DNA of 64,000 bases from Cenococcum geophilum 1.58 (Eukaryota > Ascomycota > Dothideomycetes > Gloniales > Gloniaceae), in contig KV748261.1 in assembly GCA_001692895.1 (NCBI GenBank), positions 310,001-374,000 of the forward strand, written 5' to 3'. Numbering within the stretch: the stretch's first letter is position 1; each line of letters starts with the position of its first letter. Of this stretch, positions 1 to 64,000 are shown piece by piece. Position numbers and translations under genes: made by a program. The notes under the pieces are model-generated. The model worked only from the letters and a program-made list of their open reading frames with translations, was not told where the DNA came from and searched no databases.

Positions 1-430
1 CTACGTCCCTACTATTAAGGGTGCGTATGGTATATACGCTTAGTATTATTCTCTAAATAGTCTTAAGAAGCTCCCCTAGTTCGTGGCCCTAGGGCTCCTT
101 AAGCCGGACGCGTACACTCGCTCTCTATAGTGCCGCGACTATGTTTACCGTATGGGCCGCCTACGCAGTAACGGCTGCCTAGGTTTGGACCTGTACTAGG
201 GGAACTCCTAGGCCTAGGGGTCCTTCTTTACGCGTTTCTTTTTAGATTTTCTTAATACTAGCTTTAATTTGGTTAAGCTAGGCCTTAGTCTCTTATTCTT
301 AGGTTATCTAGGGGACTAGACGCGTTAAGAGGGCTTTAATATACTATATTGCCTCTTAAATAGAGGCAAGTATCTAGTGCCGTAGAGTTTCTTCCTCCTC
401 TTTTATAAGATCGTCTTTAATTTATTTAAG
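1..430 (-). mobile_element. 5' end of a Tad-like LINE, ORF1 fragment, runs off left edge
   Basis: Read on the minus strand from about 430 down to the window edge, one frame gives a glutamate-rich start (DDLIKEEEETLRH), a coiled-coil-like stretch (LNQIKASIKKI), a proline/alanine stretch, then VRVRLKEP and IRTLNSRDV. The last part resembles the ORF1 region just before the zinc knuckles of the complete LINE in this window (YLRSGDIKVTL near 40.37 kb). That order is typical of ORF1 in fungal Tad-clade LINEs, a nucleic-acid-binding protein. Several in-frame TAA/TAG codons and the AT-rich base composition show RIP decay. The rest of the element lies outside the window. The call rests on resemblance, so confidence is moderate. 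Confidence 0.42.
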
Positions 431-779
431 TATTTTCTTTAGTTTTTGCCATTGCTGGTAGCTGTCCTTTTCGCGTTATTACCTACCTGGTTTGTGGTTC
501 GGCTCCCGCGCGTCACGACTCTTATAACTCCAGTAGGAAGCCTGCGCCCCTCCGTCGTCCCCCATGCTCTAGATGGGGGGCAACGTAGTTTTATAGGGTT
601 TCTCAGTGCGGGGAATAGGATTCCGATATCGGGTTGCTTTATTAAGTGGTTTTGGGCTGGTTTCGCTGCTGTTACGGCTTTTAGGGTTATATATATTAAT
701 AATTTATACCAGTCCCCTATATATTTAGATTATTATAATAATAACAACTACTCGAGTAGGTTATAGTGATGTTGGTTAA
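431..779. other. GC-richer leader between LINE fragment and DUF6589 relic
   Basis: Positions 440-690 are less AT-biased than both sides and may be the 5' untranslated part of the minus-strand LINE. A 106-codon open frame on the plus strand (446-766) has no recognisable domain and looks like chance. I see nothing else here. Confidence 0.3.
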
Positions 780-1790
780 TAAAGCTTTAATATACTAATA
801 AAGTATTTAAGGAGCGACTATTTTTAATCTATGGTAATTAAAAGACTATAAAGCTTATTTAGTTATATTAGGGAGAACGTACTAAGTTAATATCCGCCTA
901 TAATAGCCTATGTTAGGCTCTACCTATTCTAGCTCTTTAGTACCTAAAGCTAAACTACCTATATATAGTTATATAGTATTACTATAGTGGCGAGTAATTA
1001 GCCTAAGAGTACTCTACGCTATATACCTATATAAACCACCTAGGTTAAAGGAATATCCTAGCTAAGCGTATGCTGTTTTATTATATAGAGGAGCTAATTC
1101 TCTATAGCTTTAATACTTATATTATAGCGTTACTCCATACTTAGATTAAGGACTCCTATAATACTAAGTCGCCTATAAATATTAAGCGGTACCTTAAGAG
1201 TCTATCTCCGTAACGTCTATTAGTAGTAGTTAAGGATATCCGTATAGCTATTTTTGGCTAAAAAGTCTCTTAGGTGGCTAACTATACTAGCTAGCCTATA
1301 GAACCGCGGCGAAAGGGTTACCCTAAGTAGGCTAATAGTGCTATATCCTTATAAATACTTTCTAAGCCTACTAATACAGAGTTTCTAATATATATCCGCT
1401 TTTTATAACTAGTAGAGATATATAAAATCCTTAAGTATGCTATTAAGCTTATGGATATCGGCCTACTTAGCTATATACTCCCCTATATCTATATCTATTT
1501 TATAGGTAGTTAGAATAAAAACTATTTACTAAAGATGTTATGTTTCTTTTAGTTAACTTTAATAGATACCTATTCCCCTAAGCTCTAGTAAGCTATCCTA
1601 GTAAATAGTTTAGTAAATAACCGCGGTAAATAAAATAGTTATTACCTAATAGATCTTAATAATAAGTTACTTAATAGGGAGCTAAAGGAGCTTATACATA
1701 CTTATAGCAATTTAACATTTAACCTAGACTTACTCTTCTACTAGAGTATCTATATAACTACTAAAATATACGTAGAAGTGGAAATGCATC
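780..1790 (+). pseudogene. Degenerate DUF6589-like protein, C-terminal part
   Basis: One plus-strand frame, broken by TAA/TAG codons, gives motifs that match my memory of the fungal DUF6589 family: AIKLMDIGLL near 1439-1468, a tyrosine/isoleucine-rich strand ending in YFIGSQNKNYLLKML near 1497-1541, LVNSLVNNRGK near 1598-1630 and LTFNLDLLF near 1711-1737. The function of DUF6589 is not established; many copies sit in repetitive fungal DNA. The start is missing or unrecognisable, and the frame ends where the RIP-type base composition stops near 1790. The identification is by eye only; an unrelated transposon-borne ORF is the alternative. Confidence 0.5.
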
Positions 1791-2887
1791 CGTTTTGGGT
1801 GGATATTGGCCGCTGCTTTTGGCGGCCTTCTTACCTCGCTTAAACCCTGTCCTATCGCCGCTTTAAAGTCGCTCGGCTTGTAACTTGCAAGCCATCCCAG
1901 AGGGGTCGAAAACAGTCCCCCTCCAACAACATTCATCGGCGCTTATAGTAAATGGCTATGGCACAGCCTATAAAATCAGTGGCCAGCATCTACTTAAAGG
2001 AGCGGCCTGCCCACCTTCTCTTCACTCCCTATCCTTTCACCAGCCTCAACCACAGTACTCTTTAACTATGCCTCCTCTGTCCGCGTCCTCTCCTTTAACT
2101 GCATCCTCTCCTCCAACTCTAGCCTCTCCCCAACTCCAAGCACTTGTCTACCTACTAGACCAGTGCAGCAACACGAAGCCGGTGGTGCGGCGATTAGAAT
2201 AGCTCGAGTTTTAAGAGCGACGAGATTGCTAGTTATAGGGGCCGTGAATCCGAAGACATCACATCGAAACCCACGCTCACCTCCCTATCCCTCGTCCCGT
2301 CAGCGCCCAACGAGAAGTGGCCCGTGCGCGAGCACCAGAATCAAAAACAACGCGTGAGCGTGCTCCAAGGACTTATTTTAGCTGTAGTATACGTAAAATA
2401 CCGTTCTGCAGGAAGGGCAACCGCTAGAAATCTTATATAGAGCGATTCAACTCCAAGATTGAGCTTATATATTAAAATACTATAGTATTTGGCCTCAGCA
2501 CGCGCATCGAATTCAGTTCAATTAATTGGCGAGATCTTATCGATAACGGTTGGACGCGAATTGACGGGATAAGGGATACAAGCCTAGTCTAGACTCACAC
2601 TCAGATTCACTCTCGGACCCAGATTTACAGCCAAAATCAAACTTATCCTCGGACCTAGACACAGACCTAGACTTATACTTGGACCTAGACACGGATAACA
2701 AACTAAACATTGGCATATAGCCCGACCTCGGTCCGGAGCTAGAAGACACGGTGCTAGATTCTAAAGCTGAAGAGATATTGAAGGATATCGGAGAGCTAAG
2801 GAGGGAAGGACTAGCGAAACCAAACCATAAACCCTACACTAAGAAACTATGGAAGAGAGAAGGCGAAATCTAGAAAGCGTAAGATCG
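1791..2887 (+). pseudogene. Decayed unknown gene remnant, interrupted by hAT
   Basis: This stretch is GC-balanced and does not look like the RIP block to its left. A serine/proline-rich frame begins near 2068 (MPPLSASSPLTASSP) and carries LQALVYLLDQC and KPVVRRLE before a TAG at 2200-2202. Further on, another frame gives a strongly acidic stretch (LSSDLDTDLDLYLDLDTD, about 2644-2697) followed by a charged helix-like segment (EEILKDIGELRREGLAKPN). The hAT element starts in this last frame. I do not recognise the protein. The segment around 2319-2348 (ggcccgtgc then caccagaatcaaaa) reappears at 27719-27745, so part of it is repeated in the window. Confidence 0.35.
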
Positions 2888-2895
2888 CCTGTTCT
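2888..2895 (+). repeat. 8-bp target-site duplication of hAT, left copy
   Basis: CCTGTTCT directly precedes the left terminal repeat. The right copy at 6249-6256 is CCTATTCT; the single difference is a G-to-A transition. Eight bases is the usual target duplication of hAT transposons. Confidence 0.85.
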
Positions 2896-2916
2896 CAGAG
2901 TTGCTAACAATCAAGC
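2896..2916 (+). repeat. hAT left terminal inverted repeat
   Basis: Starts with CAGAGTTGCTAACAAT and pairs with 6228-6248 with one mismatch. Confidence 0.85.
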
Positions 2917-3519
2917 TTGGATTGGAAGATTGATTGATTGATTGGTTAAACCAATCAAGTTCTAATCAAGCCTGGAGTCTGATTTTGTCAATCAATCAAG
3001 CTTAAGGCCTCGCGATTGATTGAATTGATTGGTTTACGATTGATATACTGTATATAGGTGGTAGATATAGAGGAGCAGATATTTATGATTTTCGTGATAG
3101 ACTTTTAGTGTTGCGCCCTCTAAACAAACAATATAAACTACCTTAATAGGCAACTACTAAGCCTATTTGAATTATTTTTCCGCGCCAATAGGAATTTGTC
3201 TCTCGCTGCGCGTCCTTTATATTAACAATATACATTATTTAAACCTCATTAACCAACGTATACACTACTATTATAGCCAATAAACTCAGCTAGGCTAATA
3301 TTAACTCCCTAGACGCGGAAAATAAACCAGCCCCAACAATATCTCTCTCCAAAGCCCTAGCGCCCGACGATACCCCTAACGATAATGTTAGACGCTAAGT
3401 GTAGCTTAGTTTATGAGTCATACGGGGAGGGGGGTTCCCCCCCTACCTGTAACTTATACCTCATATATATATAGTCTCTTTTCTTCATAGATTAATCTTA
3501 ACACGAGTTCTCACAGATA

Positions 3520-5790
3520 AACTAGCCGATAATAATAATACAATTACTAGTTATAACGGTATTAAATAGGATAGACTACCTAATCTTACTAAGCCTTATT
3601 ATAGTTTAATGTGGAAAGTTAGTTGGATATATAAATATAGTTATCACTATTAAAGTATAAAGATTCCTGGCTAGATTATCTTTATTTATAAGTACTGCTA
3701 TATCTATAAGATTATTAACTCTAGAGGCGAAGGAAGATATAACGTTATAAGGGCTATAACTACTGCTTCCGCTTATCTTAAGAAGCTTATGCCTGGCTAT
3801 AGATATGATAGCGGTGGAAAGATTACGCCTATATTGTAGAAGGATTAGCTTATACTTTTAGAGTAGCTTTAAGTTAAAGGCTATAAGCTTCCTTAGTCAG
3901 CAGTTAATACCCTTATTGGTGGCTTTAACGCCTACACCTTTTAGTAAGTAGTAATTAATTGGCTAAGGGAAAATAACTATCTACTACGCGAATTTAAAAC
4001 GCCTAGTTTCCGTTAAATAATAAGGCTAGCGAACCCTAAAGCTGAGTAAGTCCTCTAGAAGAATTACTAGTTAGTAGCTAACTACATTATAGCAGAATAT
4101 AAGGCCTTACTTCTAGTAGTTAGGGTTAAACTTGCTAACGCTTAATTGCGCCTTTATATATTATTTAATAGCTAGATAACTCTAAATAATTACTACGCAC
4201 TTACCAGTATATAGGTTTACTACCTAAACTTACACGGCCGCGTAGTAGACTATATACTTACCCTTCTAGTATAGCTTAGCCGCTACTTTAGAATAAACTA
4301 TATAGAGGTTATAGGTAATATATTAGCCAACTTCTATATTATACCTAAGCGCCTTAGCTACTTTATAATAGATAATAAGCTAAAGAATAATATAACGCTA
4401 GAAGCCTTATCTAAAAGGTTTAACTTTAATAAGGATAAGAGGTGTAGGCGATATGCTTGCTATATACTTAATCTTATTGCGTAATAGATTATATAGGGTA
4501 AGGATAAGGACGCCTTTTAAAATAAGAATAAAAACCTTTCTATAAACCCCTTTAAGTTATATAAGTTCTGCCGTCTAATTTATTCTAGGAAGAAGAGGAG
4601 TTCCTTTAGAAGTGGTGAAAGGAGGGCCTACTTAGTGCTCTATGCAATCTTATTAACTCTATTAATATGCTATAGATAATTAAGCTTTTTAAAAGCTTCT
4701 AGATAAGGGCAAATAATCTACCTAATCTAAACTTTAAAGTAAAGCAGCTTATTAAGCTAGTAAGGACTAGATAGAATAGCTACTTTAATACCTTTATACG
4801 CGCTACTAAGCTTTAACTAGTGCTTAATGCATTTGCGTTATATAAGCTTAATAAATATAATAAGGAGGTTACTTTAGCTAAGGTAACTATAATTAGGAAG
4901 GGTAGGGAGTATAAGGAGGTTAAGTCTTACCTTTAGATAAGGGTTAGAGGCCTAGATATATATAATTAGACGGTTATAAATAAAATATATTAAAATCCTT
5001 TAGCCGCTTAAGGAGGCTATAAGCTTACTTAAAGGCAGGGGTAAAACTAGGGCTTATGGCGCTATATAGGAAGTTATCCCTATATTTAACTGGCTAATCT
5101 AATTGCTTAAAGCTAGAAAGGATTATATTACTAAGGCTACTTAGGAATGTTATCCTAATTAAGAGGCTATAGAGGATTATATTAAGATTAATGTTAACGC
5201 TATATAGGTAAAGCTTAATAAGTATTACTCTAAACTTAACAAATCGCCGGTATATTATATAGTAGTAGTTCTTTATCTACGCCTTAAACGCTTCTATATA
5301 AACGTATAGAAAGATTAGCTTTATTAGATTAGAAGCTATAACTCTACCTTTTAGTTACTTTAGGTAGAGTATAAGCGGCAGCCAACTATATTAACTTCTA
5401 TAACTATATAACCCCCTTAGAAGAAGCTAAAACTCTATTCTAGCTGTGATTTATATATTAACGCGTATACTAGGATAGAGGACGTAGATAAGGTAGAGGC
5501 TAATAATAAGTATAAGCTTTAGAAGAAGCTTAAGCCTTTAGATAAGGACTACCTACTTACTAATAATCCTATTAAGTATTAGTAGTAGCTTTATATAGAG
5601 TATCTAAGGCTAAGCGAGTTTGCCCTAGATATAATAACAATTCTAGCCTTAAGTAGTAATTGCGAGCGAGGATTTAATAAGGCTAGTAATTTACTTAAAA
5701 AGTAATAATTATAACTACAGCCGCCTATAATAGCCGCCTTACAGTATAGTCGCTCTTAGAAGAAGATGGGGCTTAAAGCGCCGTAAGACC
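3520..5790 (+). pseudogene. hAT transposase, degenerate
   Basis: The fragments occur in the right order for a fungal hAT transposase, a DDE-type cut-and-paste enzyme with an N-terminal zinc finger and a C-terminal dimerisation domain. Near 4340-4490 the frame reads IPKRLSYFIIDN, then ALSKRFNF and CYILNLIA, which corresponds to the conserved block ending in HILNL. Near 5629-5700 it reads ALSSNCERGFNKASNLL, the signature of the hAT dimerisation region, followed by a tyrosine/serine-rich tail ending near KKMGLKAP. Many codons have become TAA or TAG through apparent CAA, CAG and TGG changes, so no protein of useful length could be made. Confidence 0.8.
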
Positions 5791-6227
5791 TAGCTAGTAA
5801 GTAGAGTAATTTATATCTAGCTTGTAGCTAACGCCCTTACCTATACTAGAAACTTTAGCTCTATAATAGGATTATAAAGAACAAGCTATTTCTATACCTA
5901 CGCCCGTAAGGAGCTCCTCGCGACTGTTATTACGAGAGCTTTTAGCTTCTATCTTAAACTCGGCGAAGCGGAGGGGCCCTTAAAGGAGAAGGCTAAACGG
6001 ATACTATATTTTAATATTATTGGGGTTATAGTAGTAGGTAGTTAAATTGTTCCTTAGGCCGATTTTAGAACTTTAAAAATTAACTACAACACCATGCCAA
6101 GACTCTATTTTATCAATCTTCTAATTAATTTGCAATCAAGCCGGCCAAAATCCTCCCAATCAATCATCAATCAAGCCTAGAGCTGGATTTTATCAATTAA
6201 GTCAAGTTTGGGGTCTCAAGCTTGCTT

Positions 6228-6248
6228 GCTTAATTGTTAGCAACTCTG
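6228..6248 (-). repeat. hAT right terminal inverted repeat
   Basis: Ends in ATTGTTAGCAACTCTG, inverted copy of 2896-2916 with one T/C difference. Confidence 0.85.
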
Positions 6249-6256
6249 CCTATTCT

Positions 6257-7380
6257 TCACCTATATATATATCTTATGCCCGCGAAGCCCTACTGCACGC
6301 GTCCACGTCGCCGCGGGTGGAAACATTATTAGGAAATCGTTCCTTATAATGGCCAAGTGCAGAGGCGATAGTAGGGAGCTGTCGCAGCGCATGCAGCGCG
6401 CTGTCGTCGCGGTTCTGTAGTGTTGAGCCCGCGACGCGTACGAAGCATCGTACAAAGCATCGCCCTCAACAACACCAGGAGCCTCACTGCCTCCGTTTAA
6501 GGCTCCTGTTCTACCACCTAGGGAGGCCTATCAAGGGAAACTGGGATACGAAAACCACCCGACGTACAACTACCTAGCTCGTAGCTAGGGCCGAAACTGG
6601 CCTTATCAAGCCAGCGGATGCGGACGCGTCCTAGGCGTACGACAGGACACCCTTAGGCTTGCACTAGCTCTAAGATCGCAAGGCGAGGGCGTAGGGAACC
6701 TCTCCTTATAAGAACTTATTAAGGTTAACGCGTCGCAGACACCTTGTACGAAACTTGTTAAGGCCCTAAGGCCACCGCGAAGAACTTATTAAGGCCCTGC
6801 CTAGAGAACTCGTTAAGGCCCCTCTACAAGGGCCTATCTGGTATCCGGTACACCCAAGTAACTCAAAAGAGGGTCTTAATAGGCGTGGTGCGCGCGACCT
6901 AGTCGACGGCGACGCGACGGCGACCAGACGGCTTAACGAGGTGGAAACACGGGCAAATCTCTAGGCAGCGGAAACACAGGCCAGCTTCGATGGCCCCATG
7001 GCGTTCGACTCACAGGCGACTCATAGGAGGGTCTTAATAGGCGTGGTGCACGCGACCTGACGTATATGTATATGCATATATATATGGGGGAGGCTATAGG
7101 GGAAACACAAGCCAGTTAAATAAGGACTCGACAGTTAGAGACACAGGCTAGCTTATAGGAAGGGGGGACACAAGCTTAGTTAGTAGGAGAGGGGGGAGTA
7201 GGTTGCCTGGCACGGGACCTAGTCTATAGCCCCCTCCTGTAAGACACGGTCGGCCTGTTATAAGGAGACTCTTATAGGTAACGCGAAACGGGAACCTCCC
7301 GCGGGGCGTACTGCGTAGTAGCTACTACTAGCTCTAGGGACCTTACCCCTTAGCTAGGCTCTAACCCTTAGTGCACCTAA
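6257..7380. other. GC-rich stretch with short dispersed repeats, no gene recognised
   Basis: This stretch is GC-rich and only partly RIP-like. It contains a 32-bp direct repeat (6869-6900 and 7027-7058, one mismatch) and several versions of a short word resembling gaacttattaaggccct (near 6712, 6781 and 6806). A long plus-strand frame continues from the hAT right edge with few stops to about 6770, so part may belong to the gene that the hAT interrupted, but I recognise no domain. Confidence 0.3.
6869..7058 (+). repeat. 32-bp direct repeat pair, 158 bp apart
   Basis: The word starting gagggtcttaataggcgtgg and ending gcgacct occurs at 6869-6900 and again at 7027-7058 with a single G/A difference. 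Its meaning is unknown. Confidence 0.7.
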
Positions 7381-8300
7381 TAGGTAGACAGGATTACGTC
7401 CTAGCCAAAGAGACTACTATATAGCTTAAGAGAACGGATGCGCGTGTCGGTATATTAATAAACGGAACTATTCGTCTCTAGGGCGGTACGCTAGTAAGAT
7501 ATACTTAAGGAGTAAACAGAAGTTACTTAGGCGGGAGAGGTTTTGGCTAGGCCTTAACCGTAGAAGGTATACCCAACTACATTGTAGGATGCAGCTATGA
7601 CGCCCTTGTAGGATTACGCTAAAAAGTAGGCGCGTAAGACGGGAGTTGCGACCCCTAGAAATGGCAGCTTATGCCTGTGCCGGCGGAAACAATAAGGGGA
7701 GGTATAAAACTAGAGGCTATGGAAGGCTCCTAAGCCATGCAAAAGCGTACTAACCCTAGGAGGAAACTCTTATACAGATTGCTGGGGGGCGGACTAGTAT
7801 TTAGGCTAACCCTATTATAAGATATCCGAAAGAACTAGTAAGAATCCCTATACGATTAGTAGTGGTAGCCAACTGCTTATAGACTGGGACTAAAGCACTA
7901 GAAAACTAGGGTAGAGGCCTAGATAAGTAGGTATATAGAACTCTACTATATTACTAGCTAATATATAACTACCTACTACTACCTTTAACCTAATCTCCCT
8001 AGAAATCTTCTAGTAGAATTAGTAAGGAGAAAGGATATAAAAGGATAGTAAAAACTAGTAAGGCTTTTTACCTAGTTTTTTACCTTTAGGATTAGGAGAT
8101 AAAAGACCTAAGGAGGTTATTATCTACTGTAAAAACTAGGAAACCCCCCTATAAAATATAAAATGTTAAGGCCTAATAAATCTAAAAAAAAACCTCCTAT
8201 AGAAATAAGTGATAAAGAGTCTATATCCACTTTTTCTCCCCCTTCTCCTTCTTCTAGCCTGTTTTAGATAGAAGAAAAAAGAGGATATCTATTACATATC
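7381..8300 (+). other. RIP-degraded stretch with an unrecognised coding remnant
   Basis: AT-rich DNA in which one plus-strand frame keeps protein-like texture in pieces, best near 8143-8295: a basic run (RPNKSKKKPPIEISDKESI) then a serine/proline run (SPPSPSSSLF). There are TAA/TAG stops between the pieces. I do not recognise a family. A run of ten G at 8301-8310 marks the change to GC-rich DNA. Confidence 0.25.
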
Positions 8301-8310
8301 GGGGGGGGGG

Positions 8311-8522
8311 TCATTTAGCGCGGTTACGACCCGGGTTAATACGAGGTTAGGGCTACCCCTGCTAATAACGCTCACGAACCCCGCATGAGGTCGCGCAGCG
8401 ACCGCCCCCAAGTACTTTTGCACGCGATTTTGGGCGAAAAGGTACATAATTTTGGTTAGATCGGTACCTCTAGACGGTCGCGTAATGTTGCTCTAAATTT
8501 ACAACACCTAAACGGGCTCTAC
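8311..8522. other. GC-balanced segment downstream of Crypton gene
   Basis: No coding sequence recognised. The position suggests the untranslated 3' end of the Crypton or its flank. Confidence 0.25.
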
Positions 8523-8795
8523 TCCTACATTAAGGCGTCTTAGTCACTGTAGTGCAGTCCTATATTGAGACGTCTCGGTCACTAGAGTATAGTCCTACAT
8601 TGAGGCGTCTTGGTCACTGCAGTGCAGTCCTATATTAAGACGTCTTGGTCACTAATAGAGTCCTACATTGAGGCGTCTTGGTCACTGCAGTAGTCCTACA
8701 TTAAGGCGTCTTAGTTACTATAGTGCAGTTATATATTAAGGCGTCTCAGTTACTGTAGTAGTCCTATAGTAAAATAGCATTATATATATATATAA
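8523..8795 (+). repeat. Tandem array of 33-35 bp units, about 7 copies
   Basis: Units start at 8523, 8558, 8593, 8628, 8661, 8694 and 8729, with a partial one at 8762. The core is tcctacattgaggcgtcttg followed by gtcactgcag. Differences between copies are mostly C/T and G/A. The array lies just beyond the stop codon of the Crypton gene, on its 3' side. Confidence 0.85.
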
Positions 8796-8829
8796 TACGG
8801 AGCCTTTCCCTCCCTTTCCCTCCCCCGCC

Positions 8830-10036
8830 CTAAGGCTTAGGGCTAGTTAGTAGTTAGATATTCTTATAAAGCCAATTTAAAGAACGCCGGCCGCGTAGCT
8901 ATTCCAGCTGGTTAATAGCCTATCTCTCGTCTCTTGCCGTACGGTCTTCTACGCGCCGTCTTATATCCTTAATTATCCTACGGCGACGGCTATAGAACAT
9001 AGCCTCGCCGTCGACCCGCCAGCGTGCCCCCTAGCAGCGATTAAGAGCTTTAATTGACGGCCCACCCGCTAGCCCTAAAGTCCACTCAGTCCAGAGCTGG
9101 AAGACCAAATTACCGCCCCAAAGCATTTTATATTTCCTTGGCGGCGCCTATAGGTCAAGGATAAATAGGAGAGGTTAAGCGTTAGCTTGCGGTAGCGGCG
9201 GCGGGGTTACAGTAGATGTTATAGGAGACAGCTGAGTAGGATCTACGGCAGTAGATAGTTAATTATCTATAGTAGATACGGGCCTCTCTAGAGGACCCCT
9301 TGGTATCTCTTTAGGGGTCGGATATACGGGAAAGGGTTTATCTAAAGACGGAATTTGGCCGTTAGCGGGTTTAGGAACGGACCTAGGTATAGGTATAGAT
9401 ATAGGTACGGGTACGGGTACGGGTACAGGGCCGTCTAAAGGTGGATATACGGACTCCGTAGGCCCTATTTAGATACCCGTCTTCCCTTGCTGGATCTATA
9501 TAGGTGCGAATAATGCTAATAACCTTTCTATCTCACTAAGGCGTTCTAAGATTATCTGTACGTGTAATTAAACCCCCTTTATCTTAGAGATCGCGGCCTT
9601 ATGTCTTAGCTTAGCTACGGCCTCGTAGGCGGGCTAGTATTTCCGCATTATTAGCTCGTCTAGCGTAACTACATTAGCCAGCGAGCTCTCTACCCGCGTA
9701 GCGAACCTCTAGTACTCCTCGCAGCTAAAGAGGGGGTCCTTCCATAGGGGGTAGAGCGGGAACTGCTTATATAGGATTACTAAGTCCTGTAATAGGATTA
9801 CCCTAAGCGCGCGGAGGAGGCGTAGAAATCCTAAGCCTATAAGGTTAAGCTGTATAACCTTATTATCGGCCCTATCTAGGTAGTAGGTCTCTATACGTTT
9901 TAGCTAGACGTTAGTCTTAGGCCATATCTTTAAACAGAGGGCCTCCTCTAGCACCTCCTACACGTGGGGGAGAAAGTAGCCCTTTCCTTCCTTTAGGAAG
10001 CCGGCGATTAACCGCATAAACATACGGGGTAGATAG
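8830..10036 (-). pseudogene. Crypton tyrosine recombinase, C-terminal half with GCR1_C-like domain
   Basis: This is the downstream half of the Crypton gene, cut off by the Gypsy insertion at 10037. From the insertion the frame reads YLPRMFMRLIAGF, the segment that follows the catalytic tyrosine region in Crypton recombinases, then an alpha-helical stretch, a repetitive proline/valine linker (VPVPVPVP, near 9390), and near 9120-8960 a block LVFQLWTEWTLGLAGGPSI with GARWR and FYSRRRRIIKDIRRR. The last block matches the GCR1_C DNA-binding domain that fungal Cryptons share with yeast Gcr1. The frame ends NWLYKN and a TAG at 8830-8832. Several in-frame TAA/TAG codons are present. Confidence 0.75.
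10032..10036 (+). repeat. 5-bp target duplication of Gypsy 1 (GATAG), left copy
   Basis: GATAG at 10032-10036 and again at 17720-17724, an exact match directly outside the two LTRs. Confidence 0.9.
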
Positions 10037-10281
10037 TGTTAGCGACTTAGTCAATCGAGACATAAGTACGGCAAAAGGGTCGCGCAAGCCTGTACGATTG
10101 GATTGTCTATAAACGAGAATCTAAAGCTAGGGAAAGGAAAGGAGAAGAAGAGCAGCGCCGTTTGGTGTTTTATAAGATCTTCGCGTCACGTAATCGCAAT
10201 ATGCGGCAATCTGTGGCAACTTGCCGGTGCGAAGTTCTGCCAAGTTCTGCTAGTTCTGCTAGTTCTGCCAGTGCTATAACA
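10037..10281 (-). repeat. Gypsy 1 3' LTR (245 bp)
   Basis: Begins TGTTAG and ends TATAACA on the plus strand. It is colinear with 17475-17719; the differences are overwhelmingly C/T and G/A transitions. Confidence 0.9.
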
Positions 10282-13200
10282 TTACCCCCCCCTCCAAAAA
10301 AGCCTGCCCTTAGGCTTTGTCGCTAAAAGTCTTAGTAAGAGAATCTGACTAATTAGACAACTTTAACCGCTGGTTAAAGTTCCTAGATATTTTAACACCT
10401 TACGTAACTAAGAAATTTCTAGGGCGTTTTTATCCTTATATTCTTCTAGTAGCTTATTATCTTTATTATGCTAGCATTCTATCTACTTATCTAGGTACTT
10501 TAGCGGTCTGGGTTTATTAGGGTAACGGCTATAGAACTTTTAGAGCTTATAGGGACTACCTATAAAGTTCTATATAGGGTACTAAGTAGGGTCTAGGTTA
10601 TATCCTTTCTAACTAATATAATACTTTAATATTCCCTTTATAAGTTTATAGGCTAGCATTTCTTTAATTTCCTATTTATTATCGCCATTAACTTAAATTA
10701 GTAAGGGAGGTTCATTCTTTTATCTAGGTAGTAGGTTATTTATAGCTTTCCGTAGCTTATCCAGTAAGAAAATAGGGTAAACTTTAATTAAGTCTGGGAG
10801 CTTAACCTTATACGAGTTACCTACTTTATTAAAAATCTTATATGGTCCTACTATTTTATAGTCTAGCTTATAGCTAGGCCGTTCTATCTTCTAGTTCTTT
10901 ATTATAACCTAGACCATATCGCCTACAGTAAAGTTAGGCTCGCGCCTATGCTTATTTACCTACAATTTTATTAATTTCTAGGCCTTTTTTAGGTTTATAN
11001 GGNCTACTTTCTANGCTTCTTCTAAGCGCTTAGCGTACTNCTAGGCTTCCTTATAAGATAGTTTTTCGNNTANAGTNTAGGGCCCTTCTAGTCTTTCCCA
11101 GTTAAAGCTTATATAGGGTAGGTAACCTATTTCTAGTTAAATAGGGGCAAATCCGGTAGAGTTGTAGGGTAGGGTTACTTGGGCGTAGTTTATTAAGGGT
11201 AATAGTTTAGCCTAGTTATCCTAAAAGTAGTTAATAAAAGGCCGGAGTCTCTAGTCTAAGTATTAATTTATAATCTCCGTTTAACCGTCTATCTAGGGGT
11301 AATATGCCGTAAAAAGCTTTAGCTTAATGCCTAAGATTTAGGTAAACTTGTTCCAAAAGGCTAATATAAACTGTGGCCTATAGTTAGATATAATAGTGTC
11401 TAGTAGTCCGTAAATTCGGTAGATATAGTAGATATACAGTTAGGCTGCCTCTTTAGTATTAATATTTTTATAATAGGGAATTAAGAATAGGCGCTTGCCG
11501 AAGCGGTTAACTAGGATTATAACTATATTATATCTATTACGGTCTAGAGGTAGCTTATAAAAGTCTATAAAGACATATTACTAAGGGCGGTTAGGTATTA
11601 GGAGGGATTTTAATAATCCTAGGGTCTTATCTTATAGAATTATAGACCTATAGTAGTTATTGCAGTTCCGTATATAGCGGTTAATATCTATAATTATTCC
11701 GGGCTAGTAGTAGCGGTTGCTAATAATCCTACGGGTCTTATTTTTTCTGGGGTAGGCCGTAGAGACCTGGGTATATGCTTCAATAATAAGCCGAGTCCGT
11801 AAGTTCTATTCCTCTGCTACCACTAGCTATTTACGGTACTTAAGTAGTCCACTTTTAAGGGACTATAGGCTAAAAACATTCTTTGCCTTTTCGCGGTACT
11901 CCTATAGAGAAGGGGCCGTATAGTTTACCTATAGTAGTTTATTAATAAGGTCCAGTTCTATAGAGTTAATAGGGTATATCTCGGCATCTAAAGAGTCTAT
12001 ATTTAGTTCTGCCTATATTTAGGAGTTAAGGTGCTCTAGTTATAGTAGCGCTTAAGTCTATAATAAGATCTTTACGGCTGTCTAGTTATTTATGTCCTGT
12101 TTACGCCTTATAAGAGCGTCTACACGGTTAGTGGCGCCTGGCCTATATATAATTAGGAAGTTAAATTAAGATAGGGTATCCGCCTAGCGCGCCTATTAGG
12201 CTATAAGGGCCTTTATTATTATAAAATATTCTAAAGCCTTATAATCGGAAACTACCTAGATAGACTTAGGGGTGCCTTTTAGTTGGGCTCGCCAGTGCTA
12301 AAAGCTAGAGATAATAGCTAGCATTTCTTTATCGTGAATTAGGTAGTTTAGCTTAGCATCTACTATAGTCTTCGAATAGTAAGTAATAGGGTGCTATTTT
12401 CCATTTATTTACTTTTGGGAGTAAACGCTAGCTATAACACTATCTAAGGCATCGGTTTCTAGTATTAAGGGCCATTCTAGGTTAAAGTGGGCGAGTAAGG
12501 GAGTAGAGACCAGTCGTTTCTTAAGCTCGTTAAAGGCCTGCCTATATACGGTATTAAAGTAAAAGGGCCGGTCCTTATAGGTAAGTAGGCTTAGTGGCCA
12601 GGTAATTCTGCTATAGTTCTTAATAAAGCGTTAGTAGAAGTTATAGAACCCTAAGAATAACTATACCCCCTTTACGGTCCTTGGGGGTACCTATTAGTTA
12701 ATTACAGCCGTCTTTTCTAGGTCTGCCTTAATTCCGTTTATACTGATAATAAACCCTAAATACTTTATACGCTTAATACTAAATTCTAACTTTTTAATAT
12801 TGGCTTAGAGGCTAGCTTCCTAAAGCCGTTATAGGACTTTATAGACATGCTCTTTATATTCTAGTTTGTTTTTAGAGTAGATTATAATATTATCTAGGTA
12901 TACTATATAGAAGTTATTAAGGTAGTTAAATAGTACGTTATTTATATATTGTTAGTATATAGCCGGTCCGTTAATTAGTCTAAAAGGTAGTACTTTATAT
13001 TTATACGTTCCGTAACGAGTCCGAAATATAGTAAGGTTTTCTAATTTAAGGTTTATCCTAATTTAGTAAAAAGCCTAGCGGATATTAAGCTTTGTAAAGA
13101 TCTTAGCTCTACTTATTTGGGCTAAAGTCTCATTAAGTAAAGGTAGTGGGTAGCGGTCTTTAAGGGTTAAATTATTAAGCTTACGGTAGTTAATACAGAA

Positions 13201-13327
13201 ACAAAGTCCTCTATTTAGCTTTTTAGCAAAGAGAATAGGTAAGTTAAAAGGGGCTTAACTAGGCTTAATAAAGCCCTTATCCAGGTTATTAATAAGATAC
13301 TGCTTTATGGCCTATAATTTATATAAG

Positions 13328-13447
13328 GTGATAAGCTCCGCACCACTCAGCCACACAAACCCACAAAAGGTAAGCAAGTGACTGGCTTGATGCCAGGCAC
13401 GGCTGTGCGGAACAATATATATAGGCGAGGTGACTTCGTTACCTGAC
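13328..13447. other. Short GC-balanced patch inside Gypsy 1
   Basis: About 100 bp here keep CpA-containing words and stand out from the TpA-rich DNA around them. The patch starts ctccgcacc and has gtgcggaa near its right side, a 7-bp inverted match. It may be a small insertion or a local RIP escape; I cannot tell which. Confidence 0.3.
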
Positions 13448-15063
13448 ACTATAATTTAGCAGTCGATTACTATTGGAGGGGGCTATAGCTAAGGGTAACC
13501 ACCTTATCCGGCTTAATTTCGATCTTATAGTCGTACGGTTAGTGAGATGGGAGTATATTAGATACTGCTTTAGAGAAAGTATCTTTAAATTTCTAGTATT
13601 AATGGGGCAGTTTCTGTTCTACTAGCTCCTTATCTATAAGCTCGCCTTTCTCTTAGGCTAGGGCTTCTTTCTCTTTAATTATTTAATTAATTTTATATAA
13701 GCTAGTTATAAAGGCAACAGTATTAGGCTAAACTAGGTTTTGGTAGAATCCTATAGCGCCAATATAGCAGATATCGACTAGCGGGAGGTCTGTGGGTTTT
13801 TTTATGGATATTTATTAGGCCGTATTTTACGGTATAGGGTTTATAGTCTTCCTTAGCTTACGTTCCATTTTCCGCAAGTTATCCTTCCGGTTTATTAGTT
13901 TAGTATATTATTTAATGTCCCTAGCCTTTCTTTATGGCTGCGTAGGGCCTAAGTTCTCTATTGGGGACTTAGCTAGGCCACTACTAACTTTCTAAGTCTT
14001 TAGTGTGGGTGGTGTAATATAGGCAGTCTAGGGGCGTTATAGTATACGGATCCGTTACGGATTAAGCTATATATCCTTCTTAAAAGCCTGGTCCCTACGC
14101 GTTGCATTAGCCTAGTAAATAGTGTTTATCTACGGCCGTATAAGGTTTTCCATTATAATACTAATCTCTTTTATAAAGGAAGGCGTTAGGGGCATAGTTT
14201 TAGGCTAGATAAGCTGCCTGTTCCGTATATTGAGCTATAAGCCTAAATAGGCTAGCTATTTTCTCCTTAAGATTATATTATAGCTTTTAAGGTCCGTAAT
14301 AAGGAAGGGGACGTTATACTACCTTCGTCCGTTAACGCGGAGGTAGATCTATAAGATAGTTATAATAGGTAGTCCTATTTGTCTGTTATAACCGCGAATA
14401 GGGACTAGTTTAGGCAGTTCTTTAAGGGGTATATTTAAAAAGTTAGCCAGTTTTGCAGCGCACTTTATATTAATTAAGGTAAAGGTATTTACTCCTAAGT
14501 TAGCTAAAGCAGAGGTTAAAACTTAATATCTATTATAAAATAAAGTATAAGGGATAATGTAGCTTCTTCTACTAACTAGCTAACCTAGATTAATATATAA
14601 TATATCGATCCCTTTTAACCCTAGAGAGAAGTCTTCCTTTAGGGTTCCTCTTTTTCTAGCTTTATACTATTCTCCTAAATTAATAGGACCTTGTTTATCT
14701 TTACCTTTATTAGGCAGTTCCTTATAGGGTAGCCTATTTAACTATATAAGAAGTAAGCTCCTTAATTACTAAGGGCCTATATATAGGGGTCGCTGTATAT
14801 AGGCTAGGTATACACTAGGCCCGTAATAGGGGTAGCTATATAGCTAGCTATTAGGTTAACTATAGGAGTTACTAATTATACTAGGGCACTATGGGCCGTA
14901 CTTATAGTACTTACGGCCTAGTTTATAAGGTTTCTAGTTTTTAGCCAGTTAGCGCGTGCCTTAATTTAATAAAGGCCTTGGTTAATAGCTAGGCAATAGT
15001 CTATAACGTTAGGAAAACGGGAAGTGGCGCAGGAAATTTGGTTTCGCTAAAAGTGTTTTTAGG

Positions 15064-15222
15064 GCCCGGGGCTAGCTTTCCGCCATATTAGCNAACCCCC
15101 CCTNGCCCGGGGCCAGCTTTTAGCCATATTAGCTGACCCCCCCTAGCCTAGGGCTAGCTTTTAGCTATATTAGCTAACCCCCCCTAGCCTAGGGCTAGCT
15201 TTTAGCCATATTAGCTAAGCCN
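15064..15222 (+). repeat. 41-bp tandem repeat, about 4 copies
   Basis: Units begin at 15064, 15105, 15146 and 15187, each gcc(c/t)(g/a)gggc followed by agcttttagccatattagct and a C-run. The first copies keep cccgggg, the later ones have ctaggg. Several N calls fall here. Confidence 0.85.
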
Positions 15223-15325
15223 TANAGCTATACNCTAGCACTATACTAGCTTATAGCTATAAAATAAATATTNTTACTATTATTGTATTTATTGCTATTA
15301 GGGTATTAAAATCCTAAAGGCCTCC

Positions 15326-15390
15326 GGGCAGGCTCCTAGCAGGCTTCCTAGTAGGCTCCTAGTAGGCTTCCTAGCAGGCTCCTAGCAGGA
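15326..15390 (+). repeat. 11-bp minisatellite (caggctcctag-like)
   Basis: About six copies of an 11-bp unit alternating aggctcctag and aggcttcctag, directly after the 41-bp array. Confidence 0.75.
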
Positions 15391-15548
15391 CTTTGATTTT
15401 CCTTATCTAAATCGTCCGAAGTACCATCGGGTCCCCGCTATATTCCCAACAGCCTCTACACGTGCCTTTACATACCCCTTATACACCTAAATGCCACCTT
15501 TACCCTTCCTTCCTTACATCCTCCTTACTTAGGGAGGTACCAGAATGG

Positions 15549-15650
15549 TAGCTAGAGGACTGTGACCAGAACTAGACGTCGCCAGAACCAGACGACCGTC
15601 GCCAGAACTAGACGACCGTCGCCAGAACCAGACGACCGCCGCCAGAGCCA
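15549..15650 (+). repeat. About 20-bp minisatellite (gccagaaccagacgaccgtc)
   Basis: Four adjoining copies with small changes lie inside the TIR element. A second block of related words (cgactaccgttcaaacg, ccagcgaac) follows near 15787-15815. Confidence 0.7.
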
Positions 15651-15986
15651 GACGATAATCGTTTAAACGACCAGCCAGCAAACACCACAATCAATTCAAT
15701 CGATCGATCGAATCAAACTAGAGCCTCGATATTATCCCATTACCAAATCAAATCGAATCAAGGCCTCTTAGGGAGGCACCCCAGACGACTACCGTTCAAA
15801 CGTACAGCCAGCGAACGCCCAGAGAGAACGATTCAAATCAATATAATTAATCGCAATCAAATCAAGCAGAGCCTTCGATCGGGCCGATCTCTCCCCCAAA
15901 TTACAGATACAGACAGGTAGGCATAGACAAATAGGCACGACCGGTAGGCACAGATAGGTAGGCACGAATAAGTAGGACGGTTAGAC

Positions 15987-16141
15987 GGTAGGATAGGTAG
16001 AATAGGTAGGACAGGTAGGATAGGTAGGACAGATAGGATAGGTAGGATAGGTAAGATAGGTAGGACAGGTAGGACAGGTAGGATAGGTAGAATAGGTAGG
16101 ATAGGTAGGATAGGTAGAACAGGTAGGATAGGTAGGATAGG
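15987..16141 (+). repeat. 9-bp microsatellite (ggtaggata)n, about 17 copies
   Basis: Almost uninterrupted ggtaggata units with ggtaggaca and ggtagaata variants. Because the unit is three codons long it yields long artificial Leu-Pro-Ile or Tyr-Pro-Thr frames on the minus strand, which are not genes. Confidence 0.9.
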
Positions 16142-17474
16142 CACTAGGCCTAGTTAGGAAATCAGTACATAGCCGGCGGATTATCGGGAACGCCGCCAAT
16201 TAACGATTTAGAGACTCTGCGAGAGATATCCCTTATAGCTACTATTAATTTTAAATTTTGAATTTTTGAATTTTAAATTTTGAATTTTATTATAATTATA
16301 CATATTGCAGCTATAGGAAATATTATATAAAATATATAAAATGTATAAAATATATAAAACGTATAAAACGTATAAAATGTACTAATGTTGCTAATATGGC
16401 CCTAGGCTAGCCCTGGGCTAGTGTAAATAAGTGTATATAAGTAGATTAGCGGATTTAGCTAAAATGACCCCGGGCCAGCCCCGGGCTAGCCCCTAGCTAA
16501 CCCCTACTACCCTCCCGTTTTCCTAACGAAGTTCCTTTAACGTCTATACTATAGTATAAGCTAGTAATACGGCCCGCTATAGGTCTAGGGTAAGCTTATT
16601 AAAGAGGTCTAGTAGTAGGTCTTCTTAGGGGATCTAGGCCTATTCTACTAGGTATAGAAAGCGGGTTTAGAAGGCTAAAAAGGTCTCCGTTATTTTTATA
16701 TTTAGGCTTTTATAGCTAAGGCGGGCGTTCTATACTTTAAAAGGGTCTTTATAAATAAAAAATAAGTTTTTAATTATTTCTTCTTTAGAGATAAAGGGGT
16801 TTATTAAGTCTTTAGTGTATTACGGGCGTAAATGCGTCTAAGTATCTCTGCTAGTGCGGCCGAAAACATAGGCCATTCTAGCTTAGGCGTTAGGGAAGTG
16901 GTTTATATTAACTTTAAGCTTATCCTATAATTAAAGCTTCTAATTATTAAATATAGAGTTAGTTCCGTTTATAAGTAGCGGGGGATCCGCAACCTTTACC
17001 GACCGCTTTAGTGCTGTATAGGCCTTAATAGATTTACTAAGGCGCTAAGATAGGGCCTAAAGGACTATAGCAAGTCTTTAGTTATCTAATAATGACTTAT
17101 TATTAGATATAGGGGTATCTCTAGCTTTAAGTAGCTCTCGTAGTTATTTAATTTCGGTATTAGTAGCCGTAAGCTCCGCCTAGGGGGTTAAAACGTTAAT
17201 TATTTCTTTGTCTGAAGTATTTAAGGGTCCTATAGCTGCTTTACCTACTACTATAGTTTGTGGCATAGTGGTAGGAGTATTAAGTAATTCCGGGTAATTT
17301 CTTTAGGGGTTCTAGTCTATATATGTTTTATAGGTCCTTTTCTTAGGGTTCTATTCTTTTCTTTTAGGTCCTATCCTTGTAGTTTTAGTAATGTCCTTAG
17401 GGTTCTATTCTGTGTTCTTGTAGATATATTTAAGTTCCTTCTTAGGAAGAAAGAGTAGAGTAAGCTTTAGATAA

Positions 17475-17719
17475 TGTTAGTGACTTAGTTAATTAAGACA
17501 TAAGCATGGTAAAAGGGTCGCGTAAGCCTATATAATTGGATTGTCTATAAACAAGAATCTAAAGCTAGGGAAAGGAAAGGAGAAGAAGAGTAGCGCCGTT
17601 TGGTGTTTTATAAGATCTTCGCGTCACGTGATCGCAATATGCGGCAATCTGTGGCAACTTGCCGGTGCGAAGTTCTGCCAAGTTCTGCCAGTTCTGCCAG
17701 TTCTGCTAGTGCCGTAATA
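17475..17719 (-). repeat. Gypsy 1 5' LTR (245 bp)
   Basis: Same length and order of words as 10037-10281; followed by GATAG. Confidence 0.9.
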
Positions 17720-19140
17720 GATAGCTAAGGTAGGCTCCCGTTATCGCGTCTATATTCTAGCATCTAGCCCGTCTAATTTAGGTCTCCTTAATACTACTAA
17801 GCTCGGCATACCAGACGCTCTACTTATAGGCGCTATAGGTCTTCTCTTTTAAGTAAATTCCTACCCCTTAAAACATCTTTTTATTCTATTTAAACTACGT
17901 ATAATAGCTTAGCGGCTATTATAGTACTTTAATACTGCTAGGGAAGACGTATAGGTTATAGTAGTCCTCTAGTTACTAAAAGGATGGGAAGCTCTTAGCG
18001 CTATCTTTACCCTAGCGGTTAAAGAAGTAGAAGGCTATTATAGAGAGAGGGTAGAGGATAGGGTTAGCGTTCCGTATATAGCCTATATACTTAACCTTAC
18101 CGTGCTAATTCTACTTCCCTTATATTATTAATATAATTATATACGGCGCTAATATATCTAGTTTAGGCCCTTTATTCTCTAGTTTAATAAGGACAATGTT
18201 AGCAAGCTAAACGTCTTATTTACTTTTACCCTGGGTAACGGTAGTATAGCCTAAGGGACGGGTTAGAAAACGGCAGCTGTACGGACTAAATAGGGTATAT
18301 AGTAGTAGTAATATACAAACCTAATAAATGCTTAGTTATAGTTTAAAGGTAAGACTTAACTAAACCCGGTATCTTAGAGCCCGTCTCCCAGTACTAAGTA
18401 ATCGCCTTTTTAAGCCCTTTAACGTCGTAGCCGCCAGTAATTATAAATAGGCCTCGATTAATAAAGTTAACGCATTGAATACGGTCCTTATCACGGCGGA
18501 CGCTCTCTAGTACTGCCGAGAGCTTCGCCCCCCGCAGCGGCTGCGAGGCCTTGCCTTCCGACTACCACGCGTAAAGCTTAGTAATAGCGGAGGCGTAGCT
18601 ATTCACAACTGAGTATCGGACTGTCTCGTTGAATAGGGCGTCTAGGGCCTCCTCGTCCCATATCTCCTCCTCCTTTATAGCTTCCTCCTCTACGGCTGCG
18701 GCTGCCCCTGCGGCTGCGGCTGCCCCTACGGCTGCCTTCCCCCCTAGCTGCCCTCCTGCCCGCTCGGCCGTCTTCTGCCTCTTCTTCGCCCACTCACCAT
18801 ATTTCCACATCTCTTTCCGTTTTAACTTCCGTTTTTGATAGCCAGCGGCCCGCGATTTTCGGTTAATGACTTGCTGCTCTAAAAATAGGCAAAGCTTATC
18901 TTCTGTTACCTAGGCGCCGTCCGTATTACCTTCCAGTCTCGCGCACCAGTCTTCCCACTCTTTCTGCTTCGGCTCGTACGCCCTTGTAGTATTCTTTGAG
19001 CGCTGGGCCTTATGAATATCCTGTAGCCGTGCTGTCTGGGCCTTGAATTCGCTCTCGAGGCTATAGGGGGAGGAGGCTGGGGGGGCTTCCGTCGACCGTA
19101 AAGTGGACCGTAGGGTAAGAAGATTCTTAAAAGACTCCAT
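17720..19140 (-). pseudogene. Crypton tyrosine recombinase, N-terminal half
   Basis: The frame opens with ATG at 19140 and reads KNTTRAYEPKQKEWEDWC, the N-terminal core-binding region of fungal Crypton recombinases. An in-frame TAG at 18910-18912 falls where TGG is expected, and the frame then continues as VTEDKLCLFLEQQV and an alanine/glutamate-rich linker (about 18650-18780), NSYASAITKLYAW, LRGAKLSAVLES, and further RIP-damaged blocks including a KLNQHGKV-like segment. It ends with IRRAR and NIDAITGAYL right at the Gypsy junction. By family knowledge the tyrosine in this last motif is the catalytic residue. The enzyme would cut and rejoin DNA for element excision and insertion. It is broken. 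Confidence 0.75.
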
Positions 19141-19715
19141 ATCCGCAAGAGGTAAGGGGGGAGACGCGTGAGCGCGGCACGGGTAAATAGAGCTACCGAA
19201 CGCGTAAATATCGAAGGAGAAGGAGGAGAAGAGGGCTCTGTATTATAGAATTAGAATTACAGTAGGCCATTCTATATAAAATCAGAAGCCCCGCGCAAGC
19301 TAGGAGCCAGCGCGGGCACGAGAAAAGGAAGGGTTGGAAAATGGGATTGTCGAGGCGACGATGAGGTCGAAGGCGCGCGACGAGGACCTCCATACTAACC
19401 CAGTACTAACCTAGGCCTCAAAAACGCGTCCGAAAAGTAGGGGCCACCCCCCAGGGGGAGGAGGTGATATTTGGACGATATGTCGAGGACCTGGGGGGCT
19501 CATGCGTAACCCGAGGTTATGCCAAGCTTAACCCGGACCTCCGATACATCTAGATTATCTAGTTAGTTCGCTTACTAAATGACCTTCTTAACAGCGTATG
19601 GAATAAGAGTACTATCCGCAATAGAATATTAGATATAAGCGTAAAAAGAATTAAGCAGTATGCAATTTTATAAACCTAACTTCCTCCTATCTCCTATGTG
19701 GTTCCCCTAGCAAAT
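19141..19715. other. Crypton 5' leader and flank, no gene seen
   Basis: GC-balanced to about 19550 with C-rich and G-rich runs (ccacccccc, gggggaggagg near 19443-19470), then AT-rich. Small frames are present but carry no recognisable domain. Confidence 0.3.
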
Positions 19716-19722
19716 AAAAAAA
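19716..19722 (-). terminator. Pol III T-run terminator after tRNA-like gene
   Basis: Seven consecutive T on the minus strand, starting nine bases past the tRNA 3' end, which is the usual RNA polymerase III stop. Confidence 0.6.
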
Positions 19723-19730
19723 GAAGGCCA

Positions 19731-19815
19731 CGGCCGGTACAGGACTTGAACATGTAACCTTGCCCTTAAATATTAATATTAGGAGGGGCACGCGCTACCA
19801 TTGCGCCAACCCTAT
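19731..19815 (-). tRNA. tRNA-Arg(CCT)-like gene with 13-nt intron, possibly a pseudogene
   Basis: Read on the minus strand the cloverleaf parts are in place: D arm GCGC-loop-GCGC, anticodon stem TGCCC/GGGCA (five pairs), a 20-nt anticodon loop that equals a 7-nt loop CTCCTAA plus a 13-nt insertion after position 37 (the normal eukaryotic intron site), variable loop AGGTT, and T arm with TTCAAGT loop. The anticodon would be CCT, decoding AGG as arginine. A T7 run follows. The weak point is the acceptor stem: ATAGGGT against ACCGGCC pairs at only three of seven positions, and one T-stem pair is mismatched. That suggests decay, possibly including RIP, although the rest is well kept. Confidence 0.6.
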
Positions 19816-20900
19816 TTGATAATAAGCTATAGTATTGCAATGAACAACGTAACATACGGTCAGGTATCTAGAAAACTAATGATTTAACAATTAAAATAAC
19901 AAAATATATATACGGAGGTAGCGGTCAAAAGTTCCTGGTCCCCCCTGTTGTAGTGGCGTGCGCTAGCCTTTAGTGGCTTGGTGTGGCGTAAGCGATGCTT
20001 GGCGCGTACTGCGTATATAACTCTCCCCTTAATACTATTATTAACCTAAATTAGGTTAAACTTTGCAATAAATTCTTATTTATTGCTCCTTAGCTACTAC
20101 TTTACCTATAACTTAATTAGATCCTTAATAATATATAGGCCTTTTCTATAAGTTATAAATATATATCTAACTTAATTACTAGGTTAAATCTAATACTAGT
20201 AATAGTAATAGCCTTTATATCTAATATAACTACCTTAACTTCTACTATATCTAAGTTTAATAATACCACCTAAGCTATTATTACCTTCTTAGTTATAGTA
20301 AAGCCTACCTTTATAAAGTATCTAGAAGAAACTAGAAAGAGCTTTATAAAGTATATCCCCTTATAGGGGATAAAGCTTTAAAGCTCTATATAACCTTAAT
20401 TAGTAATAGTAAGTAAGAAAAGTAATTAATTAGTAATAGTAAGTAAGGGAGGTAATTAATTAGGAATAGTAAATAAGGAAGGTAATTAATTAAGCCTACT
20501 ATAAAGGCTATAGAAGTTAAAGAAGAGGAGGATAATAGTAGGTAAGGCTATATAGGTAGGAGAAATCTAAATTATAACTATACTAACCCTAATTAGATAA
20601 TTAGTCTATAGCTAGTAAAATATTAAAGAGCCTAGCTTTTAATAGATCTTAGTAAGTTTAAAGCTTTATATAATTTATAAATTTTAGTATTAGGGAATAT
20701 AATTAACTACCTCCTACCTAATTAGTTTCTACTACTTATAGACTATATCTATAATATAGAAAGGCCTTTAAATATACTTATAAATTATAGTATAACCTAG
20801 TTTAGATAGAATCTAATAGTATTATAGTAGTTTAGGGGGGGTAGTAAAATTTAATCTCTAGAGCCTTATAAAATCTTATTAGTGTGACGGCTAAACTACT
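19816..20900. other. RIP-bleached stretch of unknown origin
   Basis: Very AT-rich, TpA-dense DNA from about 20020, preceded by a GC-richer patch (19925-20020) containing ggtcaaaagttcctgg. No frame on either strand gave a family I recognise. It includes a 3 x 30-bp tandem repeat and a short hairpin (tatcccc/ggggata near 20353-20371). It is probably the remnant of a repeat, since RIP acts on duplicated DNA. Confidence 0.4.
20401..20490 (+). repeat. 30-bp tandem repeat, 3 copies
   Basis: Copies at 20401-20430, 20431-20460 and 20461-20490, each tag(t/g)aatagtaa(g/a)taag then (a/g)(g/a)aggtaattaat-like. The differences are transitions. Confidence 0.85.
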
Positions 20901-21430
20901 AGCTAAAAGGATAGTGTATAAAAAAGATTAAGATCGACTTTGTAGCTTGTGGTTTAATATATATATACCTAAATAAGCGCCCGCAGGTCACGTAACGTCA
21001 CAACCGTCACAGTTAGAAAACTAAGATTTTATATTTTTGTCCTTATTTATAGCTATTAACTACACTATACTTCCTAAATTAACTTATAGAAATAGCTAAA
21101 ATCTACTAAAAAGCTTTATTAAAAAGCTTTATATAGTCTTAAAGTTTAATATAATATTAAATCTATTTTAGAAAAAGGTAGAAATATTCCGGAACGAGCC
21201 GTGTACTGGTATTAGGCAGAATAATACCCTTTAGGGTAATAAGCACGGATATTTTAATGTATTTTTATCTTATTTTGGATACAAATCTACGCATTTTAAT
21301 TAGCGTAATTAATATGCGCTTTTAACCGGATACGCCAGGATAGTGTAGTAAGAAACCTAAAAATTTCCTAAAGCTAAGAAAAAAAAAAAAACTTTAGCCG
21401 AGCGCGGGGATTGTGAACGCAACCTTACTA
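20901..21430. other. AT-rich spacer before MITE cluster
   Basis: No gene seen. It contains a short palindrome ataccctttagggtaat near 21222-21239 and a run of about 13 A near 21380. The last bases, aaccttacTA, are the left side of the MITE target site. Confidence 0.35.
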
Positions 21431-22417
21431 CAGTGATGTGCACGACCAGCTTCACCCCCCCCCTTTAGCGAGTTGCAGATTCGGTACGCGCATCCAATTT
21501 CGCCTGGTTGCCACCAGCTGTACAGTGATGTGCATGACCAGCTTCACCCCTCCCCTTTGGCGAGGGCTCCAAAATTTTAAATTCGGCACGCGCATCCAAT
21601 TTCGCCTGGTTGCCACCAGCTGTACATAGTAATTGTAGCGAACGGCTGTGGCTGCACGCAGGGACCTTTTTGGTTGCCCTGGAGAATCGCCTTGGTTGGC
21701 CAGGAGAACCAAATTGAAGACGTACGCTTCTTCCTCTCCCCCCTCCCGTTGTGGCCGCCAAAACGCGAGTACAACGCTGTCTCTGCAGAGAGGTCAATGG
21801 AATTTGGCAATATCGTACGGGTGGAAATCTCACGATATTTGACAAAGATCACGACACTGCAGAGAAAGGCCGATCGCTGTCCGCAGGTTCTTGCAGCCAA
21901 GCATACAGCTTCGCTACAATTACTATGTACAGTTGGTGGCGATTTAGCGGACCCGCGTACCGTAGCGAAATGTTTTTTTTTTCAAGGGGGGGTGAAGCTG
22001 GTCGTGCACATCACTGTACATAGTAATTGTAGCGAACGGCTGTGGCTGCACCCAAGGTCCTTTTTGGTTGCCCTGGAGAATCGCCTTGGTTGGCCAGGAG
22101 AATCAAATTGAAGACGACGCTTCCTTTTCTCCCCTTTAACTATGCCTCCATTATGCCCGCCAAAACGCGAATACAACGCTGCCTCTGCAGAGAGGTTGAC
22201 GAAATTTGGCAATATCGTACGGTGGAAGCCTCACGATATTTGACAAAGATCACGACACTGCGGAGGAAGGCCGCCAGAAGTAATGTTCTTGTAGCCAAGC
22301 ATACGACTTCGCTACAATTACTATGTACAGCTGGTGGCAACCAGGCGAAATTGGATGCGCGTACCGAATCTGCAACTCGCTAAAGGGGGGGGGTGAAGCT
22401 GGTCGTGCACATCACTG
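21431..22417 (+). mobile_element. MITE A: fold-back element, interrupted by MITE B
   Basis: After removing B and one TA (21523-22018) the element is 491 bp. It begins CAGTGATGTGCACGACCAGC and ends with the inverted copy, flanked by TA on both sides (21429-21430, 22418-22419). Its two terminal repeats agree over about 109 bp with no difference that I can see. The TA target and the CAGT ends suggest mobilisation by a Tc1/mariner-type transposase, although none is encoded here. Unlike its surroundings it shows no RIP bias. Confidence 0.8.
21523..22016 (+). mobile_element. MITE B: same family, inserted into MITE A
   Basis: 494 bp flanked by TA at 21521-21522 and 22017-22018. It has the same orientation and the same core as A (ggacctttttggttgccctg, gcctctctgcagagag-like words). 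The sequence on either side, ccaccagctg TA and TA catagtaatt, rejoins to the exact word found inside B itself, which proves insertion into a sister copy. Its terminal repeats have drifted more than those of A. Confidence 0.85.
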
Positions 22418-22419
22418 TA

Positions 22420-22903
22420 CAGTACATTGCACGACCAGCTTCCCCCCTTGAAAAAAAAAGTATATTTCGCTTCGGTACGCGGGCTCGCCAAATCGCCACC
22501 AACAAGCCGTATGCTTGGCTGCAAGAACTTTGCTTCTGGCGGACTTGAGATCGGCCTTCCTCCGCAGTGTCGTGATCTTTATCAAATATCGTGAGGCTTT
22601 CACCCGTACGACATTGCAAATTCCATCGACCTCTCTGCAGAGACAGCGTTGTACTCGCGTTTTGGCGGCCACAACGGGAGGGGTAGTTAAGGGGGGGAGG
22701 AAGAAGCGTACGTCTTCAATTTTGGTTCTCCTGGCCAACCAAGGCGATTCTCTATGGCAACCAAAAAGGTCCTTGCGTGTAGCCACAGCCGTTCGCTACA
22801 ATTACTATGTACAGTTGGTGGCAGTCAGGCGAGATTGGATGCGCGTACCGAATTTGAAATTTCGTAGCGCTCGCTAAAGGAGGGGGGGGCGTGCAATGCA
22901 CTG
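22420..22903 (-). mobile_element. MITE C: same family, inverted, abutting A
   Basis: 484 bp, opening with cagtacattgcacgaccagc and closing with gcgtgcaatgcactg. It shares TA 22418-22419 with A and TA 22904-22905 with D. The internal core is the reverse complement of A and B (gccttcctccgcagtgtcgt, ctctctgcagagacagc). Confidence 0.85.
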
Positions 22904-22905
22904 TA

Positions 22906-23729
22906 CGCTTTGCGAAAGTATTGCGAAAATCAAATTAAGCGAGCCTCCCGCCCGCAGACTGCTCGTTTTACAAAAATGCTTTTACAACCACCAAAAATAA
23001 GTCTTATTTTATAAGATTAGTAAGTAAAACTATAAAATAGATACTGTTTTACAATTTTAAATATATGGCAGCTTAGTAAGTGATGTGGTTGTAAAATTCT
23101 AGGTGGTAAAACATCAGGCTAAGTATTACCCCTCTATCAAAACAATATACCCCCTATTACCCTACTAATACGGCTCTATATTTTATATATAGGGGCATAT
23201 TTTATAGCCCTATAGTAGGGCTATAAAATAAGCCCTTATTTATATAAATTGGAGCGGTATTGGTAGAGTTATATAGGGTACTGAATAATGGCTATAAAAC
23301 TTAAATTGAGGCTCTGCGCTGACTAACCTAACCCCTCTACCCCCAAAAATAAGCACCCCTTATAACTCTACTAAAATAGCCATAAAATATATAAATAAGG
23401 GCTCGTTTTGTAGCCCTAAAATAGGGCTATAAAATATACCTTTATATATAAAATATAAAGCTATATTAGTGGGGCTATAGGGGGTGTATTGTTTTGATAG
23501 AGGAGGTAATACTTAGCCTAACGCTTTACCACCTAAAACCCCACAACTACATTATTTACTAAGCTGCCATATATTTAAAATTGTAAAGCGGTATCTATTT
23601 TATAGTTCTATTTACTAATTTTATAAAATAAGACTTATTTTTAGTGGTTATAAAAGCATTTTTATAAAATAAGTGTCTGCGGGCGGGAGGCTCGCTTAAT
23701 TTTGATTTTCGCAATACTTTCGCAAAGCG
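22906..23729. mobile_element. MITE D: 824-bp long-arm fold-back element
   Basis: Begins CGCTTTGCGAAAGTATTGCG and ends with its inverted copy. The arms run through gcgagcctcccgcccgcag and on towards the centre near 23320, so nearly the whole element can fold into one hairpin. TA lies directly outside both ends (22904-22905, 23730-23731). It is AT-rich with repeated ttataaaata words. No coding sequence. The family differs from A, B and C. Confidence 0.85.
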
Positions 23730-23731
23730 TA

Positions 23732-24528
23732 GTAAGATTAAGACTGGAAAGTGTTAACTGGAAGTTAAACGTATTTAAAGATAACTTACGTCTTATGCTC
23801 TGCTAGTGACTTAGCCCGGCTTATTATAAACGTGGAGTGGATAAATAAAAATATTTATCGGTAGATTGCGAGCACCTGCTACTTCTACCAACAACATTAA
23901 ACTTCTCCATTTTTAAGTTATACGGCTTTTGCTTTCCCGCCCACTATCCCTATATATATACCTATATAGAGCTCCGCATATCTAGGTACGAAGGAGGTAA
24001 TTATGCTGGGTTATACTCGGCTTTCTCTGCTTCACCCACCCTCCTTGCTACTACGTAGCTACAGGCCTAGCGCCGGCTGTGCTTGCAGAGATCGCCCCCT
24101 TTATGCCTATACCTCTAAATATTAATATTGTTATACGGCTCTTCTTCTTTAGATGGTGACGAATAAAGAATAAGATAAATAAATGTATATAGAGACTGTA
24201 AAACTACATTCGAAAGCTTATATCTGGGAATTATTTGGAAACACAAACTATGCACATCCATTCACTCACTAGCACGCCACGAAAATTACTCGCGCATTAA
24301 CCTCATCCAGGCCCAAAAACCATCGCCTCTATTTACATACACGCGCGCTCTACAAATTATTGTCCACTCGTGCCTGCCGCCATACCAGATTCAACTCACA
24401 ACAGATAAAAGCCTTCTTTTGATCCCTAAGAATACCACCTTCCTGCGTCTAATTTCTTTATATCCGGAGACGTTTTACGTCATTTTTCATGTCCAGTGCG
24501 CTCCGAATGCGCAGCCGTAGTTTACACA
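23732..24528. other. Intergenic DNA upstream of the cysteine-rich/AT-hook gene
   Basis: Moderately AT-rich. The first bases, gtaagatt, are the right half of the palindromic MITE target. TATATATA words occur near 23952-23970 and a CT-rich stretch near 24420-24470. No gene recognised; it presumably holds the promoter of the gene starting at 24529. Confidence 0.4.
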
Positions 24529-27432
24529 ATGCCACGAAGGAAAATTGAGCTACATGATCCTACCGATGCTGAACAAGTCAAAGCTTATATTGAAGCGAAG
24601 GCTTCTCGAACCGATGGAGCGAGATTGCAAAATCTACTCAAGCAGCTTCCTAAACTCATTCGAGACCCAAACCTCAGACGTGGGAAAGACGGATACAAGT
24701 TTAACATTACAACTCTCACGCAGAAAGTAGCGGCAGCAACTTATATCCGTGGTCAGATTGTTGAAATACCGTGCAGTAACTGCCGAGAGGGATGCGGTCC
24801 ATTTGCGGATTGCGTTCTACTTAGCGGTTTCGACGATCTCACTAAGATGTGTTGTTCTAACTGTCAGTGGGATTTGAAGACCACCAGTCTCTCATCCAGA
24901 ATTTGCGACTTTGCAAAAAGTACGTGCTAAAAAGATTCATTTTCAGTGCAGCTATTAATCTTATTTCTGACTAGGCCGTGCTCACCTGTCTCGAGTCTAT
25001 AAACCGCGCCCGTTGCCTTTCGGATTTGACCAGGAGCCCGCCATAGCATCCTCAAACCAGGTCCATGGCTCTCGTTCAAGTGGCTCACTGAAGCCGGGGG
25101 CCGAAAATATTCATATCCTCGGCGATTTGTTTCTCCCAGCCTTCGACAAAGGGGAAGGAAATCTCCAGACCATGGTATCTCCCCTTCTGCCCGACCTGAA
25201 GGCACTTCACGAGCGAGATATGAGCAGTAAGTTCTCTGTCTCTCGCGATTGGTCTCAACTAAAAATATGCGTGTAGCTATAAAGAAGCCTATAATCAACA
25301 TTAATAGCGCTTTTGAGGCCTTCAAATCAGCCGAAGCTTAAAGTTGGAGAAAATCTGGACTACCGACACCGCCGCCACCAGAATTTCTGGTTAAGCCTTC
25401 GGGTTCGCTCTGTTCACCAATCAGCCATCGCCTTAATTAGCCGTCCTTTACTACCAACATTCCTGAAAATGGAGAGACCGCAGATCAGACAAACGGTTGT
25501 ATTGCTATGGTCATGGGTACTGCTTTTGAGGAGACAACCTTGATCTATGACCAGGTCCATCGTAGAGATGACACCTCACATGGTTCCACAAGATATCCTC
25601 TATTCGTACGACAAGCACATCAAGAATGGACAGGTCAAATTTCGGAATCTTCGGAGGCTAAGGTTGAGGTCGTGTACGGTCTGAAAGCTGCACGAGCTAT
25701 TATGACAGACCGAAATCTCAAAACAACTCCTTTACCACTTTGGGGCGAATATTCCGGTATTATTTTTATTCTCCTACACGAAACAAACTTCCAGAATGCT
25801 CAACAAGAATACAAATTTCGGAGAATTATGGTGTTTGCCTATCACCCTTAGAGGTTATTCTATGACCGTGTCGGCGGCCGCTATATTGTTCACCAAGAAA
25901 AGGCACTTGCTTTAGCAGCAGCCATGACTGGTGTTTGTTACCTACCAAACTATTACAAGAACAAGTTATGGCTAATTGTACGACCTTCATCCAAGCAACG
26001 GCACTTAGAAGCGATTCTTGGGAAATAACGTGCTCAAGCCCTCGCCATCGGCTTTGCGAAGAGCGTCTATTTCGATGCTATTTCTGATACAGATGACTCC
26101 GATCAAGAATTTGAAAACGATGGCAGCTGGGAGCAATTTTTTAAAGAAAATCCGCACAGTAACAAGAAGCTCTACGAACTACTTCCCACTGCTCTAAGTG
26201 AGGCAACCCAGGATAGCCAGGATTGGCATGACCCGTTGTCATTTCCTAAATCCGTTCGTGAGTGGTGGGAAGGATAGAAACAAATCCTATTTTACGAGAA
26301 CCCGGTTTCCGGACTTACAGATATCCTTTTAGTCCTTGATAAATGCCAGAAATTGATACTAGGCCAAATGATATCCGCAAACAGATCGTTATTGCGACAT
26401 GCCCTTACGATACTTATGGAGATACAAAAACAAACTCTTAAGCGAGATAATTCTCATCAATCCTAAAAGGCTGGCCTCCTCCACTCTCGTTTTGATGGTC
26501 AATCCATCCTAGTTAAATGTATTTGGTGTGGGACAAAGGGAGGCGCAGTGAAGAAGCCAGTCTTCTCTGTCAATCGCCTAAATCATTATATTGTCATTAA
26601 CAAGCGCGTATGCTAGAACTGCGGGAAAAGAGCATTCCTAGTCCCAATCTATGGTCCACACACTAGTTATACGAGCCTTTCTTCTACGGCACCAAAGATC
26701 GAGCAGCGAGAGATATATTTAATGATGCTACAATCGCGGGAAACACTAACAGCTCAGCAAACCGAGCCTGTAGAATCTTTCTGTTTGCGTTGTTAAGAGC
26801 AGATAAAAGTTAAGGGCGGCGGAAACGTGTTTGTAGATTCCAAACCGCTATGGACCCTTGGTGGCCGTCGCCCTCTTTATGTCGAACGCCGTGTAAATTG
26901 TCTGAATTGCCAAATGCTCAGGAGAGCCTCGGGCAGGTTTGTGCCTAAGGACGAAGGCATACCGTCAATCTACCATACAAGTCTTACTAGACTCGCTGAC
27001 CTATATGGAAGGTATGATGGTCCTATCATCGCAGCCTTGATGGATCACTGGCCGCCATTAAGTAGAACGTATATGTGGAACGCCACGGTCGAAGCATATT
27101 CTAGTCCGGTATTTGTTTCGCCCTCTGGCTCGAATACTGTACTTGAATTGCCATCAACTTCATACCAAGGCACGCCCATTCGCCGCAGCCCTAATAAGGA
27201 TCGCTCGACTTCACTCGAAAGCTTCTAGGTTGAGGCTGAAGGTGCGCCTACAGAATGGCGCTCTTCATTCTCCACCGGCCTAGAAACGCCCAAGCAGTCT
27301 CAATCTTTCTATTAGGTTACCAATTCGATCGTGGCTGCCGATGAAGACCTGATGTCGTTGACAAAGAAGCGCGGCCGACCGAAAGGAAGGAGAAACAAAC
27401 GGAAAGTATGCGATGATGACTCACCGAGGTGA
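24529..27432 (+). pseudogene. Three-exon cysteine-rich, AT-hook protein gene, inactivated (RIP-type stops)
   Basis: Proposed exons are 24529-24919, 24975-25226 and 25277-27432, with GT-AG introns of 55 and 50 nt that keep the frame; together 933 codons. Exon 1 starts MPRRKIELHDPTDAEQ and holds a cysteine cluster (CSNCREGCGPFADC, then CCSNC), similar to fungal DUF3716 proteins. Exon 3 has further CX2C pairs (CIWCG near 26520, NCGK near 26617, CLRC near 26782, CLNC near 26899) that could bind zinc, and ends with an AT-hook, KKRGRPKGRRNKRK, just before a TGA at 27430. Ten in-frame stops interrupt exon 3 at 25339, 25438, 25849, 26026, 26275, 26464, 26614, 26794, 27226 and 27313. All are TAA or TAG and none is TGA. 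The role is unknown; AT-hooks bind the minor groove of AT-rich DNA. Confidence 0.6.
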
Positions 27433-27746
27433 TTACACTGTGAAGGAATATCGATCGAAACGGCAAAGCGTGTGCATCATCCCACTAATGGAGACTTCGA
27501 ATTTCATGAAAGTCAAGAGAAAGTGGGAACAATCAAACTCGGAACCGAATAGAAGCACAAGTCGTAGTTGTATAAATAAACAGCTTTTTTTCTTCCCCCC
27601 CTCTTTCCGTGAGAGGGCCACTCTAAACCATGAAGGTGCTACATTGTCCAAAAACCTGACTTGTGTAGTGGAAATAAAGAGCCCTATCCCTTAACTCGCC
27701 GGCGTCCATCTAGTAGACGGCCCGTGCAGAACACCAGAATCAAAAC
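27433..27746. other. 3' flank of the AT-hook gene, with a segment repeated at 2.3 kb
   Basis: Contains a run cttttttttcttcccccc-like (27583-27602). At 27719-27745, ggcccgtgcagaacaccaga followed by atcaaaa matches 2319-2348. The second hAT element starts immediately after this shared word. Confidence 0.45.
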
Positions 27747-28363
27747 CAGTGTGGCCAAAAATTACGATAAGCGAATTAAAATAAATCGATATCGGATACC
27801 GGATTATCCGATATCGATTTATTTCAATTCGCTTATCGTAATATATATTAGATCGCACACTTTAACTTAAAATCTCTACTATACACTAGATTCTTCTAGT
27901 AACTATAGCTTTGGAGACTAATCTTAAGTCTTCTCTTCCTAAGGTTATATCTGAAACTATATTATCTATTTAATCAACTTTAAAATCTCAAAAGAATCGG
28001 TCTAATATTTATAATTTCTGTCGTACGGCACCAAAAGGAGAAGAGCGTAACTCTTATGGAAGATTACTCTATTTCTGTAATCGATGCGATTTTAAAGCAA
28101 GCTTAACAATAAACTTCTGGGGTTACTACTTATCCCAGCATAGGATTTAGATTAAACTATATAGAAAGGATTATCGTATGGCAGAAGTAGCTAAAGCATT
28201 ACAATTAGTCTTTAATAAGCTACGGCTTAAAAACCACAATCTTAACAATAAAATCCTTAGAGAAGTAATTAATAAAAAGGTTGTTAAGACAACTCTCCTT
28301 AATCTTATTGCCCTCTATCCAGCATGTGTAGGTAAGATTATAACAACCCTTATTCGTACATAG
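27747..28363 (+). mobile_element. hAT 2: truncated hAT element, 5' end and BED finger only
   Basis: Starts CAGTGTGGCCAAAAATTACG, a typical hAT terminal sequence, followed by a long hairpin (27761-27842). A plus-strand frame from about 27960 reads RSNIYNFCR, GEERNSYGRLLYFCNRCDF, and NFWGYYLSQH, matching the N-terminal BED zinc finger of fungal hAT transposases; the histidine expected in the middle appears as tyrosine (CAC to TAC). The frame continues as MAEVAKALQLVFNKLRLKNH and stops at 28361-28363. The catalytic and dimerisation parts and the other end are missing. The junction at 28364 with GC-rich DNA is abrupt. RIP-type decay is visible. Confidence 0.65.
27761..27842. repeat. Near-perfect palindrome, 38-bp arms and 6-bp loop
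   Basis: The left arm attacgataagcgaatt...atcggata (27761-27798) pairs with 27805-27842 at 37 of 38 positions, with loop ccggat. It lies just inside the end of hAT 2, where fold-back sub-terminal structures are known in hAT elements. Confidence 0.9.
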
Positions 28364-29296
28364 CTATTTTGTTGTGAGAGCAACCATGAAGTTGCCTGCG
28401 GCCCCCTCTGCCTCTGCCATGCCAGAGGCCACGAGAAGCTGAGCCTGTGTTGCCGTGCGACGGCGCGTTGGTGAGGACTGGGTAGTAGGTGTCGACTGCC
28501 CTGGGGCAGGTGTTGAGCCGGCCACATCTTCGTTCGTTTGTGAGGCCTCTGCATTTAGTAGAGGCGCTTCCTCGGTGCCCTCCTCGTTAATTACGTCGCG
28601 TTCCTTGACAATATATAATGTCAAATCGAGCCGGTAGAGCTTCTGTGGCATCCTGGCCGCCTAGCTCCGAACGCAGCTCTCCAGCTCAAAAATCTCGCTA
28701 TGGCTGTTAATTGTAGAGGTCACCCACTGCGACGGCGGGAGCCTCCCATACCATGCAGAGCCTACCAGCTTCTTATGCTTCATTTATAACCCCGCTCGCG
28801 TATCCACGGATCAATATGCTCTCTGCACTAGTCGTAGAAGGCCGTGTAGGTTAGCCAGCCTGCCAGCCTCATAACAACCCGTGATGCAATCTCCTCCATC
28901 GGCACCCGAGGCCCTCTCCCTTGTCCCAGAGAATCTTCCAAAACGATGTATATTCTACGCGCTTATCCTCAACCTCCTCAACCTTATCACTGTCGAGCTG
29001 AGCAGCCTCGAATTGGTCGGGCTCGTCGGTCGGGGTTCCCGCGGAGGGCTGGATGCTGGCGGGGGAGGATCGCGCTTCTTACGCGTCCGGATCGGCTTTG
29101 GAATCGGCTTTTTTGCACCCTTTTTGGAGGTTGTTTCTTAGTCGGCTGTGGAGGCTTTCGGCGGGCAGTTGGCTGTGTAGATGGCTGTATAGATGGCCGT
29201 TTAGATGGCCGTGTAGATGGTGGAGACGGCCGTGGAGATCGAGATCCCCTAGCCGGCGCGGTCGCCCCGGCGACGCGTTCCTTCGTGAGGAGCCAT
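28364..29296 (-). pseudogene. Decayed unknown protein gene
   Basis: On the minus strand an ATG at 29296 opens MAPHEGTRRRGDRAG, interrupted by TAG, then a repetitive TAIYTAIYTA stretch and a basic/proline run (PKPIRTRKKRDPPPP). Further on, another frame gives TAFYD, CREHIDPWIRERGYK, and from 28783 a frame MKHKKLVGSAWYGRLPPSQW, TSTINSHSEIFELESC, a TAG at 28661-28663, then LYRLDLTLYIVKE and a proline/threonine/glutamine tail, to 28364 where hAT 2 begins. The pieces read like one protein broken by at least two nonsense changes and a frame change, but I do not know the family. It is divergent from the kinase gene at 29470. Confidence 0.4.
29171..29218 (+). repeat. 12-bp tandem repeat, 4 copies
   Basis: ggc(t/c)gt(g/a/t)tagat repeated four times in phase; it encodes the repetitive Thr-Ala-Ile-Tyr stretch of the minus-strand remnant. 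Confidence 0.8.
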
Positions 29297-29469
29297 CACA
29301 GCAGGCCTATATAATTGACCTAATTAGGCATAGAACGCAGCACGGGGGAGGGGCTAGATTTACTGGCACTATTCGTTGACGATACGAAGTTGGCGTGGAT
29401 GATGGTGGAGATCGGCCTCTGGAGCGATAGGGTGGCTCGTATATTTCGCAGTCGACAGCCGTACCAGCA

Positions 29470-30645
29470 ATGGCGTCGGTGTTTTCTGGCGCCGATCCCC
29501 ACCCAACCTTTTTCACACCTGGACTTCAAATTTCACCATACGACGCAGTGCCGCGCATCTATTCCCTAGAAGACAGGATCAGTGAGTTCTTCGAGACTCA
29601 ATCATCTGTTACTCGTCAGCAATGCGATGACATGGCCCTCTCCATTTCCGGGAGTCCAATCAGCCCGGCACCGATCCAGGGAGCGTTCAGCTATACTGTC
29701 ACAGCTGGAGCTTTACAATCGAAGATAGTGCAGTTCAGGACTCAGACTTCTCTTCTCGATATGGACACACTGACCGTCGCGCGGGACGTTCATCCAGACT
29801 TTGTTCCAGCTACCACGTTCCACGGTACTCTCGGTGAGGGTGAGGCTTCGCCTCTCTCTGTCTATGTGATGGAAAGAATCTCTGGAACCACTCATATTGA
29901 GGCAAGGTTTTATGATGAGTCTACCGCTAAAGCAAAACTTGAGGGCGAATCACGCCGAATGACTACAGCAAAGGATTTTGCCAGGTATATTGTTTGAAGA
30001 GAAACAACCCTTAATCTTACCCACATACTAACACTTAATAGATTCTTTTTACAAGCATGGAAGGGTCGCCAATCATTGCCAATGGAGAAGATAGATGCAC
30101 TCCGTCTTCAACATGGGATAGATCTCGAACTGCTGTCCCAATCTTTACCCCCACGGTTTTCGATCATCCTACAACAGCTTCGTACGTATCTCCCGCTTCT
30201 ATACGCACCGACGTTCCCACTTGTCCTCACCCATGACGATCTCTGCGAGATGAACATACTTATGGATCCCAAAACTGGCAAAATTACTGGCTTCATCGAC
30301 TGGGCGGAGGCAAAGATACTTCCATTCGGCTTCGCCCTGTGGGGGTTTTTGAATGTGATTGGCTGGATGGACTCAAAAGGATGGCATTACTATTCCAATC
30401 GTCAAGATCTCGAAGATCAATTCTGGAAGACCTTTAATGAGTCTGTTGGAGGCGTGACAAAGGAAGAGAGAGATGCGATCCGTGTTTTGTCTACGGTAGG
30501 CATTTTCTTGAGGTACGGCTTTGCGTGGGACGAAGGTGTTCGCAGAAGACCAGTAACAGAGTTAGACTACTCTATCAAATACCTTGACGCGTTTTTCAGC
30601 GGTGAGAAATCTGTTGGAAACTCGTTCATTCTGAGTGAAAACTAG
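29470..30645 (+). CDS. Aminoglycoside phosphotransferase/choline-kinase-like protein
   Basis: Two exons, 29470-29984 and 30042-30645, give 372 residues without a break. The intron (29985-30041, 57 nt) has GT, a perfect TACTAAC branch site and an AG end, and splicing restores the frame as DFARFFLQAW. The kinase-like fold shows in the second exon: the catalytic loop HDDLCEMNIL and, 18 residues later, FIDW with the metal-binding aspartate. This pair is the signature of the APH (Brenner motif) family, which phosphorylates small molecules using ATP. Filamentous fungi have many such paralogues with unknown substrates; they should not be read as antibiotic-resistance genes. The N-terminal half is weakly conserved. 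No signal peptide or membrane segment is visible, so a cytosolic enzyme is likely. It is the best-preserved gene in the window. Confidence 0.85.
29985..30041 (+). other. Intron of the APH-like gene (57 nt)
   Basis: GTATAT donor, TACTAAC branch point at 30026-30032, AATAG acceptor. Phase 2. Length and signals are typical for filamentous ascomycetes. Confidence 0.85.
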
Positions 30646-31300
30646 ATATGTTGAAATCAAACCAAAGTCTTCTTGTGGTGTCGCATAACAATTTTCTACG
30701 AAAGTGCTACAAGGGGGTGTACTTACCTGTCTTTGGTAAAATGCTAATCCGGGTAAGTGGAGTATGAAGCATCTGAGTCGGTCTTAAGACGGCGACATTC
30801 CTTAGACGGTACTCTTCTTAGACCAGTCATGTTCTTTAAGGATGGCCCCATCTAAAGACGAGACATCTCAAGATTATCTCGTTCTGAAGAGCCAGTCCGA
30901 GGCCACTTCTTTACTAACCTAGTTTGACTTAGTTAGCCTAGCCTTTCTTCCAACCCTTGAAGCTCTTCTATCAAGTTTCCTCTCATTAATACAAGAAATA
31001 TTGCATATTAATATCTCCGATTTGCCTGTAACGAGGCCATGTGGACCATAGAAACTTTCTCCGTAAGGCTTACAAACTACAATGGCCTTACTTCCACCAC
31101 CTCCAAGACGAATTGCGTAAACCAAAGCAACGGAATATTGGAGCCTCATCCTGCCCTCGATGCCGCAACAAATGCAACCAAATGCCGAGTGTCCATACTA
31201 ACCCTTACCAACTAACTACAAAGTACTTAAACCTAGTTGGATCTCCATCCTCTCGATTACCTTACCACGACAATATCTCAGCTTCACCACTAAACCAGCA
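30646..31300. other. Intergenic, no gene recognised
   Basis: GC-balanced sequence without RIP bias. A minus-strand open frame of 76 codons (30919-31149) has no family that I can name. A C/T-rich stretch leads to the ATG at 31301. Confidence 0.35.
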
Positions 31301-31902
31301 ATGCGCCTCCCCTACGCCCCAACTACACCTCCCTCTCCCTCCCTGGAACCCCTCTACGCCCGCATCGCCGCCCGCCGTGCTCCCCGCCCCCTCATCCCTC
31401 TCGACCTCGCCCTCCTCCACTCTCCCCCAGTCACCGACGGCTGGAACTCCTTCATCGGCGCTTTACGCACTTTAACCTAAATCAATGCTTTATTGCGCGA
31501 ACTCGCTATCTCGCGCGTTGCCGTGTTGAATAGCGCTGTGCATAAGTGGAACTCGTACGCGCCGCTTGCGTTTAAAGCTGGGATTTCGAAGGAGGGTTTG
31601 GAGATGGTGTTGGAGTACCCTGTGATTGGGAAAGGGAAGGGTGGGGATAAGAATAAGGAGGGAGGGGGGTTGGGCGAGAGGGAGTGGGTGGTGTTGGCGT
31701 GTACGGATTAGATGACTAGGGGTGTGAGTGTGGATGAGGGGGTCTTTAAGAAGGTTAAGGGCTATCTTGGGGAGAAGGATCTGGTGGAGTTGACGGTGGT
31801 GGCGGGTATAATTGTGTGAGTTGGTTTTTGGTTGCGTTGGATGTTGGGGAGAATAATGGGAAGCCAATGAAGAGTGTGGAGGATATTGTGAAGGGAGTAT
31901 GA
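31301..31902 (+). pseudogene. Carboxymuconolactone-decarboxylase (AhpD)-like protein, inactivated
   Basis: The frame from ATG 31301 reads MRLPYAPTTPP, IAARRAPRPLIPLDLALLHS and DGWNSFIGALRTLT, then RELAISRVAVLNSAVHKWNS and EGLEMVLEYPV, and EREWVVLACTD, the order of a fungal CMD-domain protein (a small helical family that includes alkylhydroperoxidase AhpD). It is broken by a TAA at 31478-31480, a TAG at 31709-31711 and a loss of one base near 31807, after which another frame continues NCVSWFLVALDVGENNG and ends KSVEDIVKGV with TGA at 31900-31902. The CX2C redox pair of true AhpD is not seen, as in many fungal CMD paralogues. About 200 residues were expected. Confidence 0.65.
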
Positions 31903-32369
31903 AGGGTGAAGCAGCTGGCAATGGATGGGAAGGGCCCCGGGGGTTTTTGGGGTTATTGGATTCTGGTTCTATGCGGATCCTATTTAGGGACCGCTGTGGA
32001 TGCTGGATGGGCTCCTGAGCCTAAATTTGAAGTCGTTTAGTACAAGAGTAATTTGTATCTATATGCACCCGGAGATATAGTCTAATTGGAGATCAAAAGC
32101 ATAGCCTGTTTGATTGTAGAAAATGCATACTTCACAATTTCCCCAGTATCTAATATTTCTGCTTAAAACGAGCTCGGATGGCATGGCAGCACCCAATCGA
32201 CTAGATTAACATCCAACTTGAACCATCCGGTATTCGGCAGGTAATTCACCGCTTCCAGCTTTGATCCGAGTTGCGATTTGCGAACGCCGACGCCAGCCGC
32301 GCGGGTTTGCCTCTCCGCATCTTTAAGATACAACCACTGCTCACCCTGCCAGCTCGATCACATCCAAAA
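31903..32369. other. Intergenic, upstream region of the acyl-CoA dehydrogenase exon
   Basis: No coding features. Non-RIP composition. Possibly contains the old promoter of the exon at 32370. Confidence 0.35.
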
Positions 32370-32550
32370 ATGGCCTCCATAATACCCCCCAGATTGCTCG
32401 CGCGCAGTGTACGGCAGCTATACAGGCAGAAAGCGGCGTTTGTTCCGCTAAACACACGCAGATCGGCCAGCTCCAAGCATCCGAAGGGCTTCGTCCCGCC
32501 AGCGAAGGAAGATCTGGAGGAGCTTAGGGAGAGAGTGCAAGAGTTCACGA
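32370..32550 (+). pseudogene. First exon of isovaleryl-CoA dehydrogenase-like gene, rest missing
   Basis: ATG 32370 opens a 60-residue segment: an arginine-rich mitochondrial targeting-like start (MASIIPPRLLARSVRQLY), then RRSASSKHPKGFVPP and EDLEELRERVQEFT. The latter resembles the N-terminus of fungal mitochondrial isovaleryl-CoA dehydrogenase, which oxidises isovaleryl-CoA in leucine breakdown. It is followed at 32551 by GTATGC, a plausible donor site, in the right place for an intron after EFT. No later exon with acyl-CoA dehydrogenase features follows; the next ORF is unrelated. A truncated duplicate of a gene located elsewhere is the simplest reading. The match is from memory, hence moderate confidence. 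Confidence 0.55.
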
Positions 32551-32655
32551 GTATGCCCTTTCTAATCTTTAATGAGTTCTGAGCTAGATCTACACGTCTT
32601 TTAGCGTTATACCGTTGAAATACTGTTGGATACTACTCTAACGCCGTTGCCCAAG

Positions 32656-33117
32656 ATGTGCCCGTTGTTCTCTATCTGCAACTGCGACCACACTGCGCCT
32701 GACGCTCCCGGGTTTTACCGCTGCGAGTTATCGGATCGATGCCGACCTGGCCCGCGATACTCCAGGAACTACGCCCGAGAACTTGCGGAGCGCGGCCTTG
32801 CTGCTGTGCCCGTGTTCGCAGAGCCTCACGTCTTCCGGGTTAATGTCAAAACCAAAGTTGAGGTCGCCCCCGACGGCATACACGAGATCCAGACGTGGCA
32901 TCCGTGGCAGGTGTGCACGAACTGCCTATACCTGCGACGAATCAGCGCCTGCTCTCTCCGGAGGGATTCACTCCTTATTATGGAACCGGCCTGGAGGGAC
33001 TTCTGCGGGATTGGAGAGGAGAGCGAGGAGGACCTGAGGTTTGGACCCGACTCCATTTATGGAGCCATACCGTTCCGTGAGTTGATTAATAAGGACCTGA
33101 GGGATGACGTATCTTAG
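32656..33117 (+). CDS. Hypothetical cysteine-rich protein, 153 aa
   Basis: An unbroken frame from ATG 32656 to TAG at 33115-33117. The protein begins MCPLFSICNCDHTAP and has clustered cysteines in two places (CPLFSICNC with YRCELSDRC; later CTNC near residue 94), a spacing that could bind zinc or form disulphides. There is no signal peptide, so a zinc site is more likely. The C-terminus is acidic. Codon use is GC-rich, as in a normal host gene. I recognise small fungal proteins of this type only as uncharacterised. An upstream in-frame extension to 32626 lacks ATG. It could also be the surviving exon of a larger gene. Confidence 0.55.
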   Translation: MCPLFSICNCDHTAPDAPGFYRCELSDRCRPGPRYSRNYARELAERGLAAVPVFAEPHVFRVNVKTKVEVAPDGIHEIQTWHPWQVCTNCLYLRRISACSLRRDSLLIMEPAWRDFCGIGEESEEDLRFGPDSIYGAIPFRELINKDLRDDVS

Positions 33118-34018
33118 GACAACAATGCCTAGGCTGGGCGTGCAGTCGGTCTTGCGCTGGAGCCTTACCGAGCGGAGGAGAGTAAACGACGTGGTTCTTG
33201 TACAATAGTATTTGGCTTTTAATGGGAGGATTTTTCTGAGCGGAGGAGGGTAAAGGTGCGTTGGTTTACTTTGCTTGATACCCTTAATATATAAAATCTG
33301 TTTCTCTAGCATCGTGAGCGGCATCGCAAGCAGCACTGTAAATTCATAGAGAATTCTTAGGTGGATAGAATGATTCGCATACTGCCTTTGACCCAAGACT
33401 GATATAGAGAGAATGGAGAAGATTCTAACCTACTCCTCGGCAGCCAGAACCGCAACGACAGCAACATTCCTGTGGTCCACAAACATCCCATTCTTCTGGC
33501 ACAAGCTGGCGTTACCCTTTCCTACAAACCTAGCTTGTTCATTCTGGTTTGGACATTAATACATTTGTCCCAGGTTAGGAAGCCTGTGTTGCGTTAATGT
33601 ATTAGTTAACGAGCTTGGACGTCGTTCTGCAATTCCTATTTTCCGCCCTCCCTCTACTGTCTTGTTTAGGTAAAGAAAAAAGGAAAGCGCCGCTATCTGA
33701 AAGCAGACATGTCCTTAGGAAATCACCATTACCGCCGCCCCTTCCGTACGGCAGCTCTGCCCTTTACTTCTGCAGAAGAGTGCATCGCGATAACCTAACT
33801 TTGTCGCTCTAGACGCGTCTTTAACAAGACTTAAGGGCACCGTTAGCATGGGAAAGCCCACTCTTATAAACCCAGGTGTCTCCCTAAGATACCCTATTTT
33901 CGCGGCCTGACTTGGTCATTCTTTCCCCTTTAATTTTACGAACCTCCTATTTATCATCCATTTCATTGACTGGGTTGGTTCTAGTGCAGGATCCCTGCGA
34001 ATGGGAATGCAAGTGATG
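33118..34018. other. Intergenic, nothing recognised
   Basis: GC-balanced sequence with small frames only (for example 33615-33812) and no domain. A short near-repeat, gagcggaggag followed by ggtaaa-like words, occurs at 33170-33185 and 33238-33252. Confidence 0.35.
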
Positions 34019-35272
34019 CTAACGCCGCTGGATACGCTGCTTCAAGTTTAAAGCGCCGCGAACAGTTAATGTATGCTGTCTCTGTCGCTTAGCATAATTG
34101 CCGTTGCTGCCTTTGCCGTTTCCGGGATCACTGCTGTTAATATCCTTGTCCTTATCTTCCCTGCCGCCGCTGGATGTGCTACAGAAGTCGCCTTCGCTGT
34201 TGCCTTCACCACTATGTTGACTGCTGGACGCTTGGCGGGAAGAGAGGGCCGGGCATGCAGTAGACTTTAGCTGTTCGTTGTTTCGAAGGCGGCGGCCGTT
34301 GCTGACGTTGCTGCCGTCGCTGTTGGCGATTTGGCCGTTATTATTGCCGTGTTTATCGTTACCCAGCTTATGGCCAGTACTATCGTGCGGCGATGGAGTA
34401 TCGCGGTCCATAGAAGGGATGTCCATGCGGGAGCCATTGCGTGAGTCAAGTTGTTTTTGTTGCTTCTAGGGTCGCAAGTCCTCGGTGCCGTCCTTGGTAG
34501 AATTATCGGAATTATAATCAATGTCGTTGGGTCGATTGAGCTGATCAAGCTTCCGTTATTTGGGGTCCGTAACAGATCGCCTACTATTCGCCTTCTCGCG
34601 ATTACTCTCCCCATTGGCCGGTGGATTGTCTACGTTTGTTAGTTTGAGATTGCAATTACCGCAGCGTCTGGTACTCGAAGGCTCTCTTCCTTATCGACTC
34701 CTAAAGACTCTTGGTCGGCGGCCACGTCCCAAGCCCCTGCCCAGACTGTAAGACAGCCGCTGCACTAATGCGCTCAGCTTGATCATCTATTTGATTCCCG
34801 TCTGGCGCCGTATATTCGGTATTGGTTTTGGGAGATAGGCGTTGGAGTAGATCCTCTAGTATAGGTAGCTCCTTATCGTTACTGTCGTCTCCATCACCTG
34901 TTAGTTGTTAGATGAGACCATCGCATTAAAGGCGAAGTGCGTACCTAGCTCGGGACCTTCCCTACTAGCTTCGCTTCCCTCAGCTTCCAAGTCCAAATCG
35001 GAGCCATTATCCTCGATGTCTACCGGATTTTCTGCGAGCTGTTAATATGCTTACGGCTCCTGTGAGTGGAGATGATTTGGATTCTTGTTGCTGTGTTCGT
35101 CTTTGTCCTGATTAGGACATTATGACGTGCCTAAGTACAGCAACCTGAGCGTCGGCGGCGTAAGAGGTTCCTGCTTGGATGTCACGACTGCGCGACATTG
35201 AGAAGAAGCAGCCGGCTTTTTAGGAGGGTAGGTGTAGAAATTATTTATATTAAGTGAAATCTTTTGAGGCAT
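34019..35272 (-). pseudogene. Decayed low-complexity, hydrophilic protein gene
   Basis: On the minus strand ATG 35272 opens MPQKISLNINNFYTYPPKKP, followed by an acidic section (VDIEDNGSDLDLEAEGSEAS, about 35040-34980). A frame change then leads into LPILEDLLQRLSPKTNTEY. Near 34680 a second frame gives GRGLGRGRRPR, RRCGNCNLKLTNVDN with a CX2C pair, and then a very Asn/Asp/Ser/Gly-rich tail (KDKDINSSDPGNGKGSNG) to a stop at 34019. Several TAA/TAG codons and at least one frame change show that it is dead. The composition suggests a nuclear or disordered protein, or the tail of a transposon protein; I cannot name a family. Confidence 0.4.
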
Positions 35273-35383
35273 ACGGAAAGGTTGAAGTCGCTATTGTTGC
35301 TATCGCGAGTGTCTTGGCTTCTTTTACCGCCTGCTGAGCCGCCGCCGATCGAAAGATTCGGACAGTAAAGTTACTGCCAAGTG

Positions 35384-35602
35384 TTACTGTCCGGATCCTG
35401 ACCGAATTGCAAGGGCTTCGGCTTGCAGCCTGATCAGCGCCCTCAGGAAGCTGCGGTCGAGTCGTATCCGTCTATCCGACCTGTCGCATTCCAGCTCTGA
35501 CACCACCGTGACACCAAACCCCTTATTAGGAGGTTGGTGGCGAAGCAAATACTCTGCCTTTATTTGCCGGATAAGGGCTAGCATTGACGTGTCTGTTACC
35601 AA
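35384..35602 (-). CDS. Small hypothetical ORF, 72 aa, doubtful
   Basis: MVTDTSMLALIRQIKAEYLL and a charged, helix-like remainder (RLDRSFLRALIRLQAEALA). The composition is protein-like and the frame is open, but there is no family match. It lies just upstream of, and on the same strand as, the decayed gene at 34019-35272, and could be an exon of it. Confidence 0.25.
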   Translation of the reverse strand: MVTDTSMLALIRQIKAEYLLRHQPPNKGFGVTVVSELECDRSDRRIRLDRSFLRALIRLQAEALAIRSGSGQ

Positions 35603-37080
35603 CCTAATATATGCTGGTGGAGCCTGGCTTTCTGTGCCGCTCTAATTAGCAGGATGCGGAGCAAGCCTAGTACGCCTTGGGGTTCCCGTCCGATCCTGGC
35701 AAGACCATCCTTTGTAGCGTTGGCATGTGNGGGCTGTGCCATGAGCTGTTGCCGTCGGAGCTAATGCCGCCTAAGTGACGTTAGCGTTCTGTCCTATTCA
35801 AAGGACTGTTGCCCTCCGTCTTCTGCTCTGCGAGCTTGCAGCCGTTTAAATCCTGGTAAGATGTTCCCTCCCGGCTCTCTGCGGTGACGCCGAGCCAAGA
35901 CTGATTGAAATGAAACGGAGAGCAAACGGCGAATGCGGAGTGTGGCGAAGGGACGCGCGTCGTGAGACTACCAGACTCCGTCTGGTTCAGGGGCTTTATC
36001 CTCAACCATGACGTTTCTGGTGCTGCCAGGTTGTAGCATGCATGGTGAGCGGAACGCTCTAGAAGGCCGCATGGGGGGGATACGTGAGACACCGCGTGAT
36101 GCTTGCTGAACGCTCCCTCCGAGGTGGGCTGCGCTCTGTGAGCAGAGACCCTTCGCAGCTGTGCCGTTGATCCGTCGCGCCCACCGACGTCGCAAGCCTG
36201 CGCGGACTATGCACATGCGCGTGCCACGTTGCTTTGGGGGATCCGGAGTGACATCCATTAGCCGATTTAGTGGTGCCTAGCATAGCCCCACGCAGCGGAG
36301 GTCCATCAGCGGACTAATTATGGTCTGTGAAGCAGCTAGAGCTGATAAGCTGCGAGACACGGCGACTCTGGGGCTAATAGCATGCAGCCCATCCGGCACG
36401 AGCGACGTTTGCATGATTAAGCACAGCCGCTAGCTGAAATAGAATGATACGCAAGGTGGCCTATTCATAGATACGAGGGAGATTGCAGCGCCGAGGGACT
36501 GGGTGATGTTGCTTTTAGATGAAGGAAACGAAGCAGGCAGTTATGCTGACGTGGCAATTCCCATAGATCCAGTGAACTAACGGCTGCGGCTGCGGATGCG
36601 GATGCTAGCTCTTCAGAGGCGCAGGAAATGGCTAGAGTATGAGGAAACGTGTCGAATATCGGGAATGCTCGCATGCCTGAATGGGAGTCTCCTGGATTGA
36701 GCAACAGAAAGGACGACATTTTGTTAGTATTCTAGCGGCGAGAGCAGGAAATAGACGTTCGCTATTAGAGGGCCCGAAAGGCGCTGCCGCTACCATTAAT
36801 GTGAGACAGAAATGGAGGGAAGTGCAGGCTTGCATGTGCGTGGACGTTTTTTGGTGCATGAAATGCGTCGTGGGTGGAGCAAGGGGGCCAATTGAAGCAA
36901 GTATATCCCAACTAGGGGGAGGCGCAGTGTTGGGACGAAAGAGGAGGTGGAGGAGGGAGAGTAAAACAGCGAGGGAAGGCGGCTTTTATGGGATGAGGTC
37001 GGAGCACGGGCCAGGATAAAGCAGCGGGCAAGTAAGCGAGGGCGCGCTGCCCGCAAAGGAAGCATCCGTTTCCTGATGTA
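35603..37080. other. GC-rich non-repetitive DNA, no gene supported
   Basis: CpG-rich DNA with overlapping short minus-strand frames (35781-36283 and 36465-37065). None has a recognisable domain, and the frames overlap in competing phases as expected by chance in GC-rich DNA. One N at 35731. The RIP block begins sharply at about 37090. Confidence 0.4.
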
Positions 37081-37900
37081 GTACCACTCTCACAGTTATA
37101 CCTACGTATATAGGGCCACTATATATAAAGTTTAAGATTATATTTAGTAAACGGATATCTACTTAATATACTATTAAATCTACCACGGTGGATATTTAAT
37201 CGCTTACTAATATAATTGCCGTAGGTTTTATTATCCGCTATTAGGCATAGTAAGTAAAGATAAAAGCGCCGCCTCTATTATAACTAGGTATTAAATAACT
37301 TAATTAATCTGCCCTTAATAAGTTCAATTTATGGCTAGGCGGTAATCTTTCTGCTATATTTAATAAGCTTAATCTCTATAATAATAATAATAAGTTAAAT
37401 AGCTTTATACTCCCTACCAACTTTACTTAAACCTAGCTTTAACCTACGTATAAGTTGCTTAATAAGTAATATAAGATATTAGCCACAAGCTATTACTATA
37501 ACCATTTAATATCCACTATAGTTAGTAGCACTAGCACATATTCCTAAGTAATTAATATTATTAATTAATTAATCTATTTAGTTCCTAGGCCGCGCTTACT
37601 AGGGGTATAAAGTAAAAAAGGGAGGGTAGCATCGTCCTAATAGATATTAGCTACTATAGTTATAATATCCGCTTAGCGGATATAAGGTAAACTCACCTAA
37701 TATTAGCTAACCTTACCTAATATTAGCCCGCTATATACTAATTAGTATTACCGTTAATTTCCTATAGTACTCTTCGCATATATTTACCTCTATTTAATCG
37801 TACTAACTACCTTTATAGTACTAATAAAGACGTATCTAACTAGTAGGTTACTAGTGGTATGAATATATCTAACGGCTAGTATAAGGGTAATAATAGAGAA
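37081..37900. other. RIP-bleached DNA downstream of the helicase relic
   Basis: Very AT-rich. It may include the C-terminal tail of the minus-strand helicase gene (fragments such as YSGP at the far end), but no motif is secure. It contains gatatccgc/gcggatat inverted words and a (taa)n run at 37380-37394. Confidence 0.35.
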
Positions 37901-39710
37901 GTAGGAGCTGGAGACCTAAGAGTTAGTAAAGGTATAGGTATATCCTCTTCCTAAGTTATTAGCAAAAAGTTTATAGCTAACTATTAACTAGCCTATAATA
38001 TATTAGCGCTATAGTAAGGCACTAATTACTACAGCGCTAATATTTTAAATCTCGTATCTAAAACTTACGAAGCCTATATAAGAGCTTATAATAAGCGCTT
38101 ATCTATAGTAGCGTGCTGCTTTAATACTTAGGAAAACCGCTTTAATATTTATATAATTAACCCAGAAGAACCTAAGAGTTACCCTATTTCTTTCTATTTT
38201 TGCTTTTATTCCTTATCTACTAAAAGCTTAATAAAGGATAGAAGCTCCTTACTAAGAATATTAGGATCCCACTTAGGCATTACTTACCTTAATAATACCG
38301 CATCTAGAACTTACCCTATATTATAAAGGCGACAGAGCTACTTATCTAGTATAATATAATTAACTATAGGTGTTTATAGTGTATCCTAATACCTAGCCTC
38401 CGCCTATTACGTAAGCCACTTTTATATATTGCTTAATATAGGCTCCTAGCGGGTTTTTACAATATCCGCACTGTAGCTAATGCGGATATTATACTCGCAA
38501 TCCATAAATATTACTATATTATAGTTACTATAATATAAGTCTTTACTAATAGTAGACTGTGGGTCTTTATAGTATATAAGTTATATTGCTTATAAGTATA
38601 CCTAATCCTTATTAACTAGCCGCTATAGGGTGGGCAGTAGTTTACTACGTAACTGCGCATTAGTTAACCGCTTCTTTAGGCGTAAGGTTAGTATAATAAG
38701 CTCTTTAGGTAAGCGTACTATAGAACTACTAGGGCTTAACCTATGCCCGCTTTTTATATCTACTAACTACTTAGTATTAACTAACGCTATAGATAAAGCA
38801 TCACCCGCAATATCTACAGTCTCTATATTTTATTACCCGCGGATATTATTACGTAGCGCGCTTACGCGAAGATCGCCTATATACTAAGGTTGTGTATGCT
38901 TAGAACTACCTAATTTATTATAAGGACTCTACCAGCGGCTCTTAACTATAAAGATTGCTTTACCTAAGAGGCCTTCTTCTTAGCCTACCTAGCTAAACTA
39001 CTATACTAGCATATTACAGGATTTGTGGCGAGGCATTCTATATTAAATTAAACGGTAAATATCTAGAATATCTATACTGTGTGCTACTGCATCTAATATA
39101 ATAAAAATTTGAATTTAAGATATTGGGCATGTGCATTTAGCGCATAAGCGGTCTTTATTAATATCTGTAAGCGTTATATAGTAGCTCTATACCGCTTCTT
39201 TAGTAATAGTAGCATTATAGCCGCAATAGATTAACTAGCTGCGAATAGTATTATAATAGGTAGCTATCCACTCCTTAGAATTAAAGAAGATAATTATCTT
39301 TAAAATTAGCTAAAGTTAATTAAACTATTAGCGGTATATCCGCTATACGGATATTAAGCAGCTTCTTAATTACTCGCCCTCTCCTTAGTTACTATTACTA
39401 GCAGTGTATAAATATACTAGAGTAGCAGTAATAGTAAAGTAAAGAGCTTAAAAGTCCTTCTTCTCTAGCGCGGTTATAACCCTCTATATAATTTTTAGCT
39501 CTAGCTAATTAATTAGGGTTTTAATAACTTATATATTAGGTTTAAACCTAGCTAGCTTATATATAGTCTAAAATATAAAGGGGTTTAGCGTTATAGTATA
39601 TGCAAACTAAGGCTTATTAACTAAAACTAAATATACTTTAAAGAGTTATGCGTACGCTATATAGAAGGTCTCTCCCTAATTAGTAAGTAGGTATACCTTA
39701 TTAACTACTA
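37901..39710 (-). pseudogene. RecQ-family (telomere-linked type) helicase, C-terminal part
   Basis: This is the downstream portion of a helicase gene cut by the LINE. From the LINE junction at 39697 downward the frame reads VYLLTN, GETFYIAYA, then FAYTITLNPF (helicase motif III region), ALEKKDF, IIFFNSKEWIATYYNTIRS (start of the second RecA domain, near 39290), a cysteine pair CAKCTCPIS, AVAHSIDILDIYRLI and YRMPRHKSCNMLV with EEGLLGKAIF (near 39040-38940), corresponding to motifs V and VI, including the degraded QRFGRAGR. The C-terminal extension runs to about 38000. Helicases of this order are known from fungal subtelomeres (TLH genes) and unwind DNA in the RecQ manner. It is dead through many TAA/TAG codons. 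Confidence 0.7.
39698..39710 (+). repeat. 13-bp target-site duplication of the LINE, left copy
   Basis: TTATTAACTACTA at 39698-39710 recurs at 53480-53492, exact. A variable-length duplication is normal for target-primed LINE insertion. Confidence 0.85.
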
Positions 39711-40199
39711 GAAAAACCACCTATATATAGCCTCTACGCGAAAGAGGGATTTTTCGGAGCTCTTGCTGCACCTGGCCCAAAAAGACTAAAACCAACCAAA
39801 AGAACCCTGAAAAACACCTAGAGAATCCCCCTAAGATATATACATTGCAGGGGAGGCACACGTCAAACGACGGTGGTTCGCACTCGCGCGCGTCCACCAA
39901 AACTACGCCCAGAAATGGCCCTCCATAACAAGAATGGGCGAATACCACACCATAAAGCGGAAAGACCTCTATTAAGAAGGCATCTAATAAAATATAAAGC
40001 CTATTAGACGCGTTTAGTATCTATAGTTATAGAGGAGTAACTGTTAGCTATAACAAACTAATATAGCTAGTAGAATGGCTCCGCTAGTCTAGCGAACCTT
40101 AGGCGCCCCTCTAGTAAACCCTTAATTAAATCCTCTAATAGCTAAGCAAAATTAAAAATAAATAAAAAACCCCCTTACCGGCGAACCGTACCTAGGCCG

Positions 40200-41130
40200 C
40201 TATAGCTGCGTATCTATAGTATAGGGAACCTACCCCCCTAAAGATAATATCTGGGTATATAATTATAATATAACCAAATATAGAAAAAGTAGAGGGGCTT
40301 AGGGGATAATTAGAAATAGAAGTCCTTATAGAGATTCGTAAAGAGGTCTATAACGCTATTATAGTTCAATACCTTAGGAGCGGAGATATTAAAGTTACCC
40401 TAAGGGACTAATAGGTAAAGGAACGAGCCATTAGGGTAGGGGATAGGCTAGGAGAATATATTGGCATAAAAGTACTCTATAAAGATTACCTAGTTAAAGT
40501 CCTAGTGGTTTCCCTAAGCCTTAGGGTAGAAAAGGGACGCTAGGCGGATAATACAGCAACTATATATAAAATAGTAAAATAAACGGAACGCCTTATACTA
40601 GGACTTAAGATTACCTAAATTTAATGGCTTTAATAGGAAAATATAAACTAAGTATATAATAAGAATAATAAAAGAATATAAGGGTTGCTAGAGACTCGCT
40701 AGGGTAACGCCGGTTAAACGTATAGCTCCCTTATTATTAGTATATATACACCAGAAATGCAAAAACTCCTTATTTAAAAAGGTATTATTATAAATAGCCT
40801 TATATATAACGCAAGGCTCTATAACTATAGACTCCGCCTAAAATAATGCTATTGCTGCGCATAATGGGGGTATACCTAATCTATATACGCAGTATAGGTA
40901 TACTGCGGCTACTATATAGGCCCCTACGATATAAGATACTGCTTAAATTAAGACTAAATAAAATGCGTAAACTGCCACCAAAGCATATATAAGGCGTAGG
41001 AGAGAGAATACTGCATTAAATACAGGAGACGGAAGGTAAGGGCTTAACAGCTATAGAAATAACTACACGCTAGGTTATATAAATAGAAATAATAGGCGAT
41101 AAGCTAGGGGGGGGTAGGTGCCTTTCTAGC
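40200..41130 (+). pseudogene. LINE ORF1 (gag-like, zinc knuckles), degenerate
   Basis: One frame reads EIRKEVYNAIIVQYLRSGDI then VTLRD (about 40330-40405), a region typical of the ORF1 nucleic-acid-binding domain. Later cysteine/histidine clusters (CYCCA with GYT, VYCGYYIGPYD, KCVNCHQ; 40847-41000) correspond to three CCHC zinc knuckles in which some cysteines and histidines have become tyrosines through G-to-A or C-to-T changes. The protein would coat LINE RNA. Confidence 0.7.
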
Positions 41131-41309
41131 GTTTCCTACCTTTAATACTAGGGGGCTAGGCTAGCCATCCTAAGCCTTAATAGGCTAGAAGCAACGCCGT
41201 GTAATATTACTAGACCGTATAGGGATATAAGGGTCATAGGGGACACAAGGGAGAGGACGCCCTGTAGGAAGACCCTTATAGACAGCTATAGTAAGCTTAA
41301 AACCAGGAT

Positions 41310-44185
41310 AATTAAAAATTAGACTTAATATAGCAAATATAATATTTATAGCCGACTTTTAAAGGGTATATAGCTAACTAGTAAGAATAGGAGAAGAACT
41401 AGAGATAATAATAGATTTAGATATAAAAGCGCTAATAGGAATATAAAACATGGGAATGGAAAGCTCTATATAAAATAAGTAGTAACTAGGGTATAGATAT
41501 AAGAGATAGAAGTTTTAAATATTCTAAAGAAAGTAGAAATAGAAGAAGTAAGGAACAACAGAGAGGCAAAGGACCCTCGCTGGGGGTCCGCCACCTATTT
41601 ATTATATAGTATAACTATAGCAATATAAACCACCGTCTTGTAAGGCCCTTACTAGACAGTCTAGACCTAGAGAAACACTATATCCTTACTATATAAGAGC
41701 CGTACTATAATACCTATATATAATTAATATACTACCCCTAAGGATTCTAGCTCCTATACGAACTAAAAGCAGCCACATACGTATGCTTTATAATTAGCAA
41801 GACTATTAGCCTATCCTTATAGTTATAGCAGGCAGTTAATCTAGATATTATAGTTATAACAATTTAGACATATAAAGGACTAGTATAAATTATTAATGTG
41901 TATAACCCTAGGGTTAAAGGGGTCCTATAAATAGAGAATATTATATTAATAATAAGCTTACTCAAAACCAAAGGCATAGAGTCTATCCTATTAGGAGACA
42001 TAAACCTCTACTACCCGCGGTAAGGGGGTATTTATATCGCTGCTAAATAATAGGTAGAGTGCCTACTAAAAGCTATAGATACCTAGGGGCTTAAGCTAGC
42101 CACCCCCCCTAGAGCAATTATATGGTAATGAGGATCTGCTAGAAGTATAATTGACCTTATATTTATAGACGAAGGCCTATACTAGAGACTTAAAAGGTGC
42201 AACCCTAAAGAAGAATAGGCACTTACCTTAGACTATATCCCTATCCAAATACAGCTAGATTTAGATATTAAGGCGTAACTAAATAGCAAAAGATATATAA
42301 TAAGGATAATTAAGGTAGACAGTTTCCTTAATATAGTTAAACAATAACTTTAAGACTTAGAAGAAATCCACCTAATACCAAACGAGTGAGGCTTATTAGC
42401 CACCCCTAAGGAAATCAACTAAAGACTAGAAAGGATCTAGGTAGCGATTAAAAATAGGCTGGAAGAGCACTGCCCGGTCTTAAGACTGGGCCCCTACGCG
42501 CGATACGTATAGTCTGTATAATGCGCGGTTTTTATAGCTAGCCAATAATAAGCAAGAAGGAAATACTTAAGTAGCTATAATCTTAAAGATAAGAGACGAT
42601 ATAAAGACATAAGAAACTAGTTAAAGAATACCCTAAAAAAAGCAAAAAATAACTAGAGACAATTTATAAATAAGCATACTTTTAACTTAAGCCTCCCCTA
42701 TAATAAGGGCCTGTAGGCTATAGCAAAATAGGTAAAGAAAAAGGTAGGGCGACTAGTAGAAGACCTATACCTACCACCCCTACGAAGAGCAGGGGAATTA
42801 TAGGCCACTAATAATAATAATAAGAAGGTAAAGATCCTTATAGAAAGGTTCTTCCCCTAACCGGCTCTAGTAGACCTTAGTAATATTATAGGTAAAGCAC
42901 TAGTAACCCGCCTGCGGGTTAATAGCGACATAATAATAGAGGAAATGGCTAGAACTATTAGCCGCCTTTTAAATAATATAGCATTAGGTCTAGATGGGAT
43001 TCTAAATAAGGCCTTAAAGACCTATGGACTACTTATAGCACCCTAGCTTATAGATATAGCCAGAGCATGCTTTGCTATAGGCTATTACCTACGACTTAGA
43101 AGATCTATAATAACGGTTATCCTATAAAAAGAAGGTAAAGCAGATTACTTAATCCTAGGAAGCTACCGCCCCATTGCCTTAGAAAACACCCTTAGTAAGA
43201 TCTTAGAAAAGGTAATAGTGGACTATATAGCAGATATGGCTGAGGAATACGCCCTATTACTATAGAGCTAAATAGGGGTAAGAAAGAACCGCTTAACACT
43301 ATTAGTACTTACGCTACTCGCTACTACCATTAAATCTACATAGGCGATGCGCAGGGACTTTGTAGTATTAATGCTTAGCCTAGATATTAGTGGCGCCTAT
43401 AANAACGTACCCNATAAGCGTCTCCTATANATNCTTAGGGNAAAAGGCTTCNTAGAATAGATTNTATAATTTNTNTAAGNNTTTATAGGTTAGAAAGAAA
43501 TATTACTAGTCTTTAGCGGATACTAGAGCCCCCCTATTATAGTTATAACAAGAATACTATAAGAATTACCCCTCTCGCCTATACTCTTCCTTTTCTTTAT
43601 AAGCAACCTGCTTAACTTCTTTAAGGAAGGGGCGACCTAGGGGATAGGCTTTATTAACGACATAAACCTAATTATATATAGGCCATTAGCCGCAGAGAAC
43701 TGCAGAATGCTAAAGAAAGCTTATAATATCTATATAGAATAGGCAAGACAATATAGAGTCTAATTCTTACCAGAGAAATACCAGCTAATCTATTTTATAA
43801 GAAAACGTAACCAATCTATAGATCTTTAGTATATAATCCGCATCTAAGGCTTTAGGGGTTAACTAGTTTAGGGCTTAAGGGTATTAGGAGTATAGGTAGA
43901 TAGTAAGCTTTAGTAGAGCGCATATATAGCTCAAGCGGCCTATAAGGGCCAAGTATAGTACATTGCATTATCTAGGATCGTTAATTCTATATAGGGCCTA
44001 TGCTTCTAGAGGTTATGCCTACTATATATAGCAGTTATCCGGCCAACCATAACGTATAGGTCCAGTATTTGGGCCATTAGAGAATCTAAGAAAGGCCCCC
44101 CTAAGTCACTCCTTAAACCACTCTAAAAGGTCTAAATAGCCTGCCTCTGGAGTATAATAGGCGGATATAAGCGAACGGCCACAGC
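41310..44185 (+). pseudogene. LINE ORF2, endonuclease and reverse transcriptase part, degenerate
   Basis: The AP-endonuclease-like part shows a SILLGDINLYYP block near 41977-42013 (the conserved GDFN segment) and SIIDLIFI near 42140-42165 (conserved D region). The reverse transcriptase shows IALGLDGILNKALKTYG near 42980-43030, RPIALENTLSKILEKV near 43170-43215, LDISGAY near 43381-43401 and GFINDINLI near 43647-43673, the degraded YADD-type catalytic block. Clusters of N between 43403 and 43482 hide part of it. The frame stops at the Gypsy 2 LTR at 44186 and continues after 52362. Confidence 0.8.
44181..44185 (+). repeat. 5-bp target duplication of Gypsy 2 (ACAGC), left copy
   Basis: ACAGC at 44181-44185 and exactly again at 52362-52366; the LINE frame rejoins across it (RTATALLKKEAN). 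Confidence 0.9.
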
Positions 44186-44611
44186 TGTAACGGAACCTTG
44201 TAGCAGGAACTACGGTGGGCTTATTATTAGGCTAGGTATATAGGTGATGCAAGTATAGAAGTCAACAACGTAATAATAACTGGTGGAGTGGTTGCCCAAC
44301 AGATTAACTCTAATTGTATTCTAAGAATCACTATAAGGAAGGAACTATCTAGGTAGGGACTAAGGGTCCTTAAATACACAACCGTACTCCTATAAAATCC
44401 TTCTTATATATAATATACGTATACTCTATCTACTCTATCGCGGATTATATAGATCTTATAGATTATATAGATTACCCCACGTAACCTTAGTTACTATTCC
44501 TTATTATATAGTTTTATCGGCTCTATCTTAGACCGTGCCTAAATTAACTAACTAGCTTCTTTCGACTCCTCTTCAAGTAGTTATAACATTGTACTTAAAG
44601 CGTCTATAACA
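44186..44611 (-). repeat. Gypsy 2 3' LTR (426 bp)
   Basis: Starts TGTAACGGAACC and ends TATAACA. Colinear with 51936-52361 and 58420-58846; the differences are almost all transitions. Confidence 0.9.
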
Positions 44612-47600
44612 CTATCTCCCTTCTTTCTATCTTTATCCTTAAAGATTCTAAATATCTCTAAGTCGTTTACTAAAGGTGTAATATCCGTCTAATTAATTTG
44701 GTTAATATTATTGCTTATTATACCTAAAGCAATTTCTTCTTCTTTAACTGCTCGTTATACTCGCACTATTACTGCGATACTGTCTCTTAGTGAGATTATG
44801 CCGTCTTTATATTCTTATTGTTTAAAAGAGGGGTTAGTTTGTGTTACGTTAGCAAACCCATCTTTGTAATAACCGTCCTCTTACTTAAAGTGCACTAAAG
44901 CGAATATTCGTTCGTCCTATAACGTTTGCTTTATCTCTAATGCTAAATATACGCAACCTATTACTCTTAATAGTTGTCTAGTTCCCTAGTTAATTTGTCT
45001 TAGGGTTTTATATTTAATCTACTACTACGCGGCTAAATAATAAACTATCTGTTGCCCTAGTAGAGTTGCGCCATTCTTGTGACGCGGAATGTGAGGCTGC
45101 TAAAGCTTAGTAAAGAGCCCTTAATTCCCGTCTTACTGCGTCCGCTCAGTTAATCCGTCTTAAGAAGGTTTGTAAGAAGGTCCGTTTTAAGAAGTAAAAG
45201 CTTATAGAATAAGGTTTATAGGAACTTAGTAATAAAAGAACAGATTCTTTTCTAATAGAGAAGGAAATAGATCCGAGTAGTTCGGCAACTGCTCTTCCTA
45301 GGTCCCCCTTAGGTAACTTATTCTTTAGTAATCCTTTTTTTTTAATACTGCCTAACCTAATCTCTTCTGATACTCCTATACCTTTCTTATAGCGTTCTTT
45401 AAATTTTCTAGTAGCTTCTAGGTAGTCTTAGTGTAGCCTATCCACTTAACCTTATACTATGTTTTATTGTTAATATCCTTATAACCAACGATCTTTAAAA
45501 CTTGCTATTTGTCTTCTTCCTATCCTCTATACGTGTCTGCCTTATAGACTAGTAGCTTAACATTCCCGTATACTTACTTTAGCATTGCGATATGCTATAT
45601 AGGGTAGATCTTTATTTTAGCTGGTAGGTTTAACTTAAATGTAACTAGTAAAATTCTTTATATAATTTTAAAAGGTCCTAGTCTAACGTAGTCTAACTTC
45701 TTACTTGGTCGTTAACTCTTAAAATTTTTATATAGTAGTTATACTTTATCTCCCTCTTTAAGATCTAGTCCCTTAGATCTTTTCGCATTATAGTACCTTT
45801 TTATTCTCTCTTATACTCCTTTTACTAATTCTATAAGGTCTATATAAAGATTCATTAACGTCTTTATCCTTTCTTTAGCTGTGCTACTTGTTTTCTTTAC
45901 TTACTGTAGTAATAATAATGTTCTTGGCTTATATCCATAATTTGCCTTAAATGGTAATGTGCCTATTCCTTCTTAAGGTGTTATATTATATGTAAACTAT
46001 ATAACTAGTAATAGCGATACCTAATTATTCTGTGCGTAATTAATATAGTACCTTAGATACTGCTTTAGTGTCTAATTTAATCTTTCCATTTAACCGTCTG
46101 TCTGTGGATAATATACGGTAGAAGTTACTACTCTAACTCCTTACTCCGCTAAGAATACCTCCTAAAATACTGCTATAAATCTTAGATCTCTATCCAATAT
46201 AATCTTACTTAGTGCTCTATATCTTATAAACACTTCTTTAATATAAATTCTAGCGATATCTTCCGCTAAGATTTCTTCTATATATACTATAAAGTATCCC
46301 TACTTTATAAGCTTATCTACTATTACTAAGATTACGTTATAATCTTATCTAGTAATAGGATCTCTTAATTTTAGCAACTTAATAATAAAGTCCCATAATA
46401 TAACCTCCTATGGTCTCTTTAGTATTTTAATAGGTTATAGCCCTCTATATAGCTTATGCCTCGTTAATTTATTTCTTTAATAATCTAAACATTCCTTTAT
46501 AATTTTTCGCGCTAAGCCCCAGATTCCGTTAATAATGTACTCCTCCTGGAGTCTTAATACTAAGCCTCTGGCTCCGTTGTGTCCTTAAGTTATTCCCTTA
46601 TAGAAATCCTTTATAAATTATTCTGCTATACTTTTTAGTATATACTTTACTTCTCAATTCTCGTATATTTCCGTTTATAAATCTTTTAGCTCTACTTCTA
46701 GAATTCTTTATACCTAAAAGCTTTCTAATAACTTATAAACTCTTTCTAATAACTTATAAACTCTTTCTAATTTATCGTTCTCTTAAGTTGCTATAATTTT
46801 CGGATAATTATATCTAATTAATCCGTCTATATCCTTTTGCAGTAAAGCCCCTAATAGCTTTTTATTATTTTGTAGTTCAGCCCTATAACTTAGAGCATCT
46901 ACTTATGTATTATCTGTACCCTTAGTATACTAAATCTTGAAATAGTATTCTATAAGTATTTCTGCCCATTTAACCTATCTTTAGTTAAGTTTCTTTATTA
47001 TTAGAAATCCTGTTAGGTTCTTATAATCCGTCTTAACTATAAATGGTTTTTCTGTGCCTTATAAGAATGCTCTTTATTTCTTTAATACTATAACTATACC
47101 TAATAACTCCTTATTGTAGATGTTATAGTTTAACTCCGGTGGTGTTATCTTCTAACTATAGTATGCTACTGGGTGCCATCTATCTTAATATTTCTATATA
47201 AAGCACGCCCCTAGTATATAGTCTAATGCATCCGTTTCTATAACCGTCTCTAGTCCTAGTTAATAGATTTTAAGAACTGGCTCCTAGGTAAATAACTCTT
47301 TAACTTTCTTAAAGAATTTCTTTTATTCCTCTCCCTATGCCTATAGTTCTTCTTTCTTTATTAATCGCGTAAATAGCTTAATATCTTTTAACTACTACGT
47401 TATAAACCTTTTATAGTAGTTGCAAAACCCTAGGAATAATTTTAACTGCGTAACGTTCTCTAGTTCTTGCCAATTTACTATAGCCTTAATCTTCTTTAGA
47501 TCTATACTAAGTTGGCCTAGTTTAATAATAAATCTAATAAAATCTGTCTTCCTTGTAAAGAACTTACATTTCTTAATTGCTACTGGCATCTGTTCTTCCT

Positions 47601-50600
47601 ATAGTCTCTTTAAAACCCATTTAATATATTCCCCGTGTTCTTCTTTAGTTATTAAGTAGATAATAATATCGTTAAGGTATACCATAATAAATTTATCTAA
47701 GTGTTCTTCTAATATATTGTTAATACGCTTTTAGAACGTTACTAGTGCGTTTATAAGCCTAAATTATATAACTAATAGTTTATACAGTCCCTCCTTTAAC
47801 CTAAAGGCTGCCTTTTATTTATTGCCTTCCTTAATTCTAATCTAATAGTACGCCTATCTTAGATCTATCTTCGTAAAGATTTACGCGTTACCTATCCTAT
47901 TTTAGATTTCGCTAATTAAGGGTAAAGGATACCTATCCTTCCTAGTAATGCTGTTTAACTATCTATAGTTAATACACAGCCTTAGTTTGCTATTCTTCTT
48001 TAGTATAAATAGTACTAGATATCCTACTAATAACTGCGATGGTCTAATATATCCCTTTTATAGGTTTTCCTAGATAAACTCTTTTAATGCTCTACCTTCC
48101 TCTTTGGTAAGCTTGTAGATTGGAAAGAACTTTAGACTTATTCCTAGTTCTAATTCTATTTTATAGTCCCATACTATATACTTTAATAGCTTTTTACTTT
48201 CTAGTAACTATAGTTTCTTGCCATACTTATGGTATCTCTTTAGTATATAACTTAGTCCTTTTTCTATTTCTTTATAGGTTGCTCCTACTTAGTACTATAC
48301 TAACTTAGTTTACTATCGTACTTTGCGGCGTTAAGTATCCCTAATATTAACCTAACCTGTTATCTAATTAATCCTTAGATTATATTCCTATAACTAAGGT
48401 ATACTTAATACTACCTTATCCCGTCCTAATGGTAAGATATTAAAAGACATTTTAATTTGTCTTCCTTTAATAGTTATCTAAATAGGTCCTATTTTAAGAT
48501 TAATAATCCCTCCTCTATAGGCTATTAGATCTCCTAAAATTATAACTAATAGGTAAGGTTACTCCTTCTATCTATAAGGTAGTCCCATTCTCTTAACTGC
48601 TACTAGTAAGATATAGTTCCGCGTTACTCCACTATCTATTAGCGCTTTAAACTGCTAATCTTGCCATTTAACTTATAAATTTAGGTGTTGTCCTTAAATT
48701 CCTTTAAGGGTCTAAGGCTTTATTACTGGTTCCCTTTAGTTCTATAGGCCTCCACTTTTTCTAACTATTAGCTATTTAATCCTTATACACTTAGCTTACT
48801 CTTTAGCCAATACCTAGTTCGCTTTTTGTCTTTAATATACTATAGATATGTATTCTCTAGGCATTTCTATTACTATTATCCGTCTAGGCATTCTTCCGTA
48901 AGGAATTTTCCTAGTTAAAGTACTAAACTTCCTCCCTCTTAAACTTCTGCTGAATGCCATCTATATATACATTTGGCATTCCTATATTATTACTTATCTA
49001 TTATCTAATATATCCTTATAGGGTATTTCTAATTCTTTTCCTTTGGATTCTTATATATCTTATATATATTATCCACGTATACAATCCATAATAGCATATA
49101 GTGCGCTAGGTACTTTAGGTTAACTCTTAACTCGTCTTTATCCTTAAGTTTAAACCTTTATCATGCTAATCTAAACGTTATAACTTTATTCGTAGGTACT
49201 AAGATGCGCCTTTTGCTTCTCTAGTCCTCTAAACGCTCCTCTAGATCCTTTAATATTATAATTAAGGCTCCTTTAATATGCGTTATAGCCTTCTCTATAA
49301 TTAGGTAGTCCTAAATAACTTTCTCGTCTAACTATATATAGAAATCTTCCTACTCGTTATTGTGCCTTTACCTATACTACTTTTGGTACAGCTGCTGGAG
49401 TATATATAGCTTGTCCGTAAGAAAGTATCTTCTTATTACTACGTCGTAATAGCCTTTTATATATCGTTTTTCAAACCTAGTAGGGATCCCTAGATCCTCT
49501 TCGTCTTCTAGTTTGGTAAGCCACTTAGCCCTTAGTGTGCCTATTCTAGGCCTATTAGTAACTCTTTATACTGGCGCTCTATCCCTTATACATCCTAATG
49601 TACTAGATCTCTTATCTAGTTTCTATTCTTGCTATGCGATAATTCTCTATCTAAATTCTTCTATAGTTTCTTTTGGTTTACGTCTCGCGCTTAGATCCTT
49701 AAAGTCTTCGTACTTCTTAATCTTAGTATTAACTTTTCGATCTTTAGTCCAAATACTATACTCTACTAGTAAGTCTTCTAGGTCTATATATTTGTTTCAT
49801 AGTTTAATTACTATTTATGCTGTAGATTTTCTAATCTATAAAGAAGCCTCTTACCTCTTATTTACGGGTATCTTTATTTATACTCTAAATTCCTAACCCC
49901 TTTAGATTCTCAATCCTAAGCTTACTCCTATCTTAAGCTTTACTCCAGCCTTAGTTTAACTAGGCTTGCTCGGTGTTCTTATCTTATCTTAAAAGTTTTA
50001 AATCTTACTTATCTCGTCTTAAGAGTCTTATGCCTTTAGGAAACTTCGTCCTAAGCTTATTTATATATTGCTGAACTAAGCCGTTGCTCTGCTCTATCGG
50101 TTATCGTCTATTATAGGTCCTTAAGCTTGCCTTATCTTATCTTAAGAATCTTAGTCGTCTCGTATCTTATTTTAAGAATCTTAAGCCTTTAGCCTTTTGC
50201 CTTTATTAAGTGCCGAAGTAGTTTGCTGTCTTACTTCTCTTATGTCTTATAAAGTAATAGACATTATATCTAGTGGGGTTTTGATCCCTACTAATATTCC
50301 CTACTCTATAGTAGAATTATCCTCTACCTTTAGTATAATATCTCTAAGGTCTACGCGCTCTTAGTAAGCCGCTTTTATTGCCTTATTGTTATAAAATGTT
50401 TCGCCTACGTTAAAGTTATTATCCTTAATATCCGATCTGCGAACTGGTTTATTGGTTCCTCTATATCCTATAGGTAATGGCTCCTATAGCTAATAGCTTG
50501 CGCTATACTTAGCGTCCTTATAAATTTGGTATACGTTATTGTAATAAAACGCAAAACTTCTAATTAAATATTCTTTTATTCCTCGTAGCATATTATTATC

Positions 50601-51935
50601 CCTCTATATATGTATATTATCTACTAGTCTTGTCCCTTTTACTACGTAGTGACTCTTCCTACTTCTATAGTCCCTAATATAATAACCCTGTTTTCCGTAA
50701 TTTATACAAGCTCCTTCTTTAAACTATTTTTCTTACTATAGAGTCCACCTAAACGTCTTCTGCTGTTAAGATCCCTAATTCGGCCTCTACTCCTTAGACC
50801 TTTAATTACTTAATCCTTGTCCTTTAGGTTTTTATAGTTTCTTACTGTTCGGATCACGGTAGGGGGGGTTTTTGGTCTCAATTGATTTCTTCTCTCTCCT
50901 TTCTCCTACTTCTACAGGTGGAATTTGATGGATCTCCTGAGCTCGCTTAGCTCACGTAGTTAACCCAATTGGTTACAAGTAACCGTGTCTACTATATTAC
51001 AGAACCTTATTCAGATACTTACTCTATCTCTTATAGGCTTCTTTAGTACCACTTAGGTCTATTAGCTCTGCGCCATACTATAGTTTTTAACTTAGCTTTT
51101 ATTATTACGTACTTTGCGCCTTATATAACTATAGAACTCTATCCTAGCCTCTCTTAGCCTATTCCCTTTAGTAGATCCAATTATTAATCTTAATTACTTA
51201 ATCTATTAGTTCCTGTAGGGTGTCCGCATCTTTTATTAAGATAATTATATCCTAAACTTTAGCCTTAAGTCCTTATTTATACTATGCTATAAGCGCCCTG
51301 TTATTTTACTCTACTTATATTGCTAACGTCTAGAACTGCGTTATATACTTAATTGCTAAGGTTTATTACGTAATGTCTTAGAGTTTTCTTTCTACTATAG
51401 TTGTTGCCTTTAGGTCTCTAAATATTTGTATAAGTTGTTCTACGAATCCGTTCTAGCTTAAGAACATAAACCGTACCTCTTAGTTGGTAGTTGTTATTCC
51501 GTTTACCTAGATTTCTATAAGGTAAGGCTTAAACCACTTAAGTGCTCTTCCTATTAAGAATAATCCTGTATAGGCTATTTAATCCATAGGTGTTGCCAGC
51601 TTTACTTCTTCCTGTACTACCTTAAAGTGCATTTATATAAGGAATCCTTTAAGCTTTAATCTCTTTCCTAAGTACCTTTTAATCGATAGTAACTTAACCT
51701 TTACTACGCCTATTCTGTTAATCCTATTTTCTAATATTATATTATTTTCTATTAACTGGTTAACTATCTCTTGTAGTTGTCCGACCGTTATAGGTTGCTA
51801 TAAGTTAGTATCTGCTATACTAGTGTTGTTACCTAACCTTGAAGTAGTTGCCGCCGTTAATAGCGTTGTGGCTAGTGCTTTTAGTGGCATGTTATTCGAC
51901 TTTCTGTATTTAATACCGTAACTAGGTAGTAATTA

Positions 51936-52361
51936 TGTAACAGAACCTTGTAGCAGGAACTACGGTAGGCTCGTTATTGGGCTAGGTATATAGGTAATGT
52001 AAGTATAAAAGTTAACAACGTAATAATAACTAGTAGAGTGGTTGCCTAACAGATTAACTCTAATTATATTCTAAGAATTACTATAAGGAAGGAACTATCT
52101 AGGTAGGGACTAAGGGTCCTTAAATATATAACCGTACTCTTATAAAATCCTTCTTATATATAATGTACGTATACTCTATCTACTCTATCGCGGATTATAT
52201 AGATCTTATAGATTATATAGATCACCCTACGTGACCTTGGTTACTATTCCTCGTTATATAGTTCTATTGGCTCTATTTTAAACCGTGCCTAAATTGACTA
52301 ATTAGCTTCTTCCGATTCCTCTCTAAGTAGTCGTAACATTGTACTTAAAGCGTCCGTAATA
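51936..52361 (-). repeat. Gypsy 2 5' LTR (426 bp)
   Basis: Starts TGTAACAGAACC, ends GTAATA, followed by the ACAGC duplication. Confidence 0.9.
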
Positions 52362-53479
52362 ACAGCACTGCTTAAGAAGGAAGCCAATATTCCCCCCCTA
52401 TAACTATATATTAAAGCCGCTGCAATATAAAGGGCCTAAAATAAACGTAACTCTAATATTATAAAGTATATTAAGACGCGCCTAAACAAACTATAGAGGG
52501 ACCCTAGGGCGCCCTATAGGAGAATAAACTAATAACCCTAAAGTAGGGAAGATATATTAGAGAAACAGGTAAAGAAAGTAGAAGAAGAATGGTACTGCTT
52601 TAGGGCCTAGGCCTATATAGAGGAGGAAAGGAGACGCGTAAGAGGCTAGTAAAGACAATAGTAAGAGAGAAAAAGGAGCCAAAGTAGAGCATAAAAGAAC
52701 GCTAGGAAACTATCTACCGCAATATAATACTGGTTAGACTAACGCTAGAGAGGCGTATAGGAGTTAAAGGCACAGAGGCTAACTAAAACAAGAGGAACCC
52801 AAGCCGTAGCATGGTTAACGCTATAGGGGGTAAATACTTTAGGGCTCTAAGAAGGCCTAATAAAGGCAGAAAATATAATGGCGATACTTTTAAGAATAGG
52901 AATAATAGGACTAAAAGACTAGCTTTACCAGGTGGGCGTCCTAATAGGTAGCCTAAGATGCGAATATAGCTGACTAAGACAGACACCAAAACATGTAATA
53001 CTGTTATGCCCCTTATATACCAACTAAGAAGTAATACTTTTAGTAGCTGGCATAGAGAACTATAATATACTGCTCTTAATATAAAAAGGCCTTAAGGCGG
53101 TTACCTAGTAGCTTATTAGCTAAAATATACTAAACCAGTTCTGGGTTATAAGGGAAATAGTAATAGAGGGTAGGGGGGCAAGCAATAGGCGCCCCCTGAT
53201 AACTCTACAGTAGTAGAGTAAAGTTTACAATACTAGCACGTCTATAGGCTTGTTACGGCAGTAGTGGTTCCTAAGGAGGTTAAAAAGTAAGGTAGTAGGA
53301 GCACTATAGGTGACTCGTAGGCGCCTTATAGGCGCCTTATAGGCGAGTCCCAAAAGGCAGGGAGATGGATTACGGGGTTTTCTCGAATAGAGTTTTCTCC
53401 CTATATGTACATAAGGAGTAGTCCGCGTGGGCCCAATAGGGATCCGAATCGGACGTTAAGCAATAAATTATTATTATTA
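52362..53479 (+). pseudogene. LINE ORF2, C-terminal part and 3' tail
   Basis: Continues the LINE frame after Gypsy 2 (ALLKKEANIPPLQLYI). Near 52955-53010 it shows CEYS, LRQTPKHVILLCPLY, the cysteine-histidine motif found near the end of Tad-clade ORF2 proteins, then a conserved tail (KGLKAVT). It ends with a short tail of ATT units (53465-53479) adjoining the 13-bp target duplication. Confidence 0.75.
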
Positions 53480-53492
53480 TTATTAACTACTA

Positions 53493-54049
53493 TAAGGGCA
53501 ATATAGGAACGAAATATTGGGTCTATTAGAACCTTATATAGCCTATTACTAACTAAAAGCTCTAGGGAGATAAGGATATATATATAGCTGCCTATATAGA
53601 TATCCTTAATTAGCTTAGCGGATATTATCTTCCCCTATATATAAATAGGTTGAATATAAGATAGCTTTATAATCTTTTTTACTTACTCTAACCTAATCGC
53701 GTTAAGTGGAAGAATAATAATAATAACTATATTAGGTACGAGATATAGTAGTGCTTATATTATTATACTCTTGCTAAAAGACGTCTTTGCTATAAGTATA
53801 AGATCTTACTACTTAAATATTAGCACCTTTAGGGCCTTAAGCTGCTCCATACAACCGCGGTATAGATATATCTCTGTAATAGCTTTATCTAGCCTGCTTA
53901 TAAGCTAAGGTAGTTCCCTTTATAGGCTATATAGCTATAGAGACTACTAGGGATCTATTTTAATATAATCTCTAGCCTATTGCGTACTACTAGCTTATTA
54001 ATCTACTTAACTAGCTTATAGTTTGCGACCTCTTTACCTTATTTACTTT
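53493..54049 (-). pseudogene. RecQ-family helicase, N-terminal helicase domain
   Basis: On the minus strand the frame reads EIYLYRGCMEQLKALKVLIF, then LILIAKTSFSKSIIISA (near 53790-53750; motif I, degraded GKS), VIIIILPLNAI (motif Ia), SYIYILISLELLV and IFRSYIALIVVN up to the LINE junction. With the part at 37901-39710 this gives the full RecQ motif order. The junction falls inside motif II: the codons there now read N-K-V-Y, each one transition from D-E-A-H. Upstream of 54049 the gene is cut by, or abuts, the Copia fossil. Many stops; no function can remain. Confidence 0.7.
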
Positions 54050-57000
54050 TGTCGGAAATGAGGCAAGTTGCCGCCACGTACGGCAAACTGCCGTCACGTA
54101 ATGGCAAGTTGCCATCACGTATCACCGCGGTATTAGCGTGGCGAGGAGCCTTAAGTTCCTCGCCCTCCCTTATTCCAATTAAGAAGCTTTATTAACCAAC
54201 ATCACTATAACCCTACTCAAGTAGTCATTATTGGTAAGTCACCCTATATAACTAATACTGATCAGTAGTTGAATATATAGTCAACTACAAAGCAGCTAGG
54301 TTTTCAAACAAAAGAGATAGTCTCGTGCAGGGGTGCTATATACGCTTATATGGAATAGATCCCGGCGATACTATGCTACCTTAAACTTACGGAAAACTAG
54401 TAATAGAAGTGTCACTAAGTACTAGGAGATACTAAGTTGCGTCTATTATACAGAACAACCGCGTTTACAAAGATTTAGTTAAGTACTTTAGGTTAAAAGT
54501 GTTATTAAACCTAGGGTCCCAAGTTAACGTCCAAAACGCGTTAAACGACGTCTAAAACGCGTTAAACAACATCTTAAATTACCTACCTCTTAACAGCAAA
54601 CCTACGAGATCCTATAAAACCGAAAATCCTACCTACCTTTAACGTACGACACCCCGTCAATTCTATACCTACTATGGCGTTAACCTACCCAAAGAAGTAT
54701 AAGGAAGATATTAACCTAAAGATATAGAATAAAGCCATAATTGACCTTGCAAACGCTAATAAACAAGACTTAAATGGATTTTTATTACACCGTATAGCAT
54801 ATTACAAGGATAGTAAATATAATAATACCGCGCTATAGGAATATATAAAGGAGGACTTTATTAAATAGATAAAGGAAATATAGGCCCCTATAAATAAGGA
54901 TATTATATAGGACTTCCGTAACTTCCTTCGGAAGAATAGAGTATTTGTCCCTAAGAATGGGGGTACTATTAGAGATAATATTTAGGAGTAGGTTATTAAC
55001 GTAAAAAAAGAGCACGAATGGACCCTATAAGAGATTAAGCACTAACTACGCACTATAAGGAAGCTTAACTCACAATAGAACTTAAGCAATACACCTCTAA
55101 AGACGAACCTACCTCCGCCTTTAACTCCTCTATATCCAATTTAACCCGTAACCTTAACATTAGATACTATACCCTAATAAGAGCAGGCACAGGATCCTAT
55201 TGCTTCGCGATTTAATGACCTTTAAACTCCACTAACCAGACCTACGTCCCTACTATAGCCTATAATACAACTCCTACCTCCTCTACCTTAATCTTAAATT
55301 AGAGGTAGTTTAAAATTGCTTATAGAGCTTGCGAAGCTCTACTCGGATCAGGAGAAGAAGTTTAGTAGGGAATTATATAATATTCTTAATTCGAAACTAT
55401 ATATCTTCTATAACTATTGCCAAAAGGTAGGAATAGAGTCTAATTAATACCATAACGCCTATTCCGTTATACTTAAGGGCCAAGCTAGTACCTTCTATTA
55501 TAATCGTTTGGCAGAAAAAGGATACAATTTTAACCGCATAATATATATATCAAGATGCTACTTTAAAATAGAAGAGAATAAGTAGCAGTATATATTAGAA
55601 TAGAGAAAGACTACCTTCCTAAGAATTATTACTATAAACCCAGGTGTCCCTCGGCTTAATTATCTTCAAAAGCTCTTTAATTAACTTTAAACAATTCAGC
55701 GTAGTTTATCCAAATTATATTAAAAGGATTTTAGCCTATATAATTAAGTTATTAGCGCATGTTAAGGCGTTAAAGAATGCAACCTTACTCTCTTTAATCC
55801 TATAAATACTTACGAAGGAGTATATACTTAATTAAGATCTTCCGTTGGCACCGCTCTACGCTCTTAAGAAGTATAATAATTTAACGCCTAACTTTAACCT
55901 ACTTTAATTAACCCGCCCGGCTAATATAATTATAATTAGACTGATCGAATATATAGTGGCCGTGGTAGGCAATACGGTAGAGGGTATAATTAATAACTAT
56001 AAGGTAAAGGTGGAGGTCCTTATAGAGGTTTATTTCGAAGTAATTACTAAAAAAAGTGCTACATTTATAAGAAACCGAATTGCTAGTTAACTAGGCATTC
56101 TCTTAATAAGCGAAAGAAGGCATATAATAAGTTTCGCTAGAGTATAAGAAATGTTAGAAATTATAAGGCTACTACGGCTTACTTTTAAAGCTTCCTAGTT
56201 TAATATAAAGGCGTAGAAGATTTTAAGGGTAAGGTTAATAAGGCCAAACAGCTCCTTATAGATATAGAAATTAAGGACTACTCTCCTAACCAATACTTCA
56301 CTAAGTATAGTAAGGTAAATAGTATATAAACCGTTACTGTTCTTAATAACCAATCTACACTCTATTTTATTACAAAGTTAAATATCTTTAATAAGCCAAG
56401 GGAGAGTTCCGCGTTCTCCTTTAATAATAGATACTCGGCGAACGTCTTCTATGGTATTATACTAGATACTAGAGCCGCAGGAGTATCTATAGTAGGAGAA
56501 CCTCAAGTTCGAGCCCTTTAGTAGCTTAATAGCTCTGTCCAGATTAACTATTTAACGGCAGGCCAACATACGATTTGTTTTGGCAAGGGTACTATAATCT
56601 TTTTTAGCATAATTAGGGTCCAAACCCCCCTAGGGTACATTACTTTCTATATTATCCCTACAAATACCCCGTTTTTATTTTGCATTAAAGATATAAATAA
56701 ATTAGGCGTTAAGCTTAATAACCTCAAGAATATACTTATTTAGGGAGATAATTAGGTACCCGTTATGCGCAAGTAGGGTTACCCCTAGTTGCTCCTTTAT
56801 TAACTAGAAAAGAGTATTGCTTAAAGCCACCTAACTAAGTTAGAGTTACGTTAACTACACCATTGTTTTAGTCACCTATTTATTTATTAATTACTTAGGG
56901 TTCTTTAGCAAGTAGGCTATAAAGTTAAGGTTAAGGCAATTAAGCACCTTATAAAGTACTGCTATAACTNCCAAATAAACCAGAAGTCCCCTAGCCGATT

Positions 57001-58419
57001 CAAGTTCACCCTTAAAGATAACTATAACTTCAACTTCTGTATTATCGTCAACATTATATATCTTAGCGGTAAGCTAGTACTCCAAGTTATTAACTTTTTA
57101 ACCTCCTTCTAAGCCGCACGTTTCTTAAAGGATATATCAGCTAGAAATGCATAGGATACCCTTTAACTATACTAAATTAATATCTACCTAAGACCCCCCA
57201 ATTAAATCGTCCACGACGCAGGAAAGAACTTCTTATTTATGGAGTTTTAACAATAAATAAAGGTAATGGCAATTAAGGTTAAGGAAGTCCCTATTAAGGC
57301 ACATAATAATATCAGAAAAGTAGAATAATATTACGTGCCATTACGCCATATATATAAGATTATCTCTTCGGAACTAGAGGACGCTAGTAAAAAACTTACC
57401 TTATAAATAGCTGTTAAAGCTATTAACAATTCCGCTGGCCCGGATGGACTTATACCTATATTGCTAGTCTTTGGCGCCTACCCTTAAATAACTAATAATT
57501 CTCTACTATCTCCCTCCATCGTATAACGAGCTAAGGCTATTTATAAGGCAATAAAGGAGGTATAACGTCTCTACGCCATACGCCAGGTTAACGATATACT
57601 AGAAATAAGAAATGGCCTAAATACCTTAACTACGCTCGACCTGCCACTCCAGTCTAAGGTACGCGTATAGCGTAAAAAGGGAGAATGGTTAGGCCCATAT
57701 TAACTCATTATAATTAATAGTTAGACTTATACTATTTAAATACCTTACGGACCTACTTAATTCCGTTTAACCGTTATTAAGCCTTACTATAAAGATAACA
57801 GTTCCGAGCCTTTATAGGATACTATAAAAAATACTCTAGAGGAGAGCTATAATTAATGTGCTCTAGAAGGCAATAACAATTCTAATATAATTATAGTAGA
57901 TACGCCGCAACTACGACGCGGTAGAGGTCGCCTAAAGGGATCACAAAACCACTAACATCTTATTAATTTTAAAGAGTAATTTGTTGCCACTATTAAGAAC
58001 GGAATCGAGCTGTTAATGGCCTTTATAATAACTAAGGAGAAGGCTAACTTTAAGCTCGCAAAATAGCTCTAAAAGGAAGGTTATATTATAACTCTAGGAG
58101 CTCCTTTTTAAGTATCTAATAAGCAGGAGATCGATAGTCTTATTGCGAGAGGAGTCTTTAAATTTAAGAAGTATAACTATACTAAGTTCAATGGAGTTCG
58201 CATCTTTAAGTTAAGAATAGTTAATAAGATTAAGGGTAAAGCTACTAACGCCCTATTTAAGAAATTAAGGCTTGTTATCTAAGGCTATAACAACGATGGC
58301 AAGGAGGTAATTCTTATATAATCTCCTATAATTTAACGAGCTAGTTAGCGAGTTATTATTGCGCTAGCTCCCTCCTTAATAAAGAATGGAATGGCGGTTT
58401 ATTTGCGAGATATTACTTA
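54050..58419 (+). mobile_element. Copia (Ty1/Copia) retrotransposon fossil, 3' part beyond Gypsy 3
   Basis: A plus-strand element whose 5' LTR seems to start at 54050 with TGTCGG. Its end cannot be fixed because the other LTR is not in the window; about 150 bp is plausible, since AACCAACA occurs near 54202. Parts in order: gag region (about 54.7-55.9 kb), a zinc knuckle near 56.06 kb, protease (about 56.45-56.75 kb), integrase (about 56.8-57.7 kb), and the start of the reverse transcriptase (about 57.96-58.42 kb), where Gypsy 3 interrupts it. It is broken throughout by RIP and is an old immobile copy. One N at 56970. Confidence 0.8.
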
Positions 58420-58846
58420 TATAACGGAACCTTGTAGCAAGAACTACGATAGGCTCATTATTGGGCTAGGTGTGTAGGAAATACAAGTACAAAAGTCAAC
58501 AACGTAATAACAACTGGTAGAGTGGTTGCCCAATAGATTAACTTTAATTGTATTCTAAGAATCACTATAAGGAAGAAACTATCTAGGTAGGGACTAAGGG
58601 TCCTTAAATACATAACCGTACTCTTATAAAATCCTTCTTATACGTAATATACGTGTTATATATATTAAACATAACGTCCCTTGCGTTTAATACAGCTAAT
58701 ACGTCCAACTATTATGTGACCTTAGTTACTATTCCTCGTCACATAGTTCTACCGGTTCTATCCTGGACCGTGCCTAAATTAACTAACTAGCTTCTTCTGT
58801 CTCTTCTCTAAGTAGTTATAATATCGTACTTAAAGCGTCCGTAATA
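58420..58846 (-). repeat. Gypsy 3 3' LTR (427 bp)
   Basis: Starts TATAACGGAACC, where the family start TGTAACGG has G to A at the second base, and ends GTAATA. Same length, within one base, as the Gypsy 2 LTRs. Confidence 0.9.
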
Positions 58847-61800
58847 CCATCTCCCTCCTCTTTATCTTCGTCCTTAAAGATACCTAGCATCTCTAGGTCA
58901 TTTACTAGAGGTATAATATCCGTCTAATTAATTTGGTTAATATTATTGCTTATTATGCCTAAAGCAATTTCTTCTCTCTCTTGGGTTGAGCGTCGCCTTT
59001 ATACCGTCTCCTTAATACTGTTACTGGGTAAAGTAATAGCGATTCCTTACTCTCGTTATATAAAAGAGGGGTTAAGTTATATTGCGATTGCGAGTCCTTC
59101 CGGTTGCCAACCCTCTTCTTATTCTAAGTGTATTCGCGCTAATATACGCTTATTATGTAACATTTATTCTACGTCCGATATTAAGTATACGCGTCCTATA
59201 ACTCTTAATAGTCTTTAAGTTCTCTAAGTAATTTATTATAGGGTCTCGTGTTTAGTCTACTGCTATAAAGCTTAACGGTAAGCTAGCCTCTACGTTACTT
59301 AAGGTTTAGCGTGCCTTAGAAGAATCTACACGTGTCCTTAAAGCTTAACATTTGGCTTACGCTTATCTTTAGCGTTTAAAACGTGTTTATAAGAAAGTTC
59401 GTTTAAAGAAGTGGAAGCTTATTTAATAAGGTCTCTAGAAACTAGGTAATAAAAGAACAGATTCTCCTTTAATAAAGAAGGAAACAGATCCGAGTAGTTT
59501 GGCAACTGCTCTTCTTAGGTCCCCCTTAGGTAACTTATTCTTTAGCAATCCTTCTTTATTAATGCTGCCTAACCTAATCTCTTCTAATACTCCTATACCT
59601 TTCCTATAGCGTTCTTTAAATTCTCTAGTAGCTCCTAGGTAGTCTTAGTATAGCCTATCTACTTAACCTTATACCATATTTCGTTGTCGGTATCCTTATA
59701 ATTAACAATCTTTAAAACTTGCTATTTATCTTCTTCTTGTCCTCTATACGTGTCTGCTTTATAAACTGGTAGCTTAATATTCCTATATACTAGCTCTAAC
59801 ATTGCGATATATTATATAGGGTAGATCTTTATTTTAGCTAGTAGGTTTAACTTAAACGTAACTAGTAAAATCCTTTATATAATTTTGAAAGGTCCTAGTC
59901 TAACATAGTCCAATTTCTTACTTAGTCGTCAACTCTTAAAATTTTTGTGTAGTAGCTACACTTTATCTCCCTCCTTAAGATCTAGTCCCTTAGATCTCTT
60001 AGCATTATAGTACCTTTTCATTCTCTGCTGTACTACTTTAGCTATCTCTATAAGGTCTATATAAAGATTTATTAAATCCTTTATTCTTTCTTTAGCTGTA
60101 CTACTTATTTTCTTTACTTACTATAGTAATAACAATGTTCTTAGCTTATATCCATAATTTACCTTAAATAGTAATATGCCCATTCCTTCTTAAGGTGTTG
60201 TATTATATATAAACTATATAACTAGTAATAGTAATACCTAATTATTCTGTGCATAATTAACATAATGCCTTAGATACTGTTCTAGTGTCTAATTTAATCT
60301 TTCCGTTTAACCGTCTGTCTATAAATAATATACGGTAGAAGTTACTACTTAAACTCCTTACTCTACTAAAAACACTTTCTAGAATGCTACTATAAATCTT
60401 AGATCTCTATCCGATATAATCTTACTTAGTACTCTATATCTTATAAACACTTCTTTAACATAGATTCTAGCGACATCTTCCGCTAAGATTTCTTCTATAC
60501 ATGCTATAAAGTATCCCCACTTTATAAGCTTATCTACTATTACTAAGATCACGTTATAATCTTATTTAGTAATAGGATCTTTTAATTTTAGTAACTTAAC
60601 AATAAAGTCCCATAATATAACCTCCTATAGTCTCTCTAGTATTTTAATAGGTTGTAGCCCTCTATATAGCTTATACCTTGTCAGTTTATTCCTTTAGCAA
60701 TCTAAACATTTTTTTATAACTTTTCTAGCTATCCTCTAAATTCCGTTAATAATATATTCCTCCTAAAGTCTTAACACTAAGCCCGTAGCTCTATTATATC
60801 CTTAAGTTAATCCCTTATAGAAGTCTTCTATAAACTACTCTACTATGCTTTTTAGGATATACTTTACTTCTTAATTTTCGTATATATCTAACTATAGATC
60901 TTCTAGCTGTGCTTCTAGAATTCTTTATACCCAAAAGCTTTCCAATATCTCGTAAACTTTCCCTAGTTTATTATCTTCCCAAGTTACTACAATTTTTAGA
61001 TAATTATACCTAATTAACCCGTCTATATCTTTTCGCAATAAAGCCCCTAATAGCTTCTCCTCATTTTATAGTTTAGCTTTGCGGCTCAGAGCATCTGCCC
61101 TTATATTGTCTATACCCTTAGTATACTAAATCTCAAAATAGTATTCCGCAAGCATCTCTGCCCATCTAACCTATCTTTAGTTAAGTTCCTTTATCGTTAG
61201 GAATCCTATTAGGTTCTTATAATCCGTTTTAACCATAAATAGTTTCTCTATGCCTTGTAAGAATGCTCTCTATTCCTTTAATACTATAACTATACCTAAT
61301 AACTCCTTGTTATAGATGTCATAGTTTAACTCTAGTGGTATTATCTTTCGACTGTAGTATGCTACTAGGTACCATCTATCTTAATGCCTTTATATAAAGT
61401 ATGCCCCTAGTATATAGTCTAATATATCTATTTCTATAACCGTCTCTAGTCCTAGTTAATAGATCTTAAGAACTGGCTCCTAGGTAAACAACTCTTTAAT
61501 TTTCTTAAAGAGTTCTCTTTACTCCTCTCCCTATACCTATAGTTCTTCTTTCTTTATTAACCGCGTAAATAGCTTAATATCCTTTAACCACTGCGCTATA
61601 AACCTTCTATAGTAATTACAAAACCCTAGGAATGATCTTAACTATATAACATTCTCTAGTTCCTACTAATTTACTATAGCCTCAATCTTCTTTAGATCTA
61701 TACTAAGTTAGCCTAGTTTAATAATAAATCCAACAAAATCGGTCTTCCTAGTAAAGAACTCGCATTTCTTAATTACTACTAGCATCTGTTCTTCTTATAG

Positions 61801-64000
61801 TCTCTTTAAGACCTATTTAANGTGTTNNCCNTATTCTTCCTTANTTATTAAGTAGATAATAATATNNTTAAGATATACCATAACAAATTNATCTAAGTAT
61901 TCTCNTAANANATTGTTAATACNNTTCTNNAACGTTGCTAGTNCGTTTATAAGCCCAAATTGCATAACTAATAGTTTATACAGTCCTTTCTTTAACCTAA
62001 AGGCTGCCTTCTATTTNTNNCCNTCCTTAATNCTAATCTAATAGTACGCCCATCTTAGATCTATCTTTNTAAAGATTTANNNATTNCCTATCCTATNTTA
62101 GATTTCGCTAATTAAGGGTAAAGGATACCTATCCTTCCTAGTAATGCTGTTTAACTGTCTATAGTTAATACACAGCCTTAGTTTACCATTTTTCTTTAGT
62201 ACGAATAGTACTAGATAACCCACTAATAACTGTAATGGTCTAATATATCCTTTTTATAGATTTTCCTAAACAAACTCTTTCAACGCTCTACCTTCTTCTT
62301 TGGTAAGCTTATAGATTAGAAAAAACTTTAGACTTATTTCTAGTTCTAACTCTATCTTATAGTCCTATACTACATACTTTAACAGCTTTTTACTTTCCGG
62401 TAACTATAGTTTCTTACCGTACTTATAGTATCTCTTTAGTACATAACTTAGTCCTTTTTCTATTTCTTTATAGGTTGCTCCTACTTAGTACTATACCAAC
62501 TTGGCTTATTATCGCATCTTACGGCGTTAAGTATCTTTAATATCAACCTAACCTATAATCCAATTAATCTTTAGATTGTATTCCTATAACCAAGGCATAC
62601 CTAATACTGCCTCGTCCCGTCCCAATGGTAGGATATTAAAAGATATCTTAATTTATTTCCCTTTAATAGTTATCTAAATAGGTCCTATTTCAAGATTAAT
62701 AATCCCTCCTCTATAAGTTATTGGATCTCCTAAAATCGTAACTAATAGGTAAGGTTGCTCCTTTTATCTGTATAGTAACCCTATTTTTTTAACTACTACT
62801 AGCAAGATATGGTTCCTTATTGCTCCACTATCTATTAATACCTTAAACTGTTAATCTTGCCACTTAATTTGTAAATTTAGGTATTATCCTTAAATTCCTT
62901 TAAGGGTCTAAAGCTCTACCACTAGCTCCCTCTGGTCCCGTAGGCCTCTACTTTTCCCAACTATTAGCTGCTTAATCCTAGTGCACTTAGCTCGTTCTTT
63001 AGCCAATACCTAGTTCGCTTTTTGTCTTTAATATACTATAGACACGTGTTTTCTAGGCATTCCTACCACTATTATCCGTCTAAGCATTCTTCCGTAAGGA
63101 ATCTTCCTAGTTAAAGTACTAAACTTCCTTCCTCTTAGACCTCTACTAGATGCCATTTATATATATATTTAGCATTCCTATACTATTACTTATCCGTTAT
63201 CCAGTATATCCTTATAGGGTATTTCCAATTTTTTTCCTTTGGATTCTTATATATTTTGTATATATCGTCTACGCATACAATCCATAATAACGTATAGTAT
63301 GCTAGGTGCTTTAGGTTAACTCTTAGTTCGTTTTTATCCCTAAGTTTAAACCTTTATTATACTAATCTAAATGTTATAACTTTATTCGCAGGTACTAAGA
63401 TGCGTCTCTCGCTTCTCTAGTCCTCTAAACGTTTCTTTAGATCCTTTAACGTTATAATTAAGGCTCCTTTAATATGCGTTATAGCCTTCTCTATAATCGG
63501 GTAGTCTTAAATAACTTTTTTATCTAACCATATATAAAAATCTTCCCACTTATTATTATACCTTTACCTATACCACTTTTAGTATAGCTGCTAAAGTATA
63601 TACGGTCTGTCCGTAAGGAAGTATCTTTTTATTACTATATTATAACAGCCCTTTATATATCGTTCTTTAAACCTAATTAGAATCCCTAAATCCTCTTTAT
63701 TTTCTAGTTCGGTAAGCCACTTAGCTCTTAATATACCTACTCTTAGCCTATTAGTAATCCTTTGTACTAGTGCTCTGTCCTTTATACGTCCTAATATACT
63801 AAATCTCTTATCTAGTTTCTATTCTTACTATACGATAATTCTTTACCTAAACTCTTCTATAGTTTCTTTTAGTTTATACCTTACGCTCTAATCCTTAAAG
63901 TCGTCTTACTTCTTAATCTTAGTATTAATTTTTTAATCTTTAAACTAAACACTATATTCCCCTAGTAAGTCTTCTAGGTCTATATATCTATCTCCTAGTC
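58420..64000 (-). mobile_element. Gypsy 3: second copy of the Gypsy 2 family, runs off right edge
   Basis: Same order and orientation as Gypsy 2: an LTR at 58420-58846, then chromodomain, integrase, RNase H and reverse transcriptase regions that can be followed colinearly with 44612-50000 at high similarity, down to shared punctuation-like words. It is broken by RIP in a pattern partly different from Gypsy 2, so the two copies were mutated independently. Several dozen N calls lie between 61821 and 62098. It inserted into the Copia reverse transcriptase region. The second LTR and the target duplication are outside the window. Confidence 0.9.

Follow-up and report, generated by a model that had tools for sequence, protein, structure and literature searches.

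A cluster of four MITEs in the genome of Cenococcum geophilum 1.58 seems, when its members are taken away, to collapse onto one palindromic TA. Was a single palindromic site used repeatedly, did several elements arrive as one block, or do the TAs at the ends of resident elements themselves draw new insertions? We re-examined the 64,000-nucleotide stretch of DNA that holds the cluster (the window; G000:C86:310001-374000) and searched the genome it belongs to (177.2 Mb, 162 contigs). The cluster is a nested MITE pile, which is a known kind of arrangement. It is very probable that this pile was formed by successive cut-and-paste insertions at TA, with element D arriving first, A and C following into the left end of D and B into A, and that the A-family machinery favours TAs at resident ends. 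The order of these events is one that we infer from the anatomy.

Anatomy of the pile

A first-pass annotation had described elements A, C and D as lying end to end, each separated by exactly one TA, and B as lying inside A, also at a TA. The window letters bear out the four elements at their given positions, the single TA at the A/C contact (22418-22419) and at the C/D contact (22904-22905), and the insertion of B in A. The observation as a whole is partly confirmed and its interpretation partly supported. The features follow one another along the window as TA (21426-21427), C (21428), the A-C block, the rest of D, G (23732) and TA (23733-23734):

21426-21427: left TA target duplication of D, mirrored at 23733-23734; TAC stands outside most D-type ends
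21428: first base (C) of D, split from the remaining D by the A-C block; TA-CTAYSCTTTGCG is the usual reading of D ends
21429-22419: element A, interrupted by B, with TA at either end; 495 bp when restored without B, 112-bp perfect terminal repeats
21521-22018: element B, 498 bp, of A's family, in A at CTG-TA-CAT
22418-22419: TA common to A and C, present in a single copy
22418-22905: element C, 488 bp, of the family of A and B (84%)
22904-22905: TA within D's terminus (CTACGC), duplicated by the A-C insertion and distinct from D's target duplication
22904-23732 plus the C at 21428: element D, a foldback MITE, 83% self-complementary over its length
23733-23734: right TA target duplication of D, preceded by the G at 23732

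Two unrelated MITE families are present, as had been proposed. With a pairwise identity of 82-84%, A, B and C are three divergent lineages of one MITE family, and D has no match to any of them at E 0.001. With lengths of 488-498 bp, inverted ends and many copies, A, B and C have the properties of MITEs, and a TA duplication with unconserved outer bases was found at 123 exact ends and in 26 two-ended stretches, of which at least one is misjoined at A/B. The left terminal repeat of C has 8 bp that are absent from its right one. The site entered by B, CTG-TA-CAT, is present in uninterrupted form at the other end of A, in B and in C.

End-to-end junctions of the A family

The TAs at element ends are used repeatedly, as the first-pass annotation had supposed, and this targeting of ends is real. 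An A-family end pattern tolerating 3 mismatches found 247 + 235 sites genome-wide, compared with 2 + 2 for a control pattern. Two A-family-type ends with one common TA occur at 16 places with varied partners, and at none for the control pattern. Chance would give 0.003-0.024 such places with 250-500 copies and 0.04-0.09 with 1000, in a rough model of random placement at TA densities of 0.06-0.13 that ignores regional bias; the copy counts of the A and D families are lower bounds.

Exact-core ends point in the same direction. These 123 ends (62 + 61) come from two end searches; the 62 are the matches with zero mismatches among the 100 listed in one search. By their letters, 12 abut another end (0.37 with shuffled flanks) and 7 lie at internal TAs of the A family (1.5 with shuffled flanks). 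The 12 abutting ends form 11 places, nine of them shared with the set of 16 end-to-end places, while C34:1179676 and C51:75881 are recognized by their letters only. When all seven internal matches are taken as real, end TAs are favoured per TA about 19-fold (11 places) or about 15-fold (nine places). The abutting fraction thus amounts to a measurable end preference, and the target choice of such transposases may be countable within one genome.

Recent tandem duplication does not account for the four stacks compared, since the partners in the window, C26, C3 and C34 stacks are only 75-84% alike over their longest match; a fifth stack, on C38, is comparable only over a 107-bp stub. A further possibility is that A-C or A-C-D was mobilized as one composite block, which the first-pass annotation had offered as one explanation. 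Very similar terminal letters at two of the 16 end-to-end places (C1:5942196 and C22:1107983) suggest that a pair may occasionally be copied together. The A-C combination of end letters is nevertheless found at only one of the 16 places, the window itself, and, among the 16 D copies read (not all complete), just one has the A-C pair. In the readable part of the families the A-C-D order was not seen at many loci with different flanks. We therefore consider arrival as a block very improbable for this pile, and the D copy described next, which differs from that of the window in its flanks and in its family members, argues against it as well.

The D copies read comprise 16 distinct loci (L001-L014, L016 and L067), some partial, with duplicate loci counted once. 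One of them, on C34 (L008, L039), reads CATAC-TA-element 1-TA-element 2-TA-TACTTTACG...D...GCATAG-TA-AAACC, so that two adjoining A-family elements occupy the TA of D's terminus that is also occupied in the window. Element 1 is 81% identical to A, and element 2 is 77% and 91% identical to C over two separate pieces. The order is the same and the family members are others, which argues for an independent event. This stack is not flawless: element 1 has 704 bp, element 2 is without about 39 bases of one end, and another A-family element breaks up the D copy at a further position. At a third D locus (L005, on C64) an A-like element (68%) ends at the outer TA of D, and either of the two may be the earlier. 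Altogether, an A-family neighbour lies flush with one D end in 3 of the 16 D copies read, some of which are partial.

Could the pile reflect elements gathering at random in a gene-poor, AT-rich graveyard, with no preference for ends? It does lie at the edge of an AT-rich, TA/AT-skewed region. Against this, the 16 junctions compare with 0.003-0.09 expected for 250-1000 copies, and end TAs are used about 15 to 19 times more than internal TAs of the A family, making chance alone a very unlikely explanation.

Ends of D and the palindrome

The joined flanks form a 12-bp perfect palindrome, cttacTAgtaag, and these letters are as the first-pass annotation gave them. That annotation inferred repeated use of one strongly preferred palindromic TA, at which A, C and D would each have inserted. 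The ends of D across the genome lead us to a different reading. In a search allowing up to 3 mismatches and reporting eight flanking bases, TAC stands just outside the terminus in 45 of 54 D-type ends, leaving nine that are without it. Of the 54, 43 have TA as the inner dinucleotide and the other 11 have TG; TAC stands outside every one of these 11. The D copies read at individual loci are likewise flanked mostly by TAC...GTA. Taken together, the outer TAC and the inner TA or TG define the terminus of D as C-TA-YSCTTTGCG (or CTGTGC and similar), with the target duplication being the TA before the C. D thus has inverted ends and a TA duplication, three bases outside the end drawn by the first-pass annotation, whose limits (22904-23731) gave 828 bp. 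With the duplication 3 bp farther out and the first base C at 21428, A and C interrupt the left end of D. Among the 54 ends, the left D end of the window is the sole one preceded by CTG, which is the end of C.

It follows that the four elements do not use one TA: D sits at a different TA, 3 bp out, and the inner TA is part of its terminus. The palindrome consists mostly of D's own ends, namely its duplication, the duplicated TA and its end bases, to which two outer base pairs that happen to match are added, and as such requires no explanation past these. One of the outer pairs involves the T adjoining D's duplication, which is itself common (26 of 54 D-type ends). The palindromic-site reading goes wrong because the boundary of D was misplaced: what appeared to be a target-duplication TA is part of an element end, and with the boundary corrected the striking palindrome mostly vanishes.

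Apart from the letters of the joined flanks, a second stack (L069), centred on a long and perfect palindrome whose arms have 78 bases each when the TA is counted in both, would fit a preference for palindromic TAs. The single-site reading is contradicted by the 11 D-type ends that keep the outer TAC with TG in place of the inner TA, and A-family targets show no excess of palindromes beside the TA. In 28 pairs of A-family ends, which exclude the 67 of 123 ends without an exact partner within 380-620 bp, the flanks matched at positions ±1 to ±4 in 8, 8, 8 and 8 pairs (7.9, 7.8, 7.2 and 7.0 expected), which is the expected level. At ±5 and ±6 there were 12 and 10 matches against 7.1 and 7.6 expected, and at ±7 and ±8 there were 2 and 4 against 7.3 and 7.4. 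The C86 pair among the 28 joins the start of A to the end of B and is no true element, and at least two pairs (C26, C110) are flanked on one side by another element. The preference for palindromic TAs suggested by the first-pass annotation is not seen in these counts, and we regard insertion of A, C and D at one palindromic TA as very improbable.

The empty site proposed by the first-pass annotation has no exact copy in the genome (best match, 2 mismatches); a frequent palindrome, AAGCTTACTAGTAAGCTT, is among its 89 matches. For the corrected empty site, a genome search allowing up to 3 mismatches found nothing. The window flanks are unmatched in the loci read besides their own place, and in the window they match only a short tandem repeat.

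In the favoured history of nested insertion, D would first have entered the TA in AACCT-TA-AGATT, duplicating it (21426-21427, 23733-23734). A and C, in either order, would then have entered the TA one base inside the left end of D (C-TA-CGCTTT), the second of them using the TA duplicated by the first, and B, of the same family, would later have entered A. Throughout, the A-family machinery would prefer TAs at the ends of resident elements, both its own and D's, over other TAs. That D instead came last, beside C at its right TA and losing its first base, would equally give one TA common to C and D. In that case, however, the C at 21428 and the TA at 21426-21427 would match the mirrored G and TA at 23732-23734 by coincidence only, and the D copy on C34 has this mirror too; we regard this order as very unlikely.

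Several features of D deserve mention in their own right. Its core (23131-23506, about 228-603 of the query) recurs without D's ends at many places, clustered on some contigs, with 79-88% identity in the best matches and lower values in others, and a 504-bp form of D in L067 has a different core. The core may be a second element that D has taken up. Pairs of opposed D-type ends, with 11-18 kb between them, were found at G000:C51:166182-177511, C67:565171-577344 and C42:116942-134535; these could be very large relatives, copies filled with other insertions, or termini belonging to different copies. The searches yielded no source for D, and none of the 150 listed DDE_1 places falls within these 11-18 kb end pairs.

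Target choice and a candidate transposase of the A family

What guides the A family to ends may lie in the flanking letters. The trimer CTG precedes the TA at 14 of 123 ends, mostly at element ends, and TAC at 10 of 123, compared with 0.6-1.4 and 1.9-3.7 expected, respectively, from the window only. The end bias could be either a sequence preference (CTG-TA, TAC-TA) or an attraction by proteins bound at resident ends. Since most A-family ends offer CTG-TA, sequence preference alone could explain much of the end preference, and because CTG-TA is concentrated in A-family elements, terminus and motif preference are inseparable here. A stronger proposal is that the ends of resident TA elements, both those of the A family and those of an unrelated one, attract the A-family transposition complex; every insertion would then create a fresh preferred site, and piles would build up unaided. 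We offer this tentatively, as a conceivable but rather doubtful mechanism. If it were true, a terminus-directed system of the Tc1/mariner type would confine many insertions to existing elements and spare genes. Six A-family copies were also observed at the TA of GAGC-TA-GACGAC, or close forms, in another repeat (C1:1889375, C4:2490949, C11:2024641, C22:946395, L030 and L044).

The Tc1/mariner-type source named in the first-pass annotation gains support for the A family. A 3,674-bp element (L071; C21:699330-703025) has A-type ends, 96% identical to A over 112 bp, and TA on both sides. A 59-amino acid piece in it matches DDE_3 (PF13358; E=7.7e-12), which we take to be a marker of Tc1/mariner-type elements. 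Its frame, read without splicing, is broken by stops; two other pieces gave no match, and its first 165-amino acid frame has no match in Pfam or PDB. The A family is probably of the Tc1/mariner type, and L071 offers the leading candidate for the kind of transposase that would have moved A, B and C, which may have been mobilized in trans.

Another long pair of A-type ends, in L072 (G000:C45:610720-615920), showed no transposase-like frame among frames of at least 90 amino acids. A stretch at about 1001-4575 of this locus is bounded by TACAGGGTCC...GGACCCTGTA, with inverted arms of 119 bp that are 98% identical, and is probably a large element of another family. The genome is rich in DDE_1 matches, and among the 150 of 713 DDE_1 candidates that were scored and listed none lies between long-spaced A or D end pairs, as judged by comparing positions by eye. 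A DDE_1 piece in L069, outside these 150, was considered as the A-family source and rejected, as it is part of a different TA element that had entered an A-family copy. In this locus (G000:C10:907540-913960; 1-5875), together with L070, the A-family copy (38-3286) holds that TA element at 285-3004 and has one TA in common with a second element (3285-5838; PF13843 piece at 3959-4228), both elements being centred on the 78-base-armed palindrome mentioned above.

Mimp elements have inverted ends and a TA duplication, and the terminal sequences of Trem, Submariner and mimp are not known to match those of the A family. Paracoccidioides Trem (PMC2836289) and Pandoravirus Submariner MITEs (PMC4495683) share inverted ends and a TA duplication with the elements studied here, and the mimp of Fusarium (PMC3599309) offers a comparison as a MITE of the Tc1/mariner kind. 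Set beside these three, the A family has a full-length relative with a DDE_3 transposase piece.

In plants, both MITE clusters that arise by mutual insertion and side-by-side arrays are already known. Clusters through insertion into resident MITEs are described in rice and maize (Jiang and Wessler 2001, as cited in PMC5907723), where, according to the citing paper, insertion into elements is commoner than adjacent insertion; here the end TA is favoured about 15 to 19 times per TA, and the host is a fungus rather than a grass. Pineapple Ac-mMITEs (PMC8449440) and guayule SaTar elements (PMC5907723) form microsatellite-targeted arrays and resemble the pile as non-autonomous elements brought side by side through independent insertions. 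They are described as Mutator-like, microsatellite-linked and not nested, whereas the pile of A, B, C and D combines a single common TA with nesting. No description of an exact end-TA pile in a fungus was found in the open-licence literature searched.

AT-rich parts of the genome have strong TA/AT skew, which together with the many DDE_1 matches and a DUF3716 match suggests a filamentous ascomycete. The pile (window 22000-24000) stands where an AT-rich region with TA/AT skew (RIP-like) gives way to balanced, gene-like sequence from about 24000. The single Rfam match in the window is a tRNA at 19736-19811, away from the pile. Among the window's frames, 24496-24927 matches DUF3716 (PF12511) and 30076-30642 matches APH phosphotransferase (PF01636).
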